A stretch of DNA of 64,000 nt. It comes from Liolophura sinensis. Its lineage: Eukaryota; Mollusca; Polyplacophora; Chitonida; Chitonidae. A model generated the notes under the pieces. It made no database searches. It had not been told where the DNA came from and was given only the letters and a program-made list of their open reading frames with translations. The stretch spans positions 51,073,385 to 51,137,384 of the forward strand of contig NC_088295.1 in NCBI RefSeq assembly GCF_032854445.1, in the 5' to 3' direction. The position numbers were made by a program, and so were the translations under genes. Positions 1 through 64,000 of the stretch are shown here, piece by piece; the stretch's first letter is position 1, and each line of letters opens with the position of its first letter.

Positions 1-66
1 CTCACAGCAACCACATTGGTGAGAGGCTCCTGGGTCATTACGCTGCACTAACGCTCTAACCCCAAA
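1..66 (-). mobile_element. tRNA-derived SINE, head portion cut by the window edge
   Basis: This is the reverse complement of the tRNA-like head of the main SINE family: the GAGGCTCCTGGGTCATTACG block and the start of the A-box region. The remainder lies left of base 1. It falls in the intron after exon 4 of the aminotransferase. Confidence 0.7.
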
Positions 67-557
67 AGCTCAACTGTACAATCCAGACGTAATACCACCA
101 GTCCTTCTGTTGACTGGATAATCAAGAGCCTTCTAACTACAGGAGAGATCACATCACATTTCATGTCAAAGTAGTGTAAATCTACGATCATTCCTTCAGT
201 CATTCTGACATAACTGATCCTTTAACAACTGGTCTATCAAATCACAAATAATCTGAGAAACAAATGTACCACTGTCAATAAATGTTAAAATGGCTTTTAA
301 CATTTAAGATTTTGAGTATTTCTTGAGGATTTGAGACAATGACAATACTATTATGAGATAAAATAAATTTGTAAATCTTCCTTACATTTTGACTCCATGT
401 CTCTCCCAAGTATCTCTTACACATATACACGCAGGAATTAGACAATATGGTGCAAACAAAATGCACGATGAGCCTGACAAACAACCTTACATGTACGAAA
501 TATTGTCATCAAGTTAATGTTTTCACCATTATTTGTTAACCAGAAAAGTTGTCTTAC

Positions 558-675
558 AGGCGGCTCTGGTAGTTTTAACCCATGAATGATCTTGTGCACC
601 GCGCCCGTACACCCACTGCCGACAAATATCACTGCGTCATGTTCACTGGCATTCACAGCACTCCGTACTATATCT
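558..675 (-). CDS. Aminotransferase exon 4
   Basis: This exon has 118 nt, acceptor TTTTATTTTCAG and donor GTAAGA. It encodes a segment running from DIVRSAVNASEHDAVIF to VHKIIHGLKLPEPP and ending in phase 0. The GSGCTGAVHK stretch corresponds to the small-residue loop near the PLP phosphate site in class V aminotransferases. No convincing next exon is visible in 1-557. Confidence 0.78.
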
Positions 676-3600
676 CTGAAAATAAAACAGAAATCAAACA
701 TCACATTGGACAAGTTTGTTGTTTGGTTTGCTTGGAATTTGCTGTTACTTTTTAACATTACTGTGATCATAAAAAGACTGTGTATGCTCACCATATACAG
801 AGCACTTAACCTACCAAAAAGGCTATCTACAGAGCACTTAACCTACCAAAAATGACATCTGAGCAAGTCACAACATTCTAACAGCCGGCCTTCCAGGACC
901 TGACCTTTCACCTTTTCATCTAAGGTGCAAACAGTGTTCATTCTAAGAACAAAATTTTGTGCGCATGCGAGGTAAAGAAAATTTTGTGAAACTTAATAAA
1001 TCCTAAAAGTGACCACACAAACCAATGTAAATCTATACCTGAAGAAGATGACTCAATTGTCAATGGGAGACTTGAGGACGAACTACACAGAAGGTACAAA
1101 TGACAGAAGAGCACGTTTTCTTCTGTGAGGCTGCAGTGCATGTGTACTTCATACATGTTTTATGAGCACATATACACTGATAATTATGACGTAATAAAGA
1201 TAAGAACCTGAGCTCACAGCTTTGGACCGTCTTGGTACAGGCGGGAAGGAGTTTTACAAGTTCCCCATTAAAGCTCAGTCAGGTTTAAAAAGGTCTCTGA
1301 TTCGAAAAACTATTTACCTCTTTTATTTTACCTTATTTCAAGTCTGCAGACTGGTCACACTGGTGGATGTGTCAGTGTTACCTACCTGGTCTCATGTCGG
1401 TATAGTAGTGTCCGTAGACTGGTCACACTGATGGTTGTGACAGTGTTGTCTGTACACTAGTCACACTGGCGGTCGTGACAGAGCCTCATGTCTGTACAGT
1501 GTTGCCTGTAGACTGGTCACACTGGTGGTTGTGTCAGTGTTACCTACCTGGTATCATGTCTATACAGTGTTGTCTGTAGACTGGTCACACTGGTGCTTGT
1601 GTCAGTGTTACCTACCTGGCCTCATGTCTGTACAGTGTTGTTTGTAGACTAGTCACACTGGTGGTTGTGTCAGTGTTACCTACCTGGCCTCATGTGTGTA
1701 CAGTGTTGTCTGTAGACTGGTCACACTGGTCGTTGTGTCAGTGTTACCTACCTGGCCTCATGTCTGTACAGTGTTGTCTGTAGACTGGTCACACTGGTGG
1801 TTATGTCAGTGTTACCTACCTGGCCTCGTGTCTGTACAGTGTTGTCTGTAGACTGGTCACACCGGTGGTTGTGTCAGTGTTACCTACCTGGCCTCATGTC
1901 TGTACAGTGTTGTCTGTAGACTGGTCACATGGGTGGTTGTGTTAGTGTTACCTACCTGGCCTCGTGTCTGTACAGTGTTGTCTGTAGACTGGTCACACTG
2001 GTCGTTGTGTCAGTTTTACCTTCCTGGTCTCATGTCTGTACAGTGTTGTCTGTAGACTGGTCACACTGGTGCTTGTGACAGTGGTACCTACCTGGCCTCA
2101 TGTCTGTACAGTGTTGTCTGTAGACTGGTCACACTGGTGGTTGTGACAGTGTTACCTACCTGGCCTCATGTCTGTACAGTGTTGTCTGTAGACTGGTCAC
2201 ACTGGTGGTTGTGTCAGTGTTACCTACCTGGCCTCATGTCTGTACAGTGTTGTCTGTAGACTGGTCACACTGGTTGTTGTGTGAGTGTTCCCGTATTCTG
2301 GTAATACTTCGGATCGGATAAAGTCTTCTATGAATGATAAGCTTCTGGAAAAGACAGGTCAGGTCATTGGCATTAATGATCACAATTCAGGATTAAACCT
2401 TAAAAGAAAATACACCTCTCAGAGTAGTTATACTGGACATGAAAGTGTGCCTCATATAGTCCCTCAAGAAAAAGCATAAAGTCTGGTGATTTTACACGAA
2501 AGTACAAGCTACCAACGATAGAAGCCAAGCAAAAGTGCTGTACCTCTATCAGGGTAGTCATATTTTAAACCTATAATGATATCTGCAGATTGTTAGTTAA
2601 TGAGAGAGTAGAATTGTGGGAAATCTCATTAAGCCACTGATTTATTAGTGCCCAAAAGTGTACATTAGTCTAGAAGCCAACATGAAGTAGACAAGATTAA
2701 TCCGAAAATCTATTGAAATCTATGCAGTAGTACCTCCAGAGCTCAGAATGAAACATACACCATTATTACTCGTTTACACAAAAAAATTATGAATATGACC
2801 TACAACCAAAAGAAACCTTACAGTTTCAAAGTGAACATCTTTTGATTTATTTCTTCATTTGATTGGTATTTTAGGGCGTATTCAAGAATATTTCACTTTA
2901 AATATGCAACAGCAGCCAGCATTATGGTGGGGGGAAACCCACAACCATCCATAGGTTTCTGGCAAATCTCCTCACATACCAACATCTTCTGAGCTTTTCC
3001 TTCTCTTTCAATCTCCCGCTTATAAAGTTACACTAGCAGAAGTTGATAAACATAATATTTCTGAAACACACGCTCAAACTAAAAACAGCACATAGCTTCA
3101 ATACAACATTTTACAAGGAAAGCATGTACCTGCAAGGAATACAGCTTTAAAAAATAAATTTTACTAATACAATTAGGGTATGATTACTAATAGCAATAAA
3201 ATATATCCCACAAATCGTTCTATCACATACCTTCCTGAGGCTGTATAGTCCATGTACATCACTACAAAAAATATTCAAAATGTGAAAGATAGCAGTAAAA
3301 GTAGAATGTACAATCCATACAAAAAGCTAAAATACATTATTCACATTCATGGTCACGAATGCAAAGACATGGTGCTGATTTTTAAAAAATCTGCATTACT
3401 TAGTACGAACCCTGAATGAGAATGATCGGATTCATTATACTTCACCAGTGCAAATTATTTAATTTTTCCAATGGTGGCAAATTAGTTTAGTGCATTACTT
3501 TCATATTGTTTTCTTATTTGACATTCAATTGGGCCTTGATGCTTAGCCACCGGTATCGCTGTAAGGAACATAACAGCTTTAATTTGAATTTTTTATTTGA

Positions 3601-5106
3601 TTTCATGGGATGAAACTGGACAGAACCCAGAGAAAACCCACAACCATTCTCAGGTTGTTGCCAGACCTTCCCACATACAACTGGAAAGGAAGCCAGAATG
3701 AGCTGGAGTTGAACTCATGGCAGTCACACTGGTAAGAGGCTCCTGGGTTAGCATGCTGCACTAGCACACTAAACACCAGGTCACGAATAGATGTCCCAAT
3801 AAAGGAATATGTATATGTCGGGATAACTGTGGGCAGCTATAGATATACAACCAAGGAATGGGGACTGTAAATGAACATCTGAACAGCCAACAAACTACAA
3901 GGACAGCAACCTTAATTGTCATTACTGGTACAATTTACAAAAGCTGTGGAATGTAACTCTGTGTATCAAGTAACACCAAGTGTTGAGAGAGTTACGGGGA
4001 ATAACTGCTTCTAATGTGTCGGATCGATGTACGCCACATTTACCCCATATTCACACACGCATTAAATCTTCCCTAGTGTAAATCGATGTCAACTGAGTGA
4101 TACCCATAATCAACTAATCTGTTCTGAGTCTCGCTGAACGAAAAACGATCCATGACAACTGCACAAATTCACAAAATAAATACATTTTCAGACGCTACAC
4201 CCACTGTGGCCGTAAGCCGTCTGTCACCATTGGGATCACTTGTGAGAAGAAACAAGGCTTAAGCAATAAGCGCCATCCGACGACAGGGGGAGTGAACCAG
4301 CCAAACGGACAATCAGACTTGCCTAGTGTTACTATAATGACTGCCAAAGGCATTATCTCCCTTCAACGACCTTATTTTTTTTTTTCTGTACTCACATCGA
4401 TCACGCAACTCGTATGTATGACTATCAGAATGGGATGGTGGCCACAGTGCGTATAGTGTCTGACAATGTATTTATTTTGTAAAGTTGTATTGTTGTCATG
4501 GATCGTTTTTGGTTCAGCGAGACTCAGAACAAACTAGTTGATTGCACCTGGGGACCACTTGGTTGACATCCATTTACGATAAGAAAGATTTAATGCGCGT
4601 GTAAAGATGCGGTAGATATGGCTTATCCCCGATATGCCATATTAAAAGCAGTTATCCTCCGTAATTCTCCCAACACTCTGTGTTGGTCGATACAGACTGT
4701 TACATTCCGCAACTAAATTTACAACTGCCCAACAGGTGTAAATTTTCGTTCACTGTCGACAAAAAAAGAAACAACCGAGTACTTCCAAATTCGTGAATAC
4801 GGCCTTAAACAGCAATGAATCAAAGAATCAATCTTCTACTTTCTATTTACGAAAACTGGGTCCTTAATGACAGACTCATAACCATTGTGATTTATGTGAA
4901 GTCAAACCTTTCCTTGGTCCAAAAGGTCCATTGAAAACCTTGTCCTTCCCAATGACACTTTCTGATACTAACTGAAGCAGCCCAGTGACATCTGATGAAT
5001 AATTTCGTAATGATTTTTTATGATCTAATTCTTGAGGAAGAGCATAAAATTTTCTGTTTCTAGCAGCCTGCTGGCTGCCATTTTCACGTGGCCTGTTCAC
5101 GTCCAT
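558..5106 (-). CDS. PLP-dependent class V aminotransferase / cysteine-desulfurase-like protein, N-terminal part (exons 1-4)
   Basis: Four exons on the minus strand join in frame into 155 residues: 5106-4908, 3261-3231, 2344-2228 and 675-558. Junction phases are 1, 2, 2 and 0, each with GT donor and AG acceptor. The start ATG at 5106 has G at -3 and +4; the frame stays open upstream but runs into low-complexity sequence. Landmarks are FNGPFGPRK at the end of exon 1, MDYTASGR across exons 2-3, YGNTHTTTSVTSLQTTLYRH in exon 3 and FVGSGCTGAVHK in exon 4. These match, from memory, the N-terminal third of a widespread family of fold-type I PLP enzymes often annotated as uncharacterised aminotransferase C660.12c-like, related to cysteine desulfurases. 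The PLP lysine lies in the C-terminal part beyond the left edge, so catalytic competence cannot be judged. The substrate is unknown. Exon 3 is followed by a tandem array made from itself. The gene is head-to-head with KIF4. Confidence 0.82.
1340..2290 (-). repeat. 68-bp minisatellite made of exon 3's 3' end plus its splice donor
   Basis: A core motif recurs at exactly 68-bp spacing at 1508, 1576, 1644, 1712, 1780, 1848, 1916, 1984, 2052, 2120, 2188 and 2256. The last is the true exon 3. Older, partly deleted copies lie at 1345, 1413 and 1452. On the minus strand each unit reads as the aminotransferase segment GNTDTTTSVTSLQTTLYRH plus EAR, then a donor-like CAGGTAGGT. Nearly all units keep that donor; the unit near 2018 has CAGGAAGGT instead. 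68 is not a multiple of 3, and the first in-frame codon after a skipped donor is TAG, so the extra units should be intronic. The high similarity suggests recent expansion or homogenisation. Confidence 0.93.
2228..2344 (-). CDS. Aminotransferase exon 3, parent of the adjacent tandem array
   Basis: This exon has 117 nt, acceptor TTTTCCAG and donor CAG|GTAGGT. It encodes SLSFIEDFIRSEVLPEYGNT followed by HTTTSVTSLQTTLYRHEA, ending on two bases of an arginine codon completed by exon 4. Its last ~64 nt plus about 4 nt of intron are the unit that is repeated downstream. Only this copy keeps the upstream exon half, the acceptor and the histidine in NTHTTT; most array copies read NTD. If this donor is skipped the frame hits TAG at once (GCC AGG TAG). 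Confidence 0.82.
2844..2985 (-). mobile_element. Degraded SINE fragment (body and tail)
   Basis: A diverged minus-strand copy retains the tail GATTGGTATTTTA, the ATTCAAGAATATTTCACTT block, the CCAGCATTATGGTGGG block and AACCCACAACCATCC. The tRNA-like head is missing. It lies in the aminotransferase intron between exons 2 and 3. Confidence 0.65.
3231..3261 (-). CDS. 31-nt microexon of the aminotransferase
   Basis: A 31-nt exon encodes VMYMDYTASGR when joined on both sides. On the minus strand it sits between TTTTTGTAG and GTATGTGA, a good acceptor and donor. Its phases (enters with one base supplied, leaves two) fit exons 1 and 3 exactly. The DYTASGR motif is a hallmark of this aminotransferase family, which supports the exon despite its length. 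Confidence 0.78.
3591..3781 (-). mobile_element. Degraded SINE fragment (body and head)
   Basis: A minus-strand copy with AACCCACAACCATTCTCAGG, GCCAGACCTTCCCACATAC, the B-box region GAGTTGAACTC and the head GAGGCTCCTGGGTTAGC. Its 3' tail is lost. It is clearly older than the copies in the KIF4 introns. Confidence 0.65.
3945..4720. mobile_element. Foldback / MITE-like element with ~270-bp inverted arms
   Basis: The left arm (about 3945-4215) is the reverse complement of the right arm (about 4437-4720) along most of its length. Shared blocks include GGAATGTAAC at the tips, TAACTGCTT, GCATTAAATCTT, GTTCTGAGTCTCGCTGAAC, AAAACGATCCATGAC and CAAAATAAATACATT. About 220 bp of unrelated sequence forms the loop. 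No coding capacity is visible, so this is a non-autonomous DNA-transposon or foldback element in the aminotransferase's first coding intron. Clear target duplications were not found. Confidence 0.75.
4908..5106 (-). CDS. Aminotransferase coding exon 1
   Basis: This exon has 199 nt: 66 codons plus one base. It starts at the ATG at 5106 and ends AGG AAA G before donor GTTTGA, a weak match to the donor consensus. It carries the family signature FNGPFGPRK at residues 58-66. A run of T on the minus strand (about 5162-5151) followed by an AG two bases before the ATG could be the acceptor joining a noncoding 5' exon to this one. Confidence 0.75.
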
Positions 5107-5390
5107 GTCTATACACCTTTCCGGGAACCACCGTAGGATTCGGAAGCCAGTAAAAAAAAAAAACTGGTACAGTACATGGTTTAAATCATTATCCTTTAAT
5201 CTGGATTTACATGAATAACGAATTTCATCTTCAACGATATACCCTTTACAAGTAAAGCTCTGTTTAAAAATAAATAAATAAACTGTCAAAAAAAAGAAAG
5301 AAAGAAAAACGTTCATTTTTTAACAACAGCTAAAGCTCCCTCAATGTTTACTTCCCCTGACACAGTGAGCTAGATGGCGCTGTAACGATG

Positions 5391-5459
5391 ACTTACCATT
5401 CATTGGATAATTTTAGCGCTGAGTTTGAACGTGGTGAATGCTACCAACGACAAGTAAGT
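5391..5459. promoter_or_regulatory. Putative bidirectional promoter with CCAAT and CDE/CHR elements
   Basis: An inverted CCAAT box (ATTGG, 5402-5406) is followed by TAGCGC (5414-5419), a 4-base spacer TGAG and TTTGAA (5424-5429). This matches the CDE-N4-CHR arrangement known from G2/M genes such as CDK1, and KIF4 is a G2/M gene. A plus-strand donor, CAA|GTAAGT, follows at 5453/5454 and can end a noncoding KIF4 first exon. A minus-strand donor, AATG|GTAAGT, lies at 5397/5396 and can end a noncoding exon of the aminotransferase. A YY1-like AGATGGCGC sits at 5372-5380. The motifs are seen directly; promoter activity is inferred. Confidence 0.5.
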
Positions 5460-6756
5460 TAAAATCAAGCTATTTCTCTTTCATGATTGCAGCTGTGATC
5501 GTATTTCATGTGAAGTATCTTGACAGTATAAAGGAGAAGAGTCAGGCATAATCACTGTGGTAATTGTAAAGCTGTCAACGGACTTCTGTTGCTTGGATGC
5601 CTTTCGGGTTGGACAATTCACGCTGAAGATCTTTACATAAAATGCTCTCTACTCCAGCCTGGTTTTCAGGTCTAAAATGCGAAATCTCTTGTCTATGGAA
5701 GTGAACAGTGATACTAAGTGACACCCGTACACCATACTTAGGGACCGCTGGTCAGTGTAGTTAGTCAACTGCCCATTGGCAAATTAGGTGTTCAAACGCA
5801 GACAACACAATGTTGACTGTCGATAAAATTAGCCTATTCAGTTTAATTCTAACTTTGTGAAGTTGCATTTGTAGACAGTGCCTGGTTTACGCCAGTTTCC
5901 TCCACCCTGGTCCATCCAGATTGACCAGTATGCTATTTATAAGTCTGACTTCATAACGGGTATCTCTTTAAGAAAGTGGAGATTTGATATGGTTTCAATA
6001 TACTCTTCTGCCTAACTTGATTTCTCTATCATTTCTTGTCTCAAGATTTAACCATGGAAGCAGAATTGTGTCTCCACAGTTGAATTTTGATTACATTCTT
6101 TGCCTTCATAAAAAGTGAGACAGAAAATAACTTTGAGAATTTTGAAAGTAATGTCAAGAGACATGCTTAAAGCCACGTGACCTATAATAAATGTCATTTT
6201 CTAATGTCAAACTGATTGTCGGTTCTGAAAACATTCAGAAAACTATGACGTTTTCATTTCTTTACATGCCAGTTTTGTACTGCTCCAATTTTCATAATCC
6301 TACATGTACATTAAGAAGAGACAATAAGAAAACTTTTTTAGACCTATGTAGGTGAACAAAGCCCGGAACAGCGATTTCTTTCAGAGATATTGCTTGTTGT
6401 TGCAGCTGTAACTATCACACAATTATAGCTCTGTCCATAAAACTGACTGAGATCATATATGTGAAAAATTCCTGAGTACCGTAGGACATAACACAGGAAT
6501 CAGATAAATCTAAAGCCATAATATTGATCACACATTCACAATCTTAAAACCAATTAATTTGCCATTTATTTTATGGCATTTTGAATTTATGACCATGAAG
6601 TGTAGGAAACCCATACTGGTTATGAATCATCATACGTGTAATATATCAGTGCTTAAATGTATTTTGATTTTCATTAACGTGCCTGGATTGGGATTTTGTC
6701 TCCAGATTAACGGGAGTATAGGCTTTTTTGTCAATGTATTGTGTCTGTCTTTGTAG
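5454..6756 (+). other. Putative 5' UTR intron of KIF4
   Basis: This runs from GTAAGT at 5454 to the acceptor TGTCTTTGTAG at 6756, just before the KIF4 start codon. It is AT-rich and noncoding. A degraded SINE-like scrap (TTTACGCCAGTTTCCTCCAC) lies at about 5880-5945, and a faint SINE-tail remnant at about 6445-6500. Confidence 0.4.
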
Positions 6757-6772
6757 GTCAGTGGGGGTGAGA

Positions 6773-9700
6773 ATGCCAGAGGAGAACAAAGTTATTCCTG
6801 TGAGGGTGGCGGTGAGATGCCGTCCCCTCATAGAGAAAGAGCTATCTGAAGGGTGTCAGGAATGTCTGCAGTTCATGCAGGACGAACCACAGCTGGTCAT
6901 CGGCAAGAACAAAGCTTTTACCTACGACTATGTGTTCAAACCTAAGGACTCTCAAGAGCTGGTGTATGACCAGTCAGTCAAATCCCTTGTGAAAAATGTG
7001 TTTAAAGGTGGGTTCTTAGATTTGAATTATACATATATGTATTGTTTTATATGTATATTGTACAGGTAATGTAAAATTTATGTTTTTACGGAATTACTGC
7101 TATTAACTTCAACCTTAATTTGATAAATGAAATATGCTTAAAGGATACATGTACATGAAACAGTTGGTTTATATCTCTTAATACAACTTATATGGTAGGG
7201 ATTTTTAGCGTCATCAAACAGTACAAAACACCTTCTCAGCTTTCTTATTGGAGTGTAAAAAATGGCTTTAATCTACAGTTTACCTAAGACCTCAGCAGTC
7301 AGTATGGAAAATAAGTAGCCTGCTGTGGTGATGTCAACGGTGATAGCCTTCGAAACAACTTTGTTGGTGCGAATGCCACAATTGGGGTGCTAGTCCCTCA
7401 TTTCCAGTATGTGCATCAGTGATGTCATTTCTGACCATTGATGGAAAATATATCTAAAATAGATGGGCTATTAAGAAATTTATAGTACGCGTTGAAAATG
7501 AAAATTTTTTTTTCTAATTTTTTTGCCATACCGATTCCAGTATCTAGTTTAATTTTCCTTAAAACCATATTCTTCGTTTTATAGAACCTTTTCATGTATC
7601 CCCTAACTTCAGTTAGTCCAAAATTTCTTTCATTTGGATTATTATAGAAAATGTTGAAAAAAATTTAACTTTGTGCTGTGTATGTGTATATTGGACTTCA
7701 GGATACAATGGTACAGTGTTGGCATACGGTCAGACGGGCAGTGGTAAGACATTCACAATGGGTGGCGGTTATCAAGACTCCCTGAGTGGGGATGAATTCA
7801 TGATGGGGGTTATCCCCAGAGTTGTAAGGGATCTCTTCAAGGGGATAGAAGACAAGGATGGATTTCAGTTTGATGTCCGAGTGTCGTATTTAGAGGTTTG
7901 TTCAATAATTCACTTTGCATGTTAATTTGTGACAGATGTGTCAGTTCATGTACATTTTGGTATATTTTGTTTTTACTCCATCTAAATGATGAGAAAGTTT
8001 TAGTGCTTTGATAGATGGAAGTCCTACATTTTCTCTAGTTGACCGTGTACCCCCACCATTAAATTCAAGTGAAACCCACTTATTAAATTTTTATGTAAAA
8101 ATAAATCAGAACCGGGGCATAATCCACAGGACTCACAGTTGGGAAAATTTTAGTGCAAAGCTGCATATTATGTGGAAAAATCTACCAGGAAACTATTTTT
8201 TAAGTACTTGTTTGTATGCACTTTACAGTAAACTGGTACTTTATCTAGGTCACCAACTTAGAATAAAAAAGTTGAGAATGTAGATATATTAAAATTAACA
8301 AAAATCAAACAAACAAACCTTGCTTTTGTATATTTTGGGAAATATATCACCAATTTGGACATTTGTGGCTGCAAATTGGGAAACAGACGGTGAGCATTTG
8401 GAATGGAGCCAAAATATTGGCATGTACAGTATACATGTAGGTAAATTGTGCTCTGAGAACATCTGATACTTGACGATTGTGCTGTAGTAGAATGAGCTTT
8501 ACATTTAGTGACACTTAACAAAACGTGATTTTCTGACGTGATTTCAGATATATAATGAGGAATTGATAGATCTTCTGACCTCAGCTGCCAAGAGAGATCC
8601 CATTGTGATCAGGGAGGACACTGGAGGAGGGATAAAGGTAAAGTCATTATGTTGTCACCTTCATTATTAGATGACCGGCCCGGATAGCACAGTTGGTGGA
8701 GGGTCCGCTGCGGGAGCGGTAGATCCAGGATCAATCCTGTGTCACACCTAAAGTCTCACATCTAAGACTTTAAAAGAGGAAGTTGTATCTTCCTCGCTTG
8801 GCGTTCAGCATGAAAGGGATAGTGCAACAACTGGTTGACCCGTATCAGTGTTATGGCTCGGGCGGGACGGCTTAGTTGCCTTCAGTAAGTCTTCTCAGTG
8901 AAGCAGCACTACATAAAAGAGTGGTGGAAATCCGTCGTGCAACAAGGAGGCACATGACATACACAATAAGGATTCCTTCGCCGTCATATGACTGAAAAAT
9001 TGTTGAGTACGACGTTAAACCCCAAGCACTCACTCACTCACTCATTATCAGATGTACATGCAGTTGCTCTTTTAAGTCCTCTTAAATGTAGGACGTCCTG
9101 TAAGGTAATTGCCCTTATTTCAACTTATGTTGTCTAATATTAGACCGCTGTCGTATATGTGAAATATTCTTGAGTACGGTGTAAAACACCCGTCAAAGAA
9201 ATAAAATGTAATACTAGCTGTATTAACATTGCGGATGAGCATGAGATTTTTTTTTTTTTTTTTTGTGATTAGCAAATTACTGAATAATGTTTCATGAACT
9301 TTTTGTGGAGAAATTCATATCATTTACTGTGTATCAGGTTGTCATGTTGAAGCTATATCTTTTGTGGTGCTTTTACAGCTGCAGGGAATGCAAGAGGTAG
9401 GGGTAAACTCCTACCTGGAGACAATGCAGCTTCTGGAGAATGGATCCCGAAGTCGAACAACAGGGGCAACAGCAATGAACAACACGTCCAGTCGTTCCCA
9501 TGCCATCTTTACCATTCATATAGATCAGCGAAAACTAGATGATGAGTACGTTTGCTGACTGAAGTGTAATTGATACAGCTATTGTTTAGATGATTCCCAA
9601 TCAAGTTATCTATGGAAAACAAATTGTACATGCATCATCTTTAATACAATAGCGTGCAGTATGCACTCCATTTTTGCACATGCTAGGAGAAAAAAAAAAA

Positions 9701-10976
9701 TTGTTATACTATATACTTTTCTAGATTTGTATTCAGTCTCTTTCAGTTCTTAGCTGTGGATCTGAACATGAAATGTTACGAAATGTTCCTGGAAGATCAA
9801 TTTAAGGTGAAATTTAACGTATTTGAAGCCAGTGTACTCAAGCATGTTGTATATAAACGTTTATGTTCTGTACATGTAACAGTTAACTACTTGTTGGTTT
9901 TTGTCTCCTTGTTTTACCTGTGAGTGTTGACTGGCCTTGTTCTGTTTCAGCAATGATCTCTGTCATGTGAAGTTTCATCTGGTTGATTTGGCTGGCTCAG
10001 AACGTGCCAAAAGGACCAAAGCTGAAGGGGAGCGCTTCAAAGAGGGCATCAGTATTAACAAAGGTTTACTCGCCTTGGGCAATGTGATTAGTGCTCTGGG
10101 GGATGACACAGAGAAGAGAAACCACATTCCATACAGAGATTCTAAGCTGACAAGAATACTACAAGGTAAGCCAAGCTCCGCACGTACTTGTCCAAAACAC
10201 CTGGATTTAGCCCGAAATGTGGTCAAGATTCTATAATCAGCTATCCTTGTAATTCCGTGCTGGAGATTTAACATGGGGTGGAAGACCAGGTGTTGGTGAT
10301 ATGTGACATTGTGCAAGCGTGATGTCTGATGACAGCATACCATGACATGTTGAGGCCTTTAACATGAACATTATTAGTTACATTACATTATTAGTTAGGA
10401 CATGGATGTGTATGGTAACCTTAGTAACCCTCTTATTGGGCGAGGCGTCAAATGTATGGTGCCAGAAACCCTCATATTTCTGTATCCTCTCATTCGGTGA
10501 CCGTGTAATGAATTTATCGTGCAAAAGTTCAGCACTGAAGGTCGATGCAGCGGTGAATTGCTCGAGGACATCATTGTTTTCACAGCCAAACAAAGGGAGA
10601 TAACCTAGTCAATCTACAGCATCAGCTGCAGTGTACCGGAATATACACATTCCCCACATGACTGTTGCTATACAATGAAATCAAGAGCATTTTGTCTGAT
10701 GTGGGATAATGGTTGAATCCCCAACTTTGAAAGGTTTGAAAAAGAAAAATGCAATGGTCTGCGAAGGTAACCATAACTCATACTGCTAATTCTGCTGTAG
10801 ATGCATTGGGTGGGAACAGTCATACTGTGATGGTGGCCTGTATCAGTCCTGCGGACTCTAACATGGAAGAGACACTGAACACACTGAGGTATGCGGACAG
10901 AGCCAGGAAGATCAAGAACAAGCCCATAGTCAACCGAGATCCTCAGGCTGCAGAGATCCTCAGGCTCAAACAAGTG
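6773..10976 (+). CDS. KIF4: KIF4 motor-domain exons (coding exons 1-6)
   Basis: Six exons encode residues 1-359. VRVAVRCRP (10-18) forms the first strand. [16 protein letters not shown] carries the ATP-binding P-loop, VSYLEIYNEE is split between exons 2 and 3, and [13 protein letters not shown] holds switch [21 protein letters not shown] holds switch II and the start of the alpha-4 region. [14 protein letters not shown] is the microtubule-binding helix region, and [20 protein letters not shown] is alpha-6 and the neck linker. All nucleotide-binding residues are intact, so an active ATPase motor is expected. Loop lengths match vertebrate KIF4 rather than KIF7/27 or KIF21. Confidence 0.93.
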
Positions 10977-13900
10977 GTATGACCATCTGTACTTAGACAA
11001 ACATCATAAATTCGACATCATTACACCCTGTGTCACTAAAATTCACTTAGTCAAAATCAAAATGCAGCTTCCTGAATCTTACGTCATCAAAATGTGCTCG
11101 CAGTAGAATCCCTACATATGTTGAGTTGAAAATTGTTTAGTTCCTGCATAAACTATGTTGAATAACACTCTGGTTTCTAATGTAATAACTCTAAAATGTT
11201 CATTTCCAAGTCATCTTCAATGTCCGCGCTACAGACCGCATCTTGGTTGACTCTTCTCTTTCAGCATCTTAGTGTTAATATTCTAGGGTCGCACACTTGA
11301 ATTATGCATGCGGCCCTGAAGCATGGATACTTATGGTATAGTTGCCATCGTGACTGATACTGCCGCCAACTTTTCTGTGTATGATACGGGACTATTTTGA
11401 TTGATACTACCTCCAACTCTGCTGTGTATGATGCGGGACTATTTTGATTGATACTACCTCCAACTCTGCTGTGTATGATATGGGACTGTTTTGATTGATA
11501 CTACCTCCAACTCTGCTGTGTATGATATGGGACTGTTTTGATTGATACTACCTCCAACTCTGCTGTGTATGATATGGGACTGTTTTGATTGATACTACCT
11601 CCAACTCTGCTGTGTATGATTCGCGACTAATTTGATTGATACTACCGCCAACTCTGCTATTTTTCGTAGGGCCTGTACATGAAGAAATGCCCAGGAAATG
11701 TGTGTTTTGGGACAAGTGGCCATTAATACCAGAATTTAAAGATAATTTGCAGAGAGGCACAAATAAACACATAGCATACCTTACAAACTAGAGGTTAACC
11801 CGTTCAATATATATGTGATAGGGGAGGAAGCTGGAGCTAACAGTCCCACTCACCAGGGTCAAAATGGTGCGAGTGTATGAAATTTTTCATTGCGTTAAGT
11901 TAGGGTATGAAGGTGAACAGCAGCCCAAATGCTAACTATTGTACACAGACTGAGTTTACAGTTGCTGGCATGGTAGTTGGTTTCTCAGAAATAGCCAGGG
12001 ACGACAATGTCATTCACACACGTTGTTACTGGATGTGGTTCACTTCATGTCCACATGGGACTGGGTGCCTGTGTGTGAGTGTGACATACCACATATATCG
12101 CTTCCATTTGGAATCTGGCAGATTTTGTTTTTGGTAAAATTACGAAGGGAAACTGAAGCTATGTCCACTGGATACGTGGTATGGCTCAGCAGAAAGCTCA
12201 AAATGATTTTAAACTATAACATCAGAGCTTTATTCATAATTTTGTGATCATTTATTATTTAGATTTTACAGTTTCATATGATGGATTACTGCTACCTCCT
12301 GGCAATGTGTGTTGTAGGTTCAGCAGCTACGTTTGCAGCTGATTGGTCAAGGTGGTGTAATGTCATTACCTGGTGGAGATGATGTGGGAGTGAACACTAG
12401 GTATGTACAGTCAACATCGTGCAACCTAAGACTAATGCAACACTTGATCATCAAACAAGTGATAGTCAAATACTTTACTACTAAAATGTGTGTATGTATG
12501 TATTCTTGGGTTTAACATCACACTTAACAATTTTAAGTCATATGACGACAAGGAGTCATTAGGTGCATATACTGTGTCTTTGGCAGGGTGAGTCCATGCC
12601 ACCAAAGTGGTGGCACCACTGAAGTATCAAGACACCCGGCATGACACCCCACCCAGTCACATTATACCGACTCCAGGGCAACTAGTCCTGTTCACCTGCT
12701 CTAATCTTTCAGTGCTGAGTGCCAAGCGAGGCAGCAACAAGTACCATTTTTATAGTTCAGGAAAAGTACCATTTTTTTGATCCAGGATCTCCAGACTTTG
12801 AGGCAGACGTTCTAACCATTAGGTCACCATTGTTTTTCAAAGAATCCGAAGAAGTCCTGTTTGAATAAATATCTGTGAACTTTTCAGATCAAACCATTGT
12901 ATCATTGAAATATATTTACAATAATTCTTTCTCTATTTTCAGTGTTGAGCGCTTTTATTATTTTATTTTTGGCCTGTCAGATTGATGTTTGTCAATCTGT
13001 CCGTCCATATGGGTATAATACATCATTCCATAATTGCCTGATATTTGTAAACAATGAAGAAAACTCACAGGTCACTCTTCTCTTCTGAGCTGTATATGAA
13101 TCAAGACTGGGAATGTGGATTGTCCATCTGTCTGTTACATTGTTTCTTGATGTGTTATTGCATTGTTTGTATAATGTATAATTGGGCTATAAAACAATTA
13201 AAACTCTATATAATACCCTCTGAATATTGAATATTCCGTTACATGTAGTTACTTAACGACGGCTGATTAAAATACACTGGGTCTGTTGACGAGTCATTGC
13301 TGACCCCAAATGTTTCCATAACCTGTCATTGAGTAACCGTGTAACAAATTTAAGCCACAAATGATCTATGGATGAACTTGAGTGCAGAAGGCTGATGCAT
13401 TAGGGAATCGCTTCAGCAACGTTGTTGTTGTCACAGGCAAACAAGGGAGATAATGTAATCAACACACACATACATGTCTGCCACATGCAGGATACCTGAG
13501 TAAAACATGTATGATATTGTCTGATTATCAAAAGCAGGGCTGGGTAAACATTGTTATTCACAATCTTACATGTAACTCATCTTGTTTGCAGTTCAAGTAC
13601 TCAGTCAGGCTCGGAAGATTACAAAAACCTCTTGGAGAAGAATAAAAAGCTGATGGAAGAGAACAATAAACTAAGTAAGGAGCTGCAGAACTCAGTAGAC
13701 CAGAGCACACGCATGTGTGAGCGAGTGATCGCGTTAGAGGCGAGCCGCGACAAGCTCAAGTCCAGGATTCAGGAGCTTAAACAACACTCAGGGTCAGTGC
13801 CTTTTTTCTTACTTAAGAAGCTTGTTTAGACAAGAAGCAGTTACCTGACTGACATATCAGGACAGTGCAAAGGATTTATTTATTTATTTATTTATTTGAT

Positions 13901-16900
13901 TGGTGTTTTACGCCATACTCAAGAATATTTCACTTATACAACGGCGGCCAGAATTATGGTGGGTGGAAATCGGGCACAGCCTGGGGGAAACCCACGACCA
14001 TCCGCAGGTTGCTGACAGACCTTCCCACTTACGGCCGGAGAGGAAGCCAGCATGAGCTGGACTTGAACTCACAGTGACCGCATTGGTGCATTGCAAAGGA
14101 GAAGAAAATTTAAATGTCAAATACCATTGAAAAGAGTATGCATTTCCTCACAGGTGCATGCCATAAAAAAAGTTCTAATATGTACCTCAAGTTGATAAAT
14201 TATATATAAAGTTAGCACTAAAATCCGCTGTAGGTGACTCCATTTTGCCTAAGAACTAGTTCTGAAGTCTTTTGTGTTAGGAGGAGAATTGCCGTCAGAT
14301 ACCTCCGAAGCGCAGTTCGTACATTTCCGGTAGAAATCTTCTTCCCAGAAGGAAACCAGAATATTGGACGTGGGTTCCAAGTTTACACGAACAAGCCGGC
14401 AGTTTTAACGACTCTCATTGGCTGGGAGGCAACACACCCCCAGCATAAATTACAGCATGTTAAAGATGGAGGAGGCGATGGACTCAGCGTTTTATGCCAG
14501 CTTTGCCGTTTTCAAGCTTTACGTATATGGCGAAGGAAAATCACAAAATTATGCAGCAGGCACCACCAGATAGAAAAAAATGTGCTCTTTTCAGCCTATA
14601 GTGTCATTTTTTTAATGTTTTCTTCTCCTGTAAGTTGCACCTCCTGTATCAAAACCGCCTGTTGTTTTGGGTTTTAGGCAAATCAGTGTTATAACAGTTG
14701 GTTATTTTGGATCACAAAGCAGACTAAAGATGTCCACAAATTGAAAAGTCAAAAAACTTGTTTTACTTTAAGTAAAGTTTTACTGTCCATAGTAGACTAT
14801 TCCAAAGTGTGTGAAGGAACATGGCAGTAGACAAGAACTGCGACATCAGAGCAGGGAAAGCTATTTTGAGTGTTGCTGTGAACCATGTTTTGTAGGCCAT
14901 GACGGTTTCCCACTCTGCTACAACCTCCAGGCACAGTAGGCAAATATTTAAGATTATGTCTTTTGAATTTCTAGTAAGTCTTTTTATAAAGTGTATGCTA
15001 TATGGGCATATTAAAGGCCTCTTCAGCCGTCAGTCATCAGTCGCATGGGTATGTCGCGTTTCAACATTGTTTTGATTGTACGATTATAAGCCGTTAGCAA
15101 ATACAATGCATATAATGCAATATTCGTATGTTTTGTTATTCTGCAGGCTTGATTTGGAGGTTTTGAGCTCAAGTATTGATGGCACGTCAAACCCTGAGGC
15201 CAGACAGCAGCTGGACAAGATCAAAACTCTCACAGATAACCTCAAAAGTGTCGAGGTGAGGACAACAGCTTCGCTCCGGCAGTGAAGAATTTACGCTATT
15301 TCATCTAATTTGAAACATTTTACTTGATTCAACCACCTTATAGGGCCACTGAAGAGTGTTTAAGTGTTGGCATCAAAGGTATCATTTTAAGTCCTGTTTT
15401 GGCTTGTGAAAGTACATTTTCACAGACCAAACTTGAGGTAGAATACAGTAACTGCTTTGGAGATCAGCTGTAATGGGATACAAGCAAGCAGGACTTGTTA
15501 CACAATTAGCTTTGCATCGTGAAATGTGACTGTACGGGCATGTTCAGACTTGTGCCGATGTGTATGAATACTGAATTGTGTGTGCGAAGTCATTTTACTT
15601 GCAATCTTATTTGCAATATCTAATGTAATAAGTACAATGTAATATGCGAGTAGTGTAACTTCAAAAAAAAAAAAAAGGGAGGCTTGTTTTGACTCGATAT
15701 CTCGGCACATTATTTTGGCAACTTGAGGAGAAGTATTTCATGGTGAACATTACAGAAATATACGTGTATACAGGTATGGAGACAAAGCCACAAAATGCAG
15801 CCTAAGTGTTAAACCATCAAAAGATGTAGAGTTAACAATTAGTCTGCATTTTGTGGCTTTGCCGTTAATATTGGTTCGGAAAATTCTGCTGACTAGAGTG
15901 ACTATAAATATGTCGGCTCTGCTTATCATACTGGAATCAAATTATGCTGACAAAGTACATATAAAGTACATATGGAATCATGAGCTTCATTTGGTTACAG
16001 GTATATAAAGCGTCCTGTATCCCATGACATTTAACGGTATAAAATTTCTCCAGTACACATTAAAATGTATTTTACCAATAAACTAATAACTGTAAATATT
16101 ATTGTTCGTGGTCAGATCAGAGTGTGAAGCTTTTTCAGCTTTGTGTGGCACACTGTAATGATGAAGAATGTTATGTTGCAGTCTGATGATGACTCTGAGA
16201 GGGATGTGTTTGCAGAACTGTCCAGCAAAACTGAAAAGGAACAGGTAAGACTGATAGATAACATAGCAGTCCCGAGGTTTACATGGAAGTTGATTCACTG
16301 TATGTTTCACCTGCTCTAAGGAACAGGCCCATTTTGCCTGATATTAGATAATTATGTTTTCTACTTTTCAGACCTCAGGCCAGAACACTGCCTAATTCAT
16401 ACTGAGTCATACAAGTCGTATTTACGAACTGATATTCGGTTTGTAAAATTGAGTTTAAAACTCAGTTTTGTGACTGGAAATGGAATATTTTCAGTGGTAA
16501 ACTCAATTTCAATAACAGAAATAAATATAAAATCCAAATTTTCATGAAAAGTTGATTGATTCTCCTGAAACTCAGATTGACCTGTAACAACGACTGTACT
16601 AACAATACACCCATCAATCAAGTTTCAAATAATTGCTCTCAGGTATGGGATAGTTTCAACGCGATCAAGATGATGGTATGGCCCAGATTTTTTTCTCATT
16701 GACTAAACTTCATCAATGAAATGCTCAAACAGAAACAACTGGAAATAACAGCTTGGCAGACTAATAGACGTTGTATGAAACCAAAACAAGACTTCTTTTT
16801 GGTTACATGTAGTATATACTGTATGCTTCAGGATGTAGATACCCCAGACAGTGGTGATGTACCCAACACTCCCCAGTCTAATGCCATTAGTACCCAGTAT

Positions 16901-19900
16901 GCCCTGCGTCAAGCCATGCTGGGCAGGGAGTTGCAGGAACTGAATCGACTGTTAGAGAAGAAACAAGAGCTTGCTAAGCAGATGTCTAATAACGAAGATA
17001 AGATGGAGTCAATGAGAATGCAGTATGAGGTAAGCGATAGTCAAGGAGGTGAAAGTAGATGTTCATTTTCTTCAGCTTTTGTTTACACTCAAAATTTGTT
17101 ACCATCAGGGGTTAATGTCCAGATTTAGGTACATATCCTAATTACAAAGATTGAAATATGTAGCAAAATTGTGAATTATATGTAGAACGCACAGAACTAT
17201 TTTGACAAGTTTGTACGTGGTGGTATTTATGAGCTGCCATCAGCTGTCCTATGTGTTTTGGTTTTAGTTAAACCTCTCGGCAGCAGAATATGTTGTGAAT
17301 TACATGCAGATCCAGTAAAAACAATAGATTTACTACTCTAACCAGTTGTCATCCAGGTAGCAGGGCCATAGCTGAGTGTGGTTGACTGGTTGACTGGTTG
17401 ACTGGTTTTGTTTGTAACCTGAGTTTTCCTATAAACTGATGTCACTTCCTTAATGGATTCAAACTATACAAAAGTGAATATACTGCCATATCAATTTTAA
17501 AAGTTAAAGTTAAAAGAAAACATGAAAAAAAAAACCATTGTTCAGAACGAGTTATCTAGAGCAATCAGGCAATCTGTCTTAAAAGATAACAACTAACTTG
17601 TTGGTCATTTGAGCGTTCATTGCCCACAACTTTTTCAGTTGTGCAGCATATCCGATTATACAGAAAATACCTCCGACATTTGACAGGGATATTTGATCTG
17701 TATTTCAGAACACGACTAAGTCTCTGGAAAATGAGATTGCCAACCTCCAGAAGGAAAAGGACGAACTTCACGAATTGCTGGAGAATGCCAAAACTAACTC
17801 TACCGCCCATAAGTAAGTGAAGTATGAAGGTATACATAAATATACAAGTACATATATAAAGGTGCTGTTTTTTTTCCATAGAGTTATCAGTATTTAAGTC
17901 CTGTGATAACAGGTGTTTGTGCAATGACTTATAAAGCAGCATTCTGTAATTCATCTGAAATTATTCTAAAAGTATTCTGTTGAATTATTATTTTTATATT
18001 TAGGTTATTTCTTCACGTCGGCTTGAGAAAATCTGTTGTAATGAACTCAGGGAGGTGTAATTTAAGCACAGTCATTACCATTGGTCATATTATTTTGTAT
18101 GTTTATATCCCCCAATGATTCTGTAAGCATGCCTTAAGTAAGGTTCCAAAGGGTTTGATAGATTTACAGCCATTGTTACTCCTGTCAGTCATCATTTTAG
18201 TCCTTTGACATTTTGTACAAGCCTGGAAATACTTTGTAGGACATGGACAGTGTCATGCATGCGGTAACGTCTTCACAGAGACTAACTGTTTGGTACAGGA
18301 CAAAACTGTGACGTTTAATAATGTGAGCAGGTGGAAAATTTGCCAGTCATGTCATACACCAGTTTATTATTTCCAGGCTTTTTGTACTTGCTTTGTGTGA
18401 TGTGATAATGTTGAGCCAATGACCATTAAGGGCTTGAAATGTGATGTTGTGTGTGCTTGTGTCTCAGAGTGAGTGAACAGAGGAGGAAGCGGTTGCAGGA
18501 GCTGGAGCAGCAAATGTCCGGTCTCAAGAAAAAACTCACAGAACAAGGCAAAATTGTCAAGCTGAAAAGCCAGAGTGACAAACAAGTGACAAAACTCAAC
18601 CTGGACATACAGGTGAGGAAGTCATTTCCTGAACATGATTCACAAACCCATTTTGTCCAAAACATAGAAATTTATTTACAAAAGTAAAGGAAATATGTGT
18701 TGATGGATATTATTTAGTAAGGGTTTTTAAGAACAAATGAACTTTGTAAATGTATGATTAGATAACAATCTAGTGACCTGTTCAATAGACTTGATTTTAA
18801 ATTTTCAATTAATCTTAAATGATTTTCAGTGTGTTGGTCGTTGTAGTTTGAATTGCAAGTATTGGGTGAGGGTGCGAAGGCTGAAAGGAAGTAAAAACCT
18901 TTGACTTTTTTGGTGTTTGGATTAGGTTTTGTGTGTATGTCTCCAGTATCATTTTAAGTGATTTTGAGCTAATTTTGGTCTAGGGGCCTCCGTGGTTCAG
19001 TTGGTTAGCGCGCTAGTGCAGCGTAATGACCCAGGGGCCTCTCACCAATGTGGTCGCTGTGAGTTCAAGTCCAGCTCGTGCTGGCTTAATCTCTGGCCGT
19101 ACGTGGGAAGGTCTCTCAGCAACCTGCAGATGGTCGTGGGTTTCCCCCGGGCTCTGCCCGGTTTTTCACCCATCATAATGCTGGCCGCCGTCGTATAAGT
19201 GAAATATTCTTGAGTATGGCGTAAAACAGCAATCAAATAAATAAGTAAATAAATAAATAATTTTGGTCTAGTAGCTGAGATCATTGGACTCAGAACTAAT
19301 CTGCCTGTGTGTTATGTGGCTATGGTGTCTATTATACTATTAGTACTGTAAGAACTCCTCTGTGTTGCTGTTGTCATTTGGTATAGCTCCTGTTAGAAAG
19401 TGGCCTAGTTGGAAGATATTTAAGAGCAAGTCAAGTGTCAGAAGTTGTATTTCATAAAAGCAGGATTAAATTTATAAGGATGGAGATAGTCTGAATTGTT
19501 TTTGTAAAAACTGTTGTGTACCAAGGCCAATGTTGTTTGTTTCGGAGGATACTACAGAAACAACAGTTTTCTGTCGTTTCCAATTTTGCCAGCTGTGATG
19601 TCATACATGACCCATCGATACTGTACAGCCACAAATGACATACTTTCAAACACACATGACATCATTCCAGCATAACTGCCTTACTTGAGGCCAAATCTGC
19701 CCAATTCATCTGGACATTCATTTATGAACACTCCCAAGGATTTTGTTGTTGAGGACTTCACTAACATGGAATAAAATTCATCGTAAATTTTTTGGAACTG
19801 TAGTGTGAGCCCTGTTCCACAGAGTACCCTTCACATCACGTTAAATATTTCATCAAAGGCGCTTACGTAGGGCAATGTGTGAACGTCTCATCATTGTCAA

Positions 19901-22900
19901 TTTGAAAGGATCCTTTCACTTTCTGTGTATCACTGATTTCAGGGATTGAAACAGCAGAGAGTGAAATTGATGAAGCAGATGAAGGAAGATGCTGAACATT
20001 TCAGAAAGTGGAAACAGCAGAAGGATAAAGAAGTATTACAGTTGATGCAGAAGGCAAGTGTTTATCTCCAGCCACTGATGATCTGCTCTCATTGTGGTAG
20101 TGTAAACCCTTCTGTACCAGTGGCTGCACAAACCCTACATAATCCTCACTCAGGAATGAAGTGTATTTTCTTGATGTGCGTTTTTTGTTACAGGATCTGG
20201 AAATAAATGTAATAATTAAATCACATTTTGAAGAAGGTGTACATGTGTGACATTGATGTGGTGAATGTCAAAATCCCCCCCAAAATAGCAGGCTGTGCTA
20301 ATTTTTTGTCCAATCTGTTTTCTGTTTTTTTTTAACAGGACCGAAAACGCCAGTGTGAAATTGCCAAATTGCAACATGTGAATGAGCGCCAGCAGACTGT
20401 CCTGAAGCGTAAGGCTGAGGAGGTATAAACAGACTGCACTGGGAACAGTCTAGTAGTAGACCTGAGTAATTGAGATAGTCACAGTTTGCAATCTAAGAGG
20501 GTACTGTTCACAATTAGTCGACAAAACTGAAGAAAGTAACCAGAATTTGTGCTAGATATGTGGAGTCACGGGTTTGTATAGGTGAAATATTACTGATCTC
20601 TCTGTAGGTTACAAATTGAGTAAATAATTAAATAATGATGTGTTTGAAAAGGCAAATGACCAGTGCATTTAGGGGTGTATAAAGACTACAATTGGCATAC
20701 TTCCCACTAAACCTGTTACATGTATTTGATCTACCAGTACGCTGTAAAGATTTGTGTTTGTGAGGTTAATTTCTGAGAGCTCTCAAATGGTTTCTACTCA
20801 AATATCCAAAACATTAAATGTGCCGGCTCCAGTAAGAGATATGTTTGTGGCGATTGTAATAGTCTGCAGTGAGATGTCATGTCTTCGGATTTATGATTTA
20901 CCAAATGTTTTTAGGCAGCAGCTGCTAACAGAAGACTGAAGGAAGCCATCGCTAAACACAAAGATGTCATGAATGAGAGATCAAAGAAACTAGAGAAATA
21001 TGACAACTCAAACATTGGTAACAGGGTTCGAGTAAGTAACTCTGCATTTATATAGGAGTGATAACTTGGGAAATTAAACCACCTCTGTGTGTGTTGTAAT
21101 AATTCTGTTGTAATGGATTCCAATTTAGAAAAAGAAGATGGATTCCGTACAATTTAGCAGATAAATCTTAATGGTGATAATCTACACATTTGGGCCTTTC
21201 TGTTCACTCTATGGTTATTACACACGTGTACATGTATATGCCCTTACAAGGGCAACTGTGGACAAGGTGGCTAGCATGCCAGCATGACGCATCCAGTCTT
21301 TTAACACGGGGTCTAAACAAAGGCCTACACATTCTGGGTGCATGTTCAGCTGTTGCAAAATTGCACTGAGTCAGTTAACTTCTTTTATAATCTTTTTTCA
21401 AGAAATTGTCATGTAAAAGTCACTCCCACCCCCTCCCGCTGTCAGTTATGGTGATTATATACTGTGTTTTAACATGTGTGTGTTACAGCAATGGTTGAAC
21501 CATGAGTTAGAGGTGCGTGTCAGTGTAAGGGAGGCCAAGTATCACCTAGACAGCTTACTGAAGGACCGTAAGACACTGACCGGTCAGCTCAGACACCTGG
21601 AGGAAATGCTGGATGAGGGCCCCACCAAGAAGGTACCACAGATACACATCTTGAAAAGTTTACTTTATAGCATAATTCAAAATGTAAATAAACCTAAATT
21701 TTTACTCAAAAGAGGCAAAACTGATTATTTCCTGATTAATTAGTGATCCAAGAGATAGACGTCACATTACTGCACACAAAAGGTGGTGGGAGTAGGGGGA
21801 TATACTGGTTCCATCGTGATCTTTGGTTAACTGTATGAATCCCTTGACATGATACTGTACCAAGCTTGGGATGACTTTTTTCTTCAAGTTTGATCCTCCA
21901 GACTCATTGTCCTTTCTTGTGTCTTAGTTCAAATTTTTGTTTCCACGTGATAACTTACTTCAAATGTGGCCACTCTTTTTCTGCCTTACTTCCATTGGTT
22001 TTGTGCTGCTATTCCCACTTATAGGAAAGTCCATCGGGGAAAAAAAGAAAGATTATAAACCTGCAGGAGTTTTGTTAGACATTCAGAGGTTTTCATTCAT
22101 GCCTGATTTGGATCTACTGTTGTACTTTAAAATTTATTTATTTTATTTGATTGGTGTTTTACGCCGTACTCAAGAATATTTCACTAATAAGTGGGTGGAA
22201 ACGGGCAGAGCCCAGGGGAAACCCATGACCATCCGCAGGTTGCTGTCAGACCTTCCCACGTACGGCCGACTTTTATATTAATGAAGCGGCAACACAACAG
22301 TTTCTATTCAGGATAATCCTATTGACTCAGTACCAACCATAGGACTGACATAAAGTGAAGGTCTTAAACATGCAAGAACTGTCTGTTGCCAGTCTGCTTT
22401 GAACAGTGTATATTCACACATTGAAACAGTATGTATCTGATATGTAAAACAACAACAGTAAAATGCTTGGATGCTTTGCCTTCGAGTGGGTGCCCTTGTT
22501 GGGGTAAGTCCTCACTTTGTGACATTGTTACACAGACTGTAAATGAGCTAGTAGACAAGACTGTGTGCATCACATGTTACACAGACTGTAAATGAGGTAG
22601 TAGACAACATTGTGTGCATCACATGTTTCACAGACTGTAAATGAGGTAGTAGACAGGATTGTGTGCATCACATGTTACACAGACTGTAAATGAGGTAGTA
22701 GACAAGACTGTGTGCGTCACATGTTACACAGACTGTAAATGAGGTAGTAGACAACATTGTGTGCATCACATGTTACACAGACTAATTGAGGTAGTAGACA
22801 ACATTGTGTGCATCACATGTTACACAGACTATAAATGAGGTAGTAGACAACATTGTGTGCATCATATGTTACACAGACTGTAAATGAGGTAGTAGACAAG

Positions 22901-25900
22901 ACTGTGTGCATCACATGTTACACAGACTGTAATTGAGGTAGTAGACAAGATTGTGTGCATCACATGTTACACAGACTATAAATGAGGTAGTAGACAAGGT
23001 TGTGTGCATTACATGTTACGCAGACTATAAATGAGGTAGTAGACAAGACTGTGTGCATCACATGTTACACAGACTGTAAATGAGGTAGTAGACAACATTG
23101 TGGGCATTGCATGTTACATAGACCGTACATGAAATAGTAGACAACATTGTGTGCATCACATGTTACATAGACTGTAAATGAGGTAGTAGACAACATTGTG
23201 TGCATTACATGATTAACTGAGGAAGTGCATATGATAGAAGGAGTAAGACATTTACATTCAGATTGAAAGGCAAATAACTATTTTGCAAAGTGGCATCTTA
23301 TGGCGCACGTGTCCTAATCTGACAGCAAGTCATTTAGTTTTTATAAGAGACCAGGCAATTGCGCAGATATTACCTATTTTGACATACAAAGCTGAAATCT
23401 ATGCTAATTGACAGATTGTGAACTTACAGCAATGTTCAATCTTCTGTGTGCTGCAGATAGAGGGTGTAAGTTTATTACAACCCCTCTAATTACAAGAACA
23501 CGGTGAGAGTGACACATGCTGTAACAGACAATTTGTATGTGTGCACTGGTCCTTTAGGGTGGGTGTTTTTTTTTTTTGTTTTTTTTTTTCTGTGTTAATT
23601 TGCCAATTTTGAGCAATTTTGTGTGTGTAATAACCTCCAACTGTGACCGCCAAGGGTTTTCTAACTAGCTGGTGTTGTCCATCTGGAACACTACCTTGTT
23701 TTTCCCCTCAAAAGCTGTCCTTGTGCATATATAACTAACTCTTCTTACAGCGCTGCCAGTCACTTTGTCACCACCAACCACACGGGCCAAACACATATGT
23801 TCAAAATGCAAGTACTCTTGTGTTTTATAGAATGGCCTTTTCTTTTGTGGAAATGTTCTCCTAGTTTTTCCAACTTGCATGGTGTCAGCGAGAGGTCTGC
23901 TTGAAGTGTTGATCACCTTGCATGAGATTACTTTTTGTACAGGCCAATCCGTTTGTGGATTTGTTCAAGTTTTTGTTTCAGCATGTTATCTTCATTCAAA
24001 TTCTATGGTTTGATCTCATACTTCTTTCTTACTTACTTTCACAATTTCTTGTGAAACCTTGCTTGCAATTGCTTTTCGTTAAGGTTTCTCTATATGTCTC
24101 TGTTCAGTCAAATGTTCAATTCTAACTCAGTTTAAGCTCGATAAATTTAACTAAGAAATGGAATACCAGTCCCTTGACGTGATATTTTGCCTTGGATTGT
24201 TTTTCTCCAGGATTGTCTGATCCGTTAAATTTTCATTCCATTGCAATGTCTCAAAAGTAAAAGTTATTTCCTAATTTGTTTAAGTTCATGAAATGCAAGA
24301 AGTTTTTTTTTCTCACCACCCAATTATGTATGAGAAACAAATCTGAGTAGCGCATGCAACAACTCGTTTAATTCATTAATTCAGCGTGCTTTTTATATTC
24401 AGAGGATGGCCTGGACTGGAAAAGGAGACTCATTTGAAAAAAGTTTGGAAATAGAAGATATCCAAAAACACATAGAAACATTAAAACAGGAGATAGGACT
24501 AAGGTGAGATGAACAGATGAAAAGGTAATTATTGAAATACTTTGAATGGAATGAGATTGGAGTGATGGCTTGTATATTATTACTTTTAAGTTTGAATGTA
24601 TTATATAGGGGAGTAACAATGCAAAGTTGTTGTAACAGGTACACATCACTTTTCTCTTTCAATATATTTTGAGACCTTTTTTTCAAAGTGTAATTTGTGT
24701 AAATCAAAAATAAAAACCTTCCTTACAAGTGTGCTAGCCTATATAATAATTAACCAAGAGATTGCTGTAATTTTGCACATGCTGACATGGCTAACATGCC
24801 TGCAGTTGACCTGTTCCTCGGTTCTGTTCTGCCTCACACCTGATAAATTTACATGTACAAAAAGTATTAGTGATTAGATTACAAAGATTAACCAATTAGG
24901 ATATACTGTATGTAAGCCTACCAAGTCCAACTACACCCTTAAATACATGTATTTATTCCAGTTTGGGAAAGAATAGTGAGGGTGGAGTCGAGTGGGTTTA
25001 CACACCTTAACTGCCAGCGCATCTTCAAAGACTTGCTTTAATCTCTGACTCTACCTATGGACCAAAGAGTATTCAAAGCTGAAAAGTGTTGCAGTTTATA
25101 AAGTTCAATTGCAATTTTGTGAAAATGAAATGTGAACATTTTGTGTTTCAGGAATGCCCAGATCACAGATCTGCAGGACAAAATAGTTGATGCGGAGCAT
25201 GGTTAGTAGTAATCAGTCAACTGAAGGTGGTTACAAAGGGAAACCACCAAGATTTGAACAGTAATCCCACAAATCCCACAACAGTAATCCCACAAATCCC
25301 ACAACAGTAATCCCACAGATTACCCCTGTAAAGCTTGGCATACACCAGAGCTCAAGACCCAACTCGGGGGCCTTCGAGGCTCAGTCGGTTAGCGCACTAG
25401 CGCAGCGTAATGACCCAGGAGTCTCTCACCAATGCGGTCGCTGTGAGTTCAAGTCCAGCTCATGCTGGCTTCCTCTCCGGCCGTACGTGGGAAGGTATAA
25501 ATGAAATATTCGTGAGTACGGATTAAAACACCAATCAAATAAATAAATAAATAAGTCAAGACCCAACTCAACCTGACTGTTGGGTTGAGTCATAAGACTA
25601 AAAGCATGATGGAATTAGAACTAGTTTTACTCTGTATGCAGTTCAGTCTTGAAGTTGCATGCCTATTAACGACTGGGACCAACTCTGCAGGATCATTAGA
25701 GTTGAGTCGTGTCTTAAGCTCATGTGTGCCAAACTTAAATTCATGTAAGATTCTGTACCGTTTTTGGTTTCATTAATTCCAACAATCTTGTGTTGTAGTG
25801 CACTTAGGCTGTCTAAAATGTATTTATGACTTTTTGTTTTAATATTAACTTGTTTTGTTATCCCCTTGTCGGCATAGTTGGTGGAGAGGATAACCTCTTT

Positions 25901-28900
25901 TTTTTTTGTCAAGAGATTTGTTGTTGTTGTACCTGGCCAGTTAACGTATGTTTTTCTGCTTCTATCTGCTTTCCTATTGATCTGTTTATTGTCACATAAT
26001 TGAAGTATTTCTGAGTGCTTATGAATCACCAGTCAAGTAAATAAAATGTAAGTTGAAGTTTTTTTTTTTTGTTTGTATTTTTCCAGAACGCAAAGAAAAA
26101 GACACCTACAGTAATATTCACACAATGGTCGAGGCTAAATGTGCTATGAAATTCCTGCTTGAACAGGTAGGCATTGTGTTTCAAACACAAGACCATTTCA
26201 GATAAAGCAGAAGGGTCAAAATCATACATATATGCGTGTATGTCTCATATCATACTTTAAGCCTGTACACATATTCCGAGATATCCCTTTAAAGTGCACT
26301 CGTTAATATTGTTAATATTAAACAATTTGGCTGTCGTCATAGCTTCATGTATTTAAGCTACATATAGAAATACAGCGTAATAGTACAACCCTGTCAGTTT
26401 CCAGTCGGAATGTGTTTGCAATTTTATTTCTGAATTATTGTACAGAGGTGATTATTTGAGGAGATCGGCAGCCTGTGTTCAGAACGCAAAATATCCCTAA
26501 TCTTGACAACGCTGTGAGTTCAAGTCCAGCTCATGCTGGCTTCCTCTCCTGCCGTACGTGTGATGGTCTGTCGGCAACCTGCGGATGGTCGTGGGTTTCC
26601 CCCGGGCTCTGACCGTTATCCTCCCACCATAATGCTGGCCGCCATCGTATAAGTGAAATGTTCTTGAGTACGGCATAAAACACCAATCAAATAAATGAAT
26701 AAATAATCTTGACAAAAAATTTCCTAAGAGCTGATGTGTTAATGGCAGGCAGTGGGTGCTCGTGCTGATATTGGTGTAGCCAAGGGAGAGCTGAATGATG
26801 TCAAGGACAACTACAACAACATCTCCCAAGTGACCACAAAGTATGAGGAGGACTTGAAACAGGCCAGGCAGCAGCATGAGCGACAGATGACAGAGATGCA
26901 GACTAGATACGAGAACAAGGTAACCCTGCAAGTTCTAGAGGGACAAATGAGGCGTCACTCAGCATTTCTAGGCTGTTATAGGGAGTGTGAGTACAGCAGT
27001 GGTCAGAGAAATGTTGTCCAGCTGACCTGCACTGGTGGTTGTTAACCATTCCCTGACTTCACTGTACAGTACAATACATTGCTAATACACAGAAGTACAA
27101 ATTTCAAGACAAGTGTGTAAGAGTCTGTCTGTGATGTCATTAATAGTTTGAAAACCAAAGCTGAGTTAGTCATGTATTCTCGATGTATTCTCAACGCGTG
27201 TTTGGCCTGTTTTTAGGTCCAGGTACTGCACAATCAGCCTCACTGTATTCCAGGGAATGTGACAGAGGGTCTGCAAACAGTCCTTTTTGAATGCTGTTCT
27301 GTTTGAGCAGCTGCAAGATGTTCAGATTTGCCCTACCCCACCCCCACCACACCCACACCCACCCCCATGTTAAAAGTGCTGAAAACATCTATATAATTTA
27401 TATGTATGTTGATGTTTCTTTCTTCGCCAGTCCAAGTGGATTTTACAGGTTATGAACTTATGTTGAGAGATATACGTGTGCGCAAATTTGTGAATCAACT
27501 CTGTATTAATGTAATTAATCTCCATTTATGAAAGTTAGCTTCAAAATAGTAGACAAATTGGACTATATAGCGACTGATAAAGTCTTGTGATAGCAAGTTT
27601 AGCTGTACAGTAATTTGATTTTCATTGTTTACTTTCAGATTCTGTTCTTGTTACGTCAAGCCAAGCCACATGAAGAAGCAAAGGCCAATATATCTCAGGA
27701 TGAGAAAACACGACAGCTGATAGAGTTCCAGGTCAGTGGAGAAGTAATATTACGTTTGGGTTTATAGGATCTGTTATTATTTCAGTTTGACAAGTGGGTA
27801 GCAGTATTGTTTGTCAAAAATGGCAAATTTTTTTTTTTTAATTTTGTAAACTAGATCTTGATGGTCTTTGAATACAAAAATCTGAATTGGATGTCCTAGT
27901 TTGCATAATTCATTTTAATGTCATTCACACATTTTGAATTCATGAAGTTATAGCAGACAGATCCATGCAATGAGTTTATCACAAGTCTGTCATTGTGGTT
28001 GTTGTTAGAGTCCAGCTATTGTTGGATTAGCTGCAGTAGCCCTTCATGATCAATATGTGATAATGTACTGTGGATTTCATACCCTCTTATCAGGACCATG
28101 TTCATATTAATGAAGTATTCGTATCAATGCAGTTATACAATGTAGAAACTTTGGTCAACATCATTGATCAAAGGTGAATGTTTAGGACCAGATGTGTGCA
28201 AGTTCTATTGGACGGTCTGTTTGATAATGTGGCACCCAAGAAAGTCTACAGATTATATCAGGATTAATTTTACAAATGCTTCCTGTTGTCTTTGTTTTTC
28301 AGGGCAGAGAAATTGAGAAGTTGAGTGAACTTCATGACAAGCTTGAGAAAAAGACTGAGGAGTGTGAGAGACTGCAGAAAGTTAGTACACAGACTTTGAA
28401 GGCCCTCCCAAAATGTTATCAGACTGTTCTGAATCTCGTTATGGTTTGTTAATGTCGAAACTGTTCAAATGTGACATCCAGAATGTTATTTATTTATTTA
28501 TTTGATTGGTGTTTTACGCCGTACTCAAGAATATTTCACTTATACGACGGCGACCAGTATAATGGTGGGAGGAAACAGGGCAGAGCCTGGGGGAAACCCA
28601 GGACCATCCGCAGGTTGCTGGCAGACCTTCCCATGTACAGCCGGAGAGGAAGCCAGCATGAGGTTGACTTAAACTCACAGCGACCACATTGGTGAGAGGC
28701 TTCTGGGTCACTACGCTGCGCTAGTGCAATAACCGACTGATCCACGGAGGCCCCATCCAGACTGTAGTGGCCATAGCAAGGTCATGTATATGTACAAGTT
28801 ACCAGGGCCCTGTTTCACATAGTGCACATTACGCTGAGTTAACAAAACTGCCATACCATTGTAATACCCACAGTACTGGTCGCCATGGAAGTTACAAGCA

Positions 28901-31284
28901 AATAATGCGCTTTGTGAAACGGGCCCCTGGAAATCAAAGCCTTGTACTTGTTGAATGTGATAAAGGAACCAAGAATACAATATCAGAAAATACTTGAATA
29001 GTTTTTGTGTTTCCTACATAATCTTTATTTAAGCCTCAATCACACTGCAATTTGTCCTATTAATTCGTCAAATTTTATTAGTCTAGGGAAGCCAGACAAG
29101 GGTTATTTCATGCATTTTGGAGTTGGACAAATCGAAATGTGTAGTCTGTAATTAGTGTTCGTCCTATTTCCATTCAAATAAACCAATTCGAAACTTGATA
29201 TGACAAATTGCACAGTGTGAATGTGATTTTAATGCGAGTTTCAACATAAAGTAAATTATTAAAAAAGGGCCCTTTCTGGCTCAGTAAAGCATTGTTTCCA
29301 TGTGTCAAATTTTCATGCAGTGTTATATGCTGAAGTAACCAAAGCTCAATTATCTACCAAAACTCAATTAGCTCTGAACTGTAGACAGGGTATCCATAGG
29401 TTGAAAATCTGTGTGTTCTGTGTTTTCAGGAACTGTCATTAGCGGCTTATCATGACAGGAGGGTGTCCTTCTTGCCCAACATCACTTCCCCAGGGGGATC
29501 CCCCTTTGTAGCTATGAAGGTAAAATAAATACAACTCTGCGATCTATAATGAATAGTATTTAAGCCATTTATTGCTTAAAGGATGACACAGCACCTGGTT
29601 GAAACATGCTGCTATCCTAAAATTACCTAGCCTAGACTGTGGCATAGGCTTTACTCTTTCACTCATCCACTCAATTAGTCCCCGACGCAATGAACGAAAA
29701 TCTGATAAGATTGAGGTAGTACTGGTACATGTTGTAAACATCCTCTTTGTGGCAAAGCTACCAGAACACCTCTGGAGACGGACCTGAATATTGAAAATGC
29801 CTTTCATATTAGAAAGCATGATTAACCCAAATTTGTCACTGTTCTCCAGAATCTTGACTTGCTCATGCTGCATCAAACTTTGTACCATGAAACTTTTAAT
29901 GGATTTTAAAAAAAATTAAAAAACAAGTAAAAATTGTGACCAGTTTAAGATACTGTGAATAGTGGGCTTTCCACTGGACATAAGCATGATGTACTGACTT
30001 ATCCTATTAGTGTATTGTATCTTCATGCATTTCCTTTTTAAAGCTTTCATGTTAGACCATAGGTCAAACAACAGTCTCCCTAATTTTGATGGTCATTCAT
30101 TCCATGCAATAACTGCTCCAAGAATTCTCTGATTTTGTCTGCATGTTTTGTTTAATCTCAGATGAAGACTGTAAACCAGTCTGATCCGTGCATAAGTTTT
30201 GCACACATTCAATTAATGTTTTCTTTAGTTCCGAATGACTGCTGAATAATGTTGTCTAATTTAGCTGAAATTTTGTGTGCAGATTATTTTGTAGCCTCTT
30301 ACATGAAGTTCATAAACTGGCATAAGTAAGTTTTACATATTTAGCATAGGATCATTTCCAAACCAGGTGATGTCCTGGTATAAGTATCAGTATCAATATG
30401 TTACCTTATTTTCACTTGTGCTAACCCATACACTCAACACTGTGACATGGAACCTGACTGGTTCAACAGATAAATCAACTTGATTGGTCGGTTTACAGCA
30501 TGAAAACCCACAATCTAATTTCTGAAAATCCTGGTATCTAGGAGAATGCAACTACAAGTAACATGTATAGGAAAATGACAGAATGGTGTCAAAATCCCTT
30601 GCTTTGACTGGGCTTTCTAGCACTTCACTTTGCTTTTCAGAGGAAAAGTAATTTCTAAGGCATGGTACTTTTGGTCTTGGTTAAAGGTCACATGCTTTAT
30701 TCTTAAAATTATCTGGAAAGTACATGTTCATGTATAAATGCTATACTTGAATTGAGTGGATGTTTTATTTCTTTGTTTATAAATACATCAAACCAAAATG
30801 TGTGATTGAGGAGAAGCAAAAATCTCAGTTCTTTCAAAATACAGTCAGAAAACTTTGTCGATATGCCCATGCTTATGTTTGTACATGTACTTAATGCTCG
30901 TTCTATCGGGAGCTATTTTCAAGAAAAATCAACTTGGCTGTGTTTTAACATTTTGATTTGAATGTGAGCTTTTCTTTTTCCTCCCAGAAGGACCCAGAGA
31001 GCACACTGAACACCACTTTCTCCATGGCTGATAAGGACACGACTATCAGTAATGAGGAGGAGCAGAAAAGCTCCGTCAGAACTCGCCGGCAGACAAAGAA
31101 GAAACGTCAGGTATTGTCCGCTGTACAACCTGATGAATTAAACAGTTCAGAAGAGTTTACAGATTCGTCTTCCTTCAAAAAATCGGCAGATGACAGTGAA
31201 GATTCTATACTTGGTGGCATCAAGAAAAGACGCAGATTGCTGAATCTTCACTCAGGCAGCTTCTTCAGTCCTCTGGTGGACTGA
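6773..31284 (+). CDS. KIF4: Chromokinesin KIF4 (kinesin-4 family), complete, 25 coding exons
   Basis: The joined exons give 1131 residues. Exons: 6773-7007, 7702-7895, 8548-8637, 9379-9545, 9951-10165, 10801-10976, 12318-12400, 13592-13792, 15147-15255, 16182-16244, 16832-17029, 17709-17812, 18468-18612, 19943-20053, 20339-20422, 20915-21031, 21489-21632, 24403-24503, 25152-25201, 26087-26166, 26749-26919, 27639-27731, 28303-28380, 29430-29519 and 30988-31284. All phases match; every intron is GT-AG except one GC-AG. The motor (about 1-350) has P-loop GQTGSGKT (88-95), switch I SSRSH (210-214), switch II DLAGSE (241-246), then [12 protein letters not shown] leading to the neck. A coiled-coil stalk spans about 350-1005, with kinesin-4 features such as WKQQKDKEV and [12 protein letters not shown]. 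Known role of the family: plus-end motor on mitotic chromosomes and the central spindle, acting with PRC1 and condensin. Vertebrate KIF4A has 1232 residues; the cysteine-rich domain appears absent here. The ATG follows acceptor TTTGTAG by 16 nt. Confidence 0.93.
8674..9041 (+). mobile_element. Full-length tRNA-derived SINE, second family, ACTC tail
   Basis: The head has A-box-like TAGCACAGTTGG and B-box-like GATCCAGGATCAATCC. The body ends GCCGTCATATGACTG... GAGTACGACGTTAAACCCC and a CACT repeat tail. It is flanked by an imperfect 13-bp target duplication, TCATTATTAGATG (8661-8673) and TCATTATCAGATG (9042-9054). It lies in KIF4 intron 3. Confidence 0.8.
9143..9217 (+). mobile_element. SINE 3'-tail fragment
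   Basis: Only the conserved 3' domain is present: GTCGTATATGTGAAATATTC, TTGAGTACGGTGTAAAACAC, then an A-rich end. It lies in KIF4 intron 3, 100 bp after the second-family SINE. Confidence 0.6.
10476..10620 (+). repeat. Diverged interspersed repeat, copy 1
   Basis: This shares an ordered set of blocks with 13309-13463: TGACCGTGTAA, a GCAGAAGG/GCACTGAAGG motif, GATGCA, the TTGTT...TCACAG block and CAAACAAGGGAGATAA. It lies in KIF4 intron 5 near the end of an AT-rich stretch. The family is unknown. Confidence 0.5.
11347..11665 (+). repeat. 47-bp minisatellite in KIF4 intron 6
   Basis: About seven copies of a 47-bp unit containing GATACTACCTCCAACTCTGC and TGTATGATATGGGACT. Outer copies are diverged and inner copies nearly identical. 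The spacing of GGGACT between 11388 and 11435 confirms 47 bp. Confidence 0.85.
12318..29519 (+). CDS. KIF4: KIF4 stalk exons (coding exons 7-24)
   Basis: Eighteen short exons (50-201 nt) encode residues 360-1033, mostly charged heptad-type coiled coil. Recognisable KIF4 landmarks in order are VQQLRLQL after the neck, [20 protein letters not shown], a short acidic linker around [13 protein letters not shown], the [20 protein letters not shown] helix, [31 protein letters not shown], then [13 protein letters not shown] and [14 protein letters not shown]. The last two correspond to conserved blocks before the C-terminal third of vertebrate KIF4A. The final stalk exon ends in a non-coiled linker, [18 protein letters not shown]. 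Confidence 0.88.
12489..12830 (-). mobile_element. Third tRNA-derived SINE family, minus orientation
   Basis: On the minus strand the element starts with a tRNA-like head (GGTGACCTAATGGTTAGAAC, then AAAGTCTGGAGATCCTGGATC). It ends with CGTCATATGACTTAAAATTG, TGATGTTAAACCC and a CATA repeat. The 3' part is homologous to the second family at 8674-9041; the head differs. It lies in KIF4 intron 7. Confidence 0.65.
13309..13463 (+). repeat. Diverged interspersed repeat, copy 2
   Basis: This is the second copy of the element at 10476-10620, in the same orientation, in KIF4 intron 7. The best-conserved part is TCACAGGCAAACAAGGGAGA near 13432-13451. Confidence 0.5.
13875..14091 (-). mobile_element. 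5'-truncated SINE with target duplication
   Basis: Main SINE family, minus orientation, from the (TTTA)n tail to just past the B box; the start of the tRNA head is missing. It is flanked by TGCAAAGGA at 13866-13874 and 14092-14100. Truncation at the 5' end with a target duplication is the signature of LINE-driven insertion. It lies in KIF4 intron 8. Confidence 0.85.
18983..19257 (+). mobile_element. Full-length tRNA-derived SINE, main family
   Basis: The head GGGCCTCCGTGGTTCAGTTGG carries A-box TGGTTCAGTTGGTTAGCGC and B-box GAGTTCAAGTCC. The body has GGTCGTGGGTTTCCCCCGGG and GCTGGCCGCCGTCGTATAAG, and the tail is (AAAT)n. A perfect 13-bp target duplication TAATTTTGGTCTA flanks it (18970-18982 and 19258-19270). 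It lies in KIF4 intron 13. Confidence 0.9.
19943..20053 (+). CDS. KIF4: KIF4 coding exon 14, followed by a GC-AG intron
   Basis: This 111-nt exon ends CAG AAG and is followed by GCAAGT, not GT. The next exon begins at 20339 after TTTTTTTTTAACAG and encodes [12 protein letters not shown]. That junction reproduces the KIF4 order (...KEVLQLMQK then DRKRQ...) without gap or frame change. A C at donor position 2 with an otherwise perfect AAG|GCAAGT context is the usual form of a U2-type GC-AG intron. Confidence 0.85.
22131..22270 (-). mobile_element. SINE copy with internal deletion and truncated head
   Basis: Main family, minus orientation: (TTTA)n tail, the TTTTACGCCGTACTCAAGAA block and the CCGCAGGTTGCTG block. 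The GCTGGCCGCC segment is deleted and the copy stops at the GTACGGCCG block. It lies in KIF4 intron 17. Confidence 0.8.
22531..23217 (+). repeat. 49-bp minisatellite in KIF4 intron 17
   Basis: About 14 copies of a 49-bp unit built on ACACAGACTGTAAATGAGG, TAGTAGACAA and GTGTGCATCACATGTT. Point differences distinguish units (AACATT versus AAGACT), suggesting higher-order amplification. It lies in the longest KIF4 intron. Confidence 0.9.
25257..25322 (+). repeat. Short tandem repeat, ~23 bp x 3
   Basis: Three copies of a 23-bp unit, ACAGTAATCCCACAAATCCC plus ACA, just after KIF4 exon 19. Confidence 0.85.
25330..25736. mobile_element. MITE-like inverted-repeat element with a SINE inserted in one arm
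   Basis: The left end, AAGCTTGGCATACACCAGAG then CTCAAGACCCAACTC, is mirrored at the right end, GAGTTGAGTCGTGTCTTAAG then CTCATGTGTGCCAAACTT. The main-family SINE at 25366-25555 interrupts the left arm. A related element lies at 31843-32053. No coding sequence is seen. Confidence 0.65.
25366..25555 (+). mobile_element. Main-family SINE, internally deleted, nested in a MITE
   Basis: The tRNA-like head is intact (A box GGCTCAGTCGGTTAGCGCAC, B box GAGTTCAAGTCC), but the middle of the body is deleted between GTACGTGGGAAGG and TATAAATGAAATATTC. It is flanked by a perfect 14-bp duplication TCAAGACCCAACTC at 25352-25365 and 25556-25569. Confidence 0.88.
26510..26703 (+). mobile_element. 5'-truncated SINE with target duplication
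   Basis: Main family, starting inside the B box (GCTGTGAGTTCAAGTCC) and running to the (AAAT)n tail. It is flanked by TAATCTTGACAA at 26498-26509 and 26704-26715. The insertion ends 45 bp before KIF4 exon 21, close to its acceptor. Confidence 0.88.
28483..28753 (-). mobile_element. Full-length SINE, main family
   Basis: A complete minus-strand copy, from the (TTTA)n tail to the head GATCCACGGAGGCCCC. Flanks share CATCCAGA (28475-28482 and 28754-28761). It lies in KIF4 intron 23. Confidence 0.88.
28801..28930. mobile_element. MITE with 18-bp terminal inverted repeats
   Basis: The ends CCAGGGCCCTGTTTCACA and TGTGAAACGGGCCCCTGG are inverted repeats with two mismatches, about 130 bp apart. The element is too short to code. 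It lies in KIF4 intron 23, 47 bp from the SINE. Confidence 0.75.
29034..29229. mobile_element. MITE-like element with imperfect inverted ends
   Basis: The left end CAATCACACTGCAATTTGTC is mirrored by the right end GACAAATTGCACAGTGTGAA, with small indels. About 195 bp in KIF4 intron 23. Confidence 0.5.
30988..31284 (+). CDS. KIF4: KIF4 terminal exon (basic, serine-rich tail)
   Basis: The last coding exon has 98 codons plus TGA at 31282-31284. It carries two basic clusters that could be nuclear-localisation or DNA-binding patches ([11 protein letters not shown] and KKRRRLL), an acidic serine-rich middle, and the end [14 protein letters not shown]. The SFFS motif near the C-terminus resembles the tip of vertebrate KIF4A, so this looks like the true end. 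The exon has no cysteine, and 29520-30987 holds no cysteine-rich exon that I can see. Confidence 0.85.
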   Translation, partial: KDPESTLNTTFSMADKDTTISNEEEQKSSVRTRRQTKKKRQVLSAVQPDELNSSEEFTDSSSFKKSADDSEDSILGGIKKRRRLLNLHSGSFFSPLVD

Positions 31285-31842
31285 GCAGGTCTGCGATTGA
31301 CAAAATTAACAGTTTTTCTTATCAGGTCAGCTTTTAAGCAGGACAAGGATCACCATCACCGAACTATGTCAGCTTTCAAGTAGGAACAGTCAATAACCAA
31401 AGCAACACACAGAGCACATGGTATAGAGACGTTTGCTGACACGCCATGCTGGACAGCTTTCCCTCATGAATGTATTAACAAAATTACTGCTCAAAATACA
31501 CTTCAGCGTCTACTTAAGGGGTAGTACTTTGCCCTTTATTGTATCCAGTTTGGCAAATGAATAGGATTTGTAATCATTCCAATACATCAAAACAGTGAAA
31601 AGCCTCGAAATTGAAAGAAACTTTACCAGTCCATCTTGAAAAGGATGGAAAGTCCCTGCTTCATGAAATCGGGTCAGACACAACATATGTCACCCTGTTT
31701 TCTGTCTTGATCTGATGACTCGAGTCATCCTCCAGGAACTTAACAGACTGTCATCATTGTCCAATCAAATGCTTACTGGCTCAAGTTGGCAAAGCATTTA
31801 TGCATGTAGAAAATTTCAGACATCAAATGCACTGAAAGCTTT

Positions 31843-32053
31843 AAGGCTTGGTATACATGTTGCACCTTAAAACACAACTCGCCTGAATTAAACTGATTGC
31901 GCACAGTCTCCTGTGGCCATGTTTGATTGAACTACATACATATAATAAGTCTAGTTGAGTTGGGACATTATCTCGCGAACGAAAGTGGTTACAACCCAGG
32001 GCAAGGGTCGAGTTGAGTTGAATCTCTTAAAAGCTCTCAGTGTGTGCCAATCT
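31843..32053. mobile_element. MITE-like element related to the one at 25330-25736
   Basis: The left end GGCTTGGTATACATG with an ACACAACTCGCCTGAA block, and the right end GAGTTGAGTTGAATCTCTTA then GTGTGTGCCAATCTT, match the termini of the 25330 element. It lies in the KIF4 3' flank or 3' UTR. Confidence 0.5.
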
Positions 32054-33810
32054 TCATGGTGGGGCAACTTAGGTGAATACATGCATGTTGTTATTTGTCT
32101 TTCCCATCAATCAGTAAGGAAACTACTATTTATTAGGGTTCCACGCTAGTATCCTAGCGGGACACCTCTTGAAATCGTTTGGATTATTATTATTATTGTA
32201 ATTATTATTCTTATTCTTAGTCAACTCATAAAACTGCAATATCTCGAAAACTGATAAAGGTAGAAAAAATCAAGCTTTGGAGTCTTAATGAGGAATATCT
32301 GAACCGATATTTGACATTTGTGCTGTTTTACCAGTCACCAGTGATTTAACTGCCATTTTGAATATTATTGATCAGCTTAAAAAATCTTCTCCAAAACAGC
32401 TAAACCTATGCAGATAAACTTTTTGTTTGCAGTTTTTAGGTGGAATACCAAATTAGTTTGGTATGCAAATAAGGCCAAAACTGACCAATGAACTTGGCTC
32501 AAAAGTAGGCCAATTTTTAAAACTCCTTAAAATCATTAAACAAACACACTATCTGGTGCCCCTTGACGTCTAATACTTTGTGTTGTTTCATGTTATGACC
32601 AAAAAACCAACAAAAATTTGACAAAACCATACTGTGAAAACCATAGGAACTGCATAAAACCATTGACTGCAGTTTACCATGGGAATGGATATCATCTCTG
32701 CAACAATGTATTCTTTCTGTCTTGTGCTCTTGGGCATCAACTTTGCAACAATTCATTCTTTCTGTCTTTTTTCCTTGGCTATCAGCAGAAGATCCAAGCC
32801 GCCTATTCTCTTATGCTAATCTTAAGTACTTGGCCAATTGTAGATGATGCCTGGGGCTCAAATCCAGTACATTCCTTTCCATATTTTCGTGTTTTTTTAT
32901 TATTATCATGAACTTTATGGAATTCAGGCTACCAGTACCAGTGCTGTTGGATAGCAGCTTTAATTTTGATTAGATTCTGTAAATGTATTAATATTCTTGA
33001 GCTACTGAGTTGAGTGGATCGGTTATTCCTGTCTATTAGATAAAGCCAGAAACATAGCTATACGCAAAGTGCTTGACATGATAAAATGAAGATTGGAAAA
33101 TCTGAAGGACAGGAGAAGGCTTGAAATTGAGACTAGAACCAACTGTGCTATTGTGTATAGTATGCTTATATTCTCATAGAGAAATTGGATTTCCATTGCA
33201 TTGGAAAATGTGAATTTTGGGCCTGGAAAGGTCTATAAAAAGCCAGGAAATTCGAAATCTTCCTAGTGCATTAACACTGTAGAGGCATTTGACTCAACCC
33301 TGTAGAGTAATTCATTGCACTGACTCTGACTGAACTATCAGATTTACACAGACAGATTCCTTGTAAATAGTGCACCATTCATTTGCAGTCAGCATCATCA
33401 TCATCTTCATTTCATGTAAAGACAATTTCTGTACAGACAGACAGACAATATTTCACCACTACCATCCTTATGTCTAGTTGTCTTTAACTGTTTACTTCGT
33501 CACACCATGGCCAAATTTTACGTATGATTCTTAATTTTCTGCAAAATAATACATCAGTTTTACATTGGTCCTAATATTATGGAATTGTGCATGAGAGCAG
33601 ATTGACAGCATTTGCTGACATGCCTAACTCTGTACAGGACTTAGTTTATGAGGTTTTAGCACTCTGAACCGTTTTTCCTCCTGATTTTATCATTGTGCCC
33701 AGAATATGTACATTTGATATAAATGGGACAAGCACATTAAATTTACAAGTGCAAAAGTTGATGCTTTGCTAAGCTGAAGGAAATAGAATTCCATTCTGAT
33801 TTGTATCTGA

Positions 33811-33816
33811 AATAAA
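33811..33816 (+). terminator. Candidate KIF4 polyadenylation signal
   Basis: AATAAA lies about 2.5 kb after the KIF4 stop codon and is followed by the GT/T-rich GGTTTGTATTGTAG. It is the best-placed canonical signal seen, but a 2.5-kb 3' UTR is unproven. Confidence 0.3.
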
Positions 33817-34383
33817 GGTTTGTATTGTAGTAAATACATGTATGTTCTTGTTGCCTTGTGTATTTTATTCATTCTGACTCATGAATCATTGCTGGCTAGT
33901 GAGTCAGGAACTGGGTGGAGTCCAATGTCTTTTGGCCGCTTGGCCCAGTTTCCTCCACTCATTAAATTGCAATGTAGTAGTGCGAGAAAGGGGTGGATCC
34001 ATTTCTGAATATGGGGTGGGCATGGAGTGTCAAATTAGGTGAGACTCCAGGGTACGGTCTATGAAAAATAGTTGCACCTTAGAAAACAATGTGGGGGTGG
34101 GGAATTGTTCTGTTGGATAGTGATCTGACATGCCATTCCAACTTTTAACTGGAGAAGCTGATTATAATATTGTATGACATGAGCAATCAAAAGTTTTGTT
34201 AACAAATGTGCTGTAACATCACTGACATTGACACTAGAAAAATATGAACTTTATTTACTGATCGGGACTTTCTGTGGCGACTCATGATGGTGTAAAATGT
34301 ATCATTTATGTAATTTTGGATTTTTATGTTTTTTCCTGTGGCGCTAGAGTCTGCCCCAATGTAAATATCTATTCGCTTTACTC

Positions 34384-35262
34384 CAATGGCTTCCTAGTAC
34401 CATTATCTTACCAAATCTCTCATTCTCTGACAGCATCCTAGTGTCATCATCTCGTCAAATCTTTCATCCTCTGACAGCATCCAAGTGCCATCATCTCACC
34501 AAATCTCTCATCCTCCCAGTAGCATCTTAGTGCCATCCTCTCACCAAATCTCTCATCCTCCCAGTAGCATCTTAGTGCCATCCTCTCACCAAATCTCTCA
34601 TCCTCCCAATAGCATCCTAGTGCCATCATCTCACCAAATCTCTCATCCTCCCAATAACATCTTAGTGCCATCATCTCACTAAATCTCTCATCCTCCCAAC
34701 AGCATCTTAGTGCCATCATCTCTCCCAGCATCCTAGTGCCATCATCTCACCAAATGTGTCATCCTCCCAGTAGCATCCTTGTGCCATCATCACACCACAT
34801 CTGTCCCATCCTCTGATAGCATCCTTGTCCCATCTCACCAAATCTCTTATCTTCCAATGGAATGCTAGTGCCATCATCTCACTAAAAATGTCTCATCCTC
34901 CAGCACCCTAGTGCCATCATCTGACCAAACCTTTCATCCTCCCAATAACATCCTAGTCCCATCATCTCACCACATCTCTCTCATCCTCTGACAGCATTCT
35001 AGTGCCATCATTTCACCAAAACTCTCAACATCTTCATAGCATCCTAATGCCATCATATCACCAAACCTCGGATACTCCAATGGCAATGCTAGTGCCACCA
35101 ACTCTCCAAATCTCCCGTCCTCCATTGGCAATGTTAATCCCATCAACTCTCCAAATCTCTCATCCTCCAGCACCCTAGTGCCATCATCTGACCAAATCTT
35201 TCACCCGTCTATGACATCCGAGTCACATCTCACCACATCTCTCATCATCCACAGACTCTCCA
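34384..35262. repeat. 45-bp minisatellite, first block
   Basis: About 19 degenerate copies of a 45-bp unit: AGCATCCTAGTGCCATCATC, TCACCAAATCTCTCATCCTC, CCAAT. The unit is a multiple of three, so both strands have open 15-residue repeats where copies are least diverged (minus strand 34447-34731: WEDERFGEMMALRCY type). Coding use is unlikely because reading frames close at indels in older copies. Confidence 0.9.
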
Positions 35263-35976
35263 GGTAGTATATCTTATCTGGGACTATATTTGACCAAAAC
35301 GGTTTCCTCTCTCGCAGACAACAAGAGGGATAGTTTCAGTTTCGACATTGTAAATTTTCCTTACTTGCTGTCCAAGTGCATATGGCGTGTACACATCTCG
35401 CCTTTCAGCATTTGTTAGCTCCTGTGTATTATGTGACTCTCAATCAACGTCACAAGTTTTTACTGTAAAATTTAGTTTATCACGGTTGTTTCATCAAATG
35501 CCTTCACTCCAAGTTTTTTAAGTTTTACAATGAGTATAATTCTCTTGTAAGTAAATACGGACAGAGCGCCCAGAATCTCTGGCGCTCTTCTTCATGATGG
35601 TGTCTAATTCCGCTTAACCCAGGGCTAGGGCCTGCGTATTCATCGTGTTCAATTAGATCGCCGCTTTGGATATATGAACAGTTGCAATCAAAGCGCAAGT
35701 GAGACAAAAAATTTTTTACCGACAACTGATATTCTGGCATGGTACACAGTTTGAATACTGATTTCCCTCAGTCGCCTAGAACATACCTTGCGTCTTTCCT
35801 ACATCATTGAAAACTGTTGACTGCTTCTCTTTGCACGATTCCATCCTATTTTACGTACTTTTAGTTCTTTCGTGGTTTGTGTTATACGTCGTTTTGGGAA
35901 TTGGCCTTGCGATTAATGACCCGGAACGTCCTTATTGGTTGACGGCTCTTGTACGAATGTGCTTCGACGCATAGAT
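35263..35976. other. Non-repetitive segment splitting the 45-bp minisatellite
   Basis: About 0.7 kb with none of the 45-bp motif. It begins CCAGGTAGTATATC and ends GACGCATAGATT. No ORF of note, terminal repeats or target duplication were found, so it may be an old insertion or the ancestral sequence between two expansions. Confidence 0.4.
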
Positions 35977-36870
35977 TCCTAGTGCTTTCATCTCACCAAA
36001 TCTCTCGTCCTCCAATGGCATGCTAGTGCCATCAACTCACCAAATCTCTAACAGCCTCCAAGTGCTATCATCTCACCAAATCTTTAATCCCTAACAACAA
36101 CCAAGTGCTATCATCTCACAATATCTCTCTTTTCCTCCAACAACATCCCAGTGCTATCATTTTACCAAATCTCTCTCATCCTCCAACAGCATCCTAGTGC
36201 CATCATCTCACCAAATCTCTCAACCTCTGACAGCATCCTCGTGCCATCATCTCTCACCTTCCAACGGCATGCTAGTGCCATCAACTCACCAAATATCTCT
36301 TACCCTCCAATGACATCCTAATCCTATCATCTCACTAAATATCTTGACCTCCAACGGCATCCGAGTGCCATCATCTCACCAAATCTCTCCTCATGCAGCA
36401 TCCTAGTACCATCATCTATCCCATCCTCCAATGGCATCCTAATGCCATCATCTCACCAAATCCATTTCATCCTCTTAACCACATCCTAGTGCCATCATCT
36501 TCAAACCCTCAATCAGCATCTAAATGCCATCATCTCGCATAATCCAACGGCATGCTTGTGTCATCACCTCACCAAAACTCTAGTCCTCTAACAGCTTCCT
36601 AGTGTAATCATCTCACCAAATAGCTCATCCCTCAAGTACACCCACGGGTCAGAATCTCGCCAAATTTCTCCTTCAATGGCATCCTAGTCCAATCTTACCA
36701 AATCTCTCATCGTCCAGTGGCATCCTAGTCCAATCATACCAAATCTCTCATCCTTCAGTGGCATCCTAGTCTAATCTTACAAAATATCTCGTCCTCCAGT
36801 GGCATCCTAGTCCAATCTTACCAAATCTCTCATCCTCCAGTGGCATCCTAGTCCCATGTCACCAAATCAT
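35977..36870. repeat. 45-bp minisatellite, second block
   Basis: More diverged copies of the same unit as 34384-35262, with frequent 5-15 bp indels. The end (about 36660-36865) has a shorter, more regular subtype around GGCATCCTAGTCCAATC. Confidence 0.85.
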
Positions 36871-38150
36871 TCTACACTTTGCTTGTGCTATCAATCCAGT
36901 TTGACAATGACGTTTTACTTTTGGTATTGCCCGTACTACTGTATAAAACAGCCGAAGGCTTTGTCAAACAAATTGCTCAATAAATCTGTCAAATGTGTAA
37001 AAAAAGAAAGTCAACATAATACAGAAACGTAACATTACATGCACAAAGCAAGCCTTGCTTGTGACATACCGGGAGATAATCTGTACAGTAAGTATATTAT
37101 AGGTGGTATAGATGTATGGCTTGGTGATTTGGATCTAGATTTTAGGTGATTTACATTATGTATACTGCACGGAGATATACGCCATAGATGCGGTAAATAA
37201 CAACGTGTTATTAACGGGAGTCTTTTAACTATGTACAGAAGCAGGTAAGTAAAACAATTGTGACGAAAGTAAATGATCTTAGTTTTGGAAAGACCCGCCT
37301 ATACCACCATATTAAGTGACGTGAATTGAAATGGCGATTGACTAAAGTTTGAGTGCCGATGTGCTTGTAACATCTGTACTAACTGTGACTTTATAGTGTC
37401 TTTCCGATTTACAGAATACAATGTCAAGAAGTCAGTTCAAATTCTTCGTTACTGCAGATCCTGCGAAGGGCCGTGCTCTGCCCTTTTTCCTTACACCACA
37501 ATGCTGTCCGGCATAACACAGTTCTCTGAATTGTTTAAAGTCCCAAAGTAAAATGTTTCATGTTTCAGTGTTCAGTGAAAAGCTACCCTGTGGTATTACC
37601 ACAGCAAAATTAGCGACCGTTACTGTAACTGGGAAACTACTCAGCAAAGATTCCAATAATACCTTCTATAATCATACAACACATGACATTTCCTCAGAAT
37701 TACCCAGTGGAGACAAACTTTATACACGAACCCTGCGGGCATGGCTGGGGTGTATAACTCGTTTCTACCTTTCTTCATCATCACGAACTCAGTAATATTC
37801 CACTTGTGTGATGCCAGTCAGGGTGATGAAAGTATAAAGGTAAATGGGAAAGACATTACAAAAGCTTGACGGGTATACCCACAGTGATTTGGCACCATTT
37901 TCAGTACAGTTAAATGTAATTTCGTTTTTTTTTCCACCAGAGTTAAACACCAAGAACAATTATTCAGATTTGAGCAGTGATAGGAACAGAAACCTCATGT
38001 TTCATAATATGGTCTATAAAGGTAGAAACTATGTCTAACATACTATATGTCATAAAGTGTTGCGGAGAATACGAATAAATGACTCAGTTTATTGTAATCT
38101 ATACACCTAGTTTCTTATAATTTGTTTTTAGTTTTGTTTTTATCAATTCG
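36871..38150. other. Intergenic stretch, nothing recognised
   Basis: AT-rich sequence between the minisatellite and the SINE at 38152. Short chance ORFs only; no repeats or RNA genes recognised. Confidence 0.4.
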
Positions 38151-38151
38151 T

Positions 38152-38413
38152 GGGGGGGGGGGCTTCGTGGCAGAGAGGGTTAGCACGCCAACGCGGCGAA
38201 AAGACCCAGGAGCCTCCCACCAATGTGAGTTCTAGTCCAGCTCATGTCGGCTTGCCGTACGGCCGTACGTGGGCAGGTCAGCCAGCAGCCTGCGGATACT
38301 CGTGGGTTTCCCCCGGGCTTTGCCCGATTTCCTCCCACCACAATTTTGGCTGCCGCCGTATAAATGAATATTCTTGAGTATACGGCGCAAGCCCCCAATC
38401 AAAAAAATAAATA
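38152..38413 (+). mobile_element. Main-family SINE, diverged
   Basis: Head CTTCGTGGCAGAGAGGGTTAG, the body block TCGTGGGTTTCCCCCGGGC, then TATTCTTGAGTATACGGCG and a poor AAAT tail. It starts in a run of G (38152-38162). Confidence 0.78.
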
Positions 38414-38851
38414 TTTGGAACAGAAACCGTCCGAGAACTGATCCCTGACGTACCCTTCATGTAAATTACAAGATTCTGCAAAAATTGATGGTCGTTATGA
38501 AGTGGCGATCGCCACATACAGGTAATTCTGAACCAAAAAGTTGTTTTCCACGAACGCCTTGGAGTGACGTAGTTTAGTTTACTGGGGACACTGTTTTATG
38601 ATATTTAATGATACAGCTTCCCACCTTCCTTGAAAAACGCGTAACTATAATTTATCTTACAGAACAATTAAAGTATGCATTGCAATTGGTTCCTCTCACC
38701 ATAGGTTTAACAAGACATCATTTTCCCTTCTGGAAGCAGCCATCCTCGTATGCAGTATAGTGCAGCATGCAATAAAAATTGAAAGAACGAACAGAAGTTT
38801 CGAACCATTCCATCATAATGATTAGTCTAGATTCATAAACACATGAGCACC

Positions 38852-38888
38852 CTATGCGGCGTAAAATTCCAATCAAAATAAATAAATA
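38852..38888 (+). mobile_element. SINE tail fragment
   Basis: Only GGCGTAAAATTCCAATCAAA and the (AAAT)n tail are recognisable. Confidence 0.5.
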
Positions 38889-39457
38889 CGCAGTTTTCGA
38901 GTCCCGTTCCCTTAAGACGTGACGTCGCCAATTTACGGCAAATTTACCATTACAGAATATACAAAACTAATAAGACAAAATGACATTAATTTTCTGAATT
39001 ATCTTCTTTCGGTGTGTTTGGGTGTAAAATATTGCAAAAACAATACCTTGGCGGTATTTTTGTATACACATAAATACTGCCATGTTACAAGCCCGGCAAA
39101 TAGCACTGCCTTGTCAAAAGTGGCAACGTCATATTGAGACGGGACGTCACTTTGTTGTCGTAATGGCTTAACTCGAAACTGCGTAACAGGGGACTGATGT
39201 AGACAACAAAACACGTCATACAAAAGGTAAATAAATTATTTTATATCAGCCATGCCTCAAATCATGAAACAAAAATTTGACAGTTAACGCAAATGATCAT
39301 AGACACTTGCACGCATAGAATTGCACACTTAAAATGTTTAAACAAAAAAAAATGTTCTTTGGCTAAACAGCAAGAAATCAATTGCCGTCAGTTTTGTTTC
39401 GCCTCCTCGGTTTGACCAAAGCCAGCACTTTTACAAAAAGAAACACGTTAAACGTCT

Positions 39458-40167
39458 TTACTGTTCTATATCGGAATCCAAATATCCTTCGGAGTCATAA
39501 AAAACACTCATATCATCATCGTCATCTTCTAACAGTCCCAAAATCTCCTCCGTCAAACACGCTATTTCCGGATTGTTCTCAGCCAATTGCTGAAGGTCTA
39601 ACGCCCTGAAGTCTGACGACGTTGCTTTAGACTGGTCTTCGCTACTCTGACCAATAAACGCCAGTCTGTTATTCGAGTGCGGGGACCGTGTGGTTGCTAT
39701 GGATGATGACGGAGGAAGAAAGCTGTATAAATTAAAAGCACTGCAGTTTTCCTGTTTTGGTTCTGGTAAAGTGACAACAGGCACCGTTCGGCAAATCATT
39801 GCTGACTCCGACATTTTAACTTCATTTTGTTGTTCCTGACTAGAATCTGTTTCTGGTGACGACGATATGTAGCTGTGAAAAGAGTCTCCCGTGGACAATT
39901 GTGTCTGGCAGGTGTTCAGCAACGTTTCCACGTCCAAAAGTCTTTGTTTTTCGAGCAAATGTTGCCGCAGACCAAGACACACTGGGTGCGATTCTGGCAG
40001 ATTTTCCACCTCAATCAGGTATCGCATCACTTCCTGTGCACAGTCTTGAAATCCCGCCATGACGTCAGTGTCCTGGAACGGTGATGTCGACAGTGACGTC
40101 ATGTTCGTCTGTAAGGGCTGGGGTAACACTGCTTCTTGCATCTTGATTTCCTCTTCCTGTGTTTTTC
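39458..40167 (-). CDS. bHLH-O terminal exon with Orange domain
   Basis: This exon has 710 nt including TAA, with acceptor TATTCCTCTTGCAG. After the KTQEEEIKMQ linker comes the Orange domain (GFQDCAQEVMRYLIEVENLP and onward), then a serine-, glutamine- and proline-rich region. It ends in a leucine/acidic segment (LQQLAENNPEIACLTEEILG, then five Asp). No WRPW co-repressor motif is present. Confidence 0.8.
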
Positions 40168-43164
40168 CTGCAAGAGGAATAGACAGATATAATATTGACA
40201 AAATAATGATGTGGTGGTTTATACCACAGTTCATGTGGGATCTAACATACTTTATGCCTGAAAACTGAGCGCAATATTTTAAAGCTAATTCATTGTAAAT
40301 ATAGACTCAAATGTACGTTATTCCCTTCTATACAAATTACCATGGTTACAGCAAATCACCAAATAGTATATGCACCCTTACCAAGCAACAGATCTTATGA
40401 CAACCTGTGGTCAGTAAAGAACCGTTCAAGGAAACCTAAGCAAGGCGGATGACGAGATGTGTCGTTTGGTGTGACAATCCAGGTCTCTAGTCATTAAAGA
40501 TCGCTCTTTATATACAATCTGCTGTAGCGTCTGTATAGGACAATCTGTCTCAGACTGCGCCCCAACCCTTTGGGGTCATGTGTTTGTACAGTTGGAAGAT
40601 CTGCAGAAGCCAGACCCCTCCCCCACGCCCACTACAAACCACAACATTCTGTTTATACCACCTCCCCCCCGACCTCAATTAATCTGAACACAGTCCATGT
40701 ACCCAATGTACTAATCAACTTAATTATAGACATACAGTACACAATACATTTGACTTAGCTATGCGGGATAATCACAATGGTGGAGGCATATGCCTAACTT
40801 AAGTTTGTAAAAATAACACACAACGACATGTACAGCGAGGTCAAGATTGAATTTAAGAGCCTTAATCAAGTCCAACGTAAATTACCGGCAAGAACAGTGT
40901 TATAAGTGGTACATCAATTTAGCAAATAACGTTGTGAATGTGAAGAACGTTTTCATTCGCAGGAATATGTGGTCTAGACAATGGTCTAAGTAACATGACT
41001 CGTTTCCATAATCTAATTCATTAGTAGCCTCTGTAATGCACAACACCAAAGAGTTTCTCTGCCATCATTTCAAAGAGTTAAAGCCAAACAAATCTATGAA
41101 ACATTATTGGCGTTGCTGGTCCATCAACAAACCCTAGCTGAGTCCAAAAGAATGCTATGGCGCGACAGACGCACGCATATCTCAAGCTGGGGAGGCTCTA
41201 CAGACTGTGTAAGTGAATATCCTCTTAATATGAAAACATAGGCATGGAGACAAGATCATGAGCATGTTACATAGCAGAGGGTAAGGGCTCCGAAAATAAC
41301 CTCGCCAGCATGACAACAGTCGCTCATCGGAGGGTGCCTAGAATGGCAACAAGCTCGGCCGAGGCAGATTGACTGGCACATCACGTTCCCCCGGAATGGT
41401 ACCCGTGAACCCACCCCACTCTATCCTACCCACCCTGGCGAAGCAACAGCTGCTCCTAGGGCAGGCTCAAGGATGCTAATCGCAGATGAATTAAGGGTGA
41501 CATGCACCAACATTGCAGATTGCAGATTAACTCGATGGCTATATTTCGTGAAGTCGACAACGTGTCCTGGATGAAGGGTGCGGTATTATCATAAAGGATA
41601 CGACTGGAACCCGTGCTCCATAAATAGTCATATTATATATTATATAAAAAATGTTTTAAAGCCAAAACGGCTTCCTATAAGCATGACAGCATGACAACTA
41701 TAAATAAGTATACAACAAGTGGATTATGTGTCATAATTGGAACTGTCGTGTGTTATCGGTGGAGCTGGATTGTTTACGTTTCAAACTCAAATATAGAGAC
41801 AAATCCTCATACGTTCAGTCGCACCTAAATTGCAAGTTGCCAACAGTTCACATGATTATGCATGCCGCCTAATTGTTAGTCTGAAAGACTCATGACCACA
41901 AACCTGAAATGTAATTTACTGAACGTAAATGTTCAAACAAAAAGTTTACAGAGCAGATGCCTGGATATCGCTGCTTATTATAAAGACATGGCTATTATAA
42001 ACAACTAGGCTTGGAGAAAGTGTGAGGTATGAAACCGTGGGGTCTAGAACATTATACACATTGAATGTGGCATAAACCTATACGGTCATTACAACTGACA
42101 CCAGAATGAAGGAACTCTTCATGTCAAGTTTAACATTTCCGGTCCACAATGACTGATCAATACGATTATCAGTGTACAATAACTGGTGTCCCACGCGCAA
42201 ACCGTTGGCTGCATGGATGACAGGTTTAACACATACTCAGGTCTATTCTCTCCCTTCTGCCCTTGTATTGGTATATTTGGTTCCGGCGATCGTATTTCTC
42301 AATCGCAATTATATTTTTTATCGTGGCAATGCCATGTGGTGGACTACCTCTGTCGGACAATGCAGGTGACGTAAGGCTTGCAAGGGCTTCCAGTACACTT
42401 GACCGCCAGACATTTGGCCTAACAGCTTCATTGTCCCGTTTACACTGTAATTAGTGCCAGTATCCTGTCTACCACTAGAATTCTTCTGGCGCTGAGGTAA
42501 CAATTGTGTTGAAGGCTGGATCCGGTCGTCAAAGTTTTCTCGGGCCCGATTCTGCGCTAAAATATACTACGTATACATGTAGTTCTAAATGCATTGAGTA
42601 GTAACTAGCGTTACGAATAGCAATACGCACTGTTTGTAATGCTGACATACTGTATAGCATGGTCGATACGACTTAGTGAAAGTAGCCAAGTCCCATCCAT
42701 TTCAAATTTTCGAAAAGGTACATAATGATAAAATCTAACAAGAATAAAAACTGAATGGCCACTGTACAAGATGCGATGCTCATTTCAAAAATGTATAAGC
42801 ACTCTTCCATGTAATATTTGGTTGATTTTCATAAACTGATTTTGTGCTTGGAAGTATGCATGATGATATATCTGCTCTCTTTCGTATAACACAGGATGAC
42901 ATCCATCCCTGTTACAGTCTACCATTGGCCCAGCCTAGACTTCTGTACACAATGCTTATTTTGAAACGTCTAATCTCACTGTAGTTGGTTTCAGAATGTA
43001 CATATGTGAGTATTTAAACCTGAGACTGGCCTCACGTGTCTCCAATTAGAAATATATATTCATGTTCAAATTGAGACATTTATAAATTGACCTAGGCACA
43101 TGTTCATAAATGTGAAGTATTTGAATACAAACTTATAAGAGCTTCATACTTTATAATGACACAA

Positions 43165-43230
<66 letters not shown>

Positions 43231-46200
43231 CTTTAGTTCTGAAGTCTTATTCAAGATTTGGAATAAGTATTGCATCTTTATCAGTGAAATATCCAAAACT
43301 GCACCCTTAATCGACCGACATCCCCTCTCATCTGCATGTTTATGCCCACTCTGTCTTAACGCGACACTCTGATGCTACCATCTTAAAGTTTAATCTGGTG
43401 CCGACGGATTTCCGTTCCCAGTGTCTATAGTCTTGTCATGGAGGTATAATTAAACACTCAAGTATTTATACCTCCACACTGACTCATCGTGATTTTACCA
43501 CCACAGCGCCGATTTTATATCTCAACGCATAAACATTATAAATAGCAGACCACAATCTTCTTTTTAACCATAGACACTGAATCTGTACAAACGTAACAAA
43601 TTGGCCTTCAGTTATGAGAGAAGTGATATTAGAAAATGTATAACCGAGTACTGTTATCGTTGAGTGTGGGAACGCCTCAGGTACAACTGGCAAGTATATG
43701 TAAATTACTTACTTAATATTGCAGGTTTTGGTTGATATAACGTTATATCAGTATAAAGCGGGGCAGCTGTAGATAGAGCACGGTGGCAGAGGCATGTCCT
43801 TTCTCCGGCAAACAGATCGACTATTCTCTTAAGCAGGCCCACGGTTTTCTTTTGGGCACAAGGTCTTCGTGGTAGTTACTAGTAAGCTCCAGCTGAATAA
43901 ATAGCGTGGGAATATTCTTGGGTCGGCCCGTCTGTCTATGTATGTACAAGCCCTCTGAACTGAACAGCTGTTCCCCTGAGGTGTGATCGGGTCGACTGCC
44001 GCTTCCCGACTGACGGCAATTCAAGCTGGCTCGCTGCTCAAGTAAGGAGGCTAGCTTAGATATACAGCGTCAGTTGACAGGGCAGATCAGTGGCCAGTGA
44101 GAAGCATTGTTCGGTGACCGAGTAGCGGGGAATCCCTGGGGTTCACCGGGGATGCCTGCGGGGATACTTTGTTCCTCTCCCCTGCTAGTGAAATCAACAC
44201 ATGCTGCCCCCACAGATCTGAAATACCGCTACTCTGTCCGACAACCACGCAAGGCCCCGGGGGTGAGAAGATAGTGCTACTACTACACAGTCCTACACAT
44301 GTATGGAGCAATAATACGACACCAGACAAAATGTTCGTCACGTTTCCAGAGGCATAAATTAAACGCCACATAAAAGAAATTACGGACACAATCCAACTCT
44401 GCTGAATACGTCGGCCTAACTTCAATGGTTAAAAATGCAACAAGGTTGAATATCTTTTATTCACATTATGTTCGCACATCTACATGTATATAAAAAATTC
44501 CCGCTCTATATCATCCATAAAACATCAGTATGCCTGTGTATGTATGCTCTCGTGCCAGTTATGTGAATACAAATTGCACCAACAGAAAAAGACACGATTT
44601 AAATAGCGTTGAATAAATTTAAATAGTGTTAAATAATTCCCATCATGTTATTGCATTTAACCTACCTAGTATTTTCTGTTTACGATTTTATGATGCATAT
44701 CAGTTCTGCATTTAGTCGGTTTATATATCCGTGGGTTTAAGCAATATTTATTTTTCCGAGAGTGGGTTGGTGAACAGGCGCAATGCCTATTTTAACACCT
44801 CTCCACATACAACGATACATACAATTCCTACAAGCATACGAGTTAAGGTACGAGTTAAGGCAAATCGCTGACGAGAAATGATATGCCAATTTATTTGTCA
44901 AATCTCTTAGAGTCTTTGATAAATGTTTGAGCAGCGTGAAACAGTGTAATGCTGGCATCATTTGTTACAGTACGGATTTTATACGTAAAGGATATACGGA
45001 GTATAATAGACGAAAACTCGGCTGAATGTAGTCCGGACAGCCCAAAAAGAGGTGCTCTGGATTTTCAAAAGGATGGCCACATCTACAGGCAAACGTCTCA
45101 GAAATATGTCGCATAAACTTATGCGCGTTTAGATCACTGCTCTGTGGACGCATTCGAGTATTATAATATGTGACCTGCGGTCCAATGCATACATACATGT
45201 AATGGGAACTAATTAAGCTGTTGTTCGAATCCAGGAAAGCATTGAAAGATCCATAGGAAGATGCGTTAGGAAGATCATTTTGTAAAACAGACGCAGTTTT
45301 TGCTTTTTACGCCGCGTAATCTTTTTGTACAGAAGAGCATGGCTGGTTCCTCTCGGACAGCCGGTCAATGTTTATAGTGCATTGAGCTGTAAATGTTCGT
45401 AGACGTAGATTGCATTGCGTAAATTGTCTACAATAATTCCTCCATCAACATGTATACTCTGAAACAGAAAGTAATCTGATTATGACGTAATATCATGTCG
45501 TAGTAACAGAACACATTCTAGCGCCATGCACTCAGATAACCGACTTTATATTAACAGATTTTCTTGAATGTATATTTACCTATCGAGGAAACATTTCCAC
45601 AGAAGTGCCCTATTTTAGGGATAGCAGTATTAAGCAGCCAACACTATGTTTACAAGGGTTTGGAAAATGTTATTAGTTGTCTTCTGATAACATGGAATTC
45701 TTGTTTTTATTTTTTTATTTTTATTTCTCTTTATTTTTTTTGATTTTTTTTTGGCATGACTATTTCGAAATTTTATTACCAGAACTCTTGACTTAAGTTC
45801 AGTCTTGTACTTTAAGTGAACAGTTATCAGAAAGTCGTGTGGTTGCGAAGAAAACGAAGTGCCAAGTTTTACCTTGTTCTGAACCAAGCCGGTTTGGATT
45901 GTTACTTAATTATAAACTATCAGAAACAAATATATTTGATTTAAATTTTGTTAACCGTTATGTCAGTTTGAACAGAAGCCTAAATCCACACAGGTAGGGG
46001 GTTTGTATAGAAGCTAGATCTAATCCGCTCCTCCACATCACCGAGGGGTATTAAACAACGGGATAATCTGAAAATGCTTTCCGGAAGAGGAAATCAGCTG
46101 TTGATTTATCTGCCGCACGCTATAATCTGCTTACAGCTTAAACCTAAACGTTCTCATATAGCGGGCTCATCTAATCCCATCAAAAGATATCATTCATAGA

Positions 46201-49200
46201 AACTGAAAAGAAAGGTCAAGTGGTTAACAAATTGCTTTGATTGAGGCTGTGAGAGCTTCGCTTTCTATTGTCACTCACTACAGCGTTCCAGCAGATGGCA
46301 GATGTGTGAAAAACAGGCCTAACATATGTCAGCTTATTCACCAAGAGAGAGTTCTACTACAGCTCTTATAATTGGCCAATAAACGCACCATTGTGAATGA
46401 ACTGGAGGCTCACAGAATGACTCGTACACTGCTGATTGAAACAATCCGGTTCTGTCACTGAAGGCAAGGCTTAATTACAATTACAGAGAGGAGTTCACCA
46501 ACAAGTCAGCGCATGCGCTATACAGTTCCATGTCTATTTCCAAATGTGTTGATATCAGTACTAGACACGCAACTATTTAAAATTATAAAAAAAAAAAAAA
46601 TGAAACATTGCCCGTTTCAGCATCTTATCTTAGGCATAGTTAAATGTCAGTGCACTGTAAGGAATCTATTGTGAGGAAAAATAACGGCAAGTTTTTCAGT
46701 TGCAACTGAACACCATGCAGCCTGTTGGATGGCCTCTTAGAGCAGTCATTTACCAGCTGTGCTGTGACACCACTGCACTGTTTCTCCAACAAAAGCTATA
46801 GGTCAATGCACTGACTGACACCATATTACTTTTCTGAAGCGCAAAGTGCACATAATGTATGCAAAAACAGCTTGTGGCACGAATTTCGGAAATCAAAGAA
46901 CAGGTCAATTAAATAATTTCAATGAATTTGACAAATATGATAAATACATAAAGTAAAGAAATAAGTAAAAAATGCGCCCTCAGATATAATATCTTCCGCC
47001 ACTTATACTCATGTTAACAGGGACACACGCTTATACACGGACACTCAAACAACGTAATGAATCGCAATTAAACTTAACTTTTAAACTTAAATTAAACTTT
47101 TATTCTGTGCAGAAATGTAACGTTAATGAACAGTGCACACAATTTGTCATCAGGCGGATGTTGTTCTAACTTACATACATACATGATATAGGCCTATGTC
47201 TACATGTATGTACATACACATAAGTTGTGTATATACCATGTACATCAACTATTTCCGGTTATAATTGTATAACATATTTAAACGTGCGTCGGTTATTGTA
47301 CACTTACTTTGCAAATTACCTAAGTACTATATATATTCATTAAAAACACAACATGATATATTGCAGGGAACAGTGAGAAACGCTAACAAATCAAATTTCC
47401 AATCTTTGGGCTCCTATAAATGTACTGGACGAATGGAACTAGATCTGCATCATCATATTATATGAATATGTATTACATATTGCTAAGCAATATCATACAT
47501 ATGCAACACACAGACGATGGTATTTTCTACGAGAGTCGATATGACTATGCGAACTTTTAATAAGAATGGTTGGCATATTTACTAGAAAACATTAGCCTCC
47601 ATGGAAAAAGCCCGCGCGAATCAACAGTAAACTTTTAAAGAGGTTAAATTTGGAGATATTTGTCAGAGACATGGGAATGCCTGTTTTCATGAAATTCCAT
47701 CATGCACTGGCACACATATGGCCAAATCTTGACGGCTGGGTTACTTTAATTTATTCAAAAAGTGTAATTGTTGGTTTGTTTTTTGCTATGTACAAGAAGC
47801 ACCGCCCCCTCCCCTCCTCGTATAGCCGTGTGAGCCAAGCTTATATTTGTCTGTTTATTTCATGTTTAGAGGTGGATCTGTAGATTTTACAAACACTGTT
47901 ACAATTTCAATTCATTTCGTAAGGGTTCAAAATTTTAGCTATGCAAAAGAAAAAATTTAATCTGATTAGCGCTTGTTGATTTTTTCGGAACGATCTGCAA
48001 TATAGACTCTTTAAAATCCATTGCCTTCCACATCAAACTGACAGCACGGGGGTGGGGGGGGGGGTGGGGGGGGGGGGGGGGGATATAAACCATCTCACCC
48101 CAATGGTTTTGTTTCAAATTTAGTTCCATTTATGAAAGAGATATATAAAAAAAAGACAACATTACGATACCTCTATTCTGATCATCCTTCTTGCTTTGCA
48201 TCATCTCAGTCTGTTCCGATGACCAGTCGTCGATTAATATGTCATCAAAACTGCACATCTGGCTATATATTACAACTAATTTTGTCTAGTCTGATATCCG
48301 AACAGAGGCTTCTTGCAGCTCAGCTCAAAAAATGAGGTACAGAGAATCTGTCTGCGATTAACTCATCCGACTTCAATTCAGCTGCAACTCAAGAGATGAG
48401 GTATATCTGTCTCTGCTGTGACAGTGCGTCATTCGAGGCAGATATTTGGACTCTCATATTATAACGGCGGGCGACTTTCACTATAGGAATGTTTCTACCC
48501 TCATATCACAGCAGTAGTCATATACCAAGTGAACAAGCGTTCTTATTTGTCACCGTCTTTAAATACCAAAGCGACAATTAAACTGATGCATAAGAAAAAT
48601 ACAGCATGGTTCAAATCCGAGGCTTTCAGGAGACTGTGCGTGGGAATTTTTCTTTCAAGACAGGGTACAGTGAATAGGATGCAAATTTTGCCTTATAAAT
48701 AGCAACCCATCGCGGTGTCTGGATGCCGATACGCATATTGAAGAGCGATCATTGATGTGGCTACCACCATCGCTCCTTCATCCCATCTCATTATTGCTTG
48801 TTCAAAGCTCAGGTTTTTGACAGCAATTGTGATGCTGTTTTGTCCAAGTCTTTTGGTCGAGTCAGTCAGGCGTGAAGACTTGAAGGTAGTACACAAGTAG
48901 TAGTGCCCCCGTTCCCATAAAGTACTAGGCTATGTCAAGGCAATCACGAGCTGACACAAAAAAGCAAGAACAATAGCTATTGAGAGTTTGAACGCCGCTC
49001 ACCATGCAGTGAGGCTTCAGAAGGAACCCTGCTCCGATGTGAAGTTCTAGACACAATTTTCTCAGGCCGTTCACTCCAGTATCTTCAGCAGCAGATCCGA
49101 ATACTATTTTTTGTCCACATTTGCAACACTATTTTTAGCCCTATATAGCGGTCCACCTGCTGCATGCAAAATGTGATAAATGTACTATGAAAAAAAAAAT

Positions 49201-52200
49201 GACCTCGTCAAACGGCAAACTAACTGTTTTCAAATTGAAGCAGAGCTTAACCAATATAAAGCCCCACATGGCTCACGTTAATTGCATACATACCCAGTTG
49301 TTAATAAACCATGCATATTCAATGAGCATTTGTAGATTTGTTTGCACTAGTAAGTTCAAGAGCATGTCAACGTTCTTTAGCGTTGATATATGCATGATGG
49401 ATTTGATTTTAACGCCGCATGCAGTCAACAATAACCATACATGTCTGTTGTTTGCATGTGCATGTGTAACAGGCACAAGGCATCCTGCACAGTTATACAG
49501 ACCATCGAGGAAGGGTTCAATACTGGGTTTGGTCATGCGTTAAAAACGACAATTCCTACCCCCACCCCCCTCACTTTATTAGTGCTCATCAACAGAGGAC
49601 AAATCAATAAGGACAAATATATATTTACCATCAAAGCACCATCGATATGTTGTTGAAGGTGAATTGAATGCTGTTTAAAACCCACATGAAAGACAGGATA
49701 TGTGTTAACACTAAACATAAAAAGAAATACAGGCTATATTTTCATCTCTGAGAGCAGCAACTTCAGCCTGTGTTCTAATGGAATTAGCCTGTGAGCAGAA
49801 AACATACCCTCAAAAAAAGGTTAAACCAAACCAAAGTCCAACAAGCCGAGACATCACACAAACTGCAGCTATATATACATATATAAACGTGCTATATACT
49901 TGTAAAGGTCTATAGTTGGAGTTATATACTCTCTCAAAACCCAAAACCCATTTTCTACGTTAAATGATACTTGTAAATGTTGAAAACTGTGAGTGTCAAT
50001 ATTTAAAAATATTTCGCCGCGTAATGGTTGCTTGTAAGTTGTACAATAATGTTAGATAAAGCGGAACACAACACTAAAATGATGATAATCTGAAAAAAAA
50101 AATAGTTTCATATTACAACGTTTTATAAGCATCTGGTAAATAGTTAAATTTCTAGCATTTCAGAAAATCTTAACCTAACACAACAAATGCATTAATCCGT
50201 CCTTCAGCTCTGCCAAAATATTGGATTTATACTTAACCAGTTATATATAAAATTTCTAGTTTTAATAGAACTGTTTTGGTTGTAAATAATGGAATCCCAG
50301 CTAGACTGACTTAAAAACCCCATTGGTCAAAAAGTGATTGACCACCATATCGTGTCGACTGCTTCTGCTGTTGACAGTATAAATGTATTATTCTTGTGGC
50401 TTTGCTCTCATTGTCAGCTAAGAACATTGATATTACGCGATTATCGACACGGAATGAAGCTTGAACGGTTGACTATATACTGGTATATAACACGTCGTTG
50501 TACAGAAATTCCTTGGATTAGTCATCTCCTATAAACCGAAGGAATGCTTCACAACGCGTTTGACTGACCGGTGCCATTAGCCTGGGCATCTTGGGAGTTC
50601 CAGACCAACAGTAAATCTTTTGGGTTAACAAGGAATTCTGGTTCGCGTATCGCCTTGGGTGAGACTTGAAATAAATTAATGGGGCATTCGTCACACGGGT
50701 TGTAGGTAAGAGGTATAAATGGGTGTGAGCCTGTGAATGGAGTGAGACGCCCGAAGTCAGGGCCAGTGTCCAGAATTAACAAGGGAGTTGAAGCTATTGT
50801 AAGTGAAGTAGGTAAGATACCGCTCAAGGCTCTTTGATATTACGCAACAAAACCGACATAGCGAGAAAGTATTGATGCCGCTATTGTAGACAGCGAATCT
50901 TCATTCCGCATGATCTGTCAGCAAGCTAACGGGACGGCTCTTCATAAGCATCGCCTGGGGGAACTTCTTTTCGTCCGGCTTTTTCCGCACCTTTCTTAAA
51001 ACCGAACGGGAACAAAGCTGGCCCATTTGCACAATCAGTAGAGTTGTTTTTCACACATGATGTTAGAAAATATACTGTTGTCACCTAGGCCTCTTTATTT
51101 GCAATTAGCAGTGAGTGGGTCTGTAATGACTGTAAGCCCCGGTGGCGCCACATTTTGTCCCGAGCGTATATAAAGCAAAGTAAATTTGCTGACCGGTCAG
51201 CTGTTACTGGGACGAGGAAAAATTCCTCCTCGGCTCATTAGGCGCTTGAAAAGCTCGGTTGCTCAACCTGTTCTTATGCGACAGCAAACTGGCCAAAGAA
51301 CTTGTATGATTGCTAAGTTCCAGTTGCGCAGGAAACGTAAAATATATACAACGGACTGACGACTAACAAACGTAAACGGACGTAAGAAACTTGCCATTCA
51401 GAGTGCTCTGTCATATTTATTACTGAACTCTGGTCAAGAAAAGAAGAAACATAGAAATGTGGAGAATGTCTATATTGTCTACATCGCGTGAAGAGATCTG
51501 CAGATTTGGATGATGTCTATATTGCTAACATCCATATCATTCCCCTTAGAACGTCATATAAGTGTCAGCCGAATATAATTTATTAGTCTGTGTATATGTA
51601 ATTTTGCTCAGCATACATTCACACATTTGTGTAATTCTTTCAATATGAGTGCATAAGTGAAAGCATTGAAGTCATCCAAGCAAACTGTTAATCAATCTGA
51701 ATCATGAGAAAACGCATTCTTTGAGTTTTTTTGTTTGATTTTTTTGTTAAGGAAGTCAACTTTATTTAACCCTTTAATGGAGACTTGTATAGTTATATTT
51801 CAACGACATTTATTCTATAAACTTGATGCAAAGTGAAGGATGTATACCTTACTGAGCTATGGAATTTTGTATTTACCAGCTGGAATTATGTCAACTCTGT
51901 GTTTGCAGACCAAGATTAAAATCTGAATGGGGTTTTCAGTGGGAATAAATGCTTTAGAAGTCCTTTCTCTCATTCTCAGGTCATAGTTATATACCTCATT
52001 TCATCCTTATATATTCATTAAGCGTTGAAATACTACAAAAGAAAACACAATGTTCTGATGTATACTGACAGCGGTAATATAAGGTCTGTCGAAAATAAAC
52101 AGTCGTATTTCACACGCTGTATGTGCGACAGAAATATCCTGTTTTGCATGCACTGCCATAGCTTCTTTGTAATGGTCAATTCAGATCACTTTCCAAAGGG

Positions 52201-55200
52201 TTTTACGTAGAATTGCGCAACCCACAGCCTAATCAGAGTCTTATTGATCGGTATATGTGTTACTCCTGCGGTGCGCATCGTTTAACAAGTGTCAGGCACG
52301 TAGATTAGTGTTATATGGCATCCCATCAAGTCTGCTTCCTTCATCATCTTAACACCGTTCCCACAGGGATAGACTCGGCTACTTTGTTCAACCCGCCTCG
52401 AATTTGTCGCCATTGTTGCAGTGCTATTCCATCGACAAAAGGATGCAAAAGGAGTCTGGTGGAGTTTTGTAAAGAGTCTGACAGACAATCATCGATTGCA
52501 AGCGGTGTCAACCCATCAGCAACCGCCCCGAACGTAGTCCTGATAATAGAGCCGTATTCACCTGCATCTTTAAGCTCATCGAAGAACGTGAAATGGTACA
52601 CAATGACGAAGACAACGAGAAAATGGTGTTTGAAAAACTCGCTGAACCTTAACGCGAAAACACGTGTCGGGATGTATGGGAAAGTGTCAGGTAAATCAAG
52701 ACGGCGTCATCAGCTTATACACAGAGCATATGAAGCGTTTAGTGAAAGAAGATGAGGAGACAAGATCAACGGTGTTTGAATTTTTGAAATAATTTGTTAA
52801 CACCCATACCTGTGAGAAATATAGCGTCCCTCTCGGTATGCTCATAATTCTGACTGAATTATGAAATAACGCATACAATTTAAAAGTGTAACCAACCATA
52901 ATATCCCATAAAAAAACATGTACATTTTTAAGTAAATATTCTGCCTAATTCAAAGTAGGATAACTTATTCACAACCTGCTTGCATATATCCGCTATTTTG
53001 GGGAGAAACGCATATAGGTTTAGTAGAAAAAGGAAACGATTTCTATTATTATTTCACAAACGGTTCAGTTATAACATTTTTTGATACACCATTGTTGAAT
53101 ATATCGTCTATTCGACAGAGTCGGCGAGTCGGAAACTGTTTCACACTTTGCAGGACAAGTGGCCAGTAGGGTTTCGATCCTGACACATTCATATAATCCA
53201 TGCAGAGTAAATGTAGAGCGAATGACGTCATCAACAATTTGAACCTTTTAATTGTCTTCATGATGACTGATAGATTGACTGTCTTGTGTCATTCGACTTC
53301 TGATAACAGCTAATTGTGGGACACATTTTCTTGTTAACCAGATCAAAATGCCTATGATACAAATGATCGATCGATATACCATTAATAACTATACGCCCAC
53401 CATGTGTGGCGGCGTCAAGAAATATCAAGCTTTCCAACTGCCTTATGAAACATTTTGGCTGGCACTTCGGGTGTGTCATTAGCTCCATACCAGTTAATGC
53501 TATAATAGTCCAGAGTTGGCAAAGGCTATCAGAGTGAACAAAAGAAAATATAGGTAAGTGTTAGTGCAAAGTACACGGAAAACTATATTCGAAACTATCT
53601 TTTATTGTGACAGGGATGCCGTTTCGCTAAATGCTTTAATTCTCTGGTGGGCTTTATGGATGGATCTTATACACATGGTATAAGAGCACTTCAATTCTCT
53701 TCACAAAGTATAGGTAGTTTTGCGTATAGTTTTTCAATGGTGTTTCAAACGATGGTTACACTGTTTTCCTTCACTTTAAACATGTATGCCTATATAAGGT
53801 GTTTCCCAATTCTTTTGCTGTTGTTCTTGTTCTGTATTTCACGGGTAACAAACCGGGAAACTGGTTTACCGTCAGTTCACATGTCACTACATCTATATGC
53901 ATACACTAACACGGGCAGTTACACTGAGGACGACTTCTTCGTCTGAAGGAGGCAAACTTCTAACATAAAAGACGCCGCCAATGCTACTCGCATGAGTTCG
54001 TCAATAGCTATTAATTGTCCATTAATTTCTCAGGCGTCTCTCAAGATAAAGAAACTAAACGCGCGTGTTTAACGAAGTACTACTGTATTAGCACAGTGCA
54101 CACGCAATTTCGAAGAGGGGGGCATTGAATCGAATCGACTTTTACAATGCCGACAATAACGTTAACCAACGATAATGGCACCTACAATACACTCATTAAC
54201 GACGGGAATGACTAAGCGATTTCACGCGCAAGCCAGTGGTGGTGCCATCGCACAAACAGTCTGTCAGTTCAGGTGTAGGAACCATATGGTTCATTGCAGT
54301 TACTAGGGAAATATAAACAAAGTGTACGCTAAATGATTGGCAATTAACACTACAGTATGTGTCTCACCTCCAGTGTCTGAGAGAAAGCCGCATGCTTATC
54401 TATCTCAAACTACACATGCGCGCAGTCTCTATACATGAAGACAATTTTGCCAAGTCAAAACTAACATCACATATACATCTATATAAGCATTATACATCTA
54501 TAAAGAAAGTTTCAAAGTACAAATGAAGCTCTGAGGGCCATTTATTAACGGGCTATCCATATAGACATTCAGCCACGAAATACTTGAAAAGCTTTCTGGA
54601 ATTATAGTGATGTGTTCATTTTAATCAGGTAATGCTTTTTTTCCCCACTTACAGCACTTTGAATTCAAATTATAAAACTACCTATCATAAAACACAAAAC
54701 TTGTTATATTTCTTATAACAGGGACTACTCATAAAGTTCGTCATCCTTTTTTTATAATTAAGACCAAGGTGTGATATACATTTAACTTGTGATAGCTCAT
54801 CCAATGAAATGCTTTCAAATTCAAGACTGTTCATTATGTTATCCGTGCTACAACGATTATATAATAACTATATTTCAGTCGCCATTTTATTGCCTCTCAG
54901 ACAATGCTATTGCTAGACATCCCGCCCACACGACATGCTAATATAAATGCATCGGTATGCATGGTTGATTACCTTAATTTAGAACGGCATGTAGTGTGTG
55001 GTGTATATATAAATGCCTTACGTTGAGAACTCATGACAAAGTCTATTCCCTGAGTCATGCCGTGTGCATATAGCTGTCAAAATGACACAGCAACGTATGC
55101 AAATATGGCTTCAACGAATGGGGCTCTTAAGTATTATAACTGTGCATGTGGGAAAATACACATTTATGTTTGTTTAAATTCACTATACATATCCAGGCAT

Positions 55201-55447
55201 GACTGCATCATGGTCGCATGACAACACGCAAGAACGGGCGTGTGCAAGCCAAAGATGTAAAATCTACGGAAAATGCAAAATCTCGCAGTGATTAAAATTT
55301 AGAAAAAAAAAGGAAAATTAAAATGATTATAACAAACGGTAAGCTATGGAACAATCAGCTTCTAACAACCGATGTTTTGTGATTGAAGCAGAGTAAAATA
55401 AATATATGAGTGAATTTTATAGGTGTGTAAACAATGAAAGGTTTTCC

Positions 55448-55505
<58 letters not shown>

Positions 55506-57784
55506 GCTCTCTCTCTCTCTCTCTCTTTCTATATGTGTGTGTGTGTGTGAGTGTGTTTTACGCTTAACACACCGGGCATACAATGTTTGGCTTGGCCTGA
55601 CCACACAATTCATACTTGTCGCTAGAAGTCATATAACACATAGGATTTTCTTCCGTCGAGATCTCGTCTATGGTCTATGATCTCGTCACATGTCCGTGAA
55701 GTGACGACAATTAACGTGCGATGCGTATCTTTTTGTCCTGAACAAAATGCCGTTATGTAGAGTGATTACCATTTCTACAGCTCCTACCGACTAAGTTCTT
55801 TACAATTTTGGCGCGAAAAGTCGTTGTCATTCTGCCCTCGAGGACCTTCAATGCACAGGTATTGTTCTGACTGTGTACACAATGTACAGCTTCAGGGTTT
55901 GTTTCATGGCGATGGAGGGGAGTTACACAAGCCGCAAGAAACTGTTATCAGTGTAAATAAGGCAGAACAGAGGTTTGTTTCACAAAGCCATATTGGACTT
56001 AAGACCATGCAAAGCTTCTCTCTTATTTTGAAACTGGAAAGAAAATGTTTGAAACTTGATGCTCAACTGGCTGAAATTGTACTATATCACAGCATATATT
56101 CAGCCGTCATAATTTTTGATATATTTTATGAGCATATTTAAGAGTTTTGTATTACACTTTCAGGCTAAATCCAGAAACCGCTTTACGAAATGGGCAGGTG
56201 CACTACACACGACAGGGTCGTCCGCAATGGTGAATTTCTGACAACGAACTTTCAGAGTGAAGCGTATCTAATGAACTAACAGCAAGAATAAAGATTCAGG
56301 TGAGGTAACCTTACATGCATGTCGACAGATGCTTCTAGCATTTTTGCAGAATATATATGTATATAAAGTGTACCATCTATACATTAATGCATACACATTT
56401 CAGTACAAATTAAATCACCACAGGACTATTACAGTAAAGTTTGCCTACAGATATTACTGGGGGCCATAACAGTACATATAAAACGAATCCTTTTACACAT
56501 GGTCATCTGTGCAATTATTTGCCTTTAGATAAATGGATCATATATGCAGATAGCGCACGTGCGATCGACAAGAAACCAAGGTTTTTACGGTTTATCAGAA
56601 TAAGTGACTGTAATTTTCTCCTTCAAGACAATTGGAGCTTATGCATTGAAAAATTACATAACATAACTAAAGACGTGCAGCACAGAGAATAAAACCAGAG
56701 CAGCGGCGACAGTGTAATAACTGGCAAATGGTCAGACGTAACTGGTGAAACACGGCCTATTGTCAGTTTACCCTAGTCATGGTTTTATTCTAACTGTTCA
56801 CGTAAATGTATGCAAATCACTAGTTCAGAATTACTCAAAATGGTGTGTTATCATCACATTAAACATACAATCACATAAAAACAATGCAAAGAGACCAGGC
56901 CGCGGGGATGCTTAGTCCACCAGCAAAATCCTCGTTTAGACAGGAATACAATATAAATAAACAGCACAGAGAGTAAAACCAGAGCAGCGACGACTGTGTG
57001 ATAGTTGGCAAATGGTCATACGTAACGGGTGAAATTCGGCCTCTTGTCAGTTTACCTCAGTCAGTGATTTATTCTGACATTTTATTTATGACTAATGGAA
57101 TATGCGTGGTCTCTAAGACAGCGTATCGACTTTCACGGGCAGGTATATGAGTCGCTTACATGTATGCCATGGTTAACTGGTCACTCTCATCGATGGCTAG
57201 CGACGCGTCAAATCTGTGACCAGTGACAGTTCTCGTCATGGATGTTTGTGCTAAATGGACAGACACTGGCATGACATAAATGTTTACCAACGTAAGAGAA
57301 TTGACGCATTTTAAATAAAGCGCATCAGGGGCCACTTTCACAAAGCGCCGAACGACATTTATTTATCGTACGTTTGTCCTACGATATTTTGTACCTCACT
57401 ATTAACGTACCATTGTCCTATATGTGCGATATCGTACAAGTACGACATCTATATGAAAGTGGCCTCAGAATACCGAATCCTTCCAAACAAACAACAAATA
57501 CAATTAACATTGGGAATCTTTGGCACATTAAATTTGATCCCAGAACGATTATACTTGGGAAATGTTCATTTTGACTTAACATGTTAATTTATCAATACTG
57601 GTTTATTCCAAAGTGTCGCCTGAAGCATCATCATTACCTAATAACCAATAAGAAACCAATATTCTGACAAACAACAACAATCAGGCTATCATTAATCAGA
57701 ATGTCATTAATCAGTACATCATTATTGAAATATACCTATATCTCCCTGTCCCCCCATGTCCTCTTATGTACATCACGTTATCAC

Positions 57785-57862
<78 letters not shown>

Positions 57863-60800
57863 AATTTGTGGCTTTAAACAATGAAATACAGTGATAAATA
57901 AATAAAGTATTTAAAATTCCCATTACTCTCACTGTTCAAAATTTAAGGCACACTTGATAACGAACGCCTCTTTGCACTGGAAGAACTAAGCCCAAATTGA
58001 AATGAACACCGTTCATGTCGTGACATTTTGGATCACCTTTCATGCAGCACGAGGCGATCCACTGTCATAGTGTTTGATTTGATACAGTATTTTCCCATCC
58101 AGTACATACACATGTAGATGTATTCACATATTACCAACACAAAAAAAAAGAAAAAAAAATCCTCCAAATAAAATATATCTTTCTTCATATGCCATGTTTC
58201 CACCAGTCAATGTTTCTTTGTGTCTCTCTGAATTCAACAGGGGGATTTTCAGTGGCCTTGCCACTCGATACTCTTTAACACGAATCTACGATGATGCACC
58301 GGAGTTTACCGAACGTGACACGCTGATCGACTTCGGGGTGTTACTTAGTGCGTCAACGGTATAAGCCACACAGTCTATATTGACCGAGTGTGATGCTAGA
58401 CAATATGTATATCAGATAACGACAAAACATATTTAACAGTTTCCGAACGTGCCGCTCTTAATTGAGCAACGGTAAACGGAACATTCATGCACAGAAAGGG
58501 AGATACTGTTTGATTGGACAGATATATAGATGGTACGGAAGTCTATCGTCCATACATATATGACCAGACAGGAAAGGGGTGCGTGGTATATAAGGATTGG
58601 CCCAGTAAGGGATAAAATTGTACATATATATGTAAAGCTGCGTTCTGACGATGCGATTTGTTGTATCGACTCGTCGAAATCGCTGAATGTACAATACGAT
58701 AAAGTCTGTATCATAAGCTGCGTTCATACGATGCTATTTGTCCTGCGCTTCAATCGCATGAAATAACACGTCTCATCTTCATTCGAAATAAAAAAATTGC
58801 GAGCAGCATTGACTAAGTCACAAAGTCACAATTTTGCTTAACCCAGGTAAACAACAACGCTTTAAATTTTCGCAAAAATTGTTAATTTATCTAAAAAAAT
58901 TTTTCTGAAAACAAATCGTTAAATATTTTTAATATAATTTTTACAACTGTCAAATGTAACTTTGCACGAAAAATGTCCTTCACTTAAATCATTGTTATGG
59001 GGCCTCCGTGGCTCAGTTGGTTATAGCGCGCTAGCGCAGCGTAATGGCCCAGGAGCCTCTCACCAATGCGGTTGCTATCAGTTCAAGTCCAGCTCATGCT
59101 GACTTCCTCTCCGGCTGTATGTGTGAAGGTCTGCAGTAACCTGCGGATGGTCCACCATAATGCTGGCCGTCGTCTTATAAGTGAAAGATTCTTGAGTTCG
59201 GTGTAAAACACCAATCAAATAAATAAATAAATAAATAAATAAATAAATCTTTGTTTCAGAACCCCAGCGTCAATGGTGGTGCCCGTCATTCATCAAACCA
59301 CCGATTCTTTCGCAGTAATTGATTAAATATAACAGTTTTTGTAACGTCCTTGTCGGTCAGATGAATGAAGTAGGCCATGGTAAGATAAGCCATGGCGTAT
59401 TGTGCTACATCTAGAGATTGTCTAAATTGCTGGGGTTTAGTCCAGGCCATACATAACCTAAAAATTGCACGCATTCAAAACAACAGAAATACACGTATGC
59501 AAAGCAATCATCAACATATATTTTATTACTCGATAACTTTCAGTTTTAGATTAAAAAGCTTTGCGATTAATTCACCTTTAACTTATATTAGTCCAGCTTC
59601 AGCACGGTCTTTTTACCTTCCTAAAGCACAATTCTCCTCTATGGAAAATTGTTTTTACATTCGAGTTCGATTCACAGCCCTTGTACGTGTATTTTCCTTT
59701 TTCAATTCATCTCGTTAATAAACTAAAGTTCTTTTAAAATATGGATCGTTTACACAGTGAAAAAAGAATAGATTGCAAACAGAACGCAAATATGCATACA
59801 TATAAACACACAATAGGGTTATGGTCTTAACGCAGTTATCCCCCCTACCATATAATTGGCTGCACTTCACGTACATCAATAAAATCCTCAAAAACTCATG
59901 TGTAGCTTTATTGGTGTTCATATTTTAGTGGGACCACTATGATATGCAAACATGCCGATTTTGAAACACATCTACATTGTACAAGGGTTGTTCTATTAGT
60001 ATACTGATAAGAAAAAAAAAGTTTTACTAGGGTTCTTATTTATGCCAGATCACAAATTTCTTGAAGGAATCTTGGGGAGCGAGTCTCGGACCAGTGGTCA
60101 ATATGGTCGTGCTTTAATCGCTGTGACTGGGTTGGGTGGTTGTGGGGTAACTCCCAGCCCAAACCTGTACATTTCACATGTGAATGGTTGTCAGTAACTT
60201 GCCAATGGTCAGTGGTTTGCCCCGGGCACACTGGTTTCCCGGTTAAAACCTTACACAGTGAAAAACCTTATTTTTACATCAGCGTGAGAAAATTTGTGAC
60301 AGATAGCAGATTACAAAATGTTGGTTGACTGTCTTTCTTTTCCTAAGTGTGCAGCATAGACCAAAATTATAAGCTATCTTCACGGCCTGAATATTTATTT
60401 ATTTATTTGGTGTTTTACCCCGTACTGAAGAATATTTCACTTATAAATATAACGGCGACCAGCATTATTGTGGGAGGAAACCGGGCAGAGCCCGGGGGGG
60501 GGGGGGAGGGAAACTCTCGACCATCCGCAGGTTGCTGACAGACCTTCCCAAGTCGGCCTGAATAAATGTGATTTTACTGCAGTCTATTATCATTGTTACC
60601 TATTAGGCCACAATTTTCTTTACCTGTAGCAGCTTTGCTGACATCGTCCTGTATACACTTCATGAGGTCGATAGCTCCTTCTAGAAGTTCCACAGGGTCG
60701 TATGCTTGAGCTCCAACACGCACCTGCCCAACAGGTATGAAAAAGAAGAAGGAAATCATGCACTGTAGGCCTATAACTCCTACGAAAGTTCGGTAGCACC

Positions 60801-61710
60801 GCACAAGCAAATTCAAAACTTGTGTGTGCATGAGACAAATAGTTAAATAGGCAAGTTTCGTATCAGGAAATTTTAGAGTTAATGCATGTATCATTTATTA
60901 TGGTATATCTGCACAGGCAACTGTAGGATTACTAATTACTAATTAATGTACTGTTGTTTGGTGTTCCTGTACTTGGCTTATTTAAAATAAGTAATGATCA
61001 GACATCATTGTTAAAATCCTCACTGGATCATATGTCTTAAACTAGTGACGTCTGATAAATTGGTATTCTCTTTCAAATTCTCTATACTTGGTTTTTGTTC
61101 GCTCGATACAAAGACATCGTTGTTAAAATCCTCACTGGATCATATGTCTTAGACGTCTGATAAATTGCAGTTAATAACACTGCATTTTTTACATTCTTCT
61201 GCTTAAGCTATGGCACTAGAAGGCGTGTAAATGGCTACTTCTTAAGCATTTACGTGTGACCAATTGTCAACTATCACACTGTCGTCGCTGCTCTGGTTGC
61301 GCCCGTTTGGTATGTTTTAGTTACATAAGCCTAAAACATGCACTCATGATGTGGGTCACTTAGAGACTGTTTTTGTGCACACAGTACTTCACAAGTATGA
61401 TTTAAAACCCCAAACATACATACATACATAAAAGTTACTACACAATGCGCAAAACCAATACAGAACGTATTTCGGAGGGAAATTCGCAACTAGGTCTCTA
61501 TGGACACCCATTCTCGGTCACACCAAGGGAGAAAACTCTTACATACCGTCTGGCTGCGGCTCCGAGTCGGGCTGATGATTTCATTCAGGTCCAGCAAGTT
61601 TCTTGCGATTCTCTGACGTTTAAATTTTCCTCCACCCTGGGGCCGCCTATCCGGCGGGGTCATCTGTAAGTTCATCTCTCCCTGGGCATGGCTTCTTCTT
61701 CTCCCACTGG
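39458..61710 (-). CDS. bHLH-Orange (HES/HEY-like) transcription factor, lacking first exon(s)
   Basis: Three minus-strand exons join in frame: 61710-61547 (phase 2), 60723-60624 (phase 1) and 40167-39458 (to TAA). They give about 323 residues. KRQRIARNLLDLNEII in the first and AYDPVELLEGAIDLMKCIQ in the second align with helix 1 and helix 2 of HES-type proteins (pattern RxRIxxxLxxL...ILExxVxxLxxLQ). The last exon has MAGFQDCAQEVMRYL followed by LPESHPVCLGLRQHLL, a clear Orange domain. Such proteins are usually dimeric transcriptional repressors. Odd points: the basic region before helix 1 (RPQGGGKFKRQR) lacks the expected Glu and Pro; there is no C-terminal WRPW or YRPW, and the protein ends acidic (LLEDDDDDMSVFYDSEGYLD...). 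One intron is 20.5 kb. The first listed exon begins mid-codon, so at least one upstream exon is missing. Assignment to a named subfamily is not possible. Confidence 0.78.
43167..43229. repeat. (AT)n microsatellite
   Basis: About 31 uninterrupted AT dinucleotides, a self-complementary stretch that can extrude a hairpin. Confidence 0.98.
44965..45400 (-). pseudogene. Remnant of a non-LTR retrotransposon (LINE) reverse-transcriptase ORF, 3' part
   Basis: On the minus strand, two frames in succession give TLTGCPRGTSHALLY and KLRLFYKMI, then after a frameshift TRMRPQSSDLNAHKFMRH and a zinc-knuckle-like CRCGHPFENPEHLFLGCPDY. This pattern (RxRxSxLNxH, CxCG...EHxFxxCPxY) is typical of the end of LINE ORF2 proteins in invertebrates. 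A stop codon near 45380 and the frameshift show that it is dead. The 5' portion of the element is not visible. Confidence 0.75.
48048..48082 (+). repeat. Poly-G tract with G-quadruplex potential
   Basis: 35 bases almost entirely G, broken by two T. Long enough for multiple quadruplex registers and prone to assembly error. Confidence 0.9.
52344..52606 (-). other. Unassigned ORF, possible fossil coding fragment
   Basis: A minus-strand frame of 85 codons (FFDELKDAGEYGSIIRTTFG and onward) has more protein-like composition than its surroundings. A plus-strand frame (52315-52755) overlaps it, so at most one can be real. No family was recognised, there are no flanking splice sites that fit, and no start context stands out. 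Confidence 0.2.
55452..55556. repeat. (CT)n followed by (GT)n microsatellite
   Basis: A CT run of about 78 bp (one A/G interruption near 55505), then ATATGTGT... with GT repeats to 55556. Confidence 0.97.
56678..57081 (+). repeat. ~115-bp direct duplication, 284 bp apart
   Basis: 56678-56792 and 56962-57081 share CAGCACAGAGA(A/G)TAAAACC, GGCAAATGGTCA, CGTAAC...GGTGAAA and TTGTCAGTTTACC in the same order, at roughly 85% identity by eye. Confidence 0.75.
57326..57468. mobile_element. Small MITE with inverted ends
   Basis: The ends CAGGGGCCACTTTCACA and TATGAAAGTGGCCTCAG are inverted repeats; the ~140-bp interior is AT-rich and noncoding. The ends resemble, but are not identical to, those at 28801-28930. 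Confidence 0.65.
57788..57860. repeat. (AT)n microsatellite
   Basis: About 36 uninterrupted AT/TA dinucleotides. Confidence 0.98.
58635..58744 (+). repeat. Two direct copies of a ~28-bp motif
   Basis: AAGCTGCGTTCTGACGATGC at 58635 and AAGCTGCGTTCATACGATGC at 58715, each followed by (G/T)ATTTGT. Possibly termini of a small unrecognised element. Confidence 0.5.
58997..59243 (+). mobile_element. Main-family SINE, near full length
   Basis: Head GGGGCCTCCGTGGCTCAGTT with both promoter boxes, a body deletion after CCTGCGGATGGTC, and an (AAAT)n tail. Flanks TAAATCATTGTT (58985-58996) and TAAATCTTTGTT (59244-59255) look like a 12-bp duplication with one change. Confidence 0.85.
60040..60250 (+). 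mobile_element. Degraded fragment of another SINE type
   Basis: Contains TTTCACATGTGAATGGTTGT, CAGTAACTTGCCAATGGTC and TTTGCCCCGGGCACACTGGT, which resemble the central body of tRNA-derived SINEs common in molluscs. Head and tail are not recognisable. Confidence 0.4.
60394..60553 (-). mobile_element. 5'-truncated SINE with 11-bp target duplication
   Basis: Main family, minus orientation, from the (TTTA)n tail to the CTTCCCAAGTCGG block; the tRNA head is absent. It is flanked by CGGCCTGAATA at 60383-60393 and 60554-60564. It holds a G run (about 60494-60507) and sits 60 bp from the bHLH-O exon donor at 60624. Confidence 0.85.
60624..60723 (-). CDS. bHLH-O exon with loop end and helix 2
   Basis: This exon has 100 nt, acceptor CTGTTGGGCAG and donor CAG|GTAAAG. 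It encodes VRVGAQAYDPVELLEGAIDL then MKCIQDDVSKAAT. The VELLEGAIDLMKCIQ segment fits the HES helix-2 pattern. The usual lysine-rich end of the loop is replaced by AYDP. Confidence 0.72.
61000..61165 (+). repeat. Local direct duplication (~60 bp)
   Basis: GACATCATTGTTAAAATCCT at 61001 recurs at 61113 with one difference, each followed by CACTGGATCATATGTCTTA and GACGTCTGATAAATTG. The first copy carries a short extra segment. Confidence 0.8.
61547..61710 (-). CDS. bHLH-O exon with basic region and helix 1
   Basis: This exon has 164 nt, acceptor CATTGTACAG and donor CG|GTATGT. It encodes SGRRRSHAQGEMNLQMTPPD, then a basic stretch and KRQRIARNLLDLNEIISPTR. Aligned on RI, the position normally holding the E-box-contacting glutamate is glycine. 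It enters with one base still needed from an upstream exon that I could not find. Confidence 0.68.
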
Positions 61711-62750
61711 CTGTACAATGAAACATAAAGAAGAATCCACATGTAAATTCCTGAATTCATTTATTTATTTCTTTGGAATAAGTGAAAACCAGGGCAACGG
61801 TAATATGTTGTTTCGGCAGTGATGTTATTTTTTTTTTTTAATGTACGGAGCGGGGAAATAAGACATTCCAATGGTAGCCAGGCATTGATGAGCCTTTATG
61901 AGATAATCAAAAAAGAAGACATGAAGTTCCACGCGGGTTGGATTCGAAATAACGTATACAGAGATCTCCAACGAGTGCTCATAAAATAGTTTCAAAGTTA
62001 TTAAAATGAATAAATGCGTTTTCCGGCAAAAAACAAACGAAAATATTGACTTGACTCAACCAATTTGATACTACAAGGTCAGGAGATGGAGATTCTGTGT
62101 GTCCCATAGCTGCCAAATCATAACAAAATATTAAACTCAAATCCGCTTGATTATGTTCTCTTGTTTTTCTGTTTGAGTAACTAAAGGATGTGTCGTCAAT
62201 CATTCAGTTTCAGACAAACGTTCAATATTCACACACAAGATAAACAACAGTCATCAGAAGATGGCGAATACTCATGGCTAGCTGGCAAAGCAGTGTTTTT
62301 GCCTATAGTGGCTTTCATTTACCACTGTTTAGGGCGAGCTATAGGAGGAGTTGAAAAGGTCTCATTTTATTTAAATCCAAAATCTTGAAATGGCGGTAAA
62401 ATGGAAAATAATTCATGGACTGAATTCCTAACCAAATACCTCAGTGTGGGTGAGGGTGGATACAAAATACGCCGCACAAAAGAGGTAAACTTCCGAACTG
62501 TCTTTACCGACACGTTTGGCTGGAATTTCCGGATTATCTATATAATTTAAGAAAATAACTTTTAACCCACAGTTAACCAAAATAGTGTAAGAACATTCTT
62601 GTCAGAAGGTTAAAGGATGTTCAGGAGAAGTCGCGAGGAAAAATCAGCCGCGAGTGAAGAGCGAACAGCTGAAATGCGCATACAAGCATATGACAACTTC
62701 AACAAAAAACTTTAATTTTAAGAGTCAATTTTAAGAGACTATAATAAAAC
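61711..62750. other. Intron or upstream flank of the bHLH-O gene
   Basis: No coding exon was recognised. The missing first exon(s), which must end in phase 1, were not found here or farther right. Confidence 0.35.
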
Positions 62751-62760
62751 GGATATATAA

Positions 62761-62995
62761 TTTATTTTATTTGTTTTGATTGGTGTTTTACGCCGTACTC
62801 AAGAGTATATCACTCATACCAGCATTATGGTGGGATGAAACCGGGCAGAGCCCGCGGGAAACCCACAACCATCCACAGGTTGCTGCAAGACCTTCCCACG
62901 TAAGGCGGGAGAGGAAGCCGGCATGAGATGGACTTGAACTGACAGCGACCGCACTGGTGAGAGGCTCCTGGGTCATTACGCCACGGAGGTTTCAT
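62761..62995 (-). mobile_element. Main-family SINE with 10-bp target duplication
   Basis: Minus orientation; tail and body are intact but the head is shortened between GGTCATTACG and CCACGGAGG. Flanking GGATATATAA at 62751-62760 and 62996-63005. Confidence 0.85.
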
Positions 62996-63495
62996 GGATA
63001 TATAAGAATACCTATATCTTGTCGCATGCATGAGCAAATATGGACAAAGCGTTCAAGACTGCTGGCAATCTGTTTCGTATATCTGTCATAGTTGTAGCTT
63101 ATTCCCATCAATACGGGGCTCTAGGGGCCATATAAGCATCCATGTCAATTACATCAACAATGCTTTTATGAACAGTTGTAATCAAAGCGCTACTGAAATC
63201 TGTATTCTGATACTCTAGTATTCAGATATTTACAAATATTTGTATTCTGACGGTTCATCAAAGAACATGTTCCAGAGTATCACAGAAACATTGTTTTGCA
63301 GAGTGGGTGAGTTGGTGCTAGATGAGTCCAGTCAGTTCAAGGACTATATAGGACGCCGGCTCGACGCCAACGCTGGGTGTACAACATACTAAGCTACACC
63401 TCTATACTTTGTACAGAGGAGCTAAAAGTATTAAACCGTAGTATATGAACACCAGCAGGTGCATGTATCTTAACGATATACAATAATATTGATAT

Positions 63496-63968
63496 ACAGG
63501 CATCAGAGTATTAACACCAGCAAGTGTGTACAGGCATCAGAGTATTAACACCAACCAGTGTGTACAGGCATCAGAGTATTAACACCAGCAAGTGTGTACA
63601 GGCATCAGAGTATTAACACCAGCAAGTGTGTACAGGCATCAGAGTATTAACACCAACAAGTGTGTACGGCCATCAGAGTATTAACACCAACAAGTGTGTA
63701 CAGCCATCAGAGTATTAACACCAACAAGTGTGTACAGGCATCAGAGTATTAACACCAACAAGTGTGTACAGGCATCAGAGTATAAACACCAACAAGTGTG
63801 TACCGGCATCAGGGTATTAACACAACAAGTGTGTACAGGCATCAGGGTATTAACACCAACAAATGTGTACAGGCATCAGAGTATAAACACCAACAAGTGT
63901 GTACCGGCATCAGGGTATTAACACCATCAAGTTGTGTACAAGCATCAGAGTATTAACATCGGCAAGTT
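63496..63968. repeat. 34-bp minisatellite at the right edge
   Basis: About 14 copies of a 34-bp unit: GTGTACAGGCATCAGAGTAT then TAACACCAACAAGT. There are single-base variants (CAGC/CCGG, AGG/GGG) and one 1-bp deletion. Plus-strand frames through it are open only by chance. Confidence 0.93.
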
Positions 63969-64000
63969 ACTGACAACTTTGCCACATATGAGCCTGCACA

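Follow-up and report, generated by a model that had tools for sequence, protein, structure and literature searches.

Minisatellite-like duplications of exon boundaries, named mirages, have been described in the globin genes of lancelets, where one of them copies an exon 3′ boundary (PMC3087553). Mirages are reported from lancelet Adh3 and the globins BflGb6 and BflGb9, and also from TnC and PGBD5 (PMC3087553; PMC3902484). The mirage units of Adh3 measure 10-72 bp and regular splicing is reported to be undisturbed, and in BflGb6 the units at the cluster boundary are described as escaping homogenisation (PMC3087553; PMC3902484). These lancelet structures have been suggested as a route to new introns (PMC3087553). 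In humans, the CBS gene carries a 31-bp VNTR, c.1444_1467+7(16_21), that is present in 16-21 copies (PMC2630376) and is located at exon 13-intron 13 (PMC1395315). The variant name gives a unit of 24 exonic and 7 intronic nucleotides. Alternative splicing was reportedly described in the primary paper on this VNTR.

In this work, we found an array of this type in a class-V aminotransferase gene of the chiton Liolophura sinensis, and further examples in other genes of the same genome. Like the lancelet mirages, the chiton arrays consist of head-to-tail copies of an exon-intron boundary that lie beside the real exon, on its donor or its acceptor side, and many, but not all, of their units keep AG/GT. 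Unlike the lancelet mirages, their host is a mollusc rather than a cephalochordate, and the chiton case is known from genome sequence alone. The unit of the aminotransferase array resembles that of the CBS VNTR in joining an exon end to the first intron bases, but it is 68 bp long rather than 31 bp; copy-number polymorphism is a feature of CBS, whereas the chiton array is read from one assembly. AGGT sites repeated in a tandem array are also found in human UBC (PMC10809524), but each UBC repeat is an entire coding unit and is spliced stochastically, whereas the chiton copies are intronic and interrupted by stop codons. Finally, introns have been reported to arise when exon segments that contain AGGT are duplicated in tandem (PMC3087553; PMC2812944; PMC4974935). 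The chiton locus shares with this process the duplication of exon sequence together with a splice signal, but no new intron is present, and the existing intron has simply become longer.

A preliminary description of this locus knew of no described case of the layout. This claim to novelty fails because the lancelet mirages and the human CBS VNTR share the same layout. What is new is the recurrence of boundary-spanning arrays in a chiton, a mollusc with abundant minisatellites. An intronic 27-bp minisatellite is described in an abalone TSSK1-like gene, and the text available for it does not state whether a boundary is spanned. For chitons, the word "tandem" is absent from the main text of one genome paper (PMC11068029), and the terms "tandem repeat" and "minisatellite" from the main text of another (PMC12005716). 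Among publications judged mostly by title, we found no chiton report of boundary arrays or their frequency, and such a report may exist.

Structure of the Aminotransferase Gene

The window analyzed here is a stretch of 64,000 nucleotides (C1:51073385-51137384) within a genome of 609,464,459 bases and 632 contigs. The aminotransferase gene lies on the minus strand and was modelled with 14 exons, four inside the window and 10 past the window start (in L002 and L003). Those inside the window are exon 1 (4908..5106), which runs from an inferred ATG start codon to a GT donor in fitting phase; exon 2 (3231..3261; 31 nt), which has AG/GT borders and a fitting phase; exon 3 (2228..2344; 117 nt), which codes for ..EYGNTHTTTSVTSLQTTLYRHEAR and is the source exon of the array; and exon 4 (558..675), with its acceptor at 675. 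In addition to its place in the gene model, exon 3 is spanned by the alignment with a bacterial homologue (L014). Intron 3 (676..2227) is 1552 nt long, and the array occupies more than half of it.

Every border of the 14-exon model is AG/GT, except that exon 1 begins at the ATG, and the phases are consistent over 506 open codons; the model stops where reading stopped, without a stop codon at its end. The limits of exon 3 (2344-2228) and the exon 4 acceptor given in the preliminary description fit this model and are upheld. The predicted product hits PF00266 with an E of 3.8e-39; among cysteine-desulfurase-like structures its best match is at 8.7e-28, and it has 45% identity to a Streptantibioticus contig protein (L014). 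The reading frame is intact and, judged by this open frame, the GT-AG borders and the agreeing phases of its 14 exons, the gene as a whole looks intact, with no sign of a pseudogene in these features. Exon 13 is a probable exon, placed by its splice borders and phase alone; it is graded so because it falls mostly within a gap of the L014 alignment and the phase fits with or without it.

Intron 7 of this gene is mostly filled by another array, with a 56-bp unit and 78 copies (L002 1947-6317). A link between this array and an exon was rejected, as the boundary scan presented below found no duplicated edge there.

Origin of the Exon 3 Array

A tandem repeat was called by TRF at 1483-2289, with a period of 68, 11.9 copies, and 93% matches. 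Register comparison on the minus strand resolved it into units: unit 1 (2222..2289) is composed of the final 62 nt of exon 3 followed by GTAGGT, and thus contains the authentic donor, whose first intron base is 2227. By TRF and register comparison, 11 further 68-bp units (units 2-12; 1474..2221) follow in exact register. The distal end of the array (1340..1473), delimited by TRF and motif search, is irregular and includes a 38-bp sub-repeat, a CAG-GTAGGT motif at 1385, and a partial unit.

When compared with unit 1, units 2-12 have 66, 65, 61, 64, 64, 64, 65, 65, 64, 62, and 58 matches out of 68, respectively. In a control with 200 shuffled units, compared at every 7th position of 5.2 kb that included the array, the best value was 32/68; chance similarity of the units to the exon 3 end (58-66/68 vs at most 32/68) was therefore rejected. 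The upstream half of exon 3 has no in-register repeats (11-13/55 matches at five offsets). All copies lie downstream of 2227, within the intron, and one edge of the array is the authentic exon boundary. The array thus originated from the end of its own exon 3 and the donor CAG-GTAGGT, as first proposed. The earlier count of about 13 additional copies included two irregular end pieces, and the 11 copies spaced exactly 68 bp apart are upheld.

The motif CAG-GTAGGT has 11 occurrences, namely, the real site (2227), nine in-register copies (2159, 2091, 1955, 1887, 1819, 1751, 1683, 1615, and 1547), and one out-of-register copy (1385). Of the 11 in-register copies, nine keep the full motif and agree with the view that every unit carries a near-identical donor, but in unit 4 the GT has changed to GA and in unit 12 the motif is lost.

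A DNA search of the genome, in which very common words were skipped, placed the array at one location, and all of the 14 protein matches listed at E ≤1 fall within the aminotransferase gene. On these grounds, an unrelated genome-wide satellite was rejected as the source, and the proposed tie between the unit and its own gene is borne out.

Two positions distinguish the real exon 3 from the array consensus, and one of them produces the His of NTHT. This residue is also found in L014, the single homologue compared, and at the corresponding position of units 2-12 there is no His in any of the 11 units (eight Asp, two Val, and one Asn). Because the His is kept in the exon and in L014 but absent from these units, it seems that the real exon 3 has been under constraint while the copies drifted.

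Boundary-Spanning Arrays at Other Exons

A boundary scan of the aminotransferase gene covered every modelled boundary (14 donors and 13 acceptors) and found duplication at 2/14 donors and 0/13 acceptors. The exon 3 donor scored 59/60 and the exon 13 donor 53/60 (at an offset of 59), with at most 31/60 elsewhere. At exon 13, the exon end and its donor GTATGT are repeated in a 59-bp unit with 2.2 copies (minus strand; L003 4754-4883, about -15100 to -15230 in window coordinates), and copy 2 retains GTATGT after GGG. The exon 13 array is probably another exon-end duplication of the aminotransferase gene.

For families other than the aminotransferase, we surveyed exon matches of P450, CCT (PF00118), and kinesin (PF00225), and scored those in which 44-nt windows with an identity of at least 80% crossed an edge of the match. 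The sample was non-random: the 30 best ranked P450 matches, the 30 best ranked CCT matches, and five kinesin rows in the window gave 4/65 positives; a further 20 kinesin rows, taken from the first 26 by leaving out two in the window and four with many stops, gave 2/20; and 5 of 14 CCT matches that were previously uncut gave 0/5. The aminotransferase loci L004-L013 lay outside this survey. In total, 6/90 exon matches were positive (P450 0/30, CCT 4/35, and kinesin 2/25), with four cases on the donor side and two on the acceptor side, within two chaperonin and two kinesin genes.

Among the donor cases, the CCT exon of L051 (C8:53404471-53407662, minus strand) ends with ALAQ followed by GTGTGT and is copied in 66-bp and then 88-bp units. 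The exon of L059 ends with IAR followed by GTGAGT (units of about 60 bp), that of L062 with AADK followed by GTGAGT (109-bp units), and the kinesin exon of L088 with GQR followed by GTAAGA (units of 68 to 73 bp). In the two acceptor cases, for which the exon start was read by eye, a 41-bp array in L060 (C8:53410569-53413982, minus strand) and a 64-bp array in L079 (C8:681521-683030) extend into the authentic 3′ splice site. L051, L059, and L060 share a strand, fall within a 9-kb stretch, and were treated as one gene; the gene of the L051 exon is presumably CCT3-like.

Several other repeats were noted. A 36-bp array with GTAAGC (L099 6-362), located upstream of a CCT exon match and uncounted in the survey, may be another boundary array. 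In the window, five kinesin motor-domain rows (6815-10913, plus strand) are found beside the aminotransferase gene, and a 47-bp array with 6.6 copies (11351-11658) follows these kinesin exons. Inspection by eye recognised no exon in the window arrays at 11351-11658, 22526-23211, and 63495-63958; this reading left out 34383-36868 and shorter TRF rows. Also, eight tandem hemocyanin beta-sandwich matches occur in 11.5 kb at C8:37880506-37891931, as would fit a mollusc genome.

Donor Conservation, Exon Edges, and Reading Frame

The preliminary description suggested that the array may tune productive splicing with decoy donors. Under this reading, a chain of U1-binding sites would compete with the authentic donor and tuned nonsense-mediated decay would set the enzyme level, with copy number as the dial. 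Retention of the complete motif by nine of the 11 in-register copies is in line with such a role, as is the rate of change in the exon 3 array itself, where donor positions are changed at 1/99 and exon positions at 12/231, although this lean to kept donors is non-significant (P = 0.12). The pattern was not seen when the 35 copies of five donor arrays were pooled: 17/315 positions are changed in the donor 9-mers, against 41/735 in the neighbouring 21 nt of exon (P = 1.0), in a comparison where divergence is capped because similarity to this same stretch was used to pick out the copies. The pooled donor motifs are no better kept than the adjacent exon sequence. With low power in each array, L051 (donor 0/90 vs exon 7/210; P = 0.11) and L088 (1/27 vs 10/63; P = 0.16; 3 copies kept in this count vs 9.3 by TRF) have fewer changes in the donor, whereas L062 (5/54 vs 5/126; P = 0.17) and L059 (10/45 vs 7/105; P = 0.01) go in the opposite direction. 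GT is present in 33/35 copies above the similarity cut in the five arrays, and kept donors are over-counted here because copies less than 77% similar to the real boundary, including the donor-less unit 12 of the exon 3 array, were dropped.

The distribution of arrays also speaks against decoy donors, as there was no sign of enrichment at exon edges in the survey loci and their flanks. Arrays account for 10.2% of the flanking DNA at 80 loci and span 9.7% of flank points. Fewer of the exon-match edges are spanned (6/160; P = 0.007), a value that understates the rate per true edge because the end of a match need not coincide with a splice site, and that would be 7/160 if a second array in L060 were counted (a 27-bp array that begins past the donor, excluded as the match reads through the intron). 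In the aminotransferase gene alone, 2/27 modelled edges are spanned, and with this gene added the total is 8/187 (P = 0.009). Decoy intervals drawn in the flanks gave 32/240 positives, which is a rough control as the draw was unequal between long and short loci. The depletion of arrays at exon edges is an indication at most, since flank points are non-independent.

For the reading frame, the earlier claim that any later donor brings an immediate in-frame TAG is correct: past 2227, the frame reads AGG TAG. Such a stop after every later donor would suit a decoy function. It lies 64 nt upstream of the junction that donor 2 would form, and a stop codon so placed upstream of an exon junction generally leads to degradation of the mRNA. 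Because of this position, and because more exons follow, mRNA decay would be expected from later-donor use. Among the other arrays, L059 and L088 also have an immediate stop, but the stop is found 19 nt past the exon 13 donor, 66 nt past the donor in L062, and 432 nt past it in L051. The values for L051 and L062 indicate that the arrays do not share the immediate stop of exon 3 as a design. With the pooled donors, exon edges, and stops taken into account, the decoy-donor proposal has gained little support, and we regard it as unlikely.

In the L051 array, the 66-bp units are a multiple of 3 and the frame meets no stop until 432 nt past the donor, such that each later donor would add 22 residues.

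Explanation of the Array

A tolerated neutral expansion, the other option raised in the preliminary description, fits best with the pooled donor, edge, and stop results. The exon 3 array is probably a mirage-type minisatellite and a neutral by-product of plentiful minisatellite growth, tolerated through continued use of the authentic donor. For the mutational mechanism, donor choice, and mRNA decay, we infer the following course. A tandem duplication with breakpoints in exon 3 (before AACACT) and just past GTAGGT would have carried the exon end into the intron together with its 5′ splice site, and the array would then have grown by unequal exchange or slippage. In this minisatellite-rich chiton genome such arrays arise widely, and those that cross a splice site would persist if the authentic site is still chosen. 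Under exon definition, the exon 3 acceptor would be paired with the nearest donor (2227) to yield the 117-nt exon, and the copies would leave with the intron. If a later donor were used on rare occasions, a TAG would stand right after the common exon end, and the resulting mRNA would be degraded. Where a 5′ splice site is duplicated, the copy closest to the 3′ splice site can be the preferred one; for this reason, the first donor is not the certain winner.

A far-reaching alternative, which we hold to be decidedly unlikely, is that, throughout the genome, minisatellites that span splice sites continually supply chitons with new exon ends. If this were true, in-frame 66-bp units such as those of L051 would provide blocks of 22 residues per later donor, and arrays like that of exon 3 would be poison-exon dials that depend on copy number. 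New introns and protein insertions would then accumulate over time at a rate unseen in most animals.

Recursive or dual-specific splicing, in which the AG-GT copies serve as acceptor and regenerated donor for stepwise removal of the intron or for mending a wrong first splice, is very doubtful. AG-GT is present in each kept unit, and human UBC is reported to use tandem-repeat AGGT both ways (PMC10809524), but the stretch before each AG (ACATGAGGCCAG) is purine-rich and without a pyrimidine tract. By eye, no acceptor with a pyrimidine tract was found within the exon 3 array. Lastly, an assembly artefact, with the repeat collapsed or falsely extended, is hardly credible despite the error-prone nature of tandem arrays and the 14x HiFi coverage given for the published assembly (PMC11068029), as private substitutions distinguish the units and the same layout occurs at unrelated loci. 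The copy number of the exon 3 array in the assembly may be off.

Implications

Boundary arrays invite false exons and are a warning to gene predictors. As natural experiments, they set at least ten almost identical donors after a single acceptor, an arrangement in which RNA could directly reveal the rules by which a 5′ splice site is chosen. Taken with the aminotransferase gene, the small sample studied here has eight exon edges (one at a probable exon) in five genes of a mollusc, which suggests that the phenomenon tracks minisatellite abundance rather than lineage.
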